Assembly (NCBI RefSeq): GCF_016809835.1
Contig: NZ_JAFBIL020000001.1
Span: forward strand, 1-64,000
Source: Massilia soli
GTDB taxonomy: Bacteria; Pseudomonadota; Gammaproteobacteria; Burkholderiales; Burkholderiaceae_D
DNA: 64,000 bases
Direction of reading: 5' to 3'
Part shown: positions 1 to 64,000 of the stretch, piece after piece
Position numbering within the stretch: the stretch's first letter is position 1
How the letters are laid out: every line of letters begins with the position of its first letter
Translations under genes and position numbers: made by a program
The notes under the pieces: model-generated
Seen by the model: only the letters and a program-made list of their open reading frames with translations
Databases searched by the model: none
Told to the model about the DNA's origin: nothing

Positions 1-110
1 TAAGTAATCAGTGACCGAAGTCACTGGCACCTTCATCAAACGCCCACACTTATCGACTGTTAATTTTTAAAGAACTTTATTCGGTAAAGCTTGCTTGCTG
101 CTTGTCGACA
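1..110 (-). other. rRNA operon leader with boxA and UUCG hairpin
   Basis: The minus strand carries a boxA-like antitermination element GTTCTTTAAAAATTA (61-75). It is followed by a GATAAGTGTGGGCG stretch typical of betaproteobacterial pre-16S leaders, and then by a 7-bp hairpin closed by a TTCG tetraloop (9-26). There is no coding sequence here: the open frame on the plus strand at 95-436 merely crosses the leader and promoter. The whole 1-300 interval is therefore leader plus promoter of an rRNA operon outside the window. Confidence 0.7.
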
Positions 111-260
111 AAGCGTTGTGTTTGTCAGCAACAGAGAAGCGAGATTATGCAGTGTTTCGCGATATTCGTCAACTTCTTTTTTACTACCGCCTCTTCAGAA
201 GACGCCCGATGAATCTTTCGCAACTACTTGATTTCGTACGCTTAAATCTGCGGGAGGCGA

Positions 261-290
261 ACTATAGCAAACGTTGCAGGAACCGCGCAA
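261..290 (-). promoter_or_regulatory. rRNA operon promoter reading leftward
   Basis: On the minus strand a -35 TTGCGC (285-290) and a -10 TATAGT (261-266) are separated by 18 bases and followed by the GC-rich discriminator TCGCCTCCCGC. This is the layout of strong stable-RNA promoters in Burkholderiales. The boxA-containing leader lies directly downstream, so the promoter most likely drives an rrn operon whose 16S gene starts just left of position 1. Confidence 0.75.
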
Positions 291-303
291 GTATTTTGTT
301 TTC

Positions 304-1857
304 TTACTTGCTCATCCGCGCCCATGCTGACAATGCGACAACAAACGCGACCGGAAAAGCAGCTATATGGATGAACGAAGTCCACGCCGGATCGGTGCCG
401 ACGTGCAATACCGCCACCCCATTCAGGGCGAGATAGCCGAAAACACAGGCCAACAACTCAAATGTGCGCGAGTTGCCCGTTAGTGCCCCGGCTGCCAGCG
501 CCCATGCAGGAAGCGATGCCGCGACACTGACGATGGCCAAGGCAATCAAGGGCTGGGTCACGCCAAACCGCAGCACCGCAGGGAGGTTGACCAGCAGGCC
601 GAGCGCAAACAGAACGATCCAGCGTGCTTGCAGAACACGTTTGCCTCCCCCGGTAGCACTAAAGATCATCGGCCCGGTCCTGGTCGTACGTTCATGCAGG
701 GCTGCCTGGCCGTACTTGTCGAGCAGCAGGGCCCAACCGCCAACCACCGCGAACGCGGCAGCAGGCATCGGCGCCAGCAGCCCGGCGCCGGCGGTCCCCA
801 GCAGCGCCAGCCACCACCATACCGGCCGCTGACGCAAGGTCAGTTGCGTCTCGGCGGCTACCAGCGCGCCCAGCTGGGAGTTCTGCAGCGGCGCCAGCAA
901 CACATCAAGGATGCGCAGTGTTCGCCCGCTGCCGCTGGCCGACGCCACGCGAGCCACTTGGCAGCTTGCAGCGGCCCGGTCGAGCCAGGGAGCGCACAGG
1001 AAGACGCCGCCAATCGCCAGCAACAGCCACACCAGGCGCCCGGCCATCATCGCCGCGTCTTGTTGCCACTCGTTCCAGACAAACGTTCCCCTGCGCTCGG
1101 TTTTCACCACACAGACCATGCAAAACCCCGTTTTGAGCTTTTCGTCGGCCAACTGGGGCGCCACCTGGCGGACCAGCGAATGCTGGAATACGACCATGCC
1201 GCGCGGATCGCCAAGCCACGGGCCGGCGCCATCGCCCGCCGCCGCAGCATTCATCGCAGGGACGGTAGCGGCGAGCGAGAACAGCCAAATGATGAAAAAG
1301 GTCACGTTACCCGCCGTGCGCCGCAGCCACGGCACCAGGTCGAACACCAGCGCCAGCAGCGACGTGACGGCGAGCGATGGAATTGCCAGGAACAGCGCCG
1401 GCTTGAGAAGCTCTACCAGGTCGATAGTCTGGCTCTCGCCGCGCACCATCTGCGCGATCAGGCCAACAGCCAGCGCACCTGCCAACACCAGCAACAGGAC
1501 GGCCATGTTGCTGCACCACTTGGCCAGCAGGTACGCCGACCTGGTCAGCGGTGTGGCCACCAGCAGTTGCCAGACGCGGGTTTCAAAATCGCGCACCAGC
1601 GTGCCGCGCACCAGATAGAAGCCAACCAGCGTGAGCCAGACCGACAGCATGGCCACGACCATGCCGATCCATGCGCTGGTGTATTCGCCGCGCAGGTGGC
1701 CATTTATCGCAAGCACCACGTAGCTTTTGTCCATGGTGGGAAAGCTCCACCAGCTGGCGACGCAGATCAGGGCCTGGATGACCCAGAACCTCGTCGACCG
1801 GGTGCGTTCCAGCAGGTCGGCGCCGACAATCGCGCCAAAACGGCGCAGCGCTTCCAT
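304..1857 (-). CDS. ABC-2 type transporter permease
   Basis: Integral membrane permease of 517 residues, the channel half of an ABC exporter; the ATPase is encoded immediately upstream. There are many hydrophobic segments, with a first helix near residues 20-40, a cluster at about 90-200, and a C-terminal group of six at about 350-515. The ATG at 1857 follows the ATPase stop codon by one base (TGA-A-ATG), which fixes the start; an in-frame ATG 16 codons upstream would overlap the ATPase and begins with a non-conserved tail. The large soluble loop between helices and the N- and C-terminal membrane blocks resemble permeases of the sodium/antibiotic exporter type. The substrate cannot be told. 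It is translationally coupled to the ATPase and possibly under LuxR control. Confidence 0.85.
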   Translation of the reverse strand: MEALRRFGAIVGADLLERTRSTRFWVIQALICVASWWSFPTMDKSYVVLAINGHLRGEYTSAWIGMVVAMLSVWLTLVGFYLVRGTLVRDFETRVWQLLVATPLTRSAYLLAKWCSNMAVLLLVLAGALAVGLIAQMVRGESQTIDLVELLKPALFLAIPSLAVTSLLALVFDLVPWLRRTAGNVTFFIIWLFSLAATVPAMNAAAAGDGAGPWLGDPRGMVVFQHSLVRQVAPQLADEKLKTGFCMVCVVKTERRGTFVWNEWQQDAAMMAGRLVWLLLAIGGVFLCAPWLDRAAASCQVARVASASGSGRTLRILDVLLAPLQNSQLGALVAAETQLTLRQRPVWWWLALLGTAGAGLLAPMPAAAFAVVGGWALLLDKYGQAALHERTTRTGPMIFSATGGGKRVLQARWIVLFALGLLVNLPAVLRFGVTQPLIALAIVSVAASLPAWALAAGALTGNSRTFELLACVFGYLALNGVAVLHVGTDPAWTSFIHIAAFPVAFVVALSAWARMSK

Positions 1858-1858
1858 T

Positions 1859-2791
1859 TCAGCGCTCCTCGCTGGCGGCCAGCAGCGACACGTAGGCGTC
1901 TTCAAGGGACGGCTGCACCGCTTCCGCGCCAGGGCCCGGCGAGACTGGCGACATCAGGCGCACGCGTACACCGTCTGCCCTGCGCAGGCTGTTGCTGACA
2001 TGGTAGGCGGCGCGAATTTCGTCGAGACGCTCCGGCGCCACCGTCCAGTCCCACACCTTGCCCACGGCACGACCGAGCAAGGCGTCGGGGCTCCCGGAGA
2101 ACACCAGCCGTCCCTTGCGCATGACCGCCAGCGCAGTAGCGCTGGCCTCAACGTCGGACACAATGTGGGTACATAGTATTACAAGGCGCTGGCCGGCCAG
2201 TTCGGTGAGCAGGTGCCGGAAGCGCAAGCGCTCGCCAGGATCCAGGCCTACCGTCGGCTCGTCGGCGATCAGCAGCTGCGGATCATTCAGCAAGGCCTGG
2301 GCGATGCCGACGCGCTGGCGCATGCCGCCTGAAAAGTCCCCAAGGCGGCGATCGGCATCCGCCGTGAGTCCGACCTGCTCGATGCATTCATTGACGCGGC
2401 GGCGCGCCAGCGCTTGCGGCAGGCCCTTGACCGCGGCGAGATAGCGCAGGAACTCGCGCGCGCTCAGTGCCGGGTAGACGCCGAAATCCTGCGGCAGATA
2501 ACCGAGCGACACGCGCAGCGCGTCGGGATCGCGCGAGATATCGACACCCTTCCAGATAATCCGCCCTCCGGTGGGCTGGGTCAGTGTCGCCAGCATCCGC
2601 ATCATGGTCGACTTGCCGGCACCATTGGGCCCAAGCAGCCCAAGAATCCCAGGGCCGAGCGACAGGCTCACATCATCGACCGCGGCCTGGCCGCCCCGAT
2701 ACGTGAAGGTGACGCCTTCAAGGCGCAGCAGCTCGCCTGCGGCAAGCCGCGATTCGCCTGCCGCAGCCAGGGTTTGGTCCAGTGGTGCCAT
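1859..2791 (-). CDS. ABC transporter ATP-binding protein
   Basis: Cytoplasmic ATPase of 310 residues that powers the adjacent ABC-2 permease. Walker A GPNGAGKST is at about residues 54-62, the Q-loop follows LGYLPQ near 101, the signature SGGMRQ is at 154-159, and Walker B LLIADEPT is at 173-180. Two adjacent ATG codons (2794 and 2791) follow a GGAG Shine-Dalgarno at 2798-2801; the second has the better spacing, so it was chosen. The C-terminal 80 residues are an extra domain as in CcmA-type exporter ATPases. A 118-base gap separates it from the upstream luxR-type gene, and that gap holds a lux-box-like palindrome. Confidence 0.93.
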   Translation of the reverse strand: MAPLDQTLAAAGESRLAAGELLRLEGVTFTYRGGQAAVDDVSLSLGPGILGLLGPNGAGKSTMMRMLATLTQPTGGRIIWKGVDISRDPDALRVSLGYLPQDFGVYPALSAREFLRYLAAVKGLPQALARRRVNECIEQVGLTADADRRLGDFSGGMRQRVGIAQALLNDPQLLIADEPTVGLDPGERLRFRHLLTELAGQRLVILCTHIVSDVEASATALAVMRKGRLVFSGSPDALLGRAVGKVWDWTVAPERLDEIRAAYHVSNSLRRADGVRVRLMSPVSPGPGAEAVQPSLEDAYVSLLAASEER

Positions 2792-2881
2792 CATCGTCTC
2801 CAGAAGTGATTGCTGCACGGGTGCGCCATCGCGCGTGCAGGTACAAGGCTGTATTAGAAGTCAGGCGCGCCCGTTGCGGTA

Positions 2882-2897
2882 CTGTCATTAGTGACAG
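2882..2897. promoter_or_regulatory. lux-box-like operator upstream of the ABC exporter
   Basis: CTGTCATTAGTGACAG has inverted arms CTGTCA/TGACAG and matches the CTG-N10-CAG core of LuxR-family binding sites. It lies between the end of the luxR-type gene and the ABC ATPase start, about 90 bases upstream of the latter. A TAATAC that could be a -10 box lies 25 bases further downstream on the minus strand, a little farther than in a classical class II lux promoter. The assignment is inferred from motif and position. Confidence 0.5.
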
Positions 2898-2909
2898 ACG
2901 CAGCGCGGG

Positions 2910-3632
2910 TCAGAGCAGGCGCAGCATTGCCGCCTTGATGACGGCGGCGGTTTTATTGGTCGTGCCAAGCTTGGCGATGGCGTTGTTGACGTGGAAGTTG
3001 ACGGTGCGCTCGGCGATATTCATGATTTCGCCAACCTCGCTCGACGTCTTGCCGTCCGCGGTCCAGCGCAACACCTCGGCCTCGCGCCCGGTCAGCACCA
3101 CTGGCTCGTCGCTGTAACCCTTGGCCGACAGCAGCGACGTCATGCGCTCATGAGCAAGCTGGACCAGCCACGCCATGCGCGGCGCGTTGTGGCGCAGCTC
3201 GGCCTCGGACAATGGATCGTCGGAACGCGCCAGCGACAGCAATCCGGCCACGCCCCTGGCGTCGAACGACGACTGGGCCCAGCCGACGCGCACGCCGTGC
3301 GAGTTGGCGTCTTCCCAAAAATCGCGGCAATCCTGGAACACGTTATCCGACCAGACCAGCGGCAACACGGATTTCATCCCGTGGGCGACAGTCGGGTCGA
3401 TCGACAGGTAATTTTCGGCGGCATAACGCTCTTGCCACGCGGGTGCGTAGTTATTGAGCATGAAGGTCTTGGGATTGGAGAACGGCAGCGGCTTGCGCAT
3501 GCCGTAGGCACAGTAGTCGAACCCGAGCTCCTTCACGGCCTTGGACAGGCTGGCAAAAAACTCAATCTCGTTTTGTGCGGAAAGAAATGCTTGCAGGTGC
3601 GCGTCCTGCCAGTCGATCATCTTGTAACCCAC
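2910..3632 (-). CDS. LuxR-family regulator with AHL-binding domain
   Basis: Transcription factor of 240 residues. An N-terminal autoinducer-binding domain (about 15-165) keeps the residues conserved in TraR/LuxR ligand pockets: Trp66, Tyr70, Asp79-Pro80, Trp94 and Gly113. The C-terminal LuxR-type helix-turn-helix (about 177-237) begins LTGREAEVLRW and carries the usual ERTVNFHV recognition helix. The start is a GTG at 3632, with a GGGAG Shine-Dalgarno six bases upstream; the ATG four codons later has no such site. No luxI-type synthase is visible in the window, so this may be a LuxR solo responding to its own synthase elsewhere or to foreign signals. The ABC exporter downstream with its lux-box-like site is the obvious candidate target. 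Confidence 0.88.
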   Translation of the reverse strand: MGYKMIDWQDAHLQAFLSAQNEIEFFASLSKAVKELGFDYCAYGMRKPLPFSNPKTFMLNNYAPAWQERYAAENYLSIDPTVAHGMKSVLPLVWSDNVFQDCRDFWEDANSHGVRVGWAQSSFDARGVAGLLSLARSDDPLSEAELRHNAPRMAWLVQLAHERMTSLLSAKGYSDEPVVLTGREAEVLRWTADGKTSSEVGEIMNIAERTVNFHVNNAIAKLGTTNKTAAVIKAAMLRLL

Positions 3633-3766
3633 GCCGCGCTCCCGTCCTGCCTGTCATATGCAACCACAATAATGACGCGACAGTAGCACGGTGTTTACAG
3701 ACGATCAAGACAAATAAGCAACACCCGCCGCCGCGCCGCCGGATGGCGCGAGGCGGGTGGCCGTGC

Positions 3767-4543
<777 letters not shown>

Positions 4544-4620
4544 CGGGCTCTCCATATATTAATGAACTTGTATCGCCGATTGTATCGCCTTACTCAGATC
4601 CCGGACGAAATGCCTGCTGC

Positions 4621-6252
4621 CTAGTAGGTCAGATTAAGCTGGAAGATGACTGTGGTTCCGCTGATTTCATTGCCGACGACAAGCAGTGGCTTGCCGTTAG
4701 GCGATTTATCGGCCAGGATCAACGCCAGCCCCTCCGGCCCCAGGTCGCCCGTGGTGCCGGTGCGGGTGTTCAGGTAGGTGACGAACACGGGCGCCGTTGG
4801 AATGCTGACGTCGTACACCATCACGCCGCCTACGCGCTCCAGGCCAATGAAGGCAAATGTCTTGGCGCCAAAGGTGCCAACGACCACGCCTTCAGGCTCT
4901 GGTCCCTTGTTGGCGCTGCGGGCGTCAAGGTTATTGTCTTCGTGACCGGCGTTAAAGTTGACATTGGCCAGCGCCTTGGTGCGCTGCTCCAGGTCATCGC
5001 CCGAATCGAACACCAGCGCCACATCCGCCGACCAGATCGAGAACGACCGCGCGCCGAACGAATACAGCTCGGTGCACTGCCCCGCCGCATTCTTTCCGGT
5101 CTTGCCACCGTTTGGCGCGGTGGTCACGCGCAAGCGTCCCAGGCTCGAATCGAACAGCAAGTTGGCAGCGTCGGCGCCGAACACCGCCGGATCGAGTCCT
5201 TGCGGGCAATGCGCGCGCACCCGGGTTTCTTCGTTAAAGCCTGGCCAGTCGGCGCGTGCATCGCCTTCGTTGGCGGTGACCAGGTAGCGGGTATTGTTCA
5301 CCGTGAAGCTGGCGATCGCATCGGGAAGGTACATCCCCTTGACCGGTTGCGGTGCGATCTTGATGGCAGGCGTGCCGCTGTTGGTGTTGACGCCGCCGTC
5401 CTCATCGCTGGCATCCATGCCCGCGCCTGCCGCGTTGTGGTTCTTGAAGCCAAGCGGCTTGACCGAACTCACTTTCGCCGTGGCGATGTCGACGACCGCA
5501 ATCGCATTGTTTTCCTGCAGCGTCACGTAAGCGGTCTTGCCGTCGGCGCTGACCGCGATGTATTCCGGCTCCAGGTCCTGCGCCGCATTGGCGCCCGGGC
5601 CATAAATGCGCACGCCAGCGTTGCGCAGTTCGCTTTCCTTGCCGATGAAGGACTTGAAATCGGCGGTAGTCACGGTCGAGGTGCCAGTGCGGTTGACGGT
5701 GATGACGCTGACCGAACCCTCAGGGTCGACCGAATCGGCCAGTCCGTAGCTGTTCGGCTCGCCTTCGTTGGCGACCAGCAGGGTTTTGCCGTCCGGGGTG
5801 AAAACGACCATGTCAGGCAAGGCGCCGACGCTAACCGAATGCAGCAATTTCAGGTCGGCGGCATTGTAGAAGCCGACCACGCCGGGCGAGGTCTTGACCT
5901 TGCCTTCGATCGCCAGCGCGACCAGTCCGTCATGCACCGCGACACTGTTCACGCCGGCGCCCAGCGCGGTCGCCTGGATCGTGCCGACCCGCGCAGGCGC
6001 GGCGGGATTGCTGATATCGAGCACATCGACCGAACCGTTCGCGCCATTCACGACGAACAAGCGCTTGCTCGCAGCATCGTAGGCAGTGATCTCAGCCGCC
6101 CCGGTCACCGCGCCATTGAACGCGCCGATTTTCTGCAGCGTCAGCGCGACCGGCGTGCGCTCGGGCTCGGGATTGTCACCGCCGCAGGCGGTCAACAACG
6201 CAAAAGGAAGGGTCAGGAGTGCCAGCAGGTGGCGGCGCGGACGGACTAGCAT
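4621..6252 (-). CDS. Choice-of-anchor I beta-propeller lipoprotein
   Basis: Secreted protein of 543 residues. The N-terminus has two arginines, a hydrophobic stretch and a lipobox LLTAC followed by GG, so it should be lipidated and anchored in the outer membrane. The rest is a run of beta-propeller blades (motifs such as LFVVNGANGSVDVLDI, VVFTPDGKTLLVANEGEP and YIAVSADGKTAYVTLQENN), the layout of the choice-of-anchor I family, related to surface-layer and LVIVD-type propellers. The start at 6252 has an AAGG six bases upstream; longer in-frame openings run into the REP-like repeat and are not plausible. The biochemical role is unknown; some relatives carry phosphatase annotation, but no catalytic residues can be named here. 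Confidence 0.82.
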   Translation of the reverse strand: MLVRPRRHLLALLTLPFALLTACGGDNPEPERTPVALTLQKIGAFNGAVTGAAEITAYDAASKRLFVVNGANGSVDVLDISNPAAPARVGTIQATALGAGVNSVAVHDGLVALAIEGKVKTSPGVVGFYNAADLKLLHSVSVGALPDMVVFTPDGKTLLVANEGEPNSYGLADSVDPEGSVSVITVNRTGTSTVTTADFKSFIGKESELRNAGVRIYGPGANAAQDLEPEYIAVSADGKTAYVTLQENNAIAVVDIATAKVSSVKPLGFKNHNAAGAGMDASDEDGGVNTNSGTPAIKIAPQPVKGMYLPDAIASFTVNNTRYLVTANEGDARADWPGFNEETRVRAHCPQGLDPAVFGADAANLLFDSSLGRLRVTTAPNGGKTGKNAAGQCTELYSFGARSFSIWSADVALVFDSGDDLEQRTKALANVNFNAGHEDNNLDARSANKGPEPEGVVVGTFGAKTFAFIGLERVGGVMVYDVSIPTAPVFVTYLNTRTGTTGDLGPEGLALILADKSPNGKPLLVVGNEISGTTVIFQLNLTY

Positions 6253-6324
6253 CGGATACCTTGAAAGGACATGGAAGCTAGACATTATTGCAACGCCATA
6301 TGACGCGATCATGACATCGCAATC

Positions 6325-6400
6325 GTCATTCCGGCGCAGGCGGGAATCCATCGTGAGCCTGTCGATGACGCCGATCGATTCCCGCTTTCGCGGGAATGAC
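6325..6400 (+). repeat. REP-like paired palindrome, copy 1
   Basis: Two short palindromes, GTCATTCC...GGGAATCC (6325-6349) and GATTCCCGCTTTCGCGGG plus AATGAC (6377-6400), are separated by 27 bases. The same arrangement with the same 27-base spacing occurs at 8276-8351 in the opposite orientation. It sits between the convergence-free ends of the propeller gene and mltA. Such units are dispersed REP/BIME-type elements; the in-frame translation SRFRGNDG is a well known artefact of them. Confidence 0.8.
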
Positions 6401-6414
6401 GGAGCGACGCGGGT

Positions 6415-7644
6415 TTACCGTGCGGCCGGCTTCGGCATCAGCACCCACACCTGGCCGCGCTGCTTCATGCGGCCGGCCTTGTCGCCCGCTTCGTTGCCAA
6501 AGCCGTAGAAGAAGTCGGCCCGCACCGCGCCGCGGATCGCGCCGCCGGTGTCCTGCGCCATCATCAGGCGCTGCATCGGCACTTCGCTGGCCGCTTCGGT
6601 CGTCGACAAGTAAATTGGCGCGCCAAGCGGAATGAATTTAGGATCGATCGCCACCGACCGAGCCGGCGTCAGCGGCACGCCCATCGCCCCCTTCGGCCCT
6701 ACGCGCGGGTCAGGCAGGCGCTCTTCCTTGAAGAAGATATAGCTCGGGTTGGCATTGAACAGTTCCTGGCGGCGCGCCGGGTTCGCCTCGATCCAGCCCT
6801 TGATGCCCTGCATCGTCGCCTGCTCGACGGTCAGCTCGCCCTGCTCGACCAGCCAGCGGCCGATGGCTTTGTACGGATGGCCGTTCTGGTCGGCGAAGGC
6901 CACGCGCACCGTCTCGCCGGTGTCGGCCAGCGCAACGCGGCCCGATCCCTGCACTTCGAGGAAGAAGGCATCGACTGCGCTGTCGACCCATAACAGTTCC
7001 TTGCCATTGACCTCGGCCCGGTCGATCTCGGCGCGGGTGCTGTACGGGATGACTTTCTTGCCGACCACGCGACCGCGCAGGCGCATGCCTTTCAGGCTCG
7101 GGTACACACTGGCCAGGTCCACCGTCAGCAAATCATCCGGCACTTTATACAGGGGCGTCTGGAATTCACCGCCGCGCGTGCGGGCGCCGCGCAGCAATGG
7201 CTCGTAGTAGCCGGTGATCAAGCCGGTGTCCGAGCCATCCTCGGCGCGGATCAGGTTCGGCACGAAATTGTTTTCAAAAAACGCGCGCACCGCTGCGCCG
7301 TCATTCGGATTCAGCGCGCGCGCCGCCGCGCAGGCCTGGCTCCAGTCGGGCCTGCGAATCAGGACGATGCACGAATTCAGGAACGACGGCAGTGCTTCGC
7401 GCACGTCGTCGCGATCCCAGCCCGGCAAGGCGCTGAACGTGGTCGGCGTCATCAGTGGCGCCGGCGCCGGTTTCGGTGGCGGCACCTCGACCGGAGGCGG
7501 CACCGGCGCGACGACCGGCGGCGAAACCACCTTCACCGGCGGCGGCATCACGATCGGCGGCGGCGGTGGCGTGGTGGTGCAGGCTGTCAGCGCCAATCCG
7601 ACGACTGCCAGCGAAACGAGTAAACTGCTGCGTGTAGATAACAT
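6415..7644 (-). CDS. mltA: Membrane-bound lytic murein transglycosylase A
   Basis: Outer-membrane lipoprotein of 409 residues that cleaves peptidoglycan glycan strands to give 1,6-anhydro-muropeptides. The signal peptide ends in the lipobox LTAC (Cys22), followed by a proline-rich linker (about 26-65). The MltA domain (about 90-300) includes GLITGYYEPLLRG, and the C-terminal 3D domain holds MAQDTGGAIRGAVRADFF with the catalytic aspartates. The ATG at 7644 was chosen because it directly precedes the signal peptide; there is little Shine-Dalgarno before it, and its 5' edge abuts the ribosome site of the divergent small gene at 7655. Confidence 0.93.
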   Translation of the reverse strand: MLSTRSSLLVSLAVVGLALTACTTTPPPPPIVMPPPVKVVSPPVVAPVPPPVEVPPPKPAPAPLMTPTTFSALPGWDRDDVREALPSFLNSCIVLIRRPDWSQACAAARALNPNDGAAVRAFFENNFVPNLIRAEDGSDTGLITGYYEPLLRGARTRGGEFQTPLYKVPDDLLTVDLASVYPSLKGMRLRGRVVGKKVIPYSTRAEIDRAEVNGKELLWVDSAVDAFFLEVQGSGRVALADTGETVRVAFADQNGHPYKAIGRWLVEQGELTVEQATMQGIKGWIEANPARRQELFNANPSYIFFKEERLPDPRVGPKGAMGVPLTPARSVAIDPKFIPLGAPIYLSTTEAASEVPMQRLMMAQDTGGAIRGAVRADFFYGFGNEAGDKAGRMKQRGQVWVLMPKPAAR

Positions 7645-7654
7645 AAGGAATGAT

Positions 7655-7813
7655 ATGTGGTTGCTGATGATTGAAGCGGGTATCGCGCTGTTTTTGCTGG
7701 TGTTTATCGTATGGTGGACCATGTTTTCCGGCGCCAAACCCAACGACGACCAGCAGCCCGGCACGCCGCCCGCGCCCGCCGACGACAAGGCGCCGGGCGA
7801 GCAGGACCGCTAA
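7655..7813 (+). CDS. Small single-span membrane protein (52 aa)
   Basis: A 52-residue open frame with an AAGGAA ribosome site four to five bases before its ATG. It starts with one hydrophobic helix (about residues 3-24, ending VFIVWWTMF) and continues as a short proline- and charge-rich cytoplasmic or periplasmic tail (NDDQQPGTPPAPADDK). It is divergent from mltA, whose start codon is 10 bases away, and its stop codon directly touches the stop of apaG on the other strand. Composition and codon use match the neighbours. I do not recognise a family; the function is unknown, and proximity suggests at most an envelope role. Confidence 0.6.
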   Translation: MWLLMIEAGIALFLLVFIVWWTMFSGAKPNDDQQPGTPPAPADDKAPGEQDR

Positions 7814-8188
7814 TTAATGCAGTGTGCGCGGCAGCGACAGCACGAATTCGGGAATCTTGACCTCGAACTGATGGCCGTCCTCCGCGACGCAGAAGTATTC
7901 ACCGTGCATCGAGCCCTGCGGCGTCGACATCGACGTGCCGCTGGTGTATTCGAACTGTTCGTCCGGCTTCAGCAGCGGCTGATGGCCGACCACGCCCAGG
8001 CCGCGCACTTCCTGCACGTCGTTGTTTCCATCGGTGATCACCCAGTGCCGTGAAATCAGCTGGGCCGGCACCGTGCCGGTATTCTTGATCGTAATCGTGT
8101 AGGTGAAAAAATAGTTGCTGTTGCTTGGATCGGACTGCTCGGCCAGGTACTGGGTCCTGACGGTTACAGCGAAGTCATAAACGGCCAT
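7814..8188 (-). CDS. apaG: ApaG protein (Co2+/Mg2+ efflux-associated)
   Basis: A 124-residue protein that is essentially a single ApaG immunoglobulin-like domain, full length for the family. Characteristic segments are YFFTYTITIKNTG, ISRHWVITDGN and GTSMSTPQGSMHGEYFC. Family members are linked to Co2+ resistance and Mg2+ efflux; the fold also occurs in F-box proteins, and the molecular activity is not settled. The start at 8188 follows a GAGGGG site. Its stop codon abuts that of the convergent small gene. In Burkholderiales apaG commonly sits next to rpe, as here. Confidence 0.95.
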   Translation of the reverse strand: MAVYDFAVTVRTQYLAEQSDPSNSNYFFTYTITIKNTGTVPAQLISRHWVITDGNNDVQEVRGLGVVGHQPLLKPDEQFEYTSGTSMSTPQGSMHGEYFCVAEDGHQFEVKIPEFVLSLPRTLH

Positions 8189-8275
8189 CGGTGCCCCTCG
8201 CGTAATGCTGTTTGTATTGCTTTTGTGAACTAAAGGTGCCCGCAGCGCGGTCATGGCGCTCAGTTGGCAGCGGCC

Positions 8276-8351
8276 GTCGTTCCCGCGAAAGCGGGAACCT
8301 ATAGTTCGCATGAGTGAGCGCGCTATGGATTCCCGCCTTCGCGGGAACGAC
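8276..8351 (-). repeat. REP-like paired palindrome, copy 2
   Basis: Palindromes at 8276-8299 (GTTCCCGCGAAAGCGGGAAC) and 8327-8351 (ATTCCCGCCTTCGCGGGAA core) are separated by 27 bases. This is the same composite unit as at 6325-6400 but inverted. It fills much of the 299-base gap between apaG and rpe; the remainder should hold the rpe promoter, for which no convincing box pair was found. Confidence 0.8.
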
Positions 8352-8487
8352 GAAGCAGACTGAACGAAATTACCGCGGCGCGGGTGGTTTGCCCATGATA
8401 CAACGGGCTGCGAAATGGTGGCGTAGCGCAATGGCAGGTAGCGAACAGCGTAAAATAGCGCATCTTTCATTTTTGCCAGAACCCGTC

Positions 8488-9159
8488 ATGACCACATTCC
8501 GCATCGCTCCCAGCATCCTGTCCGCCGACTTCGCCCGCCTGGGCGAGGAAGTCCGCAATGTTGTCGCCGCCGGCGCCGACATCATTCACTTCGATGTGAT
8601 GGACAATCATTATGTTCCCAACCTGACGATCGGACCGCTGGTCTGCGCCGCGATCCGCCCGCACGTGCAAGTGCCGATCGACGTGCACCTGATGGTCAAG
8701 CCGGTCGACCGCCTGATTCCCGACTTTGCCAAGGCAGGCGCCAACATCATCACCTTCCACCCGGAAGCGTCCGAGCACATCGACCGCACGCTGCAGCTGA
8801 TCCGCGACAACGGCTGCAAGGCCGGCCTGGTGTTCAACCCGGGCACCCCGATGCACTACCTCGACCACGTGATGGACAAGATCGACATGATCCTGATCAT
8901 GTCGGTCAACCCGGGCTTCGGCGGCCAGTCGTTCATCCCTGAAGCCCTCACCAAGATCGCCTACGCGCGCAAGAAGATCGACGAATCGGGCCGCGACATC
9001 ATGCTGGAAGTCGACGGCGGCATCAAGATCGACAACATCGCCGCCGCAGCCGCAGCAGGCGCCGACACCTTCGTCGCCGGCTCGGCCATCTTCGGCCAGC
9101 CAGACTACAAGGGCGTGATCGACGCGATGCGCGCGCAGCTGGCAACCACCGGCAAATAA
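8488..9159 (+). CDS. rpe: Ribulose-phosphate 3-epimerase
   Basis: Cytoplasmic TIM-barrel enzyme of 223 residues that interconverts ribulose 5-phosphate and xylulose 5-phosphate in the pentose phosphate pathway. Family motifs are all present: [10 protein letters not shown] with the catalytic Asp, [12 protein letters not shown] and HLMVKPV with metal-binding His and Asp, [10 protein letters not shown] at the phosphate loop, and EVDGGI with the second catalytic Asp. The stop codon shares its last base with the start of gph, so the two are translationally coupled. It heads the rpe-gph-trp cluster common in betaproteobacteria. Confidence 0.97.
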
Positions 9160-9857
9160 TGAAGCCAGGCGCCTCCCCGATCCGTGCGGCGATCATCGAC
9201 CTTGACGGCACGATGCTCGACACGATCCCCGACTTCCACGTCGCAATCAACCGCATGCGCGCCGAGTTCGACCTGGCCGCCATCACCCAGGAAGCCATTG
9301 CGCTGATGGTCGGCAAAGGCTCGGAGAACCTGATCCGCGGCGTGCTGGCGCAGGACTTCGACAGCGCCGGCGTCGAACAGCGCATCGGGGAAGCGATGGA
9401 CGCCTACCAGCGCCACTACCTCGACATCAACGGCCAGCACAGCACCCTGTACATCGACGTCGAAGCGGGCCTGAAGGCGCTGCGCGCGCAAGGCCTGCGC
9501 CTGGCGTGCGTGACCAACAAGCCGCTGGCGTTCGCGCTGCCGCTGCTGGCGCAGAAGGGCCTGGCGCCCTACTTCGAGATCGTCTACGGCGGCGACTCCT
9601 TCCCGCGCAAGAAGCCCGACCCGATGCCGCTGCTGCAGGTCTGCAGCGATTTCGACCTCGATCCGCGGCAAGTCGTGGCCATCGGCGACTCGTCCAACGA
9701 CGCCGAAGCGGCGCGCGCGGCCGGCTGCTATGTACTCACTGTGCCATATGGTTATAACCACGGACGGTCTATACACGAAACGGATTCCGATGGTATAGTT
9801 GAATCGTTGCTCCAGGCAGCAACCCTGATTCAAACGCATAACCACAGCGCACACTAG
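9159..9857 (+). CDS. gph: Phosphoglycolate phosphatase (HAD family)
   Basis: HAD-superfamily hydrolase of 232 residues, expected to dephosphorylate 2-phosphoglycolate formed in DNA repair and oxidative metabolism. Motif I is DLDGT (nucleophile Asp14, acid/base Asp16), motif II is CVTNK, and motif III/IV is KKPDP followed by GDSSNDAEAARAAG. The start ATG overlaps the rpe stop by one base. The trp attenuator begins immediately after it; since attenuation controls only what follows, gph would be expressed without tryptophan control unless a trp promoter lies inside its 3' end. Confidence 0.94.
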   Translation: MKPGASPIRAAIIDLDGTMLDTIPDFHVAINRMRAEFDLAAITQEAIALMVGKGSENLIRGVLAQDFDSAGVEQRIGEAMDAYQRHYLDINGQHSTLYIDVEAGLKALRAQGLRLACVTNKPLAFALPLLAQKGLAPYFEIVYGGDSFPRKKPDPMPLLQVCSDFDLDPRQVVAIGDSSNDAEAARAAGCYVLTVPYGYNHGRSIHETDSDGIVESLLQAATLIQTHNHSAH

Positions 9858-9868
9858 ACAAAAATCGC

Positions 9869-9955
9869 ATGTTTTTCATCAAAAAACACAATGTCACGCA
9901 AGCCGGCTCGATTGAGGCCTGGCTTTGGCGACGCTGGCAATCCTGGGCTAAGTAA
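9869..9955 (+). CDS. trpL: trp operon leader peptide
   Basis: A 28-codon frame beginning ATGTTTTTC and ending GCTAAGTAA, with four tryptophan codons at positions 18, 20, 23 and 26, closely packed just before the stop. Tryptophan is otherwise rare, so this density is the signature of an attenuator leader peptide. It lies between gph and trpE and is followed within 14 bases by an intrinsic terminator. The ribosome site is weak (an A-rich stretch, CAAAAATCGC, before the ATG). Ribosome stalling at Trp18 or Trp20 would report tryptophanyl-tRNA shortage. Confidence 0.88.
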   Translation: MFFIKKHNVTQAGSIEAWLWRRWQSWAK

Positions 9956-10002
9956 CCCGTACTGATTGCTGTCGCGTGCCTGCGCACGCCGACAGGTTTT
10001 TT
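9910..10002 (+). terminator. trp attenuator: competing hairpins and intrinsic terminator
   Basis: The terminator pairs CTGTCG-CGTGC (9969-9979) with GCACG-C-CGACAG (9984-9995) around a CTGC loop, followed by six Ts (9997-10002). An antiterminator can form between GCAATC (9937-9942) and GATTGC (9964-9969), optionally extended by GCGAC (9928-9932) with GTCGC (9971-9975); this uses up the terminator's 5' arm. A protecting 1:2 hairpin can form between GATTG (9910-9914) and CAATC (9938-9942). A ribosome stalled at the first Trp codons would cover 9910-9914 and favour the antiterminator. Pairings were found by eye; no folding energies were computed. Confidence 0.85.
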
Positions 10003-10049
10003 GAAACCCACCGCCATCTACAACTATGCCTGGCGGCCTGGAGAAAAGC

Positions 10050-11546
10050 ATGACCGAACTCGAATTCCAATCGCTGGCCGCTGAAGGCTACAACCGTATT
10101 CCATTGATCGCGGAAGCCTTCGCCGATCTCGAAACCCCGCTCACGCTCTACCTCAAGCTGGCCCAGACCCAGAACGCAGGCAAGAACACCTTCCTGCTCG
10201 AATCGGTGGTCGGCGGCGAGCGCTTCGGCCGCTACTCCTTCATCGGCCTGCCGGCGACGACCGTGCTGCGCACGTTTGGAAGCCGCACCGAGATCGTCAA
10301 GAACGGCAGCGTCATCGAAACCCACGACGGCAATCCGCTCGACTTCATCGAACAATATCAGGCCCGCTTCAAGGTCGCGCTGCGCCCTGGCATGCCGCGC
10401 TTCTGCGGCGGCCTGGCCGGCTACTTCGGCTACGACACCGTGCGCCACATCGAGCGCAAGCTGGCCGACGGCGCGCCCAAGGACGACCTGGGCCTGCCCG
10501 ACATCCAGCTGATGGTGACCGAGGAACTGGCGGTCATCGACAACCTGTCCGGCAAGCTGTACCTGATCGTCTACGCCGACACCACCCAGCCTGAGTCGTT
10601 CTCGAAAGCGCGCCAGCGCCTGAAAGACCTGCGCATGATGCTGCGCCGCGGCGTCGACGCGCCGGTTACCTCGAGCTCGGTACGCACCGAGGCGATCCGC
10701 GACTTCAGCAAGGAAGACTATCTGAAGGCGGTCGCGCGCGCGCATGAATACGTGATGGCCGGCGACCTGATGCAAGTGCAGATCGGCCAGCGCATCCGCA
10801 AGCCGTATGTCGACAACCCGCTGACCCTGTACCGCGCGCTGCGTTCGCTGAACCCGTCGCCGTATATGTACTACTACAATTTCGGCGACATGCAGATCGT
10901 CGGCGCCTCGCCGGAGATCCTGGTCCGCAACGAAACCCTGCCCGACGGCGGCCGCAAGGTCACGCTGCGCCCGATCGCCGGCACCCGTTCGCGCGGCGCC
11001 ACCCCGGAGCGCGACGCCCAGCTGGCCGAAGAACTGCTGGCCGACCCGAAAGAAGTCGCCGAGCACGTGATGCTGATCGACCTGGCGCGCAATGACCTGG
11101 GCCGGATCTCGGAGATCGGCAGCGTCGCCGTCACCGACCGCATGGTCATCGAAAAATACTCGCACGTTCAGCACATCGTCTCGAACGTCGAAGGCAGGCT
11201 GAAAAAAGGCATGTCGAACCTCGACGTGCTGCGCGCCACCTTCCCTGCCGGGACCCTGACCGGCGCGCCGAAAGTGCGCGCCATGGAGGTCATCGACGAG
11301 CTGGAGCCGACCAAGCGCGGCATCTACGGCGGCGCCTGCGGCTACCTGAGTTTCGGCGGCGAGATGGATGTGGCGATCGCGATCCGCACCGGCGTCATCA
11401 AGGACGGCATGCTGTACGTCCAAGCCGCGGCCGGGATCGTGGCCGACTCGATTCCTGAGATGGAATGGCAAGAAACCGAAAACAAGGCACGCGCCGTGCT
11501 GCGCGCGGCGGAACAGGTGCAAGACGGCCTGGATGGGGAGCTCTGA
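10050..11546 (+). CDS. trpE: Anthranilate synthase component I
   Basis: Catalytic subunit (498 residues) that converts chorismate to anthranilate with ammonia supplied by TrpG, the first committed step of tryptophan synthesis. The N-terminal region contains the LLES feedback motif ([17 protein letters not shown]) used for tryptophan inhibition. The chorismate-binding C-terminal half includes [25 protein letters not shown] and [17 protein letters not shown]. The ATG at 10050 follows GGAG by six bases; an in-frame ATG eight codons upstream is rejected. It is the first gene after the attenuator; trpG follows after one base. Confidence 0.97.
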
Positions 11547-11547
11547 C

Positions 11548-12120
11548 ATGCTGCTGATGATCGATAACTACGACTCGTTCACCTACAACCTGGTGCAGTA
11601 CTTCGGCGAGTTGGGCGAGGAAGTGCGCACCGTGCGCAACGATGAAATCACGATCGAAGAGATCGAAGCGATGAAGCCCGACCGCATCTGCATTTCGCCG
11701 GGCCCGAAAACGCCGGCCGAAGCGGGCATTTCGATCGCGATCCTCGAACACTTCAAGGGCAAGCTGCCGATATTGGGCGTATGCCTCGGCCACCAGGCCA
11801 TGGGCGCCGCGTTCGGCGGCAAGGTTATCCGCGCCAAGCAGGTCATGCACGGCAAAACCTCGCTGATCGCCCACACCGGCGAAGGCGTGTTCAAGGATTT
11901 GCCAAGCCCGTTCACCGTGATCCGCTACCACTCGCTGGCCATTGAACGTAGTTCGCTGCCGGCCTGCCTGGAAGTGACCGCGTGGACCGACGACGGCGAG
12001 ATCATGGGAGTGCGCCACAAGGACTACGATATCGAGGGTGTGCAGTTCCACCCCGAGTCGATTTTGTCCGAGCACGGCCACGCACTGCTGAAGAACTTCC
12101 TCGAGCGCACAGCGCCATAA
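11548..12120 (+). CDS. trpG: Anthranilate synthase component II, glutamine amidotransferase
   Basis: Class I glutamine amidotransferase of 190 residues that releases ammonia for TrpE. The catalytic triad is visible: Cys79 in GVCLGHQ, His168 and Glu170 in [11 protein letters not shown]. It begins one base after the trpE stop (TGA-C-ATG) behind a GGGGAG site, and has the length typical of stand-alone TrpG/PabA. In such organisms the same subunit may also serve PabB in folate synthesis; no pabB is in the window. Confidence 0.96.
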
Positions 12121-12135
12121 CCCAGGAGCTACCGA

Positions 12136-13170
12136 ATGCCTATCACCCCACAAGAAGCCCTGCTGCGCTGTATCGACCACCGCGAGATTTTCCACGACGA
12201 GATGCTGCACCTGTTCCGCCAGATCATGTCGGGCGAAATGTCGCCGACGATGGTCGCTGCGCTGACCATGGGACTGCGCGTCAAGAAGGAAACCATCGGC
12301 GAGATCGCGGCCGCCGCGCAAGTCATGCGCGAGTTTTCGACCAAGGTGCCGATGGCCGACACCACCAACCTGCTCGACATTGTCGGCACCGGCGGCGACG
12401 GCGCGCACACCTTCAATATCTCGACCGCGTCGATGTTCGTCGCCGCCGCTGGCGGCGCGCGCGTGGCCAAGCACGGCGGCCGCAGTGTGTCGTCGTCGTC
12501 CGGCAGCGCCGACGTGATCGAAGCGCTGGGCGCCAACATCAACCTCAAGCCCGAGCAGATCGCCCAGTCGATCGCGCAGACCGGCATCGGCTTCATGTTC
12601 GCCCCCAACCACCACGCCGCGATGAAGCACGCCGCGCCGGTGCGCAAGGAACTGGGCGTGCGCACCATCTTCAACATCCTCGGGCCGCTGACCAATCCAG
12701 CCGGCGCCCCGAATATCCTGATGGGCGTGTTCCATGCCGACCTGGTCGGCATCCAGGTACGCGTACTGCAGCGGCTCGGCGCACAGCACGCGATCGTGGT
12801 GTGGGGCCGCGACAACATGGACGAAGTATCGCTTGGCGCATCGACCATGGTCGGTGAACTGGTCAATGGCGAAATTCGCGAATACGAAATCCATCCGGAA
12901 GACTTCGGCATGCAGATGATCGCCAGCCGCAACCTGAAGGTGGCCAATTCGACCGAGTCGATGGCCATGATGATGGCAGCGCTTGGCGGCGAGCCGGGCG
13001 CACCGTACGACATCGTCTGCCTGAACGCCGCCACCGCGCTGTACGCGGCAGGTGTCGCATCGTCGATCGAAGATGGTCTGGTAAAGGCGCGCGAATCAAT
13101 CAACTCCGGGGCCGCCAAGGCGAAGCTGCAGCAGTTCGTCCAGGTGACCCAGCAGCTCGGCGGAAGCTAA
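12136..13170 (+). CDS. trpD: Anthranilate phosphoribosyltransferase
   Basis: Enzyme of 344 residues that couples anthranilate to PRPP to form phosphoribosylanthranilate. It shows the family's glycine-rich PRPP loop [17 protein letters not shown], the [16 protein letters not shown] segment and [11 protein letters not shown]. An AGGAG site precedes the ATG. It follows trpG by 15 bases and is followed by trpC after 6 bases, so it belongs to the attenuated operon. Confidence 0.97.
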
Positions 13171-13176
13171 CAGACC

Positions 13177-13977
13177 ATGTCAGATATCCTCAACAAGATC
13201 CTCTCGGTAAAGGCAGACGAAGTCGCCGCCGCCAAAAAGCACCGCGACCTGGCCAGCCTGCGCCGCGACGTGGAAGCCGATGCTGAAGGCCGCCGCAACC
13301 TGCGCGGGTTTGAAGCGAGCATGCGCAAGCACATCGCGGCGGGCAAAGCCGGCGTGATCGCGGAAGTTAAGAAGGCGTCGCCGTCGAAAGGCGTGCTGCG
13401 CCAGGACTTCCGCCCGGCGAATATCGCCGAGACGTATGCGCGCCATGGTGCGGCGTGTTTGTCGGTGCTCACCGATGTGAACTTTTTTCAAGGCTCGGTC
13501 GAGTATTTGAAAGCCGCGCGCGCCGCGGTCGATATTCCGGTGATCCGCAAGGACTTTTTAATCGACCTGTACCAGGTGTACGAAGCCCGCGCGATGGGTG
13601 CGGATGCGATCTTGCTGATCGTCTCGGCGCTCGATCACGGGCTGATGGCGGAGATGGAAGCCTGCGCGCTGGAACTGGGACTCGATGTGCTGGTGGAAGT
13701 ACACGACGGCGACGAGCTGACCGCGGCGCTCAAGCTGCGCACGCCGCTGGTGGGCATCAACAACCGCAACCTGCGCACCTTCGAGACCTCGCTGGACACC
13801 ACGATCGACCTGCTGCCGCGCATACCGGCCGACAAGCTGGTGGTGACTGAATCGGGAATCATGGTGCCGGATGACGTGAAACGCATGCGCGACGCGAATG
13901 TGCACGCGTTTTTGGTTGGCGAAGCGTTCATGCGCGCGCCGGATCCGGGCGTCGAGCTTGAGCGGCTGTTCGGATAA
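13177..13977 (+). CDS. trpC: Indole-3-glycerol phosphate synthase
   Basis: Monofunctional TIM-barrel enzyme of 266 residues (not fused to trpF) that closes the indole ring of 1-(2-carboxyphenylamino)-1-deoxyribulose 5-phosphate. Motifs: [13 protein letters not shown] with the catalytic Lys, [43 protein letters not shown] and TESGI. It ends the attenuated operon; trpF, trpB and trpA are not in the window. A GC-rich palindrome (13982-14011) just after the stop may act as the operon end. Confidence 0.97.
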
Positions 13978-13981
13978 AAAC

Positions 13982-14011
13982 GGCGGATGACGCGCGTTGC
14001 GCTCTTCCGCC
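13982..14011. repeat. Palindrome between trpC and the M61 peptidase gene
   Basis: GGCGGATGACGCGC-GTT-GCGCTCTTCCGCC forms an imperfect 13- to 14-bp hairpin, followed by CCTACG. The sequence resembles the dispersed GGCGGAT...ATCCGCCCTACG palindromes common in proteobacterial intergenic spacers. It lies between two convergent genes, where it could act as a terminator, but there is no T-run on either strand. Confidence 0.55.
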
Positions 14012-14066
14012 CTACGAGTTCCGGTCAAGACGGCATCACGATAAACTGCGATCCGCCGAATTGACC

Positions 14067-15884
14067 TCAACGCGCGGCGCTAGGCCTCGCGAATCCCTTG
14101 ACCTTCTTCTCCGGCGCGGCCAGCGTAATGCCCGGCACCCGGTCACCCTGCAGCACCACATCGAACGTCATCAACTCATCGCGCCGGAACGCGTGTACCG
14201 TCACGGTATCGCCAACCTTGAAGCGCGACAGCAGTCCTTCAAGATTGTTCGGATTGCCCATCACCCGCAGCCCGTCCACAGCAACCAGCAAATCCCCCGC
14301 CGACAAGCCCGCCGCATGCGCTGCGCCGCTTTCGTGCACCTGGCTCAATTTACAGTCCGCCCCTTCGCGCCCGATGCTCACATCCAGCGAAGGCTTTGCA
14401 TTCTTGCGCTCGTCGGTCAGCTTGACGCCAAATGGCGCATACAGCTTCGCCAACGGCAGGTCTTCGGTTCCGCGCACATAGCGCTCGAACATCGGTTTGA
14501 GCTTGAGTCCACTAATTTCGTCGAACAGCGCTTCGACCTCGGCCTCCGTCACGCCGCGTCCAACAGTCGGATAGAAGTCATGTCCGAAGCGCTGCCACAG
14601 CGCCAGCATGACGTCGTCGAGCGACTTGCGTCCCTCGGTCTTGGCCCGAATCGTCAGGTCGAACGCCAACGCGATCAGCGATCCCTTGCCGTAGTAGCTG
14701 ACAATCGCGTTCGGCGCGTTCTCGTCCTGGCGATAGTACTTGCTCCATGCGTCGAAGCTCGAATCGGCGACACTTTGCTTGGTGCGTCCGCTGCCGCGCA
14801 GGACGCCGCCGATCGCCTTGCCAAGCAGCTTGAGGTACGAGGCTTCCGAAATGAGGCCACTACGCACCAGCAGCAGGTCGTCGTAGTAGCTGGTGAAACC
14901 CTCGAACAGCCAAAGAAGCGGAGTGTAGGTCTCGTTCTGCAGGTCGTACGGCGCAAACGCCGCAGGCTTGATGCGCTTGACGTTCCAGGTGTGGAAGTAC
15001 TCGTGGCTGCACAGCCCGAGAAACTTGACATAGCCGTCGCTCGGTTCCGAAAACTTGGCGGCGCTGGTGCTTGGCAGGTCGTTGCGGTTGCAGATCAGCG
15101 CAGTGGAGGCGCGGTGTTCCAGGCCGCCGTAGCCGTCGCCGACGGCCATCGTCAGGAACACGTAGCGGTCCATCGGCGCGCGCCTGGTACGCGGTTCGAA
15201 GAAAGCGATCTGAGTTTCGCAGACGGCTTTCAGGTCTGCCTGCAGGCGCGACATGTCCAGGTTCGGCACCCGGCCGGTGATCACGATGTCATGCGGGATG
15301 CCATGCGCCTTGAAGGTGGCAAGGGCAAAGTCGCCCATCTCGACCGGGTGGTCGATCAGTTCATCGTAGTTAGACGCCACGTAGGTGCCGAAACCGTAGC
15401 GCTTCGCGCCCAGTTCGGCCATTGCGGTCGCAACGCGCCAGGTAGTGGCGGCCGGGTCAAGCGGGCGCTGGATGTCGACTTCATGCGCCATGTCTTCTTG
15501 CCCCAGCACCCGCAGGAAAACGCTGGTGCCGTTGAAAAAGCCGTGGGTCTGGTCGAGGTGGGCGGCGCGCACCGACAGGTCCCATGCGTAGACTTCGTAC
15601 TGCACGGTGAGCGCGCCGGACACCGGGGCGGCGCGCCAGGTGTGCTTGTCGACCTTGGTGAGTGCCACCGGTTTGCCATTCGACTCGGCGCGGATCTGGA
15701 CGATGTTGCGCGCGAACTCGCGGATCATGTAGCTGCCGGGGATCCATGCCGGCAGCGCGAATACCTGGCCGGCGTCCGCGGGCGCCGCAACGGTGACACT
15801 AACGTCGAACAGATGCCCAGCGAGGTTCTTCGGGATGATGGTGTACTGGATGGCAGGCGCTCGTTTTGCCGATGTCTTTTTCAT
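14067..15884 (-). CDS. M61-family metallopeptidase with PDZ domain
   Basis: Peptidase of 605 residues. A beta-rich N-terminal domain (about 10-180) is followed by the gluzincin catalytic domain with HEYFH at about 294-298 in LCSHEYFHTWNVKR and the downstream glutamate in LWLFEGFTSYYDD near 325. A C-terminal PDZ domain spans about 495-590 (SGAAHAAGLSAGDLLVAVDG). This is the architecture of glycyl aminopeptidase-like M61 enzymes. There is no clear signal peptide, so it is probably cytoplasmic. An AGGA five bases before the ATG supports the start. It lies 34 bases downstream of the mocA-like gene on the same strand. Confidence 0.92.
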   Translation of the reverse strand: MKKTSAKRAPAIQYTIIPKNLAGHLFDVSVTVAAPADAGQVFALPAWIPGSYMIREFARNIVQIRAESNGKPVALTKVDKHTWRAAPVSGALTVQYEVYAWDLSVRAAHLDQTHGFFNGTSVFLRVLGQEDMAHEVDIQRPLDPAATTWRVATAMAELGAKRYGFGTYVASNYDELIDHPVEMGDFALATFKAHGIPHDIVITGRVPNLDMSRLQADLKAVCETQIAFFEPRTRRAPMDRYVFLTMAVGDGYGGLEHRASTALICNRNDLPSTSAAKFSEPSDGYVKFLGLCSHEYFHTWNVKRIKPAAFAPYDLQNETYTPLLWLFEGFTSYYDDLLLVRSGLISEASYLKLLGKAIGGVLRGSGRTKQSVADSSFDAWSKYYRQDENAPNAIVSYYGKGSLIALAFDLTIRAKTEGRKSLDDVMLALWQRFGHDFYPTVGRGVTEAEVEALFDEISGLKLKPMFERYVRGTEDLPLAKLYAPFGVKLTDERKNAKPSLDVSIGREGADCKLSQVHESGAAHAAGLSAGDLLVAVDGLRVMGNPNNLEGLLSRFKVGDTVTVHAFRRDELMTFDVVLQGDRVPGITLAAPEKKVKGFARPSAAR

Positions 15885-15918
15885 ACTGATCCTGTGTGTG
15901 TCACTTTGTCGATATAGT

Positions 15919-16509
15919 TTAGCCTGAAACCCTTTGCACGCTCAGGTCGGCAGCAGTGTCAATATCCTGGAATATGCCCGGATCGCTGACCTCTACTTCA
16001 AGTACCGGATGCGATCTCACGATGTTTCGCGCGCCCTGGTCGCCGTGCAGCGCCAGCAAGCCAGCCAGGTGCAGCCGGCTAAAAGCCACTGGATTGCCGC
16101 GCCGGCCCTGCATAACCGGTATCGCGATGTCGCTGCCCTGCTTGATCGCCTCGGCCAGCGCCTTGATGGTCGACGATTGAACCTCGGGCATGTCTGCCAG
16201 CGCGATCAGCCAGCCGTCGGCATCGTCCGCCGCGACCTTGACTGCATGGGCAAGCGACACGCCCATGCCATCGGCGGCAGCTGCGCATTCGGTCACCTGG
16301 CAGCCGAGGGCACGCAACTCGGCCGCAACGCCCTCTCCTTCCGGGCCCACCACCGCGACTACCCTCGGCAGCACGGCCAGCATTGCCGCGGCACTGCCCG
16401 CGACGACGGTGCCGGTGCCAGGCCATGGCTGCAGCAGCTTGTTACGCTCGCCCGTCGGATCGAAGCGGCGCCCTTTGCCAGCGGCCAGCAGTATGCCAAC
16501 AACGGTCAT
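15919..16509 (-). CDS. MobA/MocA-like nucleotidyltransferase
   Basis: A 196-residue protein with the NTP-transferase Rossmann-like fold. The N-terminal nucleotide-binding loop LLAAGKGRRFDPTGERNKLL is at about 7-26, the metal-binding aspartate lies in LIALADMPEV, and GRRGNPVAFSR follows near 140. These features fit MocA/MobA-like enzymes that attach CMP or GMP to molybdopterin. Selectivity between the two, or for another sugar or cofactor, cannot be read by eye, and no xanthine dehydrogenase or mob genes are adjacent. An intrinsic terminator separates it from dsbC upstream, so it probably has its own promoter. Confidence 0.82.
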   Translation of the reverse strand: MTVVGILLAAGKGRRFDPTGERNKLLQPWPGTGTVVAGSAAAMLAVLPRVVAVVGPEGEGVAAELRALGCQVTECAAAADGMGVSLAHAVKVAADDADGWLIALADMPEVQSSTIKALAEAIKQGSDIAIPVMQGRRGNPVAFSRLHLAGLLALHGDQGARNIVRSHPVLEVEVSDPGIFQDIDTAADLSVQRVSG

Positions 16510-16537
16510 GGGAGCCTTTAATTGGTGCCGCAGATGT

Positions 16538-16559
16538 AAAAAACGGGCCCGAAGGCCCG
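16538..16559 (-). terminator. Intrinsic terminator after dsbC
   Basis: On the minus strand CGGGCC-TTCG-GGCCCG forms a 6-bp GC hairpin with a TTCG loop, followed directly by six Ts. It lies seven bases past the dsbC stop codon and before the mocA-like gene. Confidence 0.85.
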
Positions 16560-16566
16560 CGTGCGT

Positions 16567-17289
16567 TTATTTGATCGAAGCGAACTTCGTCTCGAGCGTC
16601 TTCAGGTCGACCGAGCCCGGGATACGGGTGCCATCGGTGAAGAAGATGGCCGGCGTACCTTCGATGCGCATCTTTCGGCCCAGCGCGAAGATCTGGTCGT
16701 GCGGGTCGGTGCACTTGGCCGGCGCGGCTGCGGCGACTTTACCGTTCAGCATCCAGTCATCCCACGCCTTGTTACGGTCCGCGGCGCACCAGATATTGCG
16801 CGACTTGGCGATCGAGTCCTCGGACAGGATGTTGTACATGAATGTGTACACCGTGACGTTGTCGATTTCCTTGAGCGTGGTCTGGCGGAAGCGCTTGCAG
16901 TAGCCGCAGTTAGGATCTTCGAAGATCGCCATCACGCGCTTGCCATTGCCCTTGACCATCTTGAGGGCCAGCTCGAACGGCAGGTCGTTGAAGTTGATCT
17001 TGTTGATGTCGTCGAGCCTGGCCTTGGTCAGGTCTTCCGACGTCTTGGCGTTGTAGACATGGCCGATAAACAGGTACTCGCCCTTCTTGTCGGTGTAGAT
17101 GATATCGCCGCCGGCACGGATTTCGTACAGGCCGGAATAAGGCGTGGCCTTGACCGACTCGATCTTGACGCCTCCGCCGAGGCGCGGCTCGATCACTTTC
17201 TTGATGTTTGCTTCCACTGGCGACTGGGCATTGCCGCACGATGCAGCGAGCGCCGTCAACATCAACAGTGCGAGTTTATTTATTACCAT
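16567..17289 (-). CDS. dsbC: Thiol:disulfide interchange protein DsbC family
   Basis: Periplasmic disulfide isomerase of 240 residues that reshuffles wrong disulfides, normally kept reduced by DsbD. The signal peptide is at about 1-20, a dimerisation domain occupies about 25-85, and the thioredoxin-like domain has the active site CGYC (128-131) within FEDPNCGYCKRF. A second cysteine pair (about 169 and 193) matches the structural disulfide of DsbC, and the cis-proline loop is in IEGTPAIFF. A Cys at position 18 of the signal region could be read as a weak lipobox, but the -3 residue is not favourable. The start has GGAGAA just upstream. It is 43 bases after the UbiH-family gene and ends at a strong terminator. 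Confidence 0.93.
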   Translation of the reverse strand: MVINKLALLMLTALAASCGNAQSPVEANIKKVIEPRLGGGVKIESVKATPYSGLYEIRAGGDIIYTDKKGEYLFIGHVYNAKTSEDLTKARLDDINKINFNDLPFELALKMVKGNGKRVMAIFEDPNCGYCKRFRQTTLKEIDNVTVYTFMYNILSEDSIAKSRNIWCAADRNKAWDDWMLNGKVAAAAPAKCTDPHDQIFALGRKMRIEGTPAIFFTDGTRIPGSVDLKTLETKFASIK

Positions 17290-17332
17290 GACTTCTCCGG
17301 TTGTCCTGCGAATGAATGCGAGCCGCTTACGA

Positions 17333-18556
17333 CTACTTGCCCATCGCATGCGTGATGAGCCGACGCTTGAGCATCGGCAACTTATCCAGCAAGTTTAATC
17401 CCAAATTGCGCGCAATGCGAACCGGCTCGAGATCGGTGCTGAAAAGTCGCGCCAGGCTGTCGGTGGCGAACTGCATCAGGAAGATGTCTTCCTTGCGGGC
17501 GCGCGCATAGCGGGCCAGCACGCGCTCGTCGCCGATGGCGCGCTGCGGTTCGCGTTCGGCCACTGCCTTGAGCAGTTCGGCGACGTCGGCGAAGCCGAGG
17601 TTCATGCCGTGGCCAGCCAGCGGATGGACCACATGGGCGGCATCGCCCACCAGCGCCACGCGCGGCGCGGTAATGGCGTGCGGGCGGATCAGCGCCAGCG
17701 GAAAGTCCTTGGCCGTTTCCGGCTGCAGCGGGCGCAGGACCCCAAGCTTGTCTTCGGCCAGTTCCGCGAGGCGCACGGCCAGCTCGCCGAGGCTCTCGCG
17801 CATCAGCGTGTCGGCCAGCGCATCGGGCGCCGACCACACCAGCGACACGCGCTCGCCCGCCAGCGGCAGCAGCGCCACGATGCCGTCGGCGCCGGTGAAC
17901 CACTGGTAAGCCACGCCATGGTGCGGCTTCTCGCAGGCGAAGTTGGCGACCACGGCGCGCTGGTTGTACGAGCGGTAATCGAGGCCGATGTCGCACTGGC
18001 CGCGCACCCACGAGTGGCCGCCGTCGGCGCCGACGACCAGCGAGCATGCCACCGACTTGCCGCCATCGAGGTGCACGGTGGCGCCGTCGTCGGTGGTCTC
18101 GATGCGCACGGCGCTGCCGCTGACGATCGTGACATTCGGGGCGAACTTGAGCGCGGCGTCGAGCGCCTGGCACAGGTTGCGGTCTTCGACGATCCACGCC
18201 AACGCGCCGACATGGGCGCCGAAGGCGTCGAATTCGATGTCGCCGCCTTTTTCGCCGTCGCCGTTGACCGCCATCGCATCGACCGCCTGCACCCGCGACT
18301 GGTCAAGCGCGCCCCAAACCTTCAGCGACGACAGAAGCGTGTGGGCGGTGTGATTGAGCGCGTAGACGCGCACGTCCCAGGGCTGTTCTCCCGCCGCTGG
18401 CGGTGCCGCTGCGGTCGGACCGGCCGGAGGCGCGATCAGCGTGACGCTGTGGCCGGCCTGGGAGAAGCCCAGCGCCGCCGTTTTGGCGATGGCGCCATTG
18501 CCGACGATGCAGATATCGCACGCCATCGGCGCAATAGAAGAAGTTGGAGTAGTCAT
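17333..18556 (-). CDS. UbiH/UbiF-family FAD-dependent hydroxylase
   Basis: Flavoprotein monooxygenase of 407 residues of the family that hydroxylates the ubiquinone ring at the inner face of the cytoplasmic membrane. It has a dinucleotide-binding N-terminus (CDICIVGNGAIAKTAA, about 10-25) and the second FAD motif VALVGDAAHVVHPLAGHG (about 300-317). It lies immediately upstream of dsbC on the same strand. Several paralogues (UbiH, UbiF, UbiI, VisC) share these motifs, so the exact ring position is not assigned. The ATG at 18556 was preferred to one three codons earlier because it lies just after GGAATGC; either is possible. Confidence 0.88.
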   Translation of the reverse strand: MTTPTSSIAPMACDICIVGNGAIAKTAALGFSQAGHSVTLIAPPAGPTAAAPPAAGEQPWDVRVYALNHTAHTLLSSLKVWGALDQSRVQAVDAMAVNGDGEKGGDIEFDAFGAHVGALAWIVEDRNLCQALDAALKFAPNVTIVSGSAVRIETTDDGATVHLDGGKSVACSLVVGADGGHSWVRGQCDIGLDYRSYNQRAVVANFACEKPHHGVAYQWFTGADGIVALLPLAGERVSLVWSAPDALADTLMRESLGELAVRLAELAEDKLGVLRPLQPETAKDFPLALIRPHAITAPRVALVGDAAHVVHPLAGHGMNLGFADVAELLKAVAEREPQRAIGDERVLARYARARKEDIFLMQFATDSLARLFSTDLEPVRIARNLGLNLLDKLPMLKRRLITHAMGK

Positions 18557-18675
18557 GCATTCCATTATAGCGGGTAGGAAAAGCAACGTTTCGGCGCACG
18601 GCTGGCCGCATTTTGAAAAAATTCTCCCGCCTACCCTTGCAATCCGCAAACTGGCTGACTATAATCATGCCTCTT

Positions 18676-18751
18676 GGCCTGGTAGCTCAGTTGGTAGAGC
18701 AGAGGATTGAAAATCCTTGTGTCGGTGGTTCGATTCCGCCCCGGGCCACCA
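18676..18751 (+). tRNA. tRNA-Phe (GAA)
   Basis: A complete 76-base cloverleaf. The acceptor stem GGCCTGG pairs with CCGGGCC, there is an A discriminator and an encoded CCA (18749-18751). The anticodon stem GAGGA/TCCTT encloses the loop TTGAAAA with anticodon GAA, and the T-loop is GGTTCGATTCC. An intrinsic terminator follows. Its 3' half is repeated three more times to the right, marking it as an integration site. Confidence 0.97.
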
Positions 18752-18840
18752 AGAACATCGTCCACGCAACGCCAACCATCACCGGTTGGCGTTTTTGTTT
18801 GTGGAACGTGTAGTCCGCGTGTCCGGTCCATGTCCGGTCC
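18703..18840 (+). repeat. tRNA-Phe 3' block, intact copy (A)
   Basis: This is the part of the tRNA locus repeated elsewhere: the 3' half of the tRNA from GGATTGAAAATCC through CCA, AAGAACATCG, the terminator, and a tandem TGTCCGGTCCA/TGTCCGGTCC motif (18821-18840) beginning 70 bases after the CCA. Copies B (22360-22492) and C (28974-29110) keep the same order and nearly the same spacing (69 and 71 bases). Block A would be the attL-like end next to the functional tRNA. Confidence 0.75.
18768..18795 (+). terminator. Intrinsic terminator after tRNA-Phe
   Basis: AACGCCAACC (18768-18777) pairs with GGTTGGCGTT (18784-18793) around ATCACC, running into a T-tract. Divergent versions of the same hairpin follow the tRNA fragments at 22.4 and 29.0 kb. 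Confidence 0.88.
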
Positions 18841-18943
18841 TCGACACAGATCGCGATGGCCGCGTCGTCCGTCTCGCTGTACCGGCGAGGCTATCATGGT
18901 CAAACTGCTGTATCGTACAACTCCCTCGACAATCGAATTGACA

Positions 18944-19579
18944 ATGTCCGGTCCAGCGCACTTCTACGAACCCCGCAACGGCCACGGCCTGCCTCACGAT
19001 CCGTTCAACGCCATCGTCGGGCCGCGCCCCATCGGCTGGATTTCTTCGCGTAGCCAAGCTGGCGTGCTCAACCTCGCCCCCTACAGTTTTTTTAACGCAT
19101 TCAACTACACGCCGCCGATCGTTGGGTTTGCCAGCATCGGTTACAAGGATACGCTGCGCAATATCGAGCAGACCGGCGAGTTCGCATGGAACCTGGTTAC
19201 GCGGCCGCTGGCCGAGGCAATGAACCTGAGCTGCGCGCCGGTGCCGCCAGACATCAGCGAATTCGCGCTGGCGGGCCTGACGCCGGCGGCATCGCACGTC
19301 ATTGCCGTGCCGCGCGTGGCTGAATGTCCGGTCTCGTTCGAATGCCGCTGCACCCAGATCGTGCAGCTGGAGGCGGCCAGCGGCGAGAAAGTGGCGACCT
19401 GGCTCGTCCTCGGCGAAGTGGTGGGTGTGCATATTGCCAACACGCTGTTGACCGATGGTATCTACGACACGGCGTCTGCCGGCCACGTCTTGCGTGGCGG
19501 CGGTCCGGCCGACTATTTCTCCATCGGCCCCGAGCAATTGTTCCACATGACCCGTCCAGGCGACACCGGCCGCGGCTGA
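18944..19579 (+). CDS. Flavin reductase-like FMN-binding protein
   Basis: A 211-residue protein of the flavin reductase/DIM6-NTAB split-barrel family. The N-terminal block HFYEPRNGHGLPHDPFN and then IVGPRPIGWISSRS (FMN phosphate contact region), NLAPYSFFNAF and IEQTGEFAWNL are typical of this subgroup. It probably binds FMN and uses NAD(P)H, but the partner enzyme is not evident. The ATG at 18944 gives the N-terminus usual for the family but has little Shine-Dalgarno; an in-frame ATG 16 codons upstream has a GAGG site. It is the first gene after the tRNA-Phe block and is followed by the remains of a hydrolase gene. Confidence 0.82.
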   Translation: MSGPAHFYEPRNGHGLPHDPFNAIVGPRPIGWISSRSQAGVLNLAPYSFFNAFNYTPPIVGFASIGYKDTLRNIEQTGEFAWNLVTRPLAEAMNLSCAPVPPDISEFALAGLTPAASHVIAVPRVAECPVSFECRCTQIVQLEAASGEKVATWLVLGEVVGVHIANTLLTDGIYDTASAGHVLRGGGPADYFSIGPEQLFHMTRPGDTGRG

Positions 19580-19769
19580 CCCAAGCAGCCCCCCCTCACC
19601 CGCGCTGGGTCACACTTTACGCTTCTGCCTATACATTGGCCGACAGGACGTCAACGTAATCAAACTGCAGTTCGCTATCGTCGTCGTCCTGTCCCGGCAG
19701 GTCGCAGTGTTCGCAGACGAAACGCAGCATGTCCTGGCCACGCTGCTGGATCGTCATCCTGTACGCCGC

Positions 19770-19978
19770 TGCCTTGACACAACAATCGAACGCATTGACA
19801 GCGCGAACCGCGTGGCCTCTTCAGCGAGAACATCGGCGGCGCTGTCGGCCAGGCTCGCTCGCGGCGAGATCAAGACTTACGGTTCGCTGGCGTCGCCGAG
19901 CGCGGCGATGACATCGCGGTACAGCATTTCGTCGCACATCAAGTCGGAGAAGAATACGGTGGGCAGACGTGGTGACAT
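19770..19978 (-). pseudogene. Alpha/beta hydrolase remnant
   Basis: Ten bases after the TetR gene stop, an ATG at 19978 opens a frame that reads like the N-terminus of an alpha/beta hydrolase (LPTVFFSDLMCDEMLYRDV) but stops after 33 codons at 19877. Beyond the stop the same frame continues with ASLADSAADVLAEEATRFAL, the segment that normally precedes the nucleophile elbow, and then decays. The nucleophile, acid and histidine regions are missing. The 408-base stretch 19580-19987 otherwise holds nothing I can support. Confidence 0.55.
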
Positions 19979-19987
19979 GGGGCGCCG

Positions 19988-20563
19988 TCAAGCAGCAGAA
20001 GTGGTGTCGGCGAGCAGCAACTGCGCCTGGCTTAGTATTGCCTGGAGTTCCGCTACTGGCAGACCGGCTTTGCGCAGCGTGATCGTGCCGATCACCAGCG
20101 CCAGCAAGGCAGCGGCGCGCGCGTGCGCCGTCTCAGGGCCAAATCCAGCCCGCTCGAGCAAGCCAATGACCAGCGCTCCGGTGCGGGCCACGTGATGCTG
20201 ACCGAAGGCCGCGAGGGCCGCATCGTGCGGTGCAAGTTCCGTAACGCTATTGACGAAGAAACAGCCACGGGGGCCCGCATCGACTTCTGCAATTGCCGCC
20301 AGTACGGCGTGGATGGACTCGATGGCAGGCATTGACGACGCTGCCAAGGCCTCGAGCCTCGCGAATAGCTCATTGGCATAGAGTTCGACTGCCGCCATCA
20401 TCACGGCGTGCTTGGAGCCGAAGCAGGCATAGAAACTCGAACGGCTCAAGTGCATGGCAGCAGTCAGGTCGTCGAGCGAGGTTGCCTGGTACCCTTTTTC
20501 CCAGAACACCGCTAGTGCATCCCTGAGCGCTTCGGCCGGCACGAATTGGCGTGGCCGCCCCAT
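19988..20563 (-). CDS. TetR/AcrR-family transcriptional regulator
   Basis: Repressor-type regulator of 191 residues. The N-terminal helix-turn-helix (about 5-55: ALRDALAVFWEKGYQATSLDDL, then MHLSRSSFYACFGSK) is canonical; the C-terminal ligand domain contains a single GCFFVNSV segment as in YcdC/AcrR-like proteins. An alternative start at 20620 would add a non-conserved 19-residue tail and lies right at the predicted transcription start. It is divergent from the zeta-GST gene, with overlapping -10 boxes and an inverted repeat between them, and may repress it. The hydrolase remnant follows on its own strand. Confidence 0.85.
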   Translation of the reverse strand: MGRPRQFVPAEALRDALAVFWEKGYQATSLDDLTAAMHLSRSSFYACFGSKHAVMMAAVELYANELFARLEALAASSMPAIESIHAVLAAIAEVDAGPRGCFFVNSVTELAPHDAALAAFGQHHVARTGALVIGLLERAGFGPETAHARAAALLALVIGTITLRKAGLPVAELQAILSQAQLLLADTTSAA

Positions 20564-20611
20564 GGCAGGTGAGGTCGCTGGAGTGTGCCCGGGTGCGGGA
20601 CGGTGTAAAAG

Positions 20612-20649
20612 TCTGGACATGGTTATAATTATAGATCAATCAGTCCAGA
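20612..20649. promoter_or_regulatory. Divergent promoter with inverted repeat between tetR and GST
   Basis: The perfect palindrome TATAATTATA (20624-20633) provides a -10 box on each strand. It is flanked by TCTGGAC (20612-20618) and GTCCAGA (20643-20649), a 7-bp inverted repeat that brackets both -10 boxes. This is a plausible operator for the adjacent TetR protein. The -35 boxes are poor. Confidence 0.5.
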
Positions 20650-20678
20650 TGTCCATTTACCCCCAAAGGAAATCAGCC

Positions 20679-21341
20679 ATGGCCACGCAACCGTCGTTCG
20701 AACTGTATGCTTACTGGCGCACCTCGGCCACCTACCGGGTGCGCGTCGCCCTCAATCTGAAGGGGCTGAAGGCGAACGAACGGATTGTCAACATCGATGC
20801 CGGGGAGCAGCGGGACGAAGAGTTTTTGAAGATCAATCCGCTCGGCGCGATCCCCGCCCTGGTTGAGATCGGGCATGCGCCGCTGACACAGTCGCTGGCG
20901 ATCCTGGAATTTTTGGAGGAATTTCAGCCAGCCCCGCCGTTGCTGCCGCAGGATTTGCATGGGCGCGCCCGAGTCCGTTCAATCGCCGCGATGCTCGCTT
21001 CTGATACGCATCCGCTGATCACGGGGCGCGTCAAAAAATATCTGACGGCCTCCACTGGAATGGACGACACGGCTTGGCGTGCATGGCAGATCCAGTGGTT
21101 TGGGACTGGCTTGTCCGCCCTCGAGCAGCGCCTGGTCGCGGAGCCGCTGACAGGCGTATTTTGTCATGGCGACACGCCGACAATGGCTGACATTTGCCTG
21201 GCCAGTATTGTGGAGATGGTGAGGATCTTTAAGATTACGATTCCGGATATACCGACGATCGACCGGATCATGGCCGCTTGCGACGCCCATCCGGCGTTCG
21301 CCGAAGCGACGCCGAGCCGTCAGATAGGTGCTCCAGCCTGA
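20679..21341 (+). CDS. Maleylacetoacetate isomerase / zeta-class glutathione transferase
   Basis: A 220-residue zeta-class GST. The N-terminal thioredoxin-like domain begins LYAYWRTSATYRVRVALNLKGL, matching the family SSxxxYRVRIALNLKG block that binds glutathione, and NPLGAIPAL carries the cis-proline. The all-alpha C-terminal domain ends near DAHPAFAEATPSRQ, usual for MaiA. Family members isomerise maleylacetoacetate in tyrosine/homogentisate breakdown, but no homogentisate genes are adjacent and the neighbours suggest a detoxification role instead. An AAAGGAAA site precedes the ATG. It is divergent from the TetR gene. Confidence 0.85.
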   Translation: MATQPSFELYAYWRTSATYRVRVALNLKGLKANERIVNIDAGEQRDEEFLKINPLGAIPALVEIGHAPLTQSLAILEFLEEFQPAPPLLPQDLHGRARVRSIAAMLASDTHPLITGRVKKYLTASTGMDDTAWRAWQIQWFGTGLSALEQRLVAEPLTGVFCHGDTPTMADICLASIVEMVRIFKITIPDIPTIDRIMAACDAHPAFAEATPSRQIGAPA

Positions 21342-21472
21342 ACAGCAGGGATCGCAGCTTACCCCGTAATGCTGCCCGCACACTGGTGCATTGAGTGCGT
21401 CTGCGTTGGGTTTCACAAGGCCGGCACTGGCAACATCGCCGAATCGATATATCCTAGGTAGGAGAAGCAAAC

Positions 21473-22255
21473 ATGCATCATATAAGGCGCGGCGCAGGAA
21501 AGCCTTTGTTATTAATCCACGGTCTCGGGGGGAGATGGCAGTCGTGGCATCCCATCCTGGACGATCTCGCTGCACACCGGGAAGTCATCGCAGTCGACTT
21601 GCCCGGCTTCGGCCAGACGCCGCGCCTGGCCGGAGAGACTTCGATGCGTACGCTGGCCGACGAAACGAGTGCATTTATTAATGCCAATGGTCTCACCGGA
21701 GTCGACGTGGTTGGCAGTTCAATGGGCGCGCGGCTAGTCCTTGAACTAGCACGACGCGGCGGGGTGGTGGGCGGAGTAGTGTCGCTTAACCCCGGAGGGT
21801 TTTGGCAAGGGTGGCAACGACACGCGTTTTATAGCTCCATCTACCTGTCGATTCGGTTGCTGCGGCTGCTGCGCCCGGCACTGCCGCGCATCACCGCCAA
21901 TACGGTTGGCCGTGCGCTGTTGCTGGCACAATTCTCCGCAAAGCCCACCGGAGTGCCGGCGAACATCGCGCGCGATGAGCTGTGCAGTTATGTCGCCTCT
22001 CCCGCTTTTGATGAACTGTTGAATCAGCTTGCATACGGTGAAGAGCAACAAGGCGCGCCACGACACGCAATCACGCACCCGCTCGTGATCGGATGGGGAA
22101 GACAGGACCGGGTGTGCTTTCCAGGAGAAGCCCAGCGTGCCATGGAACTGTTTCCCGATGCCCGCATGCACTGGTTCGAGCGATGCGGTCACTTTCCGCA
22201 CTGGGACGCGCCGGCGGAAACGTCGCAACTCATTCTGAGCGCCTTGGCGCCGTGA
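21473..22255 (+). CDS. Alpha/beta hydrolase
   Basis: A 260-residue alpha/beta-hydrolase-fold enzyme. The oxyanion-hole HG is in LLLIHGLGGRWQSW, the nucleophile elbow is GSSMG (about residues 82-86), the acid lies in VIGWGRQDRVCFPG and the catalytic histidine in ERCGHFPHWD. A good AGGAG precedes the ATG. Substrate unknown. The ORF ends about 100 bases before the second tRNA-Phe fragment, so it is the last gene of the first island module. No signal peptide is seen. Confidence 0.88.
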   Translation: MHHIRRGAGKPLLLIHGLGGRWQSWHPILDDLAAHREVIAVDLPGFGQTPRLAGETSMRTLADETSAFINANGLTGVDVVGSSMGARLVLELARRGGVVGGVVSLNPGGFWQGWQRHAFYSSIYLSIRLLRLLRPALPRITANTVGRALLLAQFSAKPTGVPANIARDELCSYVASPAFDELLNQLAYGEEQQGAPRHAITHPLVIGWGRQDRVCFPGEAQRAMELFPDARMHWFERCGHFPHWDAPAETSQLILSALAP

Positions 22256-22359
22256 TCCCGGCGATGGTTGACCACGCTGCTGGGTGAAAAAGCTGCTCGA
22301 GCCGGCTTCCGTGCCTGGTGAAGCCCACTGGCGTACTATCCGAGTAGCAGAGCGTAGTC

Positions 22360-22492
22360 TTGAAAATCCTTGTGTCGGTGGTTCGATTCCGCCCCGGGCC
22401 ACCAAGACATCGTTCACACAACGCTCACTCATCGAAGTGGGCGTTTTTGTTTCTGACTGTCGAAGTATTCGCGTCCGGTCTATTTCCAGTCG
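22360..22492 (+). repeat. tRNA-Phe 3' block, scar copy B
   Basis: Positions 22360-22404 match the tRNA-Phe 3' half exactly (TTGAAAATCC... through CCA), including the T-arm and acceptor strand, but the 5' half is absent, so it cannot make a tRNA. It is followed by a diverged terminator (ACGCTCACT/AGTGGGCGT, about 22420-22447, then Ts) and by GTCCGGTCTATTTCCAGTC (22473-22491). This is an attachment-site-like scar. From here to the HDOD gene at 22865 (about 370 bases) I see no convincing gene. Confidence 0.8.
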
Positions 22493-22864
22493 ACGGCCTC
22501 TAGTCGGGAGCGACTTGACGTTCCGGACTCGGTCCAATCCAACACCCTGCCAATATTTTCCAACAGAAAATCGATCGACGTCATCCACAAGGCGCCAGCA
22601 TCTGGCCACGCGCTGAGTGACTTGCCCTGCATTGCCATCGCGCCCATTGTCCGCGTTAGCGGGCCGACGCCGGGCGCAAGAGTCCTTGCCACACAGGCTT
22701 TACCAAGTGGGCTTTCCGGCATCCGCTATCCCCGTGTCCGGTCCAGGAAATAATTTTCCTGTCTAGTTCCCGGGTGCAACAATTATGCTATCGTGAACTT
22801 CCATTTCATCACATCGCGCGACCCTCAACCGGTCGCAGCGCCGGCGTTCCGTTGGAGGATAGTC

Positions 22865-23665
22865 ATGAGCGAGTTGTCGTCTTTTTTTCATGCCGTAAAA
22901 TTGCCCGTCATTTCAGAAGTCGCCCATGCATTAATCAAAACGCTCGATGATGAGGATGCGTCGGCCACCCAAATCAGCACGATCATCGCCCGCGACCCCG
23001 CCCTCACCGCCAAACTAATGCGCTTGGCCAATAGCGCCCGCTTCGGCGCTGCACGTGGTGTGACGTCACTGGACGATGCCATCGCCATGGCGGGCCTTGC
23101 GCACGTGCGCACCCTGGCCCTGGCTGCCTGCTTCGCCGAAACCTTCCCGGACCTGCCGGGCCTCGATAGCGACGAGTTCTGGAAAAGCAGCACGGCCTGC
23201 GCCGGCTACGCCAAGTGGCTGGCCATCTGCCTGGGCGACGATGGCCATGATGCCTGGCTCGCAGGCATGATGATGCGGCTGGGCGAACTGCTAATCTACC
23301 AGGCGGCACCGGCAACTTTTGCCCAGATCGAGGAGCAACCGCACCTGCCGGGCGGACGGTGGGAACGCGAAACGCGACTGCTAGGCTTTTCGGAAGGGCA
23401 CATTACCGCTGAACTTTGTCGTCGCTGGAATTTTCCAGTTGTCATTGTGAACGCATTAACGAACTCATCCGATCCAATGGCCGCCCACCCGTTCAGCAAA
23501 CTCGGGGCGATCATCCACCTGGCCAGCCTGCTGGCCGACACACCGAGCGACGATCCGGCCATTCTCGAGAGCTTGCCGCAAGATGTCGTCACCGCTTTGC
23601 AGCTGAACCGCGAGTGGATGCACAAAAAGTTTCCACCCCACGCTTCCTTCTCGGCCGCGCCATGA
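22865..23665 (+). CDS. HDOD domain protein
   Basis: A 266-residue protein made almost entirely of an HDOD domain (about 8-215; LPVISEVAHAL, DPALTAKLMRLANSARFG, ITAELCRRWNFP). HDOD proteins are degenerate relatives of HD phosphohydrolases that lack the metal ligands and act in signalling, often with cyclic-di-GMP or chemotaxis circuits. A GGAGG lies seven bases before the ATG. It is the first gene after scar B. Direct partners are not visible nearby. Confidence 0.88.
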   Translation: MSELSSFFHAVKLPVISEVAHALIKTLDDEDASATQISTIIARDPALTAKLMRLANSARFGAARGVTSLDDAIAMAGLAHVRTLALAACFAETFPDLPGLDSDEFWKSSTACAGYAKWLAICLGDDGHDAWLAGMMMRLGELLIYQAAPATFAQIEEQPHLPGGRWERETRLLGFSEGHITAELCRRWNFPVVIVNALTNSSDPMAAHPFSKLGAIIHLASLLADTPSDDPAILESLPQDVVTALQLNREWMHKKFPPHASFSAAP

Positions 23666-23859
23666 TTCGCCTGGTCGCACTCACCGGCGAAGCCGTCTGG
23701 CGATGCGCGCGACCGGCAGCCTGGGCAGTGGAGCGCACTGTCTCCGGACGCTAATGGTTGCCTCCAAAATACCGGATCGGCAGGCAGGACCGCGCCTCCG
23801 GGGCGCCAGCGGGTCTGGCATTTGGTTGTATCCGCAACGATAAAATGCGCCTAACGGAA

Positions 23860-24135
23860 GTGTCCGGACTGCTGGGGGAATGCCATCGGTTCTTTAACAT
23901 CGAATTGCCGCTGCAGGTGGTTCGGAGCCACGAGAGATGGCGCACCGCCGCGCTTGTACTTGCGCTTTCCATAGCCAGTCTGTGAGCGGATCCCGGCAGA
24001 TCGCATAAGACGATAGACGCGGTTAATGCCGCACAGCTCACCAAGCTCGCGTAGATCTTCGCTGACCTTTCGATATCCGTACACGGCGCCGCTTTCTAGC
24101 CACGACTGCTTGGTCGGAACCAGTAGGCGTATATC
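23860..24135 (-). mobile_element. IS3-family transposase remnant
   Basis: The minus strand encodes about 83 residues of an IS3-type OrfB N-terminal region: LLVPTKQSWLESGAVYGYRK, then LCGINRVYRLMRSAGIRSQTGYG and VAPNHLQRQFDVKEP. The rve integrase domain with the DDE residues is missing, and the upstream end fades directly into the broken ltrA gene. A TGTCCGGA-type stretch with CCCCCAGC next to it (about 23860-23885) may be a relic of the element end. The fragment cannot transpose. Confidence 0.72.
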
Positions 24136-24175
24136 TTCGCCGCTGCGTGTTCCATGCGCCACCTGATTGTGTCGC

Positions 24176-25335
24176 TCATGGCTGCTCGCCTGCGATCGCC
24201 TTGGTGCGCCGGTGGTCGTGACGCTTGGGGGGGACGTTCTGGTATCTGAAGCTGAGGAGAGCATAACAAATCATGGTGGCGGTCAAGCCAAGCAGGATGT
24301 AATCGGTTCTGGGCAATAGCAGGGCAAACCCGGTCAACACGAAGACGGCCAGGGTGTTGACGACCAGGTGGTGCCGCAGCTCGGGACGCTCCATGAAATA
24401 GGCGTACTGTTTGCCAATGAAAAAGCAGACCGCGCCGATCACCGACAGTACCCGGAAATCGGACAGCACGATGTCGTCCAGGATCGCGTGCCGGATCAGG
24501 CTGGACAGGATCGACAGGCCGATGAAGACGAACAAGTGCGAGTACACGATCGAATGGCCGGTCGTGAGCTTCTGTTCCGACAGCAGGTGAAAACTGTCGA
24601 AGTAGACCCACCAGATGCTCGATATCATCACGAAGCCAGTGGCGGCGGTCAGCAGCCTCTCCACAGTCCAGTTGATGTCGGCCAGTCCGACGGACAGGCT
24701 GATAATCGACTCTCCCAGCATGATGATCGTCAGCAGTCCCGTACGCTCGATCAGGTGTTCGGTATGCACCGGGATGAGCTGGAGCGGACGCGGCAAAAAA
24801 AGAGGAACGCTACCAGGTCGAACACTATTCCAAGGTAAAACACGCCATAGCGCTGTGGCGCCGGGAACAGGATCGCAGCAAGGCAAATGGTGGCGCCGGC
24901 GACGATTACCCAGCCAGCTGCCGTCGTGAGTTCCTCGCTTTCCTTGTGCCGCTGTTTCGACATGAAATACATCATGGCGATGATGTATTTCGCACCGGCG
25001 TAGCAGACGACGATGACCTCGAAGCTGGCCACGAATCGATCGCCAATCAAGCCCGAGATGATAATCAGCAGGAACATGATGAACAGGGTTGCCAGCCGAT
25101 GCTTGCGGTCATCCGCGTCGAACCGGTTTGCGTACATCGTGTGGCTGGCCCAAATCCACCATAAAGGTATGAAAATCAGGACGAATTTCCAGAACTGGAG
25201 TGGGTCAAGATGACCTTCGTGCGTGTGGCTCAAGGTATGCGTTACGTCGCCGATCGTCACCACAAAAATCAGGTCGAAGAACAACTCGAGCTAGGTGGCA
25301 TGCCGATTGGGATCGAAATATTTTGTATTGTGCAT
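24176..25335 (-). pseudogene. Low temperature requirement protein A (LtrA), disrupted
   Basis: The whole 386-codon region reads as an LtrA membrane protein in two frames. The start ATG at 25335 gives MHNTKYFDPNRHAT; codon 15 is TAG (25291-25293) where the family has Trp (ATWLELFFDL). The frame continues LELFFDLIFVVTIGD to about 24800, where a run of seven As on the plus strand (24795-24801) is one base short; the rest (LPRPLQLIPVHTEHLIERTG onward) is in another frame to the stop at 24176. Multiple membrane helices are conserved. With a nonsense mutation plus a homopolymer frameshift it is most likely dead. An IS3 remnant lies 40 bases past its end. Confidence 0.82.
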
Positions 25336-25566
25336 ATCGTTTGATTGTCGTAGTACCTGACGAAGTTGCCCATGAAAAAGGTCGGATGTAGCCAGCGTGC
25401 CGCGCGAAACGGTGGATCAGTGCAACTTTCTCGCCATGTACGGATGGCGTGCGTTCCAGGGTTACCCGCTCGGGCCGCCGGTGTCGGCGCAGGTGCCGAG
25501 ACGCCGCCTTTTCGGCGCCAATCCACGTCGTAGTGCGGGCAACGCCAACCCTGCCCTCAGTTTGGC

Positions 25567-26550
25567 TCAGGGCGCGGATGCCGCCAGCTGCGGCAGTATC
25601 TCCTTGCCGATCTCTTCGAGCACGTCGCCGGCATTGCGCTTGCTGTACTTGAAGTTAAGGATGACGTGATTGACCCCGATCGAGCGTACCGCCTCGAGAA
25701 AGCGCAGGACAAAATGGCGGCCGCCGCGAAAGCCCAGGTGGATCGGCGTGGGCGCCACGTCAGGATCGTCGCTCAGGTCGACATAGAACGATTGCACGAA
25801 GGGCTTGAAACCGCCGGGCACCGCAGTTGCCACCGCGGCGCGCCACTGCGCCGCGACCTCGGCCTGGCGCTGGAGTCCGCGCGGGTAGGTAATCCATCCG
25901 TCCGCATTTTTCGCGATCCATTCCAGCGGCTGGCCGCTGTGACCGGTAACGAGCATCGGCACGGGAGTGATCGGCTTGGGCACGAGATCTGCGGTTCCGT
26001 CCAGCGTGCCGTGGGACGACTGGAGTGTCGGGAATTCCTCGGCGAGGACGGTGCGCACGACGCGCAGGTTGTCGCGGAACAGCGCGGAACGCTGTTCAAA
26101 GTCGACGCCGAAGGCCGGGAACTCGACCGGCCGGTCGCCGGAGGCAATGCCGAGGACCAGGCGGTTGCCCGACAGTCGGTCGACCGATGCCATGCCCTTG
26201 GCGGTATGCAAGGGGTGGCGCAGGGTGAGGACCAGGGAGCCGGTGGCCAGCGCGATCTCGTTGGTCTGCGCCGCGATCCAGCCGAGATAGACCCACGGAT
26301 CGTAGACCTGGCCTACGTCGCCGAAGGTGGGGTCGCGCATCGGAACGTCGCGGCACCACAGCGCGGCGTATCCAAGCTCTTCGGCGCGGCGGGCCAGGCG
26401 TTCCTGGCCGCGCATCGTCGGCTGGTCGCCGGAGAAAGCCTCGATCGGGAAGAACACACCGAGCGTCAGCCGATCCGGCGCGAACATGCGCTGAAAGCCT
26501 ATGGAATCGCCTGGTTTGGCCGTCCGGTTCGGTGTCAACATGCTTGCCAT
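25567..26550 (-). CDS. LLM-class (luciferase-like) oxidoreductase
   Basis: A 327-residue flavin-dependent TIM-barrel protein of the bacterial luciferase superfamily. Recognisable parts: LTLGVFFPIEAF at the N-terminal strand, EELGYAALWCRDVP, LATGSLVLTLRHPLHTAKGMASVD, and RLVLGIASGDRP, which binds the FMN phosphate region. It resembles the subgroup that uses FMN or F420-like cofactors with unknown substrates. A purine-rich GGGGTGAGAT precedes the ATG. It stands alone; the 230 bases between it and the ltrA remnant carry no clear gene. Confidence 0.87.
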   Translation of the reverse strand: MASMLTPNRTAKPGDSIGFQRMFAPDRLTLGVFFPIEAFSGDQPTMRGQERLARRAEELGYAALWCRDVPMRDPTFGDVGQVYDPWVYLGWIAAQTNEIALATGSLVLTLRHPLHTAKGMASVDRLSGNRLVLGIASGDRPVEFPAFGVDFEQRSALFRDNLRVVRTVLAEEFPTLQSSHGTLDGTADLVPKPITPVPMLVTGHSGQPLEWIAKNADGWITYPRGLQRQAEVAAQWRAAVATAVPGGFKPFVQSFYVDLSDDPDVAPTPIHLGFRGGRHFVLRFLEAVRSIGVNHVILNFKYSKRNAGDVLEEIGKEILPQLAASAP

Positions 26551-27110
26551 GATCTCACCCCGCGCACTAATTCATTTCAGGATATGCTCATTCCGCTGCC
26601 GGTGCAAACGATCTAAACCGAATGGCGACACGATTGCCCTGCAGGCATTAAGCGATTCGCTCCCCCCGCGGCACCAGGTACCCAACTTAACGCGGACATG
26701 CGTCCACTCAACATGCTGTTGCTCTCCGCGCCGAATCGGCGAGCACAATTGTCGCAATTCGCCAGCCGACGATAGCGCCGATGCAAGTGGGCGTTGTCGT
26801 TTCTAGGGTCCGCAGGCTTCGGCTCCGTCCCTTCTCCGGTTCGCCTGGCGGCGCCTCACATGCTGCGACTTCCTCGGGTTACCAGAACCAACAGTCGCCC
26901 TCGGACACCGCGCAGCCGCTCCCTTCCGCAGAGAAGGCGGCTACCTCAATAAGATTCCTTCCATTCCGGACGCCTGTGCTTGCGTCAACGCGTATCGGCT
27001 CCTATGATGAATCACGCGCCCCCCGATCGTCTAAGTGCTGGCTGCGCGTCAAAAACCACGCCTGGCCCTAACGGTTATCGTCATCGTCAGCAGTCACTTG
27101 GAGACGCCCT
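26551..27110. other. Non-coding or decayed spacer
   Basis: In these 560 bases I find no frame with a ribosome site, a recognisable motif or neighbour-like codon use, although short open stretches exist on both strands. It presumably contains the promoters of the divergent LLM oxidoreductase and FAD-oxidase genes and may include decayed sequence from island turnover. Confidence 0.5.
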
Positions 27111-28967
27111 ATGAATGCCGTAACGAACGATCAGCTCGATGAGCTTCGGACCTCGCTGAGGGGACAACTCATACAACCCGGCGATGCGGACTATGAGGCT
27201 GCACGCACGATCTGGAATGGAATGATTGACCGGCGACCGGCCATTGTCGTTCGCTGCGCGGGCACCGCCGACGTCCGCACCGCGCTGGCTTTTGCGCGCG
27301 ACCACGGCTTGCGCCTTGCTGTGCGCAGCGGCGGCCACAATATTGCCGGCAGCGCGCTGTGCGACGATGGACTGGTGATCGATCTCTCGGCCATGAAGTC
27401 GGTCCAGATTGATCCGGCGCAGCGCCGCGCCTACGTTGAAAGCGGGGCTACGCTCCACGACTTCGATCACGAAGCGCAGGCCTTCGGGCTGGCCACGCCG
27501 CTGGGGATCAACTCGACCACTGGCGTTGCGGGGCTGACACTCGGCGGCGGGTTCGGTTGGCTCAGCCGAACGCTGGGCCTGGCGGTGGACAATCTGCTGG
27601 CGGCAGACCTGATCACGGCCGACGGCCGGCATCGGCACGTCAGCGCCACCGAACACCCCGAGCTATTCTGGGCTATACGTGGCGGTGGCGGCAACTTCGG
27701 CGTGGTTACCCGGTTTGAATTCCAGCTGCATCCGGTCGGCCCCAACATCACCGCCGGGCTGATCGTTTTCCCTTCGGCCGAGGCCAAGACGGTGTTGGCG
27801 CAGTACCGCGCTCTCGTCGACCAGATGCCGGATGACCTGACAGTCTGGGCCGTCTTGCGCAAGGCGCCGCCGCTCCCCTTCCTGCCGCCGGAGGTGCATG
27901 GGCAGGACGTGCTGGTACTGCCCATCTTCTCGCGCATGCCACCCGATGCCGTGCAAGCTACGATTGATCGCATCGCCGGTTTCGGCAAGCCGCTGGGCAT
28001 GCATGTCGGCGCCATGCCCTATCTCGCCTGGCAACAAATGTTTGATCCGCTGCTCACCCCAGGCGCACGCAACTATTGGAAATCGCATAATTTCACGCAG
28101 ATTAGCGATCCTGCCATCGACACCATCATCGACTACGCCGGCAAGCTACCGACACCGCAATGCGAGATATTCCTCGGGCTGCTGGGCGGGCAGGCAGGCC
28201 GGCCGGCATCCGGCGACATGGCCTATCCACATCGCGATGCGCTGTACGTCTTGAACGTGCACACGCGCTGGGAAGATCCGGTCGACGACGTCCGCTGCAT
28301 CGAATGGGCACGTGACTTTTTCAAGGCCACCGCGCCCTACGCCACCGGCAGCGTGTATGTCAATTTCCTGACCCAAGATGAGAGCGAGCGCACCGCCGAT
28401 GCGTATGGCGCCAACTATCAGCGCCTGTCGCAGATAAAGCAACAATATGATCCCGACAATCTGTTCCGCACCAACCAGAACATCCGCCCGGCTACGCCGT
28501 CGGCGGCTACCGGCCACGGCATCATCAACACACAGCAAAACAAGCAAGTGGTAGTCGAAGGCTACCGCGATTTCCAAAGCGGCCATATCCAGAAACTGCT
28601 TGACCGCTATCACGACGATGCCGAGTGGAGCACTCCAGAATCAGACGTAGTACCGTTTTCCGGCAACTTCCACGGCAAGTCAGGCATTGCCCAGTTCTTC
28701 GCCAAGTTCAACGACTCCGTACAGACCATCCGGTTTGAACCAAAACAGTTCATCGCCGAGGGAGATAAAGTGGTCGTCACTGGCGATGCGAGCTGGCTAG
28801 CCAAGTTAAGCGGCCGCACCTACGACAGCCCCTGGGTTCATGTGCTCACTTTGCGCGAAGGCAAGGTGGCCCGCTTTGAGGCGTATTACGACACGGCGGC
28901 AAGCGAACGAGCGTTCCAGCCCGGGCAATTGGGTCAGCCATCGACCGCCACAGGGCTACATCATTAA
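27111..28967 (+). CDS. FAD-linked oxidase (BBE type) fused to a SnoaL-like domain
   Basis: A 618-residue two-part protein. Residues 1 to about 460 form an FAD-binding PCMH oxidase: AVRSGGHNIAG with His76 as the likely 8-alpha-histidyl FAD attachment, TGVAGLTLGGGFGWLSRTLG, and a C-terminal BBE segment YQRLSQIKQQYDPDNLFRTNQ. No second cysteinyl-FAD motif is seen, so attachment is probably monocovalent as in 6-hydroxynicotine oxidase. Residues about 475-605 are an NTF2/SnoaL-like domain (FQSGHIQKLLDRYHDDAEW, VHVLTLREGKVARFEAYYDT). The two parts are usually separate proteins. GGAGA precedes the ATG. No signal peptide is seen. The substrate is unknown; it ends seven bases before scar C. Confidence 0.87.
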   Translation: MNAVTNDQLDELRTSLRGQLIQPGDADYEAARTIWNGMIDRRPAIVVRCAGTADVRTALAFARDHGLRLAVRSGGHNIAGSALCDDGLVIDLSAMKSVQIDPAQRRAYVESGATLHDFDHEAQAFGLATPLGINSTTGVAGLTLGGGFGWLSRTLGLAVDNLLAADLITADGRHRHVSATEHPELFWAIRGGGGNFGVVTRFEFQLHPVGPNITAGLIVFPSAEAKTVLAQYRALVDQMPDDLTVWAVLRKAPPLPFLPPEVHGQDVLVLPIFSRMPPDAVQATIDRIAGFGKPLGMHVGAMPYLAWQQMFDPLLTPGARNYWKSHNFTQISDPAIDTIIDYAGKLPTPQCEIFLGLLGGQAGRPASGDMAYPHRDALYVLNVHTRWEDPVDDVRCIEWARDFFKATAPYATGSVYVNFLTQDESERTADAYGANYQRLSQIKQQYDPDNLFRTNQNIRPATPSAATGHGIINTQQNKQVVVEGYRDFQSGHIQKLLDRYHDDAEWSTPESDVVPFSGNFHGKSGIAQFFAKFNDSVQTIRFEPKQFIAEGDKVVVTGDASWLAKLSGRTYDSPWVHVLTLREGKVARFEAYYDTAASERAFQPGQLGQPSTATGLHH

Positions 28968-28973
28968 GTTCAG

Positions 28974-29110
28974 GGATTGAAAATCCTTGTGTCGGTGGTT
29001 CGATTCCGCCCCGGACCACCAAGAACATCGTTGACGCGACGCCCACTCATGCACGTGGGCGTTTTGCATTGGAGGATACAAAGTCCTCAGCGCCGGTCCA
29101 TTTCCGGTCA
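28974..29110 (+). repeat. tRNA-Phe 3' block, scar copy C
   Basis: GGATTGAAAATCC through CCA (28974-29021) repeats the tRNA-Phe 3' half with one change in the acceptor strand (CCGGACC for CCGGGCC, position 29015). Next come AAGAACATCG, the hairpin ACGCCCAC/GTGGGCGT with a short T-run (29039-29065), and GCCGGTCCATTTCCGGTCA (29092-29110). Order and spacing equal those of copies A and B. It starts seven bases after the FAD-oxidase stop codon. Confidence 0.82.
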
Positions 29111-29215
29111 CGACTCACCCTGTCCAAGACACAAGCTCGGGGATGCGCATGGTAACCTTGGCATCAGTCACGTGCCGAATCGGTGCCGTCAGCGCACATC
29201 AAATCGAGGAAATCA

Positions 29216-30139
29216 ATGGCGACCGGAAGCAAGAAGGTAATTTACGTTGCGTTGCTGGGCAACCTGCTCATTGCGATCACCAAATTCGTCGCGGCCGCTT
29301 ATACCGGCAGTTCGGCCATGCTCTCGGAAGGCATACATTCCCTGGTAGACACCGGCAATGGTGGCTTGCTGCTGTACGGCATGCGGCGCGCCAAGCGTCC
29401 ACCAGACAAACGCTTTCCATTCGGCCATGGCAAAGAAATTTATTTCTGGAGCTTCGTGGTCGCACTACTTATCTTTTCGCTCGGTGCTGGCTTTTCCATC
29501 TACGAAGGCGTCCGTCACCTGCAAGAACCCAACGAAATTGACAATCCTCTGGTGAACTACGTTGTGCTCGGAGTAAGCATGCTGTTCGAGGGCGGTGCCT
29601 GGCTGGTAGCGCTCAAGGAATTCAGGCTCCAGAAGGGCAAACAAGGGTATCTTGAAGCCGTTGAGGCAGGAAAGGATCCAACCGCATTCGCCGTGCTGCT
29701 TGAAGACAGCGCCGCACTTCTGGGACTACTCGTTGCCATGACCGGACTGGCATTGAGTCAGTTGACTGGAAACATGATCTTCGACGGTGGCGCGTCGATC
29801 GTGATCGGATTGATCCTGGCTTCAACCGCTGTGATACTGGCCAGGGAGACGAAAGGATTGCTGATCGGCGAGAGCGCCAGTCAAGAAGTCGTAGAGGGTA
29901 TTCGTGAACTAGTTGAAAAGATGCCTGGCGTCGACCGCACCAATGAAATTTTAACGATGCACGTTGGACCGGACTATGTCCTGGTCAACATAAGCCTGAT
30001 GCTGTCCTCCAAACTGGACCGTGCTCAGGCGCACGAAATCTTCGATCTCATCGATGCACAAATCAAATCGCGCTACAGCCGCATCAAGCGTGTATTTATC
30101 GAATCAGAAACGCGTCTCTCTCCCCGCGATGTAGCGTGA
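29216..30139 (+). CDS. Cation diffusion facilitator family transporter
   Basis: Inner-membrane divalent-cation/proton antiporter of 307 residues. Six membrane helices are visible. The transport-site motif in the second helix is SEGIHSLVDTGN (His41, Asp45), partnered by LLEDSAALLGLLVA in the fifth helix (about 160-173), and a C-terminal cytoplasmic domain follows (EILTMHVGPDYVLVNISLML). The HxxxD/ED pattern and overall length resemble the SLC30A9-like subgroup. The metal (Zn, Fe, Mn or Co) cannot be told. GAGGAA sits just before the ATG at 29216. It is the first gene after scar C and ends at a strong terminator. Confidence 0.9.
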   Translation: MATGSKKVIYVALLGNLLIAITKFVAAAYTGSSAMLSEGIHSLVDTGNGGLLLYGMRRAKRPPDKRFPFGHGKEIYFWSFVVALLIFSLGAGFSIYEGVRHLQEPNEIDNPLVNYVVLGVSMLFEGGAWLVALKEFRLQKGKQGYLEAVEAGKDPTAFAVLLEDSAALLGLLVAMTGLALSQLTGNMIFDGGASIVIGLILASTAVILARETKGLLIGESASQEVVEGIRELVEKMPGVDRTNEILTMHVGPDYVLVNISLMLSSKLDRAQAHEIFDLIDAQIKSRYSRIKRVFIESETRLSPRDVA

Positions 30140-30155
30140 ATGGCTGCGGGCCGGG

Positions 30156-30193
30156 ACAACAACGCCAAGCACTCCAGCTTGGCGTTGTTGTTT
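30156..30193. terminator. Intrinsic terminator, long hairpin
   Basis: ACAACAACGCCAAGC (30156-30170) pairs perfectly with GCTTGGCGTTGTTGT (30177-30191) around ACTCCA. It ends the cation transporter transcript and, since the next gene is convergent, can serve both strands. Confidence 0.85.
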
Positions 30194-30239
30194 CAGATGC
30201 CGGCAAACGCCTCATCCACCCGGAATCTAGTGCCCGTAC

Positions 30240-31820
30240 TCAGCGGGAATAGATTGCATAATTATCCAAATGATAGGTGTCGCCGGTAAAGCTGTTTGGG
30301 TTGATCAGCAACACCATCCGGGTGACGGCGGTATCGGCCGTGGCGCCGTCCAGCCGATCGTCGAGCACGAACTTCAGGCGCTGCCAACCGTTCTGGGTCA
30401 CGGTGCGTGCCATGTAGCGTGAATGCCGGCCGGTCGGGAAGTTGCTGGCCGTGGCGGTGCTCCCGTTTTCCAGTTGAATCAGCATCGATGTCCCTACCGG
30501 CGCCGTGCTGTGCACGTCCAGATAGAAGGCCTTGTCGCCCCGGACATACGGCGCGGCGTCCGGTATCTGGTTGGTTGCGGCGGAAATCAGGTCGTACTGG
30601 GTGGCGGCGCTGCGCACATACCGGGCCACGGTGGGCGAACCGTTGACCGCATCGGGCGCCGGATTGGCAGCGGCCTGGCTGAGCGTACCTGTCACGCTGA
30701 CATAGCTGAGCTTGCGATTGGCTTCGAAGTCGTCCAGCATCACCGACTGGCTCAGCACCGGGGACACCGTCACCGGCAACGTCTTGGTGAAGGAGCCGCA
30801 GCTGTTGGTCATCGCCACCGACACGTTGCCGCCGGTGGTGCCCCAATTGACGTTGAGCGACTTGCCAGTCGACGTCTGGCCGGTTGGCGAGGTCCAGGAA
30901 TACGTGGAGCCTGTGCCGGCTTCATCGACGACGGTATAGCTGGCAGTGCTGTTCGGCTCGGCGATGTGCGGTCCGCTCAGCGAAGGCTGGGTGCCATCGT
31001 AGACGCGAACGTAATCCACCTGCAGGGTTTGCGGCAGCGCGGTGTTGTCGACCGTCCCGCCCAGGTTGCCACCCACTGCCAGGTTCAGGATCAGGTAGTA
31101 CTTGTAGTTCTCGAACGTCCAGTCGGCCTGGTTGGCCATGTCGGCCGGCGTCTTGCTGGCGTACAGCAGGTCGTCGATATACCAGCTGATCTTGTACGGC
31201 GTCCATACTACCGAATATGTGTGGAAGGCATCAGCCCAGCTGTCCGGCTGCTTGAGGATAGAGCTGCTCAGGAATTGGTGATTCGCGTTGGACGATCCGT
31301 AATGGATGGTCCCCAGCGCAAACATGTGCTTTTGCCCGGTCGATTCCATCACGTCGATCTCGCCGCTGGCCGGCCAGGCGACGTTGGTATTTGCGGGCAA
31401 CATCCAGAAGGCGGGCCACATGCCGCTGCCTTTCGGCGTCTTCATCCGTGCTTCGAACCGGCCATGCGTCCACTGGCCGCTGGCAAGCTTGTTCAGCGTC
31501 CGCAAGCGGGCCGACGTGTAGGCCTTGGCGCCCACGCGCTGCTTCTTGGCGGTAATGGTGAGGACCCCATTGGCAACGCTTGCATTGGCCGTTTGGTAGG
31601 ACTGCAACTCACTGTTACCCCATCCGCAGATGCCGTAGCTGCAGCCATCGCCATTCTGGAACTCCCATTTGCTGGTATCGACCGCGGTGCCGTTGAATTC
31701 GTCCGCGAAGCGCGGCACGCTGGTGGGGCACTGCTGGGCCGCCGCCGGGCCGGCCGCCGCGCCCAGGAGGGTGCATGCCAACAGGCGTGCCCAGGTGGAA
31801 GAAAGGGTGTATCGGTACAT
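30240..31820 (-). CDS. Secreted GH16 beta-glucanase with C-terminal accessory domains
   Basis: A 526-residue extracellular glycoside hydrolase. The signal peptide (about 1-28, ending AGPAAAQ) precedes a GH16 jelly-roll domain (about 35-285). The catalytic motif is GEIDVMES with nucleophile Glu154 and acid/base Glu159; WPAFWMLP and WHTYSVVW-like segments (FHTYSVVWTP) are typical of laminarinase/lichenase-type members. After it come a PKD/Ig-like module (about 290-375) and a C-terminal beta-sandwich (about 385-526, MLDDFEANRKLSYV...YHLDNYAIYS) likely to bind carbohydrate. GGAGA five bases before the ATG fixes the start. A LacI-type operator lies 90 bases upstream, suggesting induction by sugars. 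Confidence 0.92.
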   Translation of the reverse strand: MYRYTLSSTWARLLACTLLGAAAGPAAAQQCPTSVPRFADEFNGTAVDTSKWEFQNGDGCSYGICGWGNSELQSYQTANASVANGVLTITAKKQRVGAKAYTSARLRTLNKLASGQWTHGRFEARMKTPKGSGMWPAFWMLPANTNVAWPASGEIDVMESTGQKHMFALGTIHYGSSNANHQFLSSSILKQPDSWADAFHTYSVVWTPYKISWYIDDLLYASKTPADMANQADWTFENYKYYLILNLAVGGNLGGTVDNTALPQTLQVDYVRVYDGTQPSLSGPHIAEPNSTASYTVVDEAGTGSTYSWTSPTGQTSTGKSLNVNWGTTGGNVSVAMTNSCGSFTKTLPVTVSPVLSQSVMLDDFEANRKLSYVSVTGTLSQAAANPAPDAVNGSPTVARYVRSAATQYDLISAATNQIPDAAPYVRGDKAFYLDVHSTAPVGTSMLIQLENGSTATASNFPTGRHSRYMARTVTQNGWQRLKFVLDDRLDGATADTAVTRMVLLINPNSFTGDTYHLDNYAIYSR

Positions 31821-31909
31821 GCGCGTCTCCTTGTTTTTGAATGATGGCGTACTGGCTGGTCGATCCTGACCCGCCGTCCTCACATCGAGCGGAACGGAAA
31901 CCGATAAAA

Positions 31910-31925
31910 TTGGAAACGATTCCAA
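31910..31925. promoter_or_regulatory. LacI-family-like operator upstream of the GH16 gene
   Basis: TTGGAAACGATTCCAA has 6-bp inverted arms (TTGGAA/TTCCAA) around a central CG-containing spacer, the shape of operators bound by LacI/GalR-family sugar regulators. It sits 90 bases upstream of the glucanase start. No LacI-type gene is in the window, so the regulator would be encoded elsewhere. Assignment by shape and position only. Confidence 0.5.
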
Positions 31926-32068
31926 CGACGTGGGGCCATCTTGTTCCAATGCTCCGAGGTCGTCAAGCTGCAACGCAGCATCCAAGCCGCGCAGCCGAAT
32001 CGGCGGTGGAATTTGCGAACAGATGGGATACATCGACGGCGGACCGGGTGTCTAGGTCGCCGATCGGT

Positions 32069-32203
32069 TCATCGGCCCTGGTCGAGGCTATGGCCGCGGC
32101 AGGCAACACCAAAGATGAGGCGAACGGCCTGGCAACGGCAGGGCGTTTCGTGGGTCGAGCAAATGCTTAAGGAAAGCGGCGGCCAGTATACGAAAGGCGC
32201 CGA
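32069..32203 (+). pseudogene. DJ-1/PfpI-family remnant
   Basis: This stretch reads SALVEAMAAAGNT then KDEANGLATAGRFV in one frame and, after a one-base insertion, VEQMLKESGGQYTKGAD in the next. It lines up with the intact DJ-1/PfpI protein at 50629-51306 (SIALIEAMAAAGKP; EEEAVGLTDVVPFLVEDMLKENGGNYSKGAD), but about 40 residues around the catalytic cysteine are deleted. It is a degraded, non-functional copy. It occupies most of the space between the GH16 operator and the porin gene. Confidence 0.75.
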
Positions 32204-32271
32204 CCATCGATTTCCGGCGTGGCGAGTGCCACGCTGCCCCCATCCCTCAATGGCTTTCCGGCGCTACAGGC

Positions 32272-33327
32272 TTAAAAATCGTAGCGGATGCCGACAACCG
32301 CTGCATGGCCGCCGCTAACGCGCGCATCGAAATCGCTCAAGCCGCCCCGGCGCGGAGAGATGGCGGCCGTTTCGGCTTCGCGATAATATTCGACGAACAC
32401 CTTGAAGTCGTCCGACAATGGACGATCGATGCCGAGATGAACAATATAGTCGCCGTAGTTCTCCACTTTCGCGAGCATCATCTTGATCGTGTTCTTGCCC
32501 AGCACATAGCTGGCAAACAAGTTGACTGCTTGATTGCCATCCGTCGAGAAGGCGCCGACTTGACGGTTTCCTGTGTCAAATAGCTCGTATTTAATCGCAA
32601 GAGATAGCTTGTCGGCCTGATGACTGGCAGACAGGCCATATAGCCGGTTGCGTCCATAGCCCGCATTGCCCCGGTCATCGATGCCCGCGGCGAGGCGGGT
32701 ATTGCCAGCGGCATAGGTAACGGTGGTTTGCCAGCGCCGGTCATCGATACGCGAGGTTGAACGCCGGTTTCCGCCGCTGCCGGCGTACGCGGCAGCCACT
32801 GAGACACCTTTGTATTCCGGCGAGGAATAGGCAACAGTATTGGCGACGCGGAACACCGTGTACGTCGCAAAGCCGCTGTAATAGCTGCTGAACATGTCCA
32901 CCGGCGCGGCGATCGCATTGTAATAAGGCATCCACTGCTGGCCGTAGGTGATCGATCCGGCGTTGCTCCGCAATCCGATCCGCGCGACCCTGAACCGCTG
33001 CCCACCAGGATGGATCGCATCACCCTGGTCGTATGGATCGCGCAGCCTGAAGTTGGCGGAATCGACGGCAAGTTCAAGCTGGCCGGTCAGCGCCAGCTCG
33101 GCGCCAAGTTCATGGTCGAGATTGACTCCCAGCCGCGAGTAGGCGTCCCGCAAGGAACTGTACGAGTCGAGGCGGTCTTGGCGATCGGGACTTACCGTCT
33201 CAACCTGGGTGCGCAGCGACCCGTAAAAGTCGAGCGGGGTAGCGTTTTGTGCAGCAAGGTCGGCACAGGCCATGGAACTCGCTATTGCGAGCAAGTAGCC
33301 AAGCTTCGTCCGGGGTAGCTTCAGCAT
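32272..33327 (-). CDS. Outer membrane porin
   Basis: A 351-residue general porin of the betaproteobacterial type. The signal peptide is at about 1-26; the mature protein begins with a typical first strand (TPLDFYGSLRTQVE), contains repeated amphipathic beta strands and the L3-like segment YGQQWMPYYN..FSSYY, and ends in Phe (GIRYDF), the signature needed for BAM-dependent outer-membrane insertion. GGAG is seven bases before the ATG. Diffusion specificity is unknown. It sits in the island near the GH16 gene but on its own transcript. Confidence 0.9.
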   Translation of the reverse strand: MLKLPRTKLGYLLAIASSMACADLAAQNATPLDFYGSLRTQVETVSPDRQDRLDSYSSLRDAYSRLGVNLDHELGAELALTGQLELAVDSANFRLRDPYDQGDAIHPGGQRFRVARIGLRSNAGSITYGQQWMPYYNAIAAPVDMFSSYYSGFATYTVFRVANTVAYSSPEYKGVSVAAAYAGSGGNRRSTSRIDDRRWQTTVTYAAGNTRLAAGIDDRGNAGYGRNRLYGLSASHQADKLSLAIKYELFDTGNRQVGAFSTDGNQAVNLFASYVLGKNTIKMMLAKVENYGDYIVHLGIDRPLSDDFKVFVEYYREAETAAISPRRGGLSDFDARVSGGHAAVVGIRYDF

Positions 33328-33350
33328 AGTCGGTCTCCGTCAATGCGGCC

Positions 33351-34064
33351 TTAAAAATGCTTCCCGATACCGGCAAAGTGCGTGGGTGCGGACATAAACT
33401 CAAGCATTAATTCGCTGAGCCCGTCCCATACAATCTGCACGCCCAGACAGAGCAGGATGAAGGCAGTAAGGCGCAGGAAGACAGCTGTTCCAGCCTCGCC
33501 TATCAGGCGCAGCAGGTGCTCCCCATAGCGAAAAGCAAGATATAATAAAATGCCAATGATCGCCAGCGCCAGCAAAGCGCCGCCCATGCGTGCCAGCGAT
33601 ATCGCCAGCGTGACATCGTGCAGGGCGACGCCCACCGTGATGGCAACGGAGATCGAAGCCGGTCCGCAACTGATCGGAAAGGTAAGGGGATAAAAAGACT
33701 GCCGATATGCGTGATCTGGCGTGAACGCTTCTGCCAGGGCTGCCCTGCTGTCCGGCGTGCTCGGCGTCGCTCCAAGCAGGCGCCATGCAACGGAGGCGAG
33801 GATCAGGCCACCGCCGACGCGGACGATGGGCAGCGAAATGCCAAAGAAATCGAGGACATATGATCCAACCAGCATCGAGCCGGTCATCAGCCAGAACATG
33901 TTACGCGCGATGCGACGCGCCAGCAGCGCGCGGGTGGTGAACGATGCGCCGTCGGTCATGCTCAAAAAGATCGGCGCAGTGGCAGCGGGATTGAGAATAG
34001 GTAGCATCGTCGCGAGGACAAACAGGAAACTCTTGGCCGCTGCCACGATTAATTCGATTGTCAT
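33351..34064 (-). CDS. MarC-family membrane protein
   Basis: A 237-residue inner-membrane protein with six hydrophobic helices of the MarC/NAAT family: LPILNPAATAPIFLSMT near residue 20, GGGLILASVAWRLL in the middle, and PLTFPISCGPASISVAI (about 127-143), the paired NP/GP motifs of this family. Despite the name, MarC proteins are not proven antibiotic exporters; the transported compound is unknown. It ends 23 bases before the porin start on the same strand and may be cotranscribed with it. The start has only a weak ribosome site. Confidence 0.85.
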   Translation of the reverse strand: MTIELIVAAAKSFLFVLATMLPILNPAATAPIFLSMTDGASFTTRALLARRIARNMFWLMTGSMLVGSYVLDFFGISLPIVRVGGGLILASVAWRLLGATPSTPDSRAALAEAFTPDHAYRQSFYPLTFPISCGPASISVAITVGVALHDVTLAISLARMGGALLALAIIGILLYLAFRYGEHLLRLIGEAGTAVFLRLTAFILLCLGVQIVWDGLSELMLEFMSAPTHFAGIGKHF

Positions 34065-34289
34065 GGCAATTTGGTCAGCTTGGGGGAATGCACGCGTTGA
34101 CGAGTATGCACTGTACAGGAAGTGCGGATGACCAAACGCACTGCTGGAGTCAGTGTGATCGTCCTGAAGGCGCGCAAGTTCCCGTACTCATCAATATGCT
34201 GTTGCTCTGTTGCCGATTCTTTCAATCACCCAAAGATCTATCCCGTACCCGCCTATACCTAAGTTAATGTCCACTCTGATCCTCCGCTC

Positions 34290-34775
34290 ATGACCATCAA
34301 AAGCCCGCTGCTTAAACCGGCTCCCGACAGCACGCACAGTGCGTTCTCGATCGCAGGCCATCCGATTCACGCGATGCTGGTGTCTTTCCCAGTCGCCTTC
34401 ACACTGGGCGGGCTGGCCACTGACCTGGCGTATTGGTGGACCGGCGATGTGTTCTGGTCGCGCGTCTCGGTATGGATGATAGGCGCCTCTTTCATCATGG
34501 GCAGCCTGGCCGGCCTGGCCGGCATGCTGGATTTCATGATCGTGCACAAGATACGGCGGCACGTGGCGAGCTGGAGCCACTTCATCGCCGCGGTTATGCT
34601 GATCTCGCTGATCGCTGCGAACTGGTGGTCTCGCGTCAATGATCACGAGGCAGCCGTGCTGCCCTGGGGTTTGTTCATGTCGGGGGTCAGTGCACTATCG
34701 TTGAGCGTGGTTGGCTGGTTTGGCGGCAAGCTCGTGTTCCATCACAGCATAGGCACCGACCTGGAAGAAACGTAA
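34290..34775 (+). CDS. DUF2231 membrane protein
   Basis: A 161-residue protein with four hydrophobic segments of the DUF2231 family. Characteristic is the early FSIAGHPIHAMLVSFPVAF with His residues that could contact haem or metal, followed by helices near 60-85, 95-112 and 125-150. The family is often found near haem-copper oxidases or other redox membrane proteins; here a HemJ-like gene and a cytochrome oxidase set follow. Its function is unproven. It is convergent with the HemJ-like gene. Confidence 0.82.
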   Translation: MTIKSPLLKPAPDSTHSAFSIAGHPIHAMLVSFPVAFTLGGLATDLAYWWTGDVFWSRVSVWMIGASFIMGSLAGLAGMLDFMIVHKIRRHVASWSHFIAAVMLISLIAANWWSRVNDHEAAVLPWGLFMSGVSALSLSVVGWFGGKLVFHHSIGTDLEET

Positions 34776-34782
34776 ATCGGGC

Positions 34783-35211
34783 TCAGAATGGCTTTTGGAC
34801 TACCAGGGTGATTACAGCTGGAATCAGCAGTATCGGCGGCGCTAGCAGCATGCGATAGAACCACTTCGAATGCACGGGACCTTCTTCCTTAAGCTGTTCC
34901 ATCACATTCCCACAATAGACATGGAAGAACACCATGGCCAGCACCAAGGTCAGCTTGACAGGCAGCCAGCCGCCGGAAAAGCCGCGCTCGAACAGCATCC
35001 AGCTCCCGAACACAATCGTCAGCAAACCCGAAGGTGTCATGACGAAAGCGTACAGCGTGTGTTGCATCTTGAGAAAACGTTGGTGGTCCTCGCCGTCTAC
35101 GGCAGACGCCTGCTGCGCCAGCAGATATGGGAAATAAAGCAAGGTGCCGGACCACAGCAAAAGAAAGGCAATATGCAAGGTAAGCATGAGTGACATTAGC
35201 GTAATTCCCAT
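34783..35211 (-). CDS. HemJ/CopD-like membrane protein
   Basis: A 142-residue four-helix membrane protein. Length and landmarks (LHIAFLLLWSGTLLYFPYLL near the start, YAFVMTPSGLLTIVFG in the middle, WLPVKLTLVLAM, and FYRMLLAPPILLIPAVITLVVQKPF at the end) resemble the HemJ-type protoporphyrinogen oxidase family, which is also placed with CopD. In its place beside a caa3-type oxidase it could support haem supply, or it may be only a divergent relative. The ATG at 35211 is taken; one five codons later with GGGAA upstream is equally likely. It is divergent from the coxB gene. Confidence 0.7.
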   Translation of the reverse strand: MGITLMSLMLTLHIAFLLLWSGTLLYFPYLLAQQASAVDGEDHQRFLKMQHTLYAFVMTPSGLLTIVFGSWMLFERGFSGGWLPVKLTLVLAMVFFHVYCGNVMEQLKEEGPVHSKWFYRMLLAPPILLIPAVITLVVQKPF

Positions 35212-35287
35212 AGCAGTACTGTAGACAGCGACCAGCGCGGCGCAGATGGCGCTACAACATTCTCATCCTTAGAATAGAATCGGCGCC

Positions 35288-36301
35288 ATGCTTGATGATA
35301 TTTCAATACTTAATAAAAAGCGAACCTGTGTAACAGCAGCGTTACTGCTATTGACCGGCTGCGAGGGAATCCAGTCCACGCTTTCGCCGCGTGGGCCGGC
35401 GGCAGCGGAAATCGCGCATATCAGCTGGATCATGTTCATCGGCGCGGCGTTGATCTTGCTGGTCGTGATGGTGCTGGCCCTGTATGCGCTGTATCGCGAC
35501 CCGGACAAGCGCATCGCTGTCTCGGCAAGCAAGTTGATTTTCGCAGGCGGCGTCGCCTTTCCGACTATCACATTGACCGCCCTGCTGGTCTATGGCGTGT
35601 GGTCGATGGGTTCCATACGCGTTGACCCTCAGCCCGAACTGACAATCGATGTGATTGGCAACCAGTGGTGGTGGGAAGTGCAATACCAACGCGACACGCC
35701 GGGTGCGGGCTTCACCACGGCAAACGAAATCCGCGTTCCGGTCGGTGCCAAGGTGCGGCTAAGGCTGCATTCAAACGACGTCATACACAGCTTCTGGGTG
35801 CCTAACCTGGCCGGCAAGATGGATGTGATACCGGGCCATATCAATACCCTGTTGATCCAGGCTGACAAGGAAGGGACATTCCGGGGCCAGTGTGCCGAGT
35901 TCTGCGGTGCGCAGCATGCGCGCATGGCGTTCTTCGTCATTTCCCAGCCACGGGAACAATTCGATGCCTGGATGGCGGAGCAGCGCGCGCCGGCCGCAGC
36001 GCCCACCACGGAGATCAGCCGGAGCGGCCTGGCTATCTTGCGGAACAATCGCTGCCTGGAATGCCATGCAGTACGCGGGATCGGCGCAACGGCCATCGTT
36101 CAGCGTCATGGGCCGGACCTGACCCATATTGCGAGCCGCACGCATCTGGCCGGCGGCACGCTGAAGAATAACCGCGCCAACCTGAAACGCATCATCGCCG
36201 ACAGCCAGGGCGTGAAACCTGGAAATTACATGCCCTCTTATCCCCATCTCAGCGACGACGAACTCGAGGCCGTGGCCTCTTACCTGGAGGGCTTGCGCTG
36301 A
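35288..36301 (+). CDS. coxB: Cytochrome c oxidase subunit II with fused cytochrome c (caa3 type)
   Basis: Subunit II of 337 residues. A possible lipobox LLTGC (Cys25) is followed by two membrane helices (about 45-68 and 85-107) and a periplasmic cupredoxin domain holding the CuA ligands His167, Cys202, Glu204, Cys206, His210 and Met213 (CAEFCGAQHARM). A C-terminal cytochrome c domain has CLECH (256-260) and a distal Met in NYMPSYPH. This CuA-haem c fusion defines caa3-type oxidases, which accept electrons from soluble or membrane cytochrome c. The stop overlaps the next start by one base. Confidence 0.95.
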   Translation: MLDDISILNKKRTCVTAALLLLTGCEGIQSTLSPRGPAAAEIAHISWIMFIGAALILLVVMVLALYALYRDPDKRIAVSASKLIFAGGVAFPTITLTALLVYGVWSMGSIRVDPQPELTIDVIGNQWWWEVQYQRDTPGAGFTTANEIRVPVGAKVRLRLHSNDVIHSFWVPNLAGKMDVIPGHINTLLIQADKEGTFRGQCAEFCGAQHARMAFFVISQPREQFDAWMAEQRAPAAAPTTEISRSGLAILRNNRCLECHAVRGIGATAIVQRHGPDLTHIASRTHLAGGTLKNNRANLKRIIADSQGVKPGNYMPSYPHLSDDELEAVASYLEGLR

Positions 36302-38832
36302 TGACAACGCCAGTTTCGCCTTCCACGCCCGAACCGGGCCGCGCCGCCTATCTGGCACGCCTGCAGGCAATCTGGGGAAACCCCTCCGGGCTCGGCATGT
36401 TCACGGTGGTCAATCACACGACAGTGGGTTTGCGCTTCATTATCACCGGCTTTATTTTCTTCCTGATCGGCGGCATCTTGTCGATGTGGATGCGCAGCCA
36501 GCTTACCTTCGCTGGCAACGACCTGCTCGACCATAAGGCGTATGCCGAAGCGTTCACCATGCACGGCACCACCATGATGTTCTTTTTCGCGGTGCCGATC
36601 ATGGAAGGGATTGCGGTCTACCTGCTGCCCAAAATGTTGGGCACGCGTGACCTGATCTATCCGCGCCTGTCGGCTTTTGGTTATTGGTGTTACCTGTTCG
36701 GCGGCCTGTTGCTGTATTCAAGCTTCCTGTTCGACGCAGTGCCGGACGGCGGATGGTTCATGTACCTGCCGCTGAACAGTGCCCAGTTTTCGGCGGGCGC
36801 CAATGTCGATTTCTGGCTGCTGGGCGTGACCTTCGCCGAGATTTCGGCAGTGGCGGCCGGCGTGGAACTGATTGTCGCCATACTGAAAACCCGCACCTCC
36901 GGCATGGCCATCAATCGCATGCCGCTCTACGCGTGGTACATCCTGGTGATGGCGTTCATGATCGTGTTCGGATTTCCTCCGCTGATCCTGGGGTCCATCC
37001 TGCTGGAAATAGAACGCGCCTTCGGCCTGCCCTTTTACGATACCGCGCTGGGCGGCGACCCGCTGCTGTGGCAGCACTTGTTCTGGATCTTTGGCCACCC
37101 CGAGGTCTATATCATCTTCCTGCCTGCAGCCGGCCTGGTCACGACCATACTTCCCACATTTGCACGGCGCCCGATGGTGGGCTACAACTGGGTGGTCATG
37201 GCCGTGATTGCCACTGGCTTCATCAGTTTCGGCCTGTGGGTGCATCATATGTTTGCAGTCGGCATCCCATTGTTGTCGCTGGCCTTTTTCTCGGCCGCCA
37301 GCATGGCGGTTGCCGTGCCGACCGGGATACAAGTCTTTGCGTGGATCGCCACGCTGTGGAGCGGCAGGCCGGTAATGGGTACGCCCATGCTGTACATTCT
37401 TGGGTTCCTGTTCATCTTCGTGCTGGGCGGACTGACCGGCGTCATGCTGGCACTGGTGCCGTTCGACTGGCAGGTACACGACACGCATTTCGTCGTCGCC
37501 CACATGCACTACGTCTTGTTCGGCGGGATGATTTTCCCAATGTTTGCAGCCTTCTATTACTGGCTGCCGTTGCTGTCCGGCCGCGAGCCATCTCGTCACC
37601 TGAGCCGCGTTGCCTTCTGGACCATCTTCATCGGCTTTAACGTCACCTTCCTGCCGATGCACCTGACGGGGCTGCTCGGCATGCCGCGCCGCGTGTACAC
37701 CTATTTGCCCGAGCTGGGCTGGGGCTGGCTGAACCTCATCTCCACCGTGGGTGGTTTCGTCACCGCGATAGGCGTGGCCATCCTGATGGTCGACGTTATC
37801 CTGCATTTTTTGTTCGGCAAGCGCGTCAAACCCAATGTCTGGAATGCGGGCACCCTCGAATGGGCGGTTCCAACACCGGTGCCACCCTACAACTTCGCGT
37901 CGCAGCCGCATGTCGATGACCGCGAGCCACTGTGGAAGAATCCCGCTCTGCCGCAAGAGATACAGGAAGGACGCCATCTCTTGGGCCATGCCGATGTCAC
38001 CCGCCGTGAGATCCTGATGACCAGTATCACGCATGCCAGGCCGCAGGCGGTAGTAATCCTGCCTGGCAATACCATTGTGCCATTGATCGCCGCCGCCCTT
38101 ACCTCGTTGTTCTTCATCGGCTTTCTGGCGAAGCTCTACTGGCTCGCCGGCATTGGTGCGGCGACATCGCTAGGCGCCCTGCTGGTATGGGCCTGGCAAA
38201 ACGGATCGCGTGACGACCTGGGCGAGATCGACGGCGGCGCGGCCGGTCCCCTTCCGGTGCATTACAAGCTGTCGCTGACGCCTGGATGGTGGGGTACGCT
38301 GATCGCCCTGCTGGCTGACGGCACGCTCTTCATTTCACTGCTGTTTGCCTACTATTTCCTGTGGACCAAGTCGCCGCAGTGGCCACCAGCCGGATATCGC
38401 GAGATCGCCCTTGGCCTGCCGGTTGCCGCGCTTGCGGCACTGCTGCTGGGCGCACTGGCGGCGAGCCTGGCCGAAGTCTGCAACCGCGCCGCGCGCAGCG
38501 GCTTGAGCCAGATGCTCTATGGCACCGCCGCCGTGTTCGGCGCGCTGTTCATCACATTGCAGGTGCTGACGCTGCTGGGTGGCGACGTGCCGGCGAAACA
38601 ACATGCGTATGGCGCGCTGCTTTACACCATCAGTGGATTCCAGATTGTGCATGTCGGCATTGGGACGGTGATGGCATTGTTTGCCTTGCTGCGGGTGCGG
38701 CATGGCTACCTGCATGCTACCCGCCCGGGCGAAGGCAAGGTGGTGTCACTGTTCTGGCAGTACACGATGCTGCAATGGCTATTGGGTTTCGCCACCATCC
38801 ACGTGTTTCCTTTGCTGGTGCGGGGTAGTTGA
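36301..38832 (+). CDS. Fused cytochrome c oxidase subunits I and III
   Basis: An 843-residue membrane protein. Residues 1 to about 540 are subunit I: the haem a ligand is in FTMHGTTMM (His88), GHPEVYIIFLPAAG carries the CuB histidine, the A-type glutamate and the cross-linked tyrosine, HHMFAVG supplies the CuB histidine pair, and HDTHFVVAHMHYVLFGG carries the haem ligands. After a soluble linker, residues about 590-843 are subunit III with its own helices (TPGWWGTLIALLADGTLFISL, HVGIGTVMALFALL, FWQYTMLQWLLGF). It reduces O2 to water and pumps protons. The I-III fusion is known in caa3 oxidases. It overlaps coxB upstream and the next small gene downstream. Confidence 0.95.
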   Translation: MTTPVSPSTPEPGRAAYLARLQAIWGNPSGLGMFTVVNHTTVGLRFIITGFIFFLIGGILSMWMRSQLTFAGNDLLDHKAYAEAFTMHGTTMMFFFAVPIMEGIAVYLLPKMLGTRDLIYPRLSAFGYWCYLFGGLLLYSSFLFDAVPDGGWFMYLPLNSAQFSAGANVDFWLLGVTFAEISAVAAGVELIVAILKTRTSGMAINRMPLYAWYILVMAFMIVFGFPPLILGSILLEIERAFGLPFYDTALGGDPLLWQHLFWIFGHPEVYIIFLPAAGLVTTILPTFARRPMVGYNWVVMAVIATGFISFGLWVHHMFAVGIPLLSLAFFSAASMAVAVPTGIQVFAWIATLWSGRPVMGTPMLYILGFLFIFVLGGLTGVMLALVPFDWQVHDTHFVVAHMHYVLFGGMIFPMFAAFYYWLPLLSGREPSRHLSRVAFWTIFIGFNVTFLPMHLTGLLGMPRRVYTYLPELGWGWLNLISTVGGFVTAIGVAILMVDVILHFLFGKRVKPNVWNAGTLEWAVPTPVPPYNFASQPHVDDREPLWKNPALPQEIQEGRHLLGHADVTRREILMTSITHARPQAVVILPGNTIVPLIAAALTSLFFIGFLAKLYWLAGIGAATSLGALLVWAWQNGSRDDLGEIDGGAAGPLPVHYKLSLTPGWWGTLIALLADGTLFISLLFAYYFLWTKSPQWPPAGYREIALGLPVAALAALLLGALAASLAEVCNRAARSGLSQMLYGTAAVFGALFITLQVLTLLGGDVPAKQHAYGALLYTISGFQIVHVGIGTVMALFALLRVRHGYLHATRPGEGKVVSLFWQYTMLQWLLGFATIHVFPLLVRGS

Positions 38833-39191
38833 TGGGCTCCCTTACGCTGAGGCGGCTGCTCGCGCTGGTAGGCGCGCCGCTGATCTGGATTGTGCATTTC
38901 GTCGTCTGTTATGCCATCGTGGCGCTGATATGCGCGTCGCAACTGAGCGAACAACGCATCATGGGGCTTGACGCTGCACAATTCGGCGTGGCCGTTGCCA
39001 CCCTGGTTGCCGGGGCGCTCATTCTCAGTATCGCTGTCGCCAGCTTTCGCCAGTGGCGCAATCCTCCGGGGCCCGATGTGGAGATCAGCAACTTCTTTGC
39101 CGTCAACACCTTACTGCTGTGCGCGATATCGGTGCTGGCCATGCTATGGGTAGCTTTTCCAACTTTAATACTGCCGGCATGCGTTTCCTGA
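38832..39191 (+). CDS. Small membrane protein of the oxidase operon
   Basis: A 119-residue protein with three hydrophobic helices (about 8-34, 46-70 and 87-112). Its ATG overlaps the stop of the subunit I-III gene and its 3' end overlaps the ctaG-like gene by 13 bases, so it is translated with the oxidase. I do not recognise a family; position and topology suggest a small accessory subunit or assembly helper. The conserved-looking motif GAPLIWIVHFVVCYA includes a membrane His that could be structural or haem-related. Confidence 0.75.
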   Translation: MGSLTLRRLLALVGAPLIWIVHFVVCYAIVALICASQLSEQRIMGLDAAQFGVAVATLVAGALILSIAVASFRQWRNPPGPDVEISNFFAVNTLLLCAISVLAMLWVAFPTLILPACVS

Positions 39192-40096
39192 AGCCTTGCT
39201 TCGTCGGCCGCTGTGGCGCCCTGGCCCTGCTGCCGACGCAGGCTTTCGCCCACGTGGGCGATCACGATAGCTGGTGGACGCTGGACCCGGTGATTATCGC
39301 GCCGATGTCCCTGCTTGGCTTGCTCTATCTCAGCGGCTTGCTTTGGCTGCGCCGGAGGAATCACGCCGGCGTTTCGATGCAACCCTTGGCGCTGTCGAGT
39401 GCGGCACTGGGAAGCCTGGCGCTTTTCTTCGCGCTGATCTGGCCGCTCGACGCCTTTTCAGAGTCCAGCTTTGCTGTACACATGGCGCAACATATGGTGC
39501 TGATCGCGGTTGCCGGCCCGCTACTGGCGATGGCAAGAATCAGCATTCCCATGAATGCTGCGCTTGCTGCCGTATCGCCTGCCGCGGCGACCGCCCTGTC
39601 GCATCCCCGCAAATGGCTCCGGCTGTTGCTGATGCCGTTCGTTATTTTCATCCTGCATGGCGCAACCATCTGGACCTGGCATTCACCGTCGCTGTTCGAG
39701 CTTGCACTGCGGATCGAGTGGATTCACACACTGGAACATCTGAGTTTCCTGCTTGCCGGCTACTGGTACTGGACGGTATTGATACGACACGGCGAGAACG
39801 AAGGCTACGCATCGGCATCACTGTCGGTGCTGGCCACGCTGATGCATACTGGCCTGCTAGGCGCATTGATCACCTTTGCACCACGCCCCCTCTATGCCAC
39901 CTACGTGCAAACGCAGGGCAGCGTGGACATGGCGCTACAAGACCAGCAGCTCGCGGGACTGCTGATGTGGATTCCAATGGGCGCCTGCTACTTAATCGGC
40001 GGACTGGCATTTGCCGCGGCATGGCTGCGCAATGTTGACAGGAATCAGGAACGGCGATTGCAGACCAGTTCGCACACCATCCCGGGCAGCAAATAG
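39179..40096 (+). CDS. CtaG-like cytochrome c oxidase assembly protein
   Basis: A 305-residue polytopic membrane protein of the CtaG/CAAX-unrelated caa3 assembly family. An N-terminal signal-like helix is followed by about seven helices with histidine-rich spots (SSFAVHMAQHMVLIAVAGPLL, HGATIWTWHSP, IEWIHTLEHLSFLLAGYWYW, LMHTGLLGALITFA) typical of this family, which helps insert copper into the oxidase. The start at 39179 overlaps the previous gene by 13 bases. It closes the oxidase operon. Confidence 0.87.
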   Translation: MRFLKPCFVGRCGALALLPTQAFAHVGDHDSWWTLDPVIIAPMSLLGLLYLSGLLWLRRRNHAGVSMQPLALSSAALGSLALFFALIWPLDAFSESSFAVHMAQHMVLIAVAGPLLAMARISIPMNAALAAVSPAAATALSHPRKWLRLLLMPFVIFILHGATIWTWHSPSLFELALRIEWIHTLEHLSFLLAGYWYWTVLIRHGENEGYASASLSVLATLMHTGLLGALITFAPRPLYATYVQTQGSVDMALQDQQLAGLLMWIPMGACYLIGGLAFAAAWLRNVDRNQERRLQTSSHTIPGSK

Positions 40097-40113
40097 TCTT
40101 ATTCGGCCAAGCC

Positions 40114-40581
40114 TTATTCCTTCCTTTCCCTAAACTCTCCATCGATCACCATCTCATCCGTTCTGTTGGGGGGATTCTTGCCGGTGAATTTCGCGACGGA
40201 CAATAGAATCCGATCGAAAATAGCGCGCCGCAACAACGGGAAGGTGAGCAGAAAACCCATCGCGAAACCTGTCAATGCCGCGGACGCGTAGTCGGCTAGC
40301 AACAGGAAGTGTAGCGAACAGAGTGCGAGCAAGCTGACGATGAGTGGCCGACGGACTGGCTTGGGTAACAAACCAACAACACGCAGCTTACCCTTGCTAA
40401 TCCAGGGAAATCTTGCAAACAGTGCGCCCAGGAGTAATCCTGCCACGAGCCGGCTCGTGCCAAGATATTCGGCCAGAACCCCGACGACAAGGAAGCCGGT
40501 ATAGGTCAGCGTGCTGGCCAAGATTGCCAGCGCCAGCACGGCGACTGCGATCGTGAGCCTTGGCATTCGCCACGCCGCCAT
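40114..40581 (-). CDS. Hypothetical membrane protein
   Basis: A 155-residue protein with about four hydrophobic helices (10-33, 37-57, 75-93 and 97-117) and a polar, charged tail ending DGEFRERKE. I do not recognise the family. It is convergent with the ctaG-like gene (17 bases between the ends). The ATG at 40581 has a weak ribosome site; MPRLTI five codons later is an alternative. Its upstream neighbour is the degraded tRNA-Phe scar D. Confidence 0.65.
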   Translation of the reverse strand: MAAWRMPRLTIAVAVLALAILASTLTYTGFLVVGVLAEYLGTSRLVAGLLLGALFARFPWISKGKLRVVGLLPKPVRRPLIVSLLALCSLHFLLLADYASAALTGFAMGFLLTFPLLRRAIFDRILLSVAKFTGKNPPNRTDEMVIDGEFRERKE

Positions 40582-40697
40582 GAGTAGGTAACGTAAGATT
40601 TTTTTACTCCTGTAATTGGATCGGAAGCCTTTGGATTTTAAACCCCGCCACCTGAATCGATGGAAGTTTAACCCAGCGTAAACTGTTCCGATGTCAT

Positions 40698-40745
40698 GAT
40701 TGAAATCTTGGTTCGGTGGTTCGATTCCGCCCCGCGCAAGAATAA
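40698..40745 (+). repeat. tRNA-Phe 3' fragment, degraded scar copy D
   Basis: GATTGAAATCTTGGT is followed by the 22-base T-arm stretch TCGGTGGTTCGATTCCGCCC plus CG (40713-40734), which is identical to tRNA-Phe; the acceptor strand is lost (CGCGCAAG in place of CGGGCCACCAAG). A weak GCCACTCCGTGGC hairpin follows. No TCCGGTC motif is found after it. It is the oldest-looking of the scars and the likely right edge of the island. Confidence 0.65.
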
Positions 40746-40792
40746 CAGCGCCACTCCGTGGCCTGGGGGGGCGTCCCTGGAAGCACGTGCTG

Positions 40793-41770
40793 TCAATCGG
40801 GCGGGCGTCTCGCAGTTTGGGTGGCAGGCAGTGCCGCAGCCTTGCAGGGATCCGCGGTGACAGGCGGCCGGGTGCGTCCGCTCGCGGCTTCAATAAAGGC
40901 CGGCCTGCGCAGTTCCGACAACGAGAACCATAGTTTGCTGCGGTCGACCGGCAACGACGGAGAGCGCGCGGGATTGGGCAGCTCGATGATACGGCGCCCA
41001 TCGAGGCCGGCGGCGGCGATCTGGGCCGCGAAATAACTATAGAAAAGCTGGTCGAACGAGCCATCGGCCATGGCGCTCTCCAGGCCGCGGCGCACCTCCT
41101 CAGCCAAGCGCTTATTGCGGCGATTGACGAAAAAATAGGCATCGGCCGGGTAGCGCAACACGATATGCGGTTCGACCGCCAAGGCTGGATGCTCATCATG
41201 TTCGGCAAATACCTGCTGGATGGCGCGGGGGAAGTAGTCGATCCGTCCTGCTTCGAGCATCTTGAACATGCCCTCGTAGGTCGACGAGACCTCGACCGGC
41301 AAGCCATTGGCGCGCAGGATCGCGGTGTCCGGCCAGTCGTGCCCTTGCCCCGCCACGAACTTCTTCAACTGATCGGCTGCGCGCACTTCGGCGAACTGGT
41401 GCAATCGCTCCTTGCGCACCAGCGCGATGCGCCAGCCGAGCAAGCCCTTGGTGAGCGGCACCGGCACGCCGAGCAAGGCAGCTTCGCGTTCAGGCGAGGT
41501 CATCGTGATCATGATGTCTAGCTTGCCGGAATCGCGCCCAAGTTCGTACACCGCACGCACTTGTTTCATGCGCTGCTCACTGTAGATCAAGTTATGGCAG
41601 ACCCCGGCTTTTGCGAACGCCAACTTCAACAGGGCGACCCCGTACGGATCGCGCTCAGTATCGCCCCATTCAGGACGCAGATAGGTGTAAGTGGCAGCGC
41701 TGCCGGGCAGCGTGCACAGACAAAGGGCACTCGACAGCAGAAGAGACGCTAGTCGCAACAAGTTGATCAA
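40793..41770 (-). CDS. Periplasmic solute-binding-like protein (SBP family 3)
   Basis: A 325-residue secreted protein. The signal peptide is at about 1-25 (LLLSSALCLCTLPGSAA), then a two-lobed solute-binding fold: YLRPEWGDTERDPYGVALLKLAF, SGKLDIMITMTSPEREAALL, STYEGMFKMLEAGRIDYFPRAI. These match the stand-alone SBP_bac_3 proteins of betaproteobacteria that lack the amino acid transporter genes; none are adjacent. The only start in place is a TTG at 41770, inside a GTTGATCAAC palindrome; the true start is uncertain. The C-terminal 60 residues are Arg/Pro/Ala-rich and probably unstructured. Confidence 0.75.
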   Translation of the reverse strand: MINLLRLASLLLSSALCLCTLPGSAATYTYLRPEWGDTERDPYGVALLKLAFAKAGVCHNLIYSEQRMKQVRAVYELGRDSGKLDIMITMTSPEREAALLGVPVPLTKGLLGWRIALVRKERLHQFAEVRAADQLKKFVAGQGHDWPDTAILRANGLPVEVSSTYEGMFKMLEAGRIDYFPRAIQQVFAEHDEHPALAVEPHIVLRYPADAYFFVNRRNKRLAEEVRRGLESAMADGSFDQLFYSYFAAQIAAAGLDGRRIIELPNPARSPSLPVDRSKLWFSLSELRRPAFIEAASGRTRPPVTADPCKAAALPATQTARRPPD

Positions 41771-41911
41771 CTTTCAAAAATTTTAGCAATGTTTCTGCCC
41801 GAGATGCTGATCCAATCTTGCGGTTTTCTCGAACCGCTTCCAGGACTTCAACGAGCACGTCATATTAATCGGCCTGCATGTCGGCACTGAAGGCCAAAAC
41901 CCCGCCCCGCG

Positions 41912-43237
41912 TCAACGTTGTGCCCACAGGCGCCGATAACTCCCGTCCGGGTCATGCTCGCGGGCTTGCTTTTGCAGGTTGAAGCGCCGGTCGCTGCGCG
42001 GATCTGTCCCGCGGCCTGCAACATATAACCAGTTGCCTTGATTGCTGTAGACATCATAATCGATCAGTTGCGCTTCAAACCAGGCGGCGCCTGCGCGCCA
42101 ATCGCACTCAAGATCATGGACCAGGTAGCTGGCAACGATTTGGCGCAGCCGATTGGAGAGATATCCGGTCGCCTTGAGCTCGGCCATGCCGGCGTCCACC
42201 AGCGGTTCGCCGGTGCGTGCCTGGCACCACGCATCGAATCGCTGCGTGTCGTGAGCGGGTTGGCCCAGGCTGCTCAAGCCTTGCGCCCGGTACAGCGCGA
42301 CCCCGTGCTGCAGGTGCAGAAAGCGGAAATAGTCACGCCACAGCAATTCGAACCAGATCCAGTAAGTGCTGTCGTTGGCGCCGCGCGATGCTTCAAATTG
42401 CCTGAGCTCAGCGCACGCCACGCGCGCCGACATCGCTCCGCAGGCAAGCCACGGAGAAAACTTGGTTGAATAGTCGACGCCGGTCAAGCCATTGCGCGTG
42501 CGCTTGTAGGTGTGCGCCAGCGCGCCGCTGAAGTACTGGCGCAGATGTTCAGCGGCCGCACTCGCGCCACCGTCAAAGGCCGGTAAAGCGTATGGGAACG
42601 ACGATGATTCGGCGGCCGGATCCGGGTCCGGGAGCGCGCCGGGCGCCATTGCCCAGATGTCGGCCAATGCGGCAAAGTCCGGCGGCAGCGGCGGGATCGC
42701 CGCCGGCCTTGCCCGCGGCGCTGGCGGCGCCAGCTGTTCTCTTTCTACCAGGGTGCGAAAGCTGGTGAAGACTGTGGGCAAGTCCGCGCGCGCAAAGGGC
42801 AGCGTGGCCGGATCGAGCAGACTCGATTGCCACAGCGACTCCACCGTCAGGCCAGCGGCGCGCAGTGCGGCAAGTTCACCTGCCTCTTCTGGCGCGGCAA
42901 TCTCCTCGCAATGGATGGTCGTCGCGCCGATGGCTTGCGCGAGCAGCGGCAGCACCTGGGCAGGATCACCTTCGACCTCGAGCAACTGACTGCCGTGCGC
43001 GGCCAGTTGCGTGGCCAGGTCCGCCAGGCCCGATGTGAGGAAATGCTGGCGATGGCGGCTGGTGCGCGGCACGTTCCAGCGCGTCGGCACGGGCGCGCTG
43101 CGATGACAATACACCAGCAGCAGATGGCCGGCATGAGCGCAGGCCTGGCGCAAGGCCGGATTATCGATGAGCCGCAAATCATTGCGGAACCAGTAGATGC
43201 GCGTTTGCGCCGACCTTGCGGGGAGGTCGGTCATCAT
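41912..43237 (-). CDS. DASH-type cryptochrome/photolyase
   Basis: A 441-residue flavoprotein of the Cry-DASH class, which repairs pyrimidine dimers, preferentially in single-stranded DNA, and may sense blue light. The N-terminal antenna domain begins [19 protein letters not shown]; the FAD domain contains THVYKRTRNG-like [52 protein letters not shown] and [19 protein letters not shown], all close to the DASH pattern. Its first ATG (43237) overlaps the stop codon of the DUF2256 gene (ATGATGA), giving translational coupling. FAD and probably MTHF bind non-covalently. Confidence 0.93.
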
Positions 43238-43383
43238 GAGTGACGCTTGCTATCCTGGCGACAGCGATCTGAACAGTACTTCACCTCGTCCCAGACCTTT
43301 TCCCATTTTTTACGCCATGTAAAAGGGAGCTGGCATTGCTGACAGGTTTTGGTCGGGAGCTCGGATTTTTTTCGCATGCGCAT
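43234..43383 (-). CDS. DUF2256 small zinc-ribbon-like protein
   Basis: A 49-residue protein. Four cysteines in two pairs (CQQC at 14-17; CSDRC at 37-41) surround the conserved block [19 protein letters not shown], which is the DUF2256 signature. It should bind one zinc. A strong GGGAGG lies five bases before the ATG, and the stop overlaps the cryptochrome start. Genes of this family are regularly found beside cryptochrome/photolyase genes, so a role in photolyase expression, folding or DNA contact is likely but unproven. Between 43384 and 43665 I see nothing coding. Confidence 0.88.
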
Positions 43384-43665
43384 ATGGACCTCCCGGGAAC
43401 TGAACCGCGTTGTGCCGGTGGCATGACTACGCCCCGGGTCGCCAGACCTTACCCCAAGAAAAGCCAGCCATCAATGGCAGCCGATCCTGTTTGTGGTTCG
43501 GATCGTGCTGGTCCCCGGGTCATTTACGGTACGCCCGATGCAATGTACCGCGTTAGCGAAAAAGTCGGCAGCGTGCTGTCAACTCGGAACTCATCAGTAG
43601 GTGTATCGCATGACCAGCGAGGTGCAAGGCCTTGCCTGCAATATGGCTGACATCACGCGCGGCAT

Positions 43666-43691
43666 GCCTGCCTGATTCCGTTCAGGCAGGC
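43666..43691 (-). terminator. Hairpin at the end of the efflux operon
   Basis: GCCTGCCTGA (43666-43675) and TCAGGCAGGC (43682-43691) form a perfect 10-bp stem with a six-base loop, including the stop codon of the last permease gene. No T-run follows on the minus strand, so it may stabilise the mRNA end or act with Rho rather than as a classical terminator. Confidence 0.5.
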
Positions 43692-44824
43692 AGAACAAAA
43701 CGACGCCACTTGCGCATGCCAAGCGCGACGAACAAGACCATCAGGCCAAGCAGCCCGGCCAGTTCCATGCGCACCTCGTGCAGTGACGCGCCCATCTGGT
43801 TGGTGGCGATGAAGCCCTGGATGGCTGCGGTCGAGGGCAAGCTCCAGCCAAGGACCTGCAGCGGGACCGGAATCGCGCTCATTGGCCAGGCCAGGCCGGA
43901 CAAGAACATGATCGGCAACGAGGTGGCGACCAGTAGCTGCATGCTGCGCTCCCGGGTGCGGAAAAACATTCCAATCAACATCCCCAATGCCGCCACGCTG
44001 TAGGCGAAGAGCACGGTCAACACGGCGGTGCCGATCAGGTTGCCGCCGCGCGGATAGTCCTGCCACCAGAAAACGAAGCCGAAAAAATACAGCGCGTTCA
44101 AGGTGACCACCAGCGCGAACGCCGTCAGTGCGCCGCAATACGAGGCCGCACCCGGCGCATAAGGGAACGATTTCTCGCTGCGCCAGCTGCCGAACAGCAG
44201 TCCGATGCCGAGCAAGAAGGTCTGCTGGATGATCAGGACCACCACGCCCGGCACAATATACGATGCGTAGCCTTCGCGCACATTAAACAAGGGCAAAGGC
44301 TCAACGGTCAGCGGCTGGCGCGACGCTTCGGCCTGCATGGCCGATGCGGTGGTAGCGCCCAGGCGCCGCAGTTCAATGCCGGCTGACACAGTACCGGCAA
44401 CCTCGGCCAGGCCATTTAACACCACCTTGTTCAGCAGGGGGTAGGCGCCGTGGCCGCTGACTTCAATTTCTGGCTGCAGACCGGCCAGCACTTTGCGGCT
44501 GAAGTCGGCGGGAATCACCATCGCGCCGGCGGCCTCGCCCTGCCAGACCAGCTCCTGCGCCGCCTCCGGCCGGGTGCTGACACCCACTACCAGGATCGAC
44601 GGGTGCGCCCCGGCGAAGCGAATCAACTGGCGCGACAGCGCCGACTGGTCCTGGTCGACGATCGCAACGGGAACCCGGCGCACCGTTTCGGCGCTATACG
44701 GCAGCGGATAGAAGAATGAATATACGATGCCGGAGATAAAGAACAGCAGCAGCGCCGCCTTGTCCCGGAAGATCGATTGCCAGGTCAGCAAGAAGGCGCG
44801 CGACGCCGCGCGCACGGCGCTCAT
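43682..44824 (-). CDS. ABC-2 type permease of a tripartite exporter (second)
   Basis: A 380-residue inner-membrane permease. An N-terminal helix (about 22-42, ALLLFFISGIVYSFFYP) is followed by a large periplasmic domain (about 43-185, VPVAIVDQDQSALSRQLIRFAG) and five to six C-terminal helices from about 190. This is the YhhJ/ABC2_membrane_3 layout. The start overlaps the first permease's stop (ATGA). Both permeases share the DxDQSAxSRxLIR motif, so they likely pair as a heterodimer. No ATPase gene belongs to this operon. The substrate is unknown. Confidence 0.88.
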   Translation of the reverse strand: MSAVRAASRAFLLTWQSIFRDKAALLLFFISGIVYSFFYPLPYSAETVRRVPVAIVDQDQSALSRQLIRFAGAHPSILVVGVSTRPEAAQELVWQGEAAGAMVIPADFSRKVLAGLQPEIEVSGHGAYPLLNKVVLNGLAEVAGTVSAGIELRRLGATTASAMQAEASRQPLTVEPLPLFNVREGYASYIVPGVVVLIIQQTFLLGIGLLFGSWRSEKSFPYAPGAASYCGALTAFALVVTLNALYFFGFVFWWQDYPRGGNLIGTAVLTVLFAYSVAALGMLIGMFFRTRERSMQLLVATSLPIMFLSGLAWPMSAIPVPLQVLGWSLPSTAAIQGFIATNQMGASLHEVRMELAGLLGLMVLFVALGMRKWRRFVLPA

Positions 44825-46002
44825 GCTGCGCCCCATGTCGCGGGCTGGTTCATCCGCCTGGCCAGGCGCCAGTGCGCCGCTGCGCCCAGGGCAAGCGTGA
44901 ATCCCAGCAGTATTGCAAGCGCCGCCAGGCCGGCATGCAGCGGCGCGCCGGCCATCCATGTGTTGTTCAGCAGCTGCAAGTAATGCGTCAGCGGCAGCGA
45001 CTCGGCCCAGATGCGCGCGCTGGTGGGCATGGCCAGCAGCGGAAATCCCTGGCCGGCGAAGGCAAACGCGGGCGCCGTCAGAAACGCGCAGGCCGACAGC
45101 GCCGCGCGCAGCGAGGACGTATAAGCGACCAGGAAAGCGCCGGCCGCAAGGTAGGCGGTGATGAACAGCAGTGTGCCGGCCAGCATGGCAGTGGCGCTGC
45201 CCGCGATCGGCCAGCCGAGCACCACGCCGAACAACACGAACAAAAACAGCGCATGCACCACGAAGGCGGCCAGCGGGATGAGCAGCTTGCCCAGCAATGC
45301 CGGACCCAGCCTTCCATCGGCGGCGCCGAGCCAGTCGTCCACCGTGGCGGCGCGAAATTCGCGGCCCAGCGCCGTTACCGCGGCCAGCGCCACAAAAATG
45401 TGCAGCAGGCTAAATGCCACCGGCATCGCCAGCGACGGCAGGTAGCTGCCGCTTTCATTGAACAGCGTCGCCGCGCGGATGCGCACCGGCTCGACCTGCG
45501 CGCTGGCCTGGACCGTGCCTGCGCCACGCCGGAGCCGGCCTTCCAGCTCGATCGCCGCCGACAGCGTCGACACCACCATCCGCACATCGCGCGTCATGAC
45601 TCCCGCGTGCGAGGCGAACTGGCCGTTATAGGCCCACTGCACCCTGGCTCCCCTCCCGGCCTGCAGCGCTTCCTGCAACCCGGAGGGAATCGACACCAGG
45701 CCGAAGGCCGCGCGTGCGCGCATCAAGCGGAAGGCCTCCGCTTCATTGTTTGCTGCCAGCACCACCTGCAAGCCGGGCGACGCGTCGAGCATGCGGATCA
45801 AGCTGCGCGACATGGCCGACTGGTCGCGGTCGTGCACCACCAGCGGCAAGTCGCGCGCGACGCCGGCGGAAAATATCCACCATGTCATCAGGTACAGCGC
45901 CAGCGGGATTGCCGTCAGCATCGCCAGATCCCAAGGATCGGCGCGCAGGCGCCGCCACTCGCGCCGCACGGAAGACAGGATGGCATTGCCGGAGCGGGTC
46001 AT
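44821..46002 (-). CDS. ABC-2 type permease of a tripartite exporter (first)
   Basis: A 393-residue paralogue of the following permease with the same plan: one N-terminal helix (about 28-48), a periplasmic domain with VVHDRDQSAMSRSLIRMLD, and C-terminal helices from about 195 to 385. It starts nine bases after the HlyD-type gene and overlaps the next permease by four bases. With the TolC-type channel and the HlyD adaptor it would form an envelope-spanning exporter. Confidence 0.88.
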   Translation of the reverse strand: MTRSGNAILSSVRREWRRLRADPWDLAMLTAIPLALYLMTWWIFSAGVARDLPLVVHDRDQSAMSRSLIRMLDASPGLQVVLAANNEAEAFRLMRARAAFGLVSIPSGLQEALQAGRGARVQWAYNGQFASHAGVMTRDVRMVVSTLSAAIELEGRLRRGAGTVQASAQVEPVRIRAATLFNESGSYLPSLAMPVAFSLLHIFVALAAVTALGREFRAATVDDWLGAADGRLGPALLGKLLIPLAAFVVHALFLFVLFGVVLGWPIAGSATAMLAGTLLFITAYLAAGAFLVAYTSSLRAALSACAFLTAPAFAFAGQGFPLLAMPTSARIWAESLPLTHYLQLLNNTWMAGAPLHAGLAALAILLGFTLALGAAAHWRLARRMNQPATWGAA

Positions 46003-46011
46003 CGCGGATGC

Positions 46012-46989
46012 TCAGCGATCGAATACAACCGTCATGCCCGGGCGCAGCCCAGGCACCGGCGCGGTCGGACGCAGCCTGACTTCAAACGTGCGCAAGTCGG
46101 TGCCGCCCGGGCGCGCCGCGCGCCAGGTGGCGAAGGCCGGCAGCGCAGACACCGTGGCGACCCTGAACTGGGCCTTGACCTGCAGCGCGGGAATGGTGCC
46201 CTGGTGCAGGGAATCCTTGGCATACGGCTTGAACTGGTCCTCGCGCACGGCCACCACGGCCCAGACATCGGACAGGTCGACCAGGGTCATGACGGGGAAA
46301 CCCTGCGGCGCCAGTTCACCGGCCTGGATGGCGACCCTGGTGACTTCGCCGGCGGCCGGCGCCGTGATGCGCGTCTCGCCGAGCGCTGCACCGGTCTCGG
46401 CCACCACGCCGTCCACCTGGCGCAACTGCGCCTGGGCCGCCAGCTTGTCTTCCGGGCGGGCGCCCTGGCGCGCCATCTCGTATTGGGCCCTGGCCGCCGT
46501 TGCCAGTTCGCCGGCCGAGCGCGCCTGCGTCTCGGCGTCGTCGCGTTTCTGGCGCGCGACCACGCCTTCGGCATACATCGCCGCGATCCGCTGGTGGGTC
46601 AGCCTGGCCAGCCTGGCGCCGGCTTCGGCACGCTCCCAGTTCGCGCGCGCGGCCACGATTTCCTGGGGGCGCGCGCCGGCCAGCGCTTTCTCGCTGGCGG
46701 CGCGGGCGGCATCGCGCGCGGCCTCGGCCTGCGCCACCTTGGCGCGCACTTCCGGGCTGTCGAGCTCGAACAGCAGGTCGCCGCGCCGGACCGTCTGCCC
46801 GAGCTGCACATGAACCCGTCCGACCCGCCCTGGCACCTTCGACGAGACGTTGGTTTCCTGCGCTTCGACCTGGCCCTGGACCGGGTCGCGCGGGGGCTGG
46901 AATGCCTTGTACAGGCCCCATCCGAGCAGGGCAAGGACGGCGGCGGCGGCGACGGCGCCGATCAGGCGCCTGGTGCGAGGTTCAGCCAT
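46012..46989 (-). CDS. HlyD-family periplasmic adaptor protein
   Basis: A 325-residue membrane-fusion protein. A single N-terminal helix (about 8-26, LIGAVAAAAVLALLGWGLYK) anchors it in the inner membrane. A biotinyl-lipoyl-like half follows (VSSKVPGRVGRVHVQLGQTVRRGD), then a long Ala/Arg/Glu-rich coiled-coil hairpin (about 75-205) and the second lipoyl half with beta-barrel (ITAPAAGEVTRVAIQAGE, then VDLSDVWAVVAVRED). It bridges the ABC-2 permeases to the TolC-type channel encoded just upstream (two-base gap). A mediocre GAAAG precedes the ATG at 46989. Confidence 0.92.
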   Translation of the reverse strand: MAEPRTRRLIGAVAAAAVLALLGWGLYKAFQPPRDPVQGQVEAQETNVSSKVPGRVGRVHVQLGQTVRRGDLLFELDSPEVRAKVAQAEAARDAARAASEKALAGARPQEIVAARANWERAEAGARLARLTHQRIAAMYAEGVVARQKRDDAETQARSAGELATAARAQYEMARQGARPEDKLAAQAQLRQVDGVVAETGAALGETRITAPAAGEVTRVAIQAGELAPQGFPVMTLVDLSDVWAVVAVREDQFKPYAKDSLHQGTIPALQVKAQFRVATVSALPAFATWRAARPGGTDLRTFEVRLRPTAPVPGLRPGMTVVFDR

Positions 46990-46991
46990 GG

Positions 46992-48428
46992 TTATTCTTT
47001 CGTGAGGTCGACGGTGTGCGTTGCGGTCCTGGACAGCGCAGCGAGCCGGTCCGGCTCGCCAGCGGTGGCGAGCAGCCTGGCCAGCGCCATGACGTACTCG
47101 TACGCCGCCTGTGCGCGCTCGAGCGAGGACTTGGTGTAATTGAGCGAGGCGTCGGCCACCTCGGTCGAGGTGGCCTGGCCATTCTGGAACGCGACCTGCG
47201 CCAGGCGCCGCGTCTCGAATGCCAGTTCGATCGCCGACGCCATCGACAGATAGCGCTGGCGGGCGTCCTCCATGGCGCGCCACTGGCTTTCCGCCAGCGT
47301 GGGAATATCGCGTCCGGCCTGTTCCGCGGCAACCTCGACGCGCTGCTGCTCGAGCCGCGCCGCGGACATCATCTTCGCGCGGTCGATCCGTTCAACCAGC
47401 GGGATGCTGACGGACACGCCAACCAGCCAGTTGGCGCGCGAGGAGCTGCCGCGGTTCAGGTTGTAGTTGGCGATCCCGAGGACGGTCGGGCTAAATTGTT
47501 TGCCTTGCATCTGCAGCGCACCCGCGGCCTGCTTGCGCTTGCCGTCAATTTGTTTCCACGCCGCGTTCGACGCCATCGCCGCATCGATGAACGAGGCCAG
47601 CGATCCGACCGGCTGGGCATGCACGAACAGGGCGGTGGTCGGGGTCACGGCGCCGGGCGCGTCGAGCAGGCGGCGCAAGGCGAGCTGCGCAATCTCGAGG
47701 TCGCTGCCAGCCTTCGCCGCTTCCCTGAGCGCATTGTCGACGGCGACATCGGCTTTCAGGCGCTCGACCTTGGCGATCAGGCCGGTGCGCTCCATCTTCA
47801 GCGCCGCGCTCTGGTGCTCTTTGGCGAGCGCTGCCGCAGAGCTGCGCAGTTGCCAGGCCTTGCGCGCCAGCTGCACCGTGAAGTAGCGCTGCGCCAGCTG
47901 GGTCGCCGCGTCATCCTGCGCCGCCTGCACGCTGGCGCCGGCCTCGTCGGCGCGCGCCTGCGCGACCTGCTTGAGCGCATCGAGGCGTCCGCCGGTGTAG
48001 ATCGGCCAGACCGAGCTCACGCCAAGCGAGCGCACGTCGAACACCCGGTCCACCGTCAGCGAAGGCGGGATCTCAGGCAGGGTCAGGCCCGGCAGCGGCG
48101 GTAGCGAGTCGAGCAAGGGGTTGGCCAGTTGCGCGATACTGCCGGTGTCGACGCTCAGGGTGGTCGACACCCGCCCGGCGAATCCGGACAGGCGCGCATC
48201 CGGCCCGTCGATCCGGCGAACCGCCTCGGCCTGCAATTGTTTGGCCTGGAAATCAAGTCTGGCGCCATTGATCGCGCCCGACTTCGCCGTGGCCTGGCGC
48301 AACGCCTCGGCGTAGTCGACCGCGATAGCGGGGGGGGCGGCCTGGGCCTGCGTTTGCGCGTGGGCCGGCATCAACGCCAGCATCGCCGCTGCCGCTGGTA
48401 GCCAGACGTGGATCAACTTCTCTTTCAT
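46992..48428 (-). CDS. TolC-family outer membrane efflux channel
   Basis: A 478-residue outer-membrane factor. The signal peptide (about 1-24, ending MPAHAQ) is followed by two OEP repeats of long helices and short strands; GVSSVWPIYTGGRLDALKQ near residue 135 and VGVSVSIPLVERIDRAK near 330 are the typical strand-helix transitions. It should form the trimeric exit duct for the downstream HlyD adaptor and permeases. It is the first gene of the operon; GGAG lies six bases before its ATG. The 292 bases between it and the divergent tetR-type gene must hold both promoters. Confidence 0.92.
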   Translation of the reverse strand: MKEKLIHVWLPAAAAMLALMPAHAQTQAQAAPPAIAVDYAEALRQATAKSGAINGARLDFQAKQLQAEAVRRIDGPDARLSGFAGRVSTTLSVDTGSIAQLANPLLDSLPPLPGLTLPEIPPSLTVDRVFDVRSLGVSSVWPIYTGGRLDALKQVAQARADEAGASVQAAQDDAATQLAQRYFTVQLARKAWQLRSSAAALAKEHQSAALKMERTGLIAKVERLKADVAVDNALREAAKAGSDLEIAQLALRRLLDAPGAVTPTTALFVHAQPVGSLASFIDAAMASNAAWKQIDGKRKQAAGALQMQGKQFSPTVLGIANYNLNRGSSSRANWLVGVSVSIPLVERIDRAKMMSAARLEQQRVEVAAEQAGRDIPTLAESQWRAMEDARQRYLSMASAIELAFETRRLAQVAFQNGQATSTEVADASLNYTKSSLERAQAAYEYVMALARLLATAGEPDRLAALSRTATHTVDLTKE

Positions 48429-48684
48429 ACATCACTCCGGTATGCGATCGCAAGGCAGGCGCTGCCTTGCGCGGCGGTTGGCCGATCCATCGATGGCCGA
48501 TGTTAGCCATTCTGCATCAATGATAACGCTTCAGGCACGGCCATGGGCATGCCGTCGTGCCAGCCTGAAAAGCGATCTGCTTCACCGGTCGCGCCCGCCT
48601 GTCCAGCCGGTCACGGCGCGGGCGCCTGCGTGCTGCGCCTGGCTGTCGAGCCGGCAGCGGCTTGAAGCGGATCGCGCACGATTC

Positions 48685-48700
48685 AAGACGACTGGTCTAA
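48685..48700. promoter_or_regulatory. Operator upstream of the NemR-like regulator gene
   Basis: AAGACGACTGGTCTAA resembles the site at 49380-49396 (TTAGACGACCAGTCTAA): arms AGAC/GTCT around a five-base centre. It overlaps the spacer of a plausible promoter (TATACT at 48708-48713), 20 bases before the tetR-type start, as expected for autorepression. The two sites flank the regulator gene and share no other sequence, which argues for a bona fide operator. Confidence 0.65.
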
Positions 48701-48720
48701 TTTGCGCTATACTGCCCCAC

Positions 48721-49326
48721 ATGAGCACTGACCAACACAGCGTACGCCAGCATATCCTTGACACCGGCAAGGCGATTATCGCGGGCAAGGGCTATTCCGC
48801 CGTTGGCCTGAACGAGATCCTCTCCGGCGCCGGGGTGCCCAAAGGCTCGTTCTACCATTACTTCAAGTCGAAGGAGCAGTTCGGCGAGGCCTTGCTCGAC
48901 GATTATGTCGACGCTTACCTGACGGAACTCGATGCGATGCTCGCGGCCGACGGCAGCCCAGCGGCCACGCGCCTGATGCGCTACTGGGACAGCTGGCTGG
49001 TCGTGTGCGCCGATGAATGCGCCGGCAGCAAGTGCCTGGTGGTCAAGCTCAGCGGCGAGGTGGCCGACCTGTCGCCGTCGATGCGCGGCGCCCTGCTGCG
49101 CGGCACGAATCACATCGTGCAGCGGCTCGCCGCCTGCATCGCGGAAGGGGCTGGCGACGGCTCGATTCCAACCAGAATCAACCCGCAGCACGCCGCGCTC
49201 GCGCTCTACGAGCTGTGGCTGGGCGCCGCCCTGCTAACCAAGCTGCGGCGCGCACCGAGCGCATTCGATGGCGCCATGCGCGCCACCAGGGCACTGCTCG
49301 ACCTGCCCGGCCCCGGCCTGGCCTGA
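48721..49326 (+). CDS. TetR-family regulator, NemR-like
   Basis: A 201-residue repressor. The N-terminal helix-turn-helix (about 8-52: ILDTGKAIIAGKGYSAVGLNEI then PKGSFYHYFKSKEQF) is canonical. The ligand domain has three cysteines (Cys96, Cys100, Cys105) in the block CADECAGSKCLVVKLSGEVADLS, which resembles the region carrying the redox-sensing cysteine of E. coli NemR. With a YqhD-type dehydrogenase and a DJ-1-like gene following, and matching operators before itself and before the dehydrogenase gene, it is probably an electrophile or aldehyde sensor. The efflux operon is divergent from it and might also be a target. Confidence 0.85.
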   Translation: MSTDQHSVRQHILDTGKAIIAGKGYSAVGLNEILSGAGVPKGSFYHYFKSKEQFGEALLDDYVDAYLTELDAMLAADGSPAATRLMRYWDSWLVVCADECAGSKCLVVKLSGEVADLSPSMRGALLRGTNHIVQRLAACIAEGAGDGSIPTRINPQHAALALYELWLGAALLTKLRRAPSAFDGAMRATRALLDLPGPGLA

Positions 49327-49379
49327 CACCCGCGCGCCACGCCCGATCACGGGCGCTGGCGCAGATTTTCCATGACAAT

Positions 49380-49396
49380 TTAGACGACCAGTCTAA
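49380..49396. promoter_or_regulatory. Operator upstream of the alcohol dehydrogenase gene
   Basis: TTAGAC-GACCA-GTCTAA is a perfect 6-bp inverted repeat with a five-base centre, 11 bases before the dehydrogenase ATG and directly before its AGGAG ribosome site. It matches the operator at 48685-48700. Binding here would block transcription initiation or early elongation into the dehydrogenase-DJ-1 pair. Confidence 0.7.
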
Positions 49397-49407
49397 TAGG
49401 AGTTTGA

Positions 49408-50565
49408 ATGCTGAATTTTAATTTTTACAATCCCACCCGGATCATCTTTGGCAAGGACACCGTCGCATCGCTGTCTACGCTGGTACCGCCAACGGCACGC
49501 GTGCTGGTGCTGGTTGGCGGCGCCAGCGCCGAAAAGACCGGCACGCTGGCCGAAGTGCGCTCCGCGCTGGGCGAGCGCGTCGTCCACGTGTTTGCCGGCA
49601 TCGAACCGAATCCCAGCTTTGAAACGCTGATGCGCGCGGTCGAACAGGTACGGCGCGACAAGCTCGACTTCCTGCTTGCTGTCGGCGGTGGATCGGTTAT
49701 CGATGGCACCAAGTTCGTCGCCGCGGCAGCCAATTACGATGGCGATCCATGGGAAATCATGCAAACGGGCGGCGCCAGTATCGGCAGCGCATTGCCTTTC
49801 GGCACCGTCTTGACGCTGCCTGCCACCGGATCGGAAATGAACAACGGATCGGTGGTGACCCTGAAGGCGACCCACACCAAGCTGCCGTTCCGCAGCATCC
49901 ATGTGTTCCCGCAGTTTTCGGTGCTCGATCCCACCAAGACCTACTCCCTGCCCGAGAAGCAGGTGGCAAATGGCCTGGTCGACGCATTCGTGCACATTAC
50001 CGAGCAATACCTGACCTTCCCGGTGCAGGCGCTGGCGCAGGACCGGTTCGCCGAAGGACTGCTGCAAACGCTGGTGGAAATCGCCCCGCGCGCGATCAGC
50101 GAGCCTGAAGACTACGCCACCCGCAGCAACCTGATGTGGACCGCATCGCTGGCGCTCAACGGCCTGATCGGCGCTGGGGTGCCGCAGGACTGGGCCACCC
50201 ACATGATCGGCCATGAATTGACGGCGCTCTACGACATCGACCATGCGCGCACGCTCGCGATCGTGCTGCCGGCCCTGCTCGATGTGCAGCGCGACAAGAA
50301 GCGCGCAAAGCTGCTTCAATATGCAGAGCGCGTGTGGGGGATCAAGTCAGGTAGCGAAGACCAGCGCATCGATGCCGCGCTGGAAGCGACACGCAACTTC
50401 TTCGAGAACCTTGGCATTCCGACCCGCCTGTCCGCCTATGGCCTTGGCGCGGCGGCAATCGACGAGGTCGTCGGCCAGCTCGGCAAGCACGGCATGACCC
50501 GCCTCGGCGAGCATGGCGATGTCGATCTCGCCGTCAGCCGCACGATTCTCGAAGCGGCCCTGTAA
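49408..50565 (+). CDS. Iron-containing alcohol dehydrogenase, YqhD-like
   Basis: A 385-residue group III dehydrogenase that reduces aldehydes with NADPH. The metal ligands match YqhD: Asp192 and His196 in GLVDAFVHITEQ, His265 in WATHMIGHE and His279 in YDIDHA. The cofactor motif GGGSVIDG is at 93-100 and LPATGSEMN near 138-146. In E. coli YqhD detoxifies short and lipid-derived aldehydes; the upstream NemR-like regulator and downstream DJ-1-like gene fit the same use. AGGAG precedes the ATG, and an inverted-repeat operator overlaps its promoter region. Confidence 0.94.
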   Translation: MLNFNFYNPTRIIFGKDTVASLSTLVPPTARVLVLVGGASAEKTGTLAEVRSALGERVVHVFAGIEPNPSFETLMRAVEQVRRDKLDFLLAVGGGSVIDGTKFVAAAANYDGDPWEIMQTGGASIGSALPFGTVLTLPATGSEMNNGSVVTLKATHTKLPFRSIHVFPQFSVLDPTKTYSLPEKQVANGLVDAFVHITEQYLTFPVQALAQDRFAEGLLQTLVEIAPRAISEPEDYATRSNLMWTASLALNGLIGAGVPQDWATHMIGHELTALYDIDHARTLAIVLPALLDVQRDKKRAKLLQYAERVWGIKSGSEDQRIDAALEATRNFFENLGIPTRLSAYGLGAAAIDEVVGQLGKHGMTRLGEHGDVDLAVSRTILEAAL

Positions 50566-50628
50566 GCCAGGGGACGCCAGCCCAGCGCACGACAAACGCA
50601 CGACAGATTTACTCACCAGGAGACTCAC

Positions 50629-51306
50629 ATGAATGTATTGATGGTAATGACCTCGCATGACCAACTCGGCGACACCGGCAAAAAGACCGGCTTCTGGCTC
50701 GAAGAATTCGCCGCGCCCTACTACACCCTGAAGGATGCCGGCGCCAACGTCACCGTGGTCTCGCCGCTCGGCGGCCAGCCGCCGCTCGATCCCAAGAGCG
50801 ACGAGCCGGACGCGCAAACCGACGCGACCCGGCGTTTCAAGGAAGACGCCGCAGCGCAGGCGACGCTGGCCTCCACCGGCAAGCTGGCCGAGGTCAACGC
50901 GGCTGACTTCGACGCCGTGTTCTATCCTGGCGGACACGGCCCGCTATGGGACCTGGCCGAAGACAAGGCATCGATTGCCCTGATCGAAGCGATGGCCGCG
51001 GCGGGCAAACCGGTCGCCGCGGTGTGCCATGCCCCGGGCGTGCTGCGCCATGTCAAGGGCGCCGACGGCGCCCCACTGGTCAAGGGCAAGAAAGTCACCG
51101 GCTTCACCAACACGGAAGAAGAAGCCGTGGGGCTGACCGACGTGGTGCCGTTCCTGGTCGAAGACATGCTCAAGGAAAATGGCGGCAACTACTCGAAAGG
51201 CGCCGACTGGCAATCGTATGTGCTCACCGACGGCAAGCTGATCACCGGACAGAACCCGGCGTCGTCGGAGGAAGGCGCCAAAGCGCTGCTCAAGCTGCTG
51301 GCATAA
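50629..51306 (+). CDS. DJ-1/PfpI-superfamily protein (type 1 glutamine amidotransferase-like)
   Basis: A 225-residue protein of the HchA/YajL side of the DJ-1 superfamily. The nucleophile Cys133 is in VAAVCHAPGVLR, the partner Glu near 25-26 in GFWLEEFAAPY, and the surrounding PGGHGPLWDLAED block is characteristic. Relatives act as glyoxalase III or chaperone-like protectors against carbonyl stress. It lies 63 bases after the dehydrogenase gene with its own AGGAGA site, probably in the same transcript. A broken copy of a closely similar gene lies at 32069-32203. Confidence 0.92.
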   Translation: MNVLMVMTSHDQLGDTGKKTGFWLEEFAAPYYTLKDAGANVTVVSPLGGQPPLDPKSDEPDAQTDATRRFKEDAAAQATLASTGKLAEVNAADFDAVFYPGGHGPLWDLAEDKASIALIEAMAAAGKPVAAVCHAPGVLRHVKGADGAPLVKGKKVTGFTNTEEEAVGLTDVVPFLVEDMLKENGGNYSKGADWQSYVLTDGKLITGQNPASSEEGAKALLKLLA

Positions 51307-51311
51307 GCGAA

Positions 51312-51335
51312 GGGGGCGCCTGCCCTGGCGCCCCT
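51312..51335. terminator. GC-rich hairpin between convergent genes
   Basis: GGGGCGCC (51313-51320) pairs with GGCGCCCC (51327-51334) around TGCCCT, six bases after the DJ-1-like stop and 16 bases before the end of the convergent amidohydrolase gene. No T-run is present on either strand, so its role as terminator is likely but unproven. Confidence 0.5.
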
Positions 51336-51350
51336 CCAGCGCGATGCCGC

Positions 51351-52616
51351 TCAATGATCGAGCGAGGAAACCTTGCCGGTGTTTATCACCATGTCGCCCT
51401 GTTTGACAACCAGGACTGGTGCCGATAGCCGGGCAAGGTCCTGCAACGGGTTTTGCTCGTAGAGATTGAAGCTCGCCTCACAGCCTAGTTCCAGGCAGCC
51501 GACACGTCGGCGCGGGAACATCCACTGCGCCGTCGCAACGGTGGACATGTTGATGAGTTCGGCCGGCTGGAACAGCCCTGTCGCGGCCAGCGCATTGATT
51601 TCATCGAGGACACTGCCTTCGAAACGGTCCGAACCCGTCAACAGCCTGACCTTGTGTTTGCGCAGCATGCGCAGGTTCTCTGCATACAGCCCGGCAACCG
51701 CCGGGCCATCGCCCGGTTTCGCTGCCAAATGATAGGCCGAGGCAGCCATTGTCGGGATCACCGTCACGCCTTTGACGGCAGCAGACTTCACAACCTTGTC
51801 GGAGAGGCGATAGTCGTCAACGCGCTGGTTTTTCGCGATACGGTAGCCGGGAAGATGCGCAATCGTGTCGACGCCCGCTTCCACGGCGAGCCGGAAATCG
51901 GCAGCCGTGTCGACATGTGCGACGACCCGCAGTCCGGCGCTGCGGGCCAGCGGCACAAGCGCCGACAACACATCTGGCGTGACGCCATTGAAACCATCGA
52001 GTTCCGGCCGTTTGGCGTTGCGCATGCCATTCACGGCATCGATCAGGACCACTTTCACAAAGTCTGTCCTGGTGGTCGCGAAGTGCGGCCATTTGCGCTG
52101 CAGATCCGAGGCGCTATCGGCAATCAACATTCCTTCGACGAGTTCGTCAAAGCTCATTGCCATGCCAGCCTCTTTGGCGCCGGCCCGGGCGATACCGATC
52201 GGGTGTCCGGTTGTGCTGGTGATGCCGATGCGGGCAAACGCGGTTGACGGCGCCGTGCGGCTGTCGAACAGTGCCGAGCACTGCAACGACGCGGGATCGG
52301 TCGCGAACAGCTGCGCGGAATACAGGACGCCGCGCTTGATGTAGCCTTGCGCCATCTGCGCCGCCATGTAGCAGTTCTGCAGGTTGTGGTTGTGCGCTTC
52401 GGCCAGGCCCGGAATGACATAGCCGCCGCGCAGGTCGACCGTTTTTGTTGCCGGCCCTCCAGCGACGATCTTGCCGTCGCGGACCGTAACGTCCCGCTTC
52501 ACGAACGTGTCACCACCGAACCAGTGACCATTGGTATAACGTACTGTGTCCGCCGACGCGGGTTGAGCAACACCGATAAGCAACGCAAGAGAGCAGACGA
52601 CTGAAGACGACTTCAT
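51351..52616 (-). CDS. Secreted amidohydrolase-family protein
   Basis: A 421-residue periplasmic metal-dependent hydrolase. The signal peptide is at about 1-22 (LLIGVAQPASA). An imidazolonepropionase-like composite domain follows: VRDGKIVAGG, then VIPGLAEAHNHNL with metal ligands His75 and His77, LRVVAHVDTAADFRLAVEAGVDTIAHLPG carrying further histidines, and LLTGSDRFEGS with the catalytic aspartate. The C-terminal end (SPVLVVKQGDMV) resembles the usual small beta domain. The substrate is unknown. A GGGA site lies before the ATG. It stands alone and convergent to the dehydrogenase/DJ-1 pair. Confidence 0.85.
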   Translation of the reverse strand: MKSSSVVCSLALLIGVAQPASADTVRYTNGHWFGGDTFVKRDVTVRDGKIVAGGPATKTVDLRGGYVIPGLAEAHNHNLQNCYMAAQMAQGYIKRGVLYSAQLFATDPASLQCSALFDSRTAPSTAFARIGITSTTGHPIGIARAGAKEAGMAMSFDELVEGMLIADSASDLQRKWPHFATTRTDFVKVVLIDAVNGMRNAKRPELDGFNGVTPDVLSALVPLARSAGLRVVAHVDTAADFRLAVEAGVDTIAHLPGYRIAKNQRVDDYRLSDKVVKSAAVKGVTVIPTMAASAYHLAAKPGDGPAVAGLYAENLRMLRKHKVRLLTGSDRFEGSVLDEINALAATGLFQPAELINMSTVATAQWMFPRRRVGCLELGCEASFNLYEQNPLQDLARLSAPVLVVKQGDMVINTGKVSSLDH

Positions 52617-52832
52617 GGACAGGATCCCAAAAAATCAATATAAGGATCGAAATATGGTGCCTAAGAAATAAATCGATGTCCAGAAGAATGTCGTGCCGCC
52701 ATTCGAGCGTCGGTTTCATGAAGGGCTCAATCTAAGCCAACAACAAATCCCGATGCCTACATTCAGGCTGGCAAGATTACGGTAAGATGAAGTCGTTCGC
52801 TCCCATCAACCTGCAAAGGGATCTGCGCGCCC

Positions 52833-53591
52833 GTGCCGATTAATTTCGCAAGACGCCTCACCGGCCACCGGCGCAGCGCAGCGGCCGACCGCCATCTCGG
52901 CTTCGCGCTGGCCTTCATTGCCGGCGCCACCAATGCCGGTGGCTTCCTCGCGGTCCAGCAATACACTTCCCACATGACGGGCATCGTTTCCGGCATGGCC
53001 GATCACATGGCGCTCGCCGACTATGGCCTGGTGCTGGCCGGCCTCGCCGCCCTGCTGTCGTTCATGCTGGGCGCCGCTTGCACGGCCGTGATGGTCAACG
53101 TCGCGCGCGCGCGCCACCTGGTCAGCGCCTATGCGCTGCCGCTGCTGGTCGAGGCAATCCTGTTGCTGTGCTTCGGACTGCTTGGCCTGCGCCTGTCGGG
53201 CATGGACGGCGTGTTTGTCCCGGTCACCGTGATGCTTCTGTGTTTCATCATGGGGCTTCAAAACGCCGTGATCACCAAAATTTCGCGGGCCGAGATCCGT
53301 ACCACCCACCTGACCGGCACCATCACCGACATCGGCATCGAACTGGGCAAACTAGCCTATCGCAGCGGCAGCCGCGGCGACCCCGCCCGCGTGCCGGTGA
53401 ACACGACGCGGCTGCGGTTGCACAGCATGCTGGTGCTGTGCTTTTTTGCCGGCGGCGTGGCCGGCGCGGTGGGCTTCAAACACCTCGGTTATCTGTCGAC
53501 GGTGCCCCTTGCAGTACTGTTGAGTGCCCTGGCGATCGTACCGGCAATGGACGATCTGGCGGTGTTCTACCGCCGCAGCGGGAAGAAATAG
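52833..53591 (+). CDS. DUF1275 (YoaK-family) membrane protein
   Basis: A 252-residue inner-membrane protein with six to seven helices of the YoaK/DUF1275 family. Typical parts: ALAFIAGATNAGGFLAVQQYTSHMTGIVS (helix 1 and the conserved TSHMTG), VMLLCFIMGLQNAVITKIS, and TTHLTGTITDIGIELGK. Function unknown. The start is a GTG at 52833; the best purine-rich stretch is 12 bases upstream, so the start is not certain. Its stop lies 15 bases from the convergent ABC ATPase gene. Confidence 0.85.
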   Translation: MPINFARRLTGHRRSAAADRHLGFALAFIAGATNAGGFLAVQQYTSHMTGIVSGMADHMALADYGLVLAGLAALLSFMLGAACTAVMVNVARARHLVSAYALPLLVEAILLLCFGLLGLRLSGMDGVFVPVTVMLLCFIMGLQNAVITKISRAEIRTTHLTGTITDIGIELGKLAYRSGSRGDPARVPVNTTRLRLHSMLVLCFFAGGVAGAVGFKHLGYLSTVPLAVLLSALAIVPAMDDLAVFYRRSGKK

Positions 53592-53606
53592 CGGCGCTGC
53601 CGCGCC

Positions 53607-54320
53607 CTAAGCGCGCACGCTATCGCTGTCGATCACGCCATCGACCAGCGCGATGGTGCGGTCGCACTGCGCCGACAGGCGCGGATCGTGCGTCACCAGC
53701 AACACCGCGCAACCGAACTCGCGGTTGAACTGACGGAATAACGCGAACACTTCGCCGGCCGATTTGGTGTCCAGGTTGCCGGTTGGCTCGTCGGCCAGAA
53801 GCAGCGCCGGACGGGTCACCAGGGCGCGGGCCACCGCCACGCGCTGCTGCTGGCCACCCGAGAGCTGGTCAGGCTTGCGCTGTTCCAGCCCCGCGAGGCC
53901 GACCTGCGCCAGCAGCAGGCGCGCGTGCTGCACTTGCGCGGCAGTCGGTTTGCCGGTGGCCACCATCAGCGGCATCAGCACATTCTCGAGCGCACTAAAT
54001 GCCTGGATCAGGTGATGAAACTGGAACACGAAGCCGATCGCGCTGCCGCGCAGCGCGGTGCGGCCGGCATCATCCATGCTGCTGGTGGGCGCGCCGAGCA
54101 AAAACAGCTCACCGGCCGTCGGCCGATCGAGCAGCCCAATCAGATTGAGCAAGGTGCTCTTGCCCGAACCGGATGCGCCGACCAGCGCGGCAAAGTCGCG
54201 CCGCTGCAGCCGCAGGTCGAGCCCGTGCAGCACTTCGACTTCGGTGGGCTTGCCAACGTTGTAGCTTTTGCGCAGGCCTTGCAGGCGCAACACCTCCTGC
54301 CCGGCGTCGTGGTCAGACAT
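53607..54320 (-). CDS. ABC transporter ATPase, MacB/LolD type
   Basis: A 237-residue ATPase. Walker [10 protein letters not shown] is at about 48-56, the Q-loop in FVFQFHHL, the signature [15 protein letters not shown] at about 153-167 and Walker [13 protein letters not shown] at about 173-184. Sequence and length match ATPases of FtsX-like permeases. It overlaps the permease gene upstream by eight bases. It powers the HlyD-FtsX-type complex of this operon. Confidence 0.94.
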
Positions 54321-55515
54321 GGCGAATCGCCTCCACCGGGTCCAGCGAAGCGGCGCGCCGCGCCGGCACCGCCGCCGCCAGGAGGCCGGTGACCGTCGCC
54401 AGCGCCGTGGCCGCCATCGGCAGCCATGGCGCCACCGGGATGTAGAACAGCTTGGGGCCGAAGGTGTTGAAGGCGCCGACCAGCCCGTAGCCCGCCAGGG
54501 CGCCCAGCAGCGAACCGGTCAAGCCAAACAGCGCGCCCTGGACCAGGAACACGCGCAGCATTTGCTGGCGCGTCGTGCCCATCGCGCGCAAGATCCCGAT
54601 CTCGCGGGTGCGCTGGACAACGCTTACCGACAGCACGCTGGCAATCCCCAGCGCCACGCTGAGGGCAACGAACACGCTGATCATCTGTGTTGACAGGCTT
54701 TGCGAGCGCAAGGCATTCATCAGCTGGGCATTCGACTCCATCCAGCTTTCCGCCTTCAGGCCGGTGAGGCGGGCGATGCGCCGCGCGATCACCTGGGCGT
54801 CGAAGATATCGTCCACCGTCAAGTCGATCAGGGTCGCGGCGCCTGGCAGGTTGAGCAGGGACTGGGTTTGCTTCATGTCCAGGTAAACGTAGCGCGCATC
54901 CAGCTCGCGCACACCCAACGCAAAGATGCCAGCGACATTCACCACGCTTTCCCTTCCCTGGCCGCCGTCGAGGCGCAGCTTGTCGCCCACGCGCATGCCG
55001 AGATCGGCCGCGAGCTGCTTGCCGATCACGGCGTCGCCGGAGCCGATGCGGAAGACCCCGGCCACGATATCGTCCTGGACCGGAATGATGCGCAGGTAGC
55101 GGTCCGGGTCGATGCCCACCAGCGCGACCGACTGCAACGCCTCGCCGCGCCGCGCAAACGCCGGACCGGAAATCAGGGGCGACACGGCCATCACTTGCGG
55201 TAGCGTGTCGAGCACGTCGCGCACCTGTTGCCAGTTGTTGATCGAGCGCAGCCGCTGGGCGCGTTTGCTCTCCAACAGCAGTTGCACGGTGCCGTCCGGT
55301 GGCGCCAGGATGTGGTTGCTCTCCTCGGTCGGCTGCACCTTGATGTGCGCCTGCGTGCCAAGGGTACGGTTGATGATGTTGGCCTGCAGTCCCGTGATCA
55401 GCGCGGTAAGGAACACGATCACGGCGACGCCGACGGCAATGCCGGTCAGGATCAAGGTACTTTGCGCCTTGCCTTCACGCAGGAACCTGGTGGCGATGGT
55501 CCATTCGATCCACAT
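54313..55515 (-). CDS. FtsX-like ABC permease (LolC/MacB-type)
   Basis: A 400-residue permease. One N-terminal helix (about 20-42, [21 protein letters not shown]) is followed by a periplasmic domain (about 45-265) and three C-terminal FtsX helices (about 273-297, 325-350 and 365-390) with the conserved [20 protein letters not shown] between them. This is the mechanotransmitter permease class, acting with a MacA-like adaptor. It sits five bases after the adaptor gene and overlaps the ATPase gene. Confidence 0.92.
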
Positions 55516-55520
55516 CGCTG

Positions 55521-56732
55521 TCAGTCCAGCTTGACCGGCAGCTCGTTGCGCCCTGCCGTGGCCGCGACCGGGTCGGAAGCTTTCACCCGCACCCGCGCTC
55601 CCTGGGCCAGGTCGGCAGCGGGATCGGCCAGCACCCAGTCGCCAGCCTGCAAGCCGGCCGTCACTTCGGTCTGGGTCAGGCCCCGCAATCCCAGCTGTAC
55701 CTGGCGGCGCGCGGCGCGGCCGTCGGCGACAACCCACACCTGGGCGCTGCTGCCCGCCGCCGCCGCCCCCAACGCATCGTTATTGACGACGATGGCGCGT
55801 TCGCGCCGGCCGGTCTTGACGTTCACCGAGACGGTCATGCCTTGACGCAAAAATGCGGGCGCGGGCGACACGCTCAAGCGCACCTCGACCGTGCCGCGCT
55901 GCGGATCGACACTCGGGGCGATGAAGCTGACCCTGGCTGGAAATGGCCTGAGCGGAAAGGCGTCGGCGATGCAGGTGGCCGATTGTCCGACCGCCAGCAC
56001 TTCAAGGTTTTTTTCATCCAGCGGCACTAGTATTTCGGTGTCGCCCTCGCGCGCAATCTCGAACAGGACCCGGCCAGGCTGCACCAGGTCGCCAGGCTCG
56101 GCGTTGCGGGTGAGCACGGTGCCGGCCACTTCGGCACGGATCGTGGTTTTGGCCAGCAGCGCCCGGGCACTGGCCAACCTGGCACGCGCGCCAGCCTCGC
56201 CGGGATTGCCCGCCACCAGCGACCGCGCAGTCAGGCGCGCCTGCTCCAGCGCGGCGCGCGCCACCGTCTCGGCCTGGTTGGCCTGCTCCATCGATTCGCG
56301 GGTGATCATTTGACGCTGAAACAGCGCGCGACGGCGCTCGGCCTCGCGGCTGGCCTGTGCCAAGTTCGCTTCAGCCACGCGCAAGGCGGCCTGTGCCTGC
56401 GGACGTGTCGACTGCTGCAACTGGGCCAGGGCGGCTTCTGCCTCGCGCACTGCTGCCTCCAGCTCGTCTGCACGCAATACCGCCAGCACGTCGCCCGGAC
56501 GCACCAGGTCGCCCTCGCGCACGCGCCGCTCGACGACCACCCCGGTGACCTGGCTGCCGACCTGGGCCCGCGAAACCGCCGCCACCCGGCCCGTCGCCAC
56601 GACCACTTGTATCAGGGGCTGCGCGCTTACCTGGTACCCGGCCAGCACTGGGCCGCGGATTGTTGGCAGCAGCCATGACAAGGCGGCGACGGCAATACAG
56701 GCGGCCGCAACAACAAGGAGGGAACGCTTCAT
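55521..56732 (-). CDS. MacA/RND-type periplasmic adaptor protein
   Basis: A 403-residue adaptor. An N-terminal anchor helix (about 4-24) is followed by the first lipoyl half (VATGRVAAVSRAQVGSQVTGVV), an alpha-hairpin (about 90-205), the second lipoyl half (IRAEVAGTVLTRNAEPGDLVQPG) and a beta-barrel/membrane-proximal part. It joins the FtsX-like permease to an outer-membrane channel that is not encoded in this operon. Start ATG at 56732, preceded by AGGGA. It is the first gene of the adaptor-permease-ATPase operon. Confidence 0.92.
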   Translation of the reverse strand: MKRSLLVVAAACIAVAALSWLLPTIRGPVLAGYQVSAQPLIQVVVATGRVAAVSRAQVGSQVTGVVVERRVREGDLVRPGDVLAVLRADELEAAVREAEAALAQLQQSTRPQAQAALRVAEANLAQASREAERRRALFQRQMITRESMEQANQAETVARAALEQARLTARSLVAGNPGEAGARARLASARALLAKTTIRAEVAGTVLTRNAEPGDLVQPGRVLFEIAREGDTEILVPLDEKNLEVLAVGQSATCIADAFPLRPFPARVSFIAPSVDPQRGTVEVRLSVSPAPAFLRQGMTVSVNVKTGRRERAIVVNNDALGAAAAGSSAQVWVVADGRAARRQVQLGLRGLTQTEVTAGLQAGDWVLADPAADLAQGARVRVKASDPVAATAGRNELPVKLD

Positions 56733-56850
56733 GGCGTGGGGCGGGTAAGCATGGTGAGAATATTAACCCATCGGATGGCCGCAGGATGGGGCCAACGGCC
56801 GGACATGCGCTCAGCGGCAAGTGAAGCAATAAAAATAATTTTGTATTTGC

Positions 56851-56879
56851 TGCATCCAATCGCGCTTCTGGCGGGTATT
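56851..56879 (+). promoter_or_regulatory. Candidate ECF-type promoter and leader hairpin before the DUF4394 gene
   Basis: TGCATCC (56851-56857) and GGTATT (56874-56879), spaced by 16 bases, look like an ECF-sigma promoter rather than a housekeeping one. The 5' leader then contains CCCCTG-ACTG-CAGGGG (56890-56905), a small hairpin, before the AGGAGA ribosome site. The link to the ECF sigma gene at 59352 is inferred from proximity; the sigma gene's own upstream region does not show the same pair clearly. Confidence 0.35.
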
Positions 56880-56946
56880 ACCTGCATCGCCCCTGACTGC
56901 AGGGGTAAGTGTTGCTGTACCTACCCACTTTCTTAGGAGAACGACC

Positions 56947-58629
56947 ATGAACAAACCTCTATTCGCCAAACTGGTTCTAGCCTCAGCCATCACGATGGCC
57001 CTCGCCGCCTGCGGCGGTGACGACGACGACGACATGGTCACGCCTGCTCCAACCCCCACCCCAACCCCGATGCCGACACCAACGCCAACGCCAACGCCGC
57101 CGGTCATGACCGCGGGCGACGTGTTTGCCTTAACAGCTAGCAACAAACTGATCTCGTTCAACCGCGATGCCGCCACGGCCGTGCGTACCAGCGTTGCCAT
57201 CACCGGCCTGCCGAGCGGCGAAAACCTGGTCGGCATCGACTTCCGCCCGGCTGACGGCGTCCTGTATGGCGTCGGCAGCGCCGGCCGCCTGTACACCATC
57301 AATACCGATACCGGCGTGGCGACCCTGAAATCGACGCTCGCCGCCGATGCGGCCGACACCACCGCGCCGTTCACCGCGCTTGCCGGCACCGAGTTCGGCG
57401 TCGACTTCAACCCGGTTGCGGATCGCCTGCGCGTCGTCGGCAGCAGCGGCCAAAACCTGCGCATTAACGTCGACACCGGCGCCGTGACCACCGACGGTTC
57501 GATCAACGGCGGCGCCGCCACCTCGTCGGTGACCGGTTCGGCCTACACCAACTCGTTCGCCAACACCGGCACCACTACCCTGTTCAGCCTCGACGCGGCC
57601 ACCGACACCCTGTACACGCAGAACCCGCCGAACGACGGCACCCTCAGCGTGCCGGTGACACTGGGCGTGGACGCGGCCAGCGTCAGCGGTTTTGATATCG
57701 ACGCCGCCAGCAACACCGCCTATGCGGTGTTTACGGTCGGTGGCGCGCGCAACCTGTACAGCGTCAACCTGGCCGCCACCAGCGGCGCGGCGACCCTGAT
57801 CGGCGCGCTTGGCGTCACCGAAGACATCCGCGGCATTGCCGTGCGCGCCGCCCGTACCCCGACCGTGGTCGGCCTGACCGACGACGCCCGCCTGGTCACT
57901 TTCGCGCCGCTGACGCCTAACACGCTCAGCGCGAATGTCGCCATCACCGGCCTGGCCGCCGGCGAAACGCTGCTGGGTATCGATGTCCGCCCGAAAGACC
58001 GCCTCCTGTATGCGGTATCGTCGACCGGCAAGATCTACACGATCGATCCGGCCACCGGCGCTGCGGTCGCCAAGGCGACGCTGGCTGCTGACGCGGCCGA
58101 TACGACACTGCCGTTCACGGCCATTGCAGGCACCGCGTTCGCGGTCGACTTCAACCCGGTTGCCGACCGCATTCGCGTCGTCAGCAATACTGGCCAAAAC
58201 CTGCGGATCAATGCCGATACCGGCGCGACCACGACCGATGGCGTGCTCAACGCGGTCGGCCTGACTCCGCTGGTCACCGCGGGCGCCTACACCAACAGCT
58301 TTGCCGGCACCACCACAACGATGCTGCTCAACATCGAAGCTGGCGCCGACACGCTGTCGCTGCAGAACCCGCCAAACGACGGCACCATGACGGTCGTCGG
58401 CGCGCTCGGCGTGAATGTCGCGGGTGATGTGGGCTTCGATATCGCCGGTGGCGCGAATGGCCTGGCCCTGGCGGCGCTGCGCACGTCGGCAGGCGGCGCA
58501 AGCGCGCTGTACCGCGTCAACCTGACCAGCGGCGCGGCAGTACTCGTCAATGGCACGGCGAACGCGGCGCTGTCGCAGGTGGGCACTGCTGCCACCGGCC
58601 TGCGCGACATCGCCATCATGATCAAGTAA
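56947..58629 (+). CDS. DUF4394 lipoprotein, two tandem domains
   Basis: A 560-residue secreted lipoprotein. The signal peptide ends in the lipobox ALAAC, followed by GGDDDDD and a Pro-Thr repeat linker (TPAPTPTPTPMPTPTPTPTP). Two DUF4394 repeats follow (about 58-300 and 305-558), each with LVGIDFRPADGVLYGVGS or LLGIDVRPKDRLLYAVSS, then DFNPVADRLRVV or DFNPVADRIRVV. The two copies are similar throughout, an internal duplication. Repeated strand patterns suggest a beta-propeller. Function unknown. A sigma/anti-sigma pair is encoded directly downstream on the other strand. Confidence 0.87.
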   Translation: MNKPLFAKLVLASAITMALAACGGDDDDDMVTPAPTPTPTPMPTPTPTPTPPVMTAGDVFALTASNKLISFNRDAATAVRTSVAITGLPSGENLVGIDFRPADGVLYGVGSAGRLYTINTDTGVATLKSTLAADAADTTAPFTALAGTEFGVDFNPVADRLRVVGSSGQNLRINVDTGAVTTDGSINGGAATSSVTGSAYTNSFANTGTTTLFSLDAATDTLYTQNPPNDGTLSVPVTLGVDAASVSGFDIDAASNTAYAVFTVGGARNLYSVNLAATSGAATLIGALGVTEDIRGIAVRAARTPTVVGLTDDARLVTFAPLTPNTLSANVAITGLAAGETLLGIDVRPKDRLLYAVSSTGKIYTIDPATGAAVAKATLAADAADTTLPFTAIAGTAFAVDFNPVADRIRVVSNTGQNLRINADTGATTTDGVLNAVGLTPLVTAGAYTNSFAGTTTTMLLNIEAGADTLSLQNPPNDGTMTVVGALGVNVAGDVGFDIAGGANGLALAALRTSAGGASALYRVNLTSGAAVLVNGTANAALSQVGTAATGLRDIAIMIK

Positions 58630-58638
58630 GCACGCGCC

Positions 58639-59355
58639 CTAGATCACGACTGCCCGGCCAATAAACAGAATCGGCCCGGTCGGGCGGTCGATCGGCGAGC
58701 CCTTCTCGGGCTCGAGCGTGATCTCGAACAGCTGGTTCGCTTCCATCTTCGGCAGCTTATCGAGCGATACTTCAAGCGGCTGGCCAGGCTTGACGAGCCC
58801 AAGCGACACCGGCCCCTTCCAACCATCGGCCTTGGTCCAGAACTGCAGCGATTTCTGCTGCGGCACCGCCACATCGCCCAGCGGTACCAAGCGCAAGTTG
58901 CGCCCGTCGCTGGACTCAATCACCCAGCCTGGCTTCATGCTTTGCGGCGCGGCCAGCACCACCATCAATTTCTGTTCTGGCGCGGGGGAAAGCCCTGGCG
59001 TCAGGATGACCGCCATGATCGCCGCTGCGGCCATGCCGCCTGCGGCCAGACCGCGCCACAGGTTCAGGCTGTTCCACCACTGGGCGGCCGCGGCAGCCGG
59101 CTGCGCCGCCGCCGTGCGCACCGGCGCTGGCGCCAGCGATGTCTCGATGCGCTGCCACAGGCCCGGGCCCGGCTCAACCGGCGGGGCCAGTGCGGCAAGC
59201 GGCAGCAGCCGTTGCTGCCAGCCGTCCACCGCGGCGCGCAGCGCGGTGTTGTCAGGCATCGCGTGTTCCACGGCGCGGCGTCCACTCGCCGGCAACGTCC
59301 CCAGCACGTATTCGCCCGCCAGGTCGTGCAGGTTGTCGTCGTCGATGCGCGTCAT
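58639..59355 (-). CDS. Anti-sigma factor, RskA-like
   Basis: A 238-residue membrane-bound anti-sigma factor. An N-terminal zinc-free anti-sigma domain (DNLHDLAGEYVLGTLPASGRR) binds the sigma factor; one membrane helix lies at about 101-119 (AAGGMAAAAIMAVILTPGL); the periplasmic RskA-type domain follows (SMKPGWVIESSDGRNLRLVPLG, EITLEPEKGSPIDRPTGPILFIG). It overlaps the sigma gene by four bases (ATGA), so the two are made together, and its 3' end is nine bases from the convergent DUF4394 gene. Release of the sigma factor presumably follows regulated proteolysis. Confidence 0.9.
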   Translation of the reverse strand: MTRIDDDNLHDLAGEYVLGTLPASGRRAVEHAMPDNTALRAAVDGWQQRLLPLAALAPPVEPGPGLWQRIETSLAPAPVRTAAAQPAAAAAQWWNSLNLWRGLAAGGMAAAAIMAVILTPGLSPAPEQKLMVVLAAPQSMKPGWVIESSDGRNLRLVPLGDVAVPQQKSLQFWTKADGWKGPVSLGLVKPGQPLEVSLDKLPKMEANQLFEITLEPEKGSPIDRPTGPILFIGRAVVI

Positions 59356-59912
59356 GTCATGCACTCCTTCAGCGTGCTCATGCCGCGCTTGATCCACGCC
59401 TTGACGGTGCCGAGCGGCGATTTCAGGCGTTCTGCGATTTCAGAATGCGAGCAGCCATCCACGTAGGCGTACAGGATGCTGTTGCGCTTTGGAATATCGA
59501 GGTGGGACAGGCAGTCATGCAAGCGGCCAAGGTCGGCGCGCAATTCGAAGGCATCGGTCATCTGGCTGGAGCGTTGCAAGGATTCAGTGGACACCAGTTC
59601 GTCCAGCCGCTCGTCGCTGACGTCGACTTCGCGCTCGCCGTCGCGGATCAGGTTCAAGGCCTGGTTGCGCACGATGCTGACGATCCAGCCGCGCCCCGAA
59701 CCACGGGCGCCGTCGAAGCTGGCGGCGCGGGTCCAGATTTTGAGGAAGGCGTCGTGCAGCACGTCTTCCGCCGCTTGCCGTCGCCGCACGATACGCATGG
59801 CAACGCCAAGGAGATGGCGGCTTTCCTGCAGGTAGATGCTTTTCAGCGCCTGCCGGTTACCTTGGGCGCAGGAACTTAACGCCGCTTCGTAATCAAAATC
59901 TTGGGGGACCAT
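59352..59912 (-). CDS. ECF-family RNA polymerase sigma factor
   Basis: A 186-residue sigma factor of the RpoE/SigK-like class. Region 2 (about 25-95) includes AAEDVLHDAFLKIWTRAASF for core binding and -10 recognition; region 4 (about 130-180) includes DIPKRNSILYAYVDGCSHSEIAERLKSP with the -35 recognition helix. The anti-sigma gene overlaps its end. It resembles the sigma factors that pair with RskA-type anti-sigmas and control secreted proteins; the DUF4394 lipoprotein next to it is a likely target. Confidence 0.93.
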   Translation of the reverse strand: MVPQDFDYEAALSSCAQGNRQALKSIYLQESRHLLGVAMRIVRRRQAAEDVLHDAFLKIWTRAASFDGARGSGRGWIVSIVRNQALNLIRDGEREVDVSDERLDELVSTESLQRSSQMTDAFELRADLGRLHDCLSHLDIPKRNSILYAYVDGCSHSEIAERLKSPLGTVKAWIKRGMSTLKECMT

Positions 59913-59960
59913 GGGTGCGCCGGTAAGTTTTAAATCAGGAATGCATGCCTGCCTGGGCGG

Positions 59961-60914
59961 TCAGTGCCGCAAGACCTTGCGCAGTGTCTCCGCCAGTTCT
60001 TCGGCGTTGAACTTGGCCACATAGGCATCGGCGCCAACCGACTTGACGTGGCCTTCGTTGGTTGTGCCCGACAGCGACGAGTGTATCACCACGGGAATCG
60101 ACTTGAAGCGGGCATCCTGCTTGATGTTGCGGGTCAGGGTGAAGCCATCCATCTCCGGCATTTCCAGATCCGTCAGCACCAGCGCAACCTTGTCGCTGAC
60201 CGCCTTGCCCTCTTTGCCAGCGGCCACCGTGAGCGCTTGCAATTTCTCCCACGCTTCCTTGCCCGATTTCGTCATGATGAACGGCACGCCCATCGCCGTC
60301 AGTCCAGCTTCGATCAAGGAACGCGCAACGCCGGAATCATCGGCCGCCAGGATGACCGCGCCTTCGGCAAGCGCGATCTTTGGACCAACGGTTCCGGCAT
60401 CCGGCACGTCGACCGGTGGCGACAGTTCGCTCAGGATCTGCTCGACGTCGAGTACCTGCGCGAGGCGTGTGCCGTCGGTGTTGCCATCGATACGCGCGAT
60501 GCTGGTCACCGATCCGCCCACCGCACTTGCTTCGGCCGACAGCACATCGCTCCAGTCGAGCCGGACGATTTCTTCCACCGACTCGACCGCAAATGCCTGC
60601 GTGGTGCGGGCATACTCGGTGATCAGCAGGATGTTCAAGCCGCTCTTCGGCGTGCAGCCGACCACGGCGGGCAAGTTGATGACCTGGATGATCTGGCCGC
60701 GCAAATTGACCACGCCCATGATGTGCGGCGTCGTGCCGGCGATCGCGGTGACCTCGGGCATGGCAAGAATTTCCCGTACCTTGAACACATTGATGCCGAA
60801 CAGCTCAGCTCGCTCTGCGTTTCCGCTGACGCCGAGGCGGAACAGCAGCAGTTCAAATTTATTGGTGCCGGTCAGATTGGTACGCTCGTCCACTTCCTGC
60901 TGTACAGTTTTCAT
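59961..60914 (-). CDS. CheV-like chemotaxis protein (CheW + receiver)
   Basis: A 317-residue cytoplasmic coupling protein. An N-terminal CheW domain (about 18-160; FELLLFRLG, FKVREILAMPEVTAIAGTTPHIMGVVNLRGQIIQVINLP) docks receptors to CheA. The C-terminal receiver domain (about 185-317) has the acidic pocket AADDS, phosphoacceptor in VLTDLEMPEMDGFTL and Lys in VAKFNAEEL. CheV proteins adapt receptor arrays by phosphorylation. No other chemotaxis gene is adjacent. GAGGATAAAA lies before the ATG at 60914. A weak REP-free spacer of about 50 bases separates it from the sigma gene. Confidence 0.94.
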   Translation of the reverse strand: MKTVQQEVDERTNLTGTNKFELLLFRLGVSGNAERAELFGINVFKVREILAMPEVTAIAGTTPHIMGVVNLRGQIIQVINLPAVVGCTPKSGLNILLITEYARTTQAFAVESVEEIVRLDWSDVLSAEASAVGGSVTSIARIDGNTDGTRLAQVLDVEQILSELSPPVDVPDAGTVGPKIALAEGAVILAADDSGVARSLIEAGLTAMGVPFIMTKSGKEAWEKLQALTVAAGKEGKAVSDKVALVLTDLEMPEMDGFTLTRNIKQDARFKSIPVVIHSSLSGTTNEGHVKSVGADAYVAKFNAEELAETLRKVLRH

Positions 60915-61015
60915 TTTTATCCTCGCATGCCTGCGCATTAAAAACCACGTAAATCGTCACTATGGATAAGAAACGCATCCGTGTAACTTGACCTTTGGTG
61001 CTAGTGCCGGGTTGG

Positions 61016-62569
61016 CTACAGCGCATCCAGATTCGATAACATCGTCTGCGCCTGCCGCTGGAAATCGGCAATGGTTGTCGAATCCATTTTTTCCAGCTGC
61101 CGATAGGCCATGCCAATGCGCGGATTGCGCGACAGGGTTGCCTTATTGCGCTGGAAGAAGTCCCAATATAGCGCATTAAATGGACAGGCAGTTGGACCAA
61201 CGCGCAGCTTTTTATCGTAGTTGCAACCTTTGCAATAATCACTCATCCGGTCGATATAGGCGGCGCTGGACACATACGGTTTGGTGGCCAGCAGCCCGCC
61301 GTCGGCGAATTGGCTCATGCCTGCGGTGTTCGGAAGTTCCACCCATTCGAAGGCGTCGATGTAGATGCCGAGATACCAGCGATGCACTTGCACCGGATCG
61401 AGGCCGGCCAGCAGCGCGAAATTCCCGATCACCATCAGGCGCTGGATATGGTGGGCGTGCGCCTGTTCCAGCGACTGGGTAATCGCATGCGAGACGCAGT
61501 TCATCCTGGTGTTACCGTCCCAGAACCATGAGGGCAGCGCGCGCTGATGGCCGAAGAAATTCTTCCCGGCGTATTCAGGCATTTTCGCCCAATACACGCC
61601 GCGCACATATTCGCGCCAGCCCAGTATCTGGCGGATAAACCCTTCCACCGCGGCGAGCGGCGCGTGGCCGGCGTGATACGCCGCTTCGGCTTTTGCCACG
61701 ACCTCGCGCGGATTAAGCATTTTGACGTTCAGCGCAAACGACAAAAGCGAATGAAACAGGCGCCACGCCTTGCTGCTCATCGCGTCCTGGAAATCGCCGA
61801 AGCGGGGCAAGGCATTGGCGATGAACGCATCGAGCTGTTGCAGCGCCTCTTCCCGGTTCAGGGCCCACGCGAGCCGATCCGCTTTCGGATCGCCGAAGCT
61901 GTTGACGCCCGCATCGACGATCGATCGCCACAGCAGCGAATGGTCGTGCACGGTGCGCGGATCGCTTGGCTCGGCCGGCTCGCCGCGCCACGGCTTGCGA
62001 TTTTCGGCATCAAAATTCCATTGATCGCCAACCGGCTTTTTGGCGTCCGCCATTAACACCTGATGCGCTACCCGCATCTGGCGATAAAAGAACTCCATCA
62101 GCCACTGCTTGCGGTCCGCGAAGATATCCGCGGCCTCATTGCGGGTGGTATAAAAATGCTCGCTGTCGACCATCAGCCATGGAACTGCCGACTTGCGGCC
62201 ATGCTGGTACAGCTGTTCATCCAGGCGCCATTCATCCGGCGCCTGGTATTCAAAAGCGGCGGCCTGGTACTGCGCCACCAGCGCATCGATATTCGCGGGG
62301 ATCGATTGCAGGTTGGACGGGTCATCGATCTGCACATAATGTACGCGGTGGCCCGCCTGGCGCAGCTGGCGCGCCAGGTCGCGCATCGCCGCGAAGATCG
62401 CCAGGATCTTTTGCGCGTGGTGGAGCACGTAATCGGTCTCCTGGCGCACTTCCATCAACACGTAGACAGTCGCATCATCGATCTCGCTGAACCAGCGGTG
62501 CTGAAGATTAAGCTGGTCACCGAGGATCAGCCTGAGGGTGTGTCCCGGTGTCGGTGTCGTCGTCGTCAT
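61016..62569 (-). CDS. FeS-type (6-4) photolyase / cryptochrome-B-like protein
   Basis: A 517-residue photolyase of the iron-sulfur bacterial class (PhrB/CryB). The N-terminal part begins LRLILGDQLNLQHRWF; the FAD half includes FGDFQDAMSSKAWRLFHSLLS, GFIRQILGWREYVRGVYWA and MVIGNFALLAGLDPVQVHRWY. Four cysteines supply the [4Fe-4S] cluster: one in MNCVSHAI and three in DYCKGCNYDK plus PTACPFNALYW. These enzymes repair (6-4) photoproducts using FAD and a ribolumazine antenna. AGGAGAGAAG precedes the ATG. It is divergent from the SDR gene with a 49-base shared promoter. Confidence 0.94.
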   Translation of the reverse strand: MTTTTPTPGHTLRLILGDQLNLQHRWFSEIDDATVYVLMEVRQETDYVLHHAQKILAIFAAMRDLARQLRQAGHRVHYVQIDDPSNLQSIPANIDALVAQYQAAAFEYQAPDEWRLDEQLYQHGRKSAVPWLMVDSEHFYTTRNEAADIFADRKQWLMEFFYRQMRVAHQVLMADAKKPVGDQWNFDAENRKPWRGEPAEPSDPRTVHDHSLLWRSIVDAGVNSFGDPKADRLAWALNREEALQQLDAFIANALPRFGDFQDAMSSKAWRLFHSLLSFALNVKMLNPREVVAKAEAAYHAGHAPLAAVEGFIRQILGWREYVRGVYWAKMPEYAGKNFFGHQRALPSWFWDGNTRMNCVSHAITQSLEQAHAHHIQRLMVIGNFALLAGLDPVQVHRWYLGIYIDAFEWVELPNTAGMSQFADGGLLATKPYVSSAAYIDRMSDYCKGCNYDKKLRVGPTACPFNALYWDFFQRNKATLSRNPRIGMAYRQLEKMDSTTIADFQRQAQTMLSNLDAL

Positions 62570-62618
62570 CTTCTCTCCTGTACACTCAAGCATCGCATCG
62601 CATGCCGGAGCCATTCAC

Positions 62619-63317
62619 ATGATGGGCAGTCTTCCCGACCAGTATCACGCGCTGGTCATCGGCGCGTCCGGCACCATCGGCGCCGCCTTTGTCGACCTGC
62701 TGAACCAGTCGCCGCGCTGCGCATCGGTGTGCGGCCTGCACCGCCATTCGATACCCCGGATCGACTTCGCCGACGAACACAGCGTCGCCGAAGCGGCGCA
62801 ACAGCTTGCGGCCGGACCACGCTTTGACCTGATCATCAACGCCGCCGGCATGCTGCACAACGAGGCATTCATGCCGGAAAAGCGCCTGGCCGACCTGACG
62901 GCCAGGCAAATGCAGGCAACCTTCCAGGCCAATGCCTTCGGACCCGCGCTGTTGCTGCGCTACTTCGTGCCGCTGCTGGCCAGTGAACGCGCCATCATGG
63001 CGATGCTGTCGGCGAAGGTTGGCAGCATCGGCGACAACCGGCTGGGCGGCTGGTACAGCTACCGCGCTTCCAAGGCCGCCCTGAACATGCTGGTAAAAAC
63101 CGCGGCCATCGAAGTTGCCCGCAACCAGAAGAACAGCGTGCTGGTCGCGCTGCATCCGGGCACGGTCAACTCCCGCCTGTCGAAGCCCTTCCGCGGCGAA
63201 TCCATCGGCCGCCGCGCCCACGATGCCGCCAGCGACATGCTGGACGTGCTCGATGCGCTCACGCCGGCCGACAGCGGTTCGTTCAAGTCGTACAACGGCG
63301 CCGACCTGCCCTGGTAG
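62619..63317 (+). CDS. Short-chain dehydrogenase/reductase (C-factor-like)
   Basis: A 232-residue SDR. The NAD(P)-binding loop is ALVIGASGTIGAAF, DLIINAAGML supplies the NAG-like motif, and the catalytic Ser/Tyr/Lys occur in AMLSAKVGSIGDN and YSYRASKAALNM. It resembles C-factor/CsgA-type SDRs, which cluster with photolyase and light-response genes in many proteobacteria. Substrate unknown. It is divergent from the photolyase and ends five bases from the convergent FAD-oxidoreductase gene. A GGAG lies eight bases before the ATG; the next codon is also ATG. Confidence 0.9.
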   Translation: MMGSLPDQYHALVIGASGTIGAAFVDLLNQSPRCASVCGLHRHSIPRIDFADEHSVAEAAQQLAAGPRFDLIINAAGMLHNEAFMPEKRLADLTARQMQATFQANAFGPALLLRYFVPLLASERAIMAMLSAKVGSIGDNRLGGWYSYRASKAALNMLVKTAAIEVARNQKNSVLVALHPGTVNSRLSKPFRGESIGRRAHDAASDMLDVLDALTPADSGSFKSYNGADLPW

Positions 63318-63322
63318 GGCAG

Positions 63323-64000
63323 CTATGCCGGCCCTTGGGCAATGCGCTGCGCCAACGCGCGTCCGCTCAACCAGGCCGCCTCGACGGTTCCGCCGTTGAG
63401 CCAGTCGCCGCACATGCCCACGCCCAGCCCGGCGTCCCAGCTGCATGCCTCGGTACGGCTGGTGGCGGTGCTGGCGTAGCGCCAGCGATGCACATTCCAG
63501 TGCTGCGGCGCCGGACCGCCCAGTTCGGCAAATGCCGGCAGCAGCTGCGCGGCAACGCCGTCGGCATCAAGCGCCATGTGCGCTTCGCTCCATGCGGCGC
63601 TGGCGTGCAGCAGCCAGCTCTCGGTGCCGTCGCGGCCCGGCTTGGCACTGTCGCGGGCCACCCAGCGCAGCGGGCCGCGGTTGACGAAGGCGGCCTCGAA
63701 TCCAAGCGCCAGCGGCGCGGCGTACTGCAGCATCATGGCCCAGCAGCCTTGCATGCTGGTTTCATCGGCCAGCGCGGCTTGTCGCGGCGCCACCGCGCGC
63801 AGCAACGGCCCGGCTTGCGGCGCTGGCACTGCCAGCACCACCGCATCGTAGACATCCCCAAACGCGCCGATGTCCTGCGCGTGCAAGCGCCAGCCGGTGG
63901 ACGCGCGTTGCAGTTCGCTGATCGCCGCACCGCTGCGCAGCGCCAGCGTCGACGCCAGCAAGGCGGCCGGCGCGGTCATGCGCGGCGTGCCGACGAAGCG
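63323..64000 (-). CDS. FAD-dependent amine-oxidase-like protein, 3' part (runs out of the window)
   Basis: Only the C-terminal 225 residues are inside. The open frame enters at the right edge (RFVGTPRM...) and continues past position 64000, so the in-window ATG at 63979 is internal. YDAVVLAVPAPQA and WDAGLGVGMCGDWLNGGTVEAAWLSGRALAQ match the FAD-binding C-terminal end of renalase/amine-oxidase-like proteins. In related genomes this family lies with a photolyase and a C-factor-like SDR, as here. The N-terminal GxGxxG motif should lie to the right. Confidence 0.87.
   Translation of the reverse strand, partial: RFVGTPRMTAPAALLASTLALRSGAAISELQRASTGWRLHAQDIGAFGDVYDAVVLAVPAPQAGPLLRAVAPRQAALADETSMQGCWAMMLQYAAPLALGFEAAFVNRGPLRWVARDSAKPGRDGTESWLLHASAAWSEAHMALDADGVAAQLLPAFAELGGPAPQHWNVHRWRYASTATSRTEACSWDAGLGVGMCGDWLNGGTVEAAWLSGRALAQRIAQGPA

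Follow-up and report, generated by a model that had tools for sequence, protein, structure and literature searches.

In Escherichia coli the trp genes are preceded by an attenuator, trpL, in which a leader peptide with Trp codons, an intrinsic terminator and a competing helix are found ahead of trpE. In Bacillus subtilis the trp genes are under dual control, by termination of transcription and by masking of the trpE ribosome site, with the protein TRAP as the sensor. A long-range lock is described for Salmonella speF/orf34, where translation of an upstream open reading frame (ORF) opens a helix joining that ORF to the downstream ribosome site; in the accessible part of that report the system has arginine codons and Rho-dependent termination, with the partners ~500 nt apart (PMC6386406). 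In the LEU element of actinobacterial leuA it is, as the available extract has it, the run of Leu codons itself that pairs with the Shine-Dalgarno box (PMC1262725). For Sinorhizobium meliloti trpL the available text gives a leader of 14 residues, a transcript that begins at the ATG, and rnTrpL and peTrpL, which act in trans (PMC7298713).

We have analysed the leader between gph and trpE in a bacterial window (the whole stretch of DNA analysed, 64,000 nucleotides) and hypothesise that its RNA is a dual-level attenuator, in which a terminator is combined with a translational lock opened by leader ribosomes, a reading that we consider probable. By analogy, the leader would work like both kinds of system, trp attenuators and long-range locks, the parts themselves being already known. 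Like E. coli trpL, it has a Trp-codon leader, an intrinsic terminator and a putative competing helix before trpE. It differs in the spacing of its Trp codons (W.W..W..W), which fall within strand 2 or directly ahead of it, and in the pairing of the leader start with the ribosome site of trpE. Rfam, with its Trp_leader model, has no match here at the gathering score; when the limit was relaxed to E ≤ 1, the one match was to an unrelated lncRNA, at 15.5 bits (its cut-off being 45). The two-level logic, with a terminator and a trpE ribosome site hidden in the read-through RNA, is that of B. subtilis, with the difference that the proposed sensor is the leader ORF and not the protein TRAP. With speF/orf34, as far as the accessible text describes it, the leader shares a long-range helix between ORF and ribosome site and the involvement of premature termination, which makes that system a precedent for the lock logic; it differs in its Trp codons, intrinsic terminator and spacing of ~170 nt (PMC6386406). 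Unlike the LEU element, known to us from a partial text, it is the first codons of the leader that pair with the trpE site, the Trp codons lying inside (PMC1262725). S. meliloti trpL, in what is available of its description, is similar in having a Trp leader ORF before trpE and transcription attenuation, whereas the window's leader has 28 codons and likely a 5' untranslated stretch of ~60 nt (PMC7298713). A search of the open-access literature, with most subscription papers outside it, found no description of such a leader.

We propose that control would be exerted at two levels. At the first, the terminator (9969-10002) can halt transcription before trpE, and a ribosome paused at Trp18 would leave strand 2 (9933-9942) free for 9964-9972, which would take the base of the terminator stem. 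At the second, P1, P2 and P4 (the last holding the GG of the Shine-Dalgarno sequence) would make for poor translation of trpE from the read-through RNA, and ribosomes on the leader would keep P1 and P2 open. With charged tRNA-Trp scarce, a ribosome stalled at Trp18 and another queued behind it would cover the leader start, so that the trpE site would be freed and anthranilate synthase made; with ample Trp, the leader would be cleared of ribosomes and the lock would close. Within this scheme we infer that the leader is translated and that ribosomes stall and queue on it, as well as which way the control runs and where the transcript begins.

The trp locus and its leader reading frame

The gph gene is followed in succession by trpE, trpG, trpD and trpC (Table 1), and trpB is found on a separate contig of the same draft genome. 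A sequence-only reading, which had described a leader with Trp codons and a terminator ahead of trpEGDC without BA, directly behind gph (which ends at 9857), was right in these respects. We take 10050 as the start of trpE, given a GGAG at 10040-10043 and an ATG at the aligned place in 80/80 relatives; the mechanical ORF opens earlier, at 10026. The separate trpB has no W leader of its own in its 4152-nt stretch, a W leader being taken as an ORF that begins with ATG and has 3 or more Trp among 8 residues. The closest named relatives of TrpE among the matches listed are from Massilia, Janthinobacterium and Duganella, which points to the Oxalobacteraceae, order Burkholderiales, and the best 80 of 576 TrpE relatives together with the window formed our family set of 81 Oxalobacteraceae-type loci. 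Two genes for tryptophanyl-tRNA synthetase, both trpS-like, are present elsewhere in the genome (L201 and L202, on contigs C22 and C1), and a tRNA at 18676-18748 is the sole Rfam match above gathering score in the window.

Table 1. Coordinates of the genes, leader elements and helices considered here, as positions in the window
Feature	Position	Strand	Basis or remark
gph, phosphoglycolate phosphatase	9159..9857	+	NF009695 and TIGR01449 above cut-off
Likely promoter within gph 3' end, TATACA-18-TATAGT, TG before -10	9770..9799	+	scan, 9/12 matches
P1 5' strand CAUGUUUUUC, start of leader ORF	9868..9877	+	pairs with 10043-10052
ORF of the 28-codon leader peptide, with Trp18, Trp20, Trp23 and Trp26	9869..9955	+	MFFIKKHNVTQAGSIEAWLWRRWQSWAK; motif in 81/81 loci
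P2 5' strand CAAAAAAC, Lys5-Lys6 codons	9880..9887	+	pairs with U-tract 9996-10003
Near-invariant block GAGGCCTGGCTNTGGCGACGCTGGCAATC, Trp codons and strand 2	9914..9942	+	base conservation; only Leu19 wobble free
P3 5' strand (strand 2)	9933..9942	+	pairs with 9964-9972
P3 3' strand (strand 3)	9964..9972	+	9969-9972 common to terminator 5' arm
Intrinsic terminator, stem 9969-9979/9984-9995, C9989 bulged, then G9996, T9997-10002	9969..10002	+	-16.4 kcal/mol
P2 3' strand GUUUUUUG, also terminator U-tract	9996..10003	+	RNAalifold, covariation, duplex test
P4 hairpin CCACCGCCA/TGGCGG..TGG, into GG of trpE Shine-Dalgarno	10008..10041	+	RNAalifold
P1 3' strand GAAAAGCAUG: end of trpE Shine-Dalgarno, spacer, start codon	10043..10052	+	covariation and folding
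trpE, anthranilate synthase component I	10050..11546	+	TIGR00564 above cut-off
trpG	11548..12120	+	GATase domain and position; name inferred
trpD	12136..13170	+	Glycos_transf_3 and Glycos_trans_3N domains; name inferred
trpC	13177..13977	+	IGPS domain

The leader ORF and its four Trp codons are present as first described. No Shine-Dalgarno sequence is visible by eye before its ATG, and the peptide had no match in Pfam and NCBIfam searches. Conservation among relatives had been put forward as a check on the leader, and it holds for the motif AW[LPV]WR[RG] (A-W-x-W-R), present no more than 420 nt upstream of trpE in 81/81 loci, and for the arms of P3; Trp26, kept in at most 70/81, is less conserved than the sequence-only model requires, and the Trp23 codon is a stop in one locus (L037). 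One family member, L091, with a genome of ~2.2 Mb, has no W-rich leader before trpE.

The candidate trp promoter lies inside gph codons (9785-9800), and its -10 element forces a rare ATA Ile codon. This Ile codon is ATA in 64/64 loci in which the gph motif was matched (17/81 being unmatched), compared with 62/2346 Ile codons in trpE. The hexamer TATA[AG]T occurs in 81/81 loci no further than 220 nt upstream of where the leader begins, a count that stands without a shuffled control, and it is mostly 55-90 nt away; the idea of a leaderless leader mRNA was dropped, as judged by eye, with the hexamer at this distance. A transcript start at ~9806 is our assumption, derived from the scanned promoter.

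Pairing of the leader start with the trpE ribosome site

RNAalifold, run unprompted on 35 of the 81 loci, returned P1, P2, P3, a short inner stem and P4. In this consensus 96.2% of cells are paired, against 92.6 (sd 0.3) in 500 column shuffles and 31-54% with slid partners, the slid comparison leaning towards a structure drawn from the same alignment; 10/36 pairs are changed on both sides, with 57 such cells against 19.4 (sd 4.2) in shuffles, and relatedness inflates these counts. Because the structure is derived from the same alignment, and because of this inflation, the cross-family test given in the last section matters more than the alignment counts.

P1 connects the beginning of the leader ORF with the ribosome site of trpE; 95.2% of its cells are paired in the 35-locus alignment, with 3/9 pairs changed on both sides. 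In an ungapped register, 416/511 cells pair over the 73/81 loci with an in-frame ATG, the next best register giving 376; this count omits the eight loci lacking such an ATG (L012, L016, L018, L019, L022, L025, L029 and L079). Position 5:-3 is T-A in 49 and C-G in 13 of these 73, and position 7:-5 is T-A in 26 and C-G in 22. Over all 81 loci the cognate RNAduplex energy is -12.83, whereas permuted partners have a mean of -11.19 and a best of -11.90, none of 5000 being as good. The matched changes are readily seen: ATGTTTCTC at the leader start goes with GAGAGAAAC ATG at the trpE site; ATGTTCTTC goes with GAAGAAC ATG in L040, L046 and L051; ATGTTCCTC goes with GAGGAAC ATG in L062 and L083, with L086 as an exception; and ATGTCT goes with AGAC ATG. 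Partition-function folds give at least 5 expected P1 pairs in 75/81 family loci, and in 77% of 648 non-cognate chimeras; those below 5 are L064, L066, L070, L080 and L086 (Undibacterium) and L045. The trpE ribosome site thus appears to be paired with leader ORF sequence, and the pairing to be kept by compensatory change.

P2 pairs the Lys codons of the leader with the U-tract of the terminator (98.2% of cells paired in the 35 loci; 2/8 pairs changed on both sides). Its cognate duplex over the 81 loci has an energy of -11.68, against -9.71 (sd 0.19) for permuted partners (0/10000). The window's own P2 duplex is unremarkable: compared with partners from other loci, it has ranks of 29 and 26 out of 81. 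In some relatives P2 extends past the A/U run, as with AAAAAACGT and ACGTTTTTT in L057, L062 and L076, and AAAAAACGC and GCGTTTTTT in L082. The A run is interrupted in L069, and there ATAACAAAC of the leader pairs with GTTTGTTAT (rank 27 and 10 of 81); the best duplex differs in L064 and L080, so this pattern is not general. The U-tract is probably used twice, as a strand of P2 and in the terminator. P1 and P2 have the clearest compensatory support among the helices, and together they would form a translational element that the sequence-only reading had not included. P4, which is supported in the same way by compensatory change and folding, has 92.4% of its cells paired in the 35 loci, with 3/8 pairs changed on both sides.

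P3, the putative competing helix, has 97.5% of its cells paired in the same alignment and 2/8 pairs changed on both sides; it is weakly tested by covariation, since most of its pairs hardly vary. The three segments from which alternative pairings had been read, GATTG (9910-9914), GCAATC (9937-9942) and GATTGC (9964-9969), are all present at these places. The first of the pairings (1:2), between 9910-9914 and 9937-9942, was rejected as a conserved element, as at most 41/81 loci keep it (A at 9911). The second had been thought to break the 5' arm of the terminator: GCAATC:GATTGC as such shares only C9969 with it, whereas the conserved helix takes 9969-9972.

Terminator, ribosome position and the near-invariant block

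The terminator hairpin (9969-9995) and its six Ts are present as first described, with one G (9996) before T 9997-10002. A general terminator scan found no site within 9500-10500, presumably owing to the bulge in the stem, and a hairpin-plus-T-run script recovers the terminator at the energy in Table 1. By that script a terminator-like hairpin and T run are found in 62/81 family loci (the window itself and 61/80 relatives), compared with 5/81 shuffled; the rule permits a gap of up to 3 nt from the stem to the T run, so that loci with AACGTTTTTT are missed.

We modelled the effect of ribosomes by equilibrium folding of 9806-10079, with an assumed footprint that extends 15 nt upstream of the P site and 12 nt downstream from the beginning of the A site. 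Without a ribosome, P1 has a probability of 1.0, and all of 10043-10052 is paired. P1 falls to 0.0 when a ribosome initiates on the leader or is queued behind a Trp18 stall. It remains at 1.0 when one ribosome alone is stalled, whether at Trp18, at Trp20 or at the stop codon, and also with a queue behind Trp20, so that in the model the opening of P1 depends on a Trp18 queue or on initiation. When P1 is lost, the unpaired probability of 10043-10052 rises to 0.60, and that of 10040-10045 only from 0.17 to ~0.31.

For the terminator the modelled shift is modest and in the direction attenuation would give. Without a ribosome, strand 2:3 pairing (0.86) and the terminator (0.83) coexist, and the whole terminator stem stays within 0.68-0.90 across all ribosome positions. 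The six lower terminator pairs have a probability of 0.69 with no ribosome, 0.58 at Trp18, 0.50 at Trp20, 0.51 at Trp23, 0.43 at Trp26 and 0.82 at the stop codon. It had been supposed that a ribosome at Trp18 or Trp20 would free strand 2 for strand 3 and that ribosome position would thereby set the terminator; the folds bear out the first part for Trp18 (strand 2:3 at 0.75) but not for Trp20 (0.03), and the second in its direction, with a modest shift (0.82 at the stop codon against 0.58 and 0.50). For nascent transcripts ending at 9975-9990, strand 2:3 pairing is 0.11-0.27 with a Trp18 stall, against 0.91-0.95 without a ribosome. A transcription switch is plausible on this model.

These results bear on whether the leader might be an ordinary transcription attenuator of the enterobacterial type, with P1 and P2 as by-products of A/U-rich starts and the U-tract and with no role of their own. 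Such a reading has the leader, its Trp codons and the excess of terminators over shuffled sequence in its favour, together with the well-kept strand 2/strand 3 pairing and a lower stem that peaks with the ribosome at the stop codon; however, the compensatory pairs in P1 and the cognate preference across families of unrelated sequence speak against it, and we regard it as unlikely. On the dual-level reading, which we prefer, the terminator would be one of two controls.

The Trp codons and strand 2 fall in a block that is near-invariant at the level of bases. Across the 81 loci codon 16 is GAG in 80, the third base of codon 17 is C in 78, codon 21 is CGA in 81, codon 22 is CGC in 80 and the third base of codon 24 is A in 78, whereas the Leu19 wobble base varies (T35, A21, G19, C6). 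As a background, 3.9% of 155 conserved four-fold columns of TrpE in the same loci reach 0.96, and CGA makes up 32/2798 of its Arg codons. The CGA directly after Trp20 (9929-9931) is fixed in 81/81 loci, and in the leaders of other families W-R-W is written with CGA in 27/34 cases. Pairing accounts for part of the conservation of the block and does not account for the fixed A of CGA, which might reflect a slow codon. An explanation of the wobble conservation by overlapping reading frames was dropped, as judged by eye. The block was also tried as a marker of a wider class and rejected, the exact pattern having matched the window's own genome only (369 genomes, 3 others of the order).

The fixed wobble bases and the rare CGA could also be explained if the leader RNA or peptide worked in trans as well, like rnTrpL/peTrpL, for which there is a precedent in the accessible part of the Sinorhizobium report (PMC7298713). 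We think this very improbable: a search of the genome on either strand with up to 3 mismatches found the block in a single copy, with no second copy or long complement, and local pairing and codons already account for part of the conservation. Four Undibacterium loci (L064, L066, L070 and L086) retain block codons 16-23 although they have no rule-defined terminator and fewer than 5 expected P1 pairs, so that the block may have a function beyond those of terminator and lock.

Related leaders across the order and class

The order was represented by 112 genomes with a TrpE. After removal of the window's own genome, and of another in which the locus meets the edge of its contig, 110 remained, from 48 families as told apart by anonymous labels, with L175, only 122 nt long, counted among the misses. 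An ORF of 9-36 codons with a W cluster precedes trpE in 64/110 genomes and 31/48 families, compared with 27/550 Markov-shuffled sequences. We then compared the duplex between leader start (the 51 nt before the first clustered Trp) and trpE site (the last 28 nt before trpE) in all 64 leaders, spurious ones included: the cognate energy is -16.53, against -12.72 (sd 0.40) for permuted partners (z -9.5, 0/20000), and with one leader per family (31 families) z is -6.9 (0/20000). A control segment 51 nt further upstream also gives a weaker signal, with z -2.8 (61/20000), or -2.6 with one per family. An earlier broad test with long segments, which is less specific, gave -22.81 for cognate and -20.70 (sd 0.38) for permuted partners, the best of 5000 being -22.14.

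Leaving out the 2 leaders of the window's family and 13 judged spurious by eye (L093, L098, L103, L118, L130, L133, L136, L149, L163, L179, L187, L188 and L190) gives 49 outside-family leaders, the set used for the terminator, expected-P1-pair and codon counts. At least 5 expected P1 pairs are present in 29/49 of these (19/23 families), against 26% of 392 chimeras, with 20/49 below 5. In the 32 of them with a single in-frame ATG the first clustered Trp is at a median codon of 13.5 (range 7-21); in many leaders this leaves space for about one more ribosome before the first Trp, and it is therefore that we read the lock as opened by a queue.

A terminator-like hairpin and T run occur in 19/49 outside-family leaders, against 3/49 shuffled, and 30/49 are without one by the same T-run rule. 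The latter figure counts against an ordinary attenuator, and it is what might be expected if the translational lock acted alone, the terminator being weak or serving the ends of gph read-through transcripts and not Trp control. A lock alone would also suit the modelled P1 probability and the whole-stem terminator probability, which barely moves with ribosome position; against this stand the hairpin and T run of the window and most of its family, and the reach of P3 into the terminator stem, and we consider it quite unlikely for this locus, for which we retain the dual-level attenuator.

Outside the order, where 40 of 79 TrpE matches were fetched, from the upper part of the ranking, W-cluster ORFs were found in 13/40 loci, and in 16/200 shuffled sequences. 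Ten of the 13 leaders were tested, with L217, L232 and L236 omitted as not leader-like, and these ten from the rest of the class have a cognate energy of -20.5 against -14.2 (0/20000). Given this cognate preference, the plan of pairing the leader with the trpE site extends beyond the order and is built of unrelated sequences.

We offer a wider reading, as a tentative one that may quite possibly hold: a widespread class of Trp leaders in Burkholderiales and others of the class, with W-R-W ORFs whose first codons are paired with the trpE site, in which the lock would be ancestral and would open when ribosomes queue up after one has stalled at Trp, and to which the window's family would have added its terminator by reusing the second helix of the lock, as the U-tract also pairs with the Lys codons of the leader. 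If this is true, one of the textbook operons has, across a large order of bacteria, a second switch that is run by ribosomes and acts on translation, in unrelated sequences and on one plan. It offers a testable case both of a single leader with effects on transcription as well as translation and of the evolutionary sequence of the two levels. Many genomes would gain a small gene ahead of trpE, and the reading would account for a leader start without a visible Shine-Dalgarno sequence and for Lys codons that are nearly always AAA.

Striking duplexes across families are those of L126, L165, L147 and L137. In L126 the helix between leader start and trpE site has more than 20 pairs and consists of repeats resembling CACAGAG; a repeat element has perhaps replaced the lock there.
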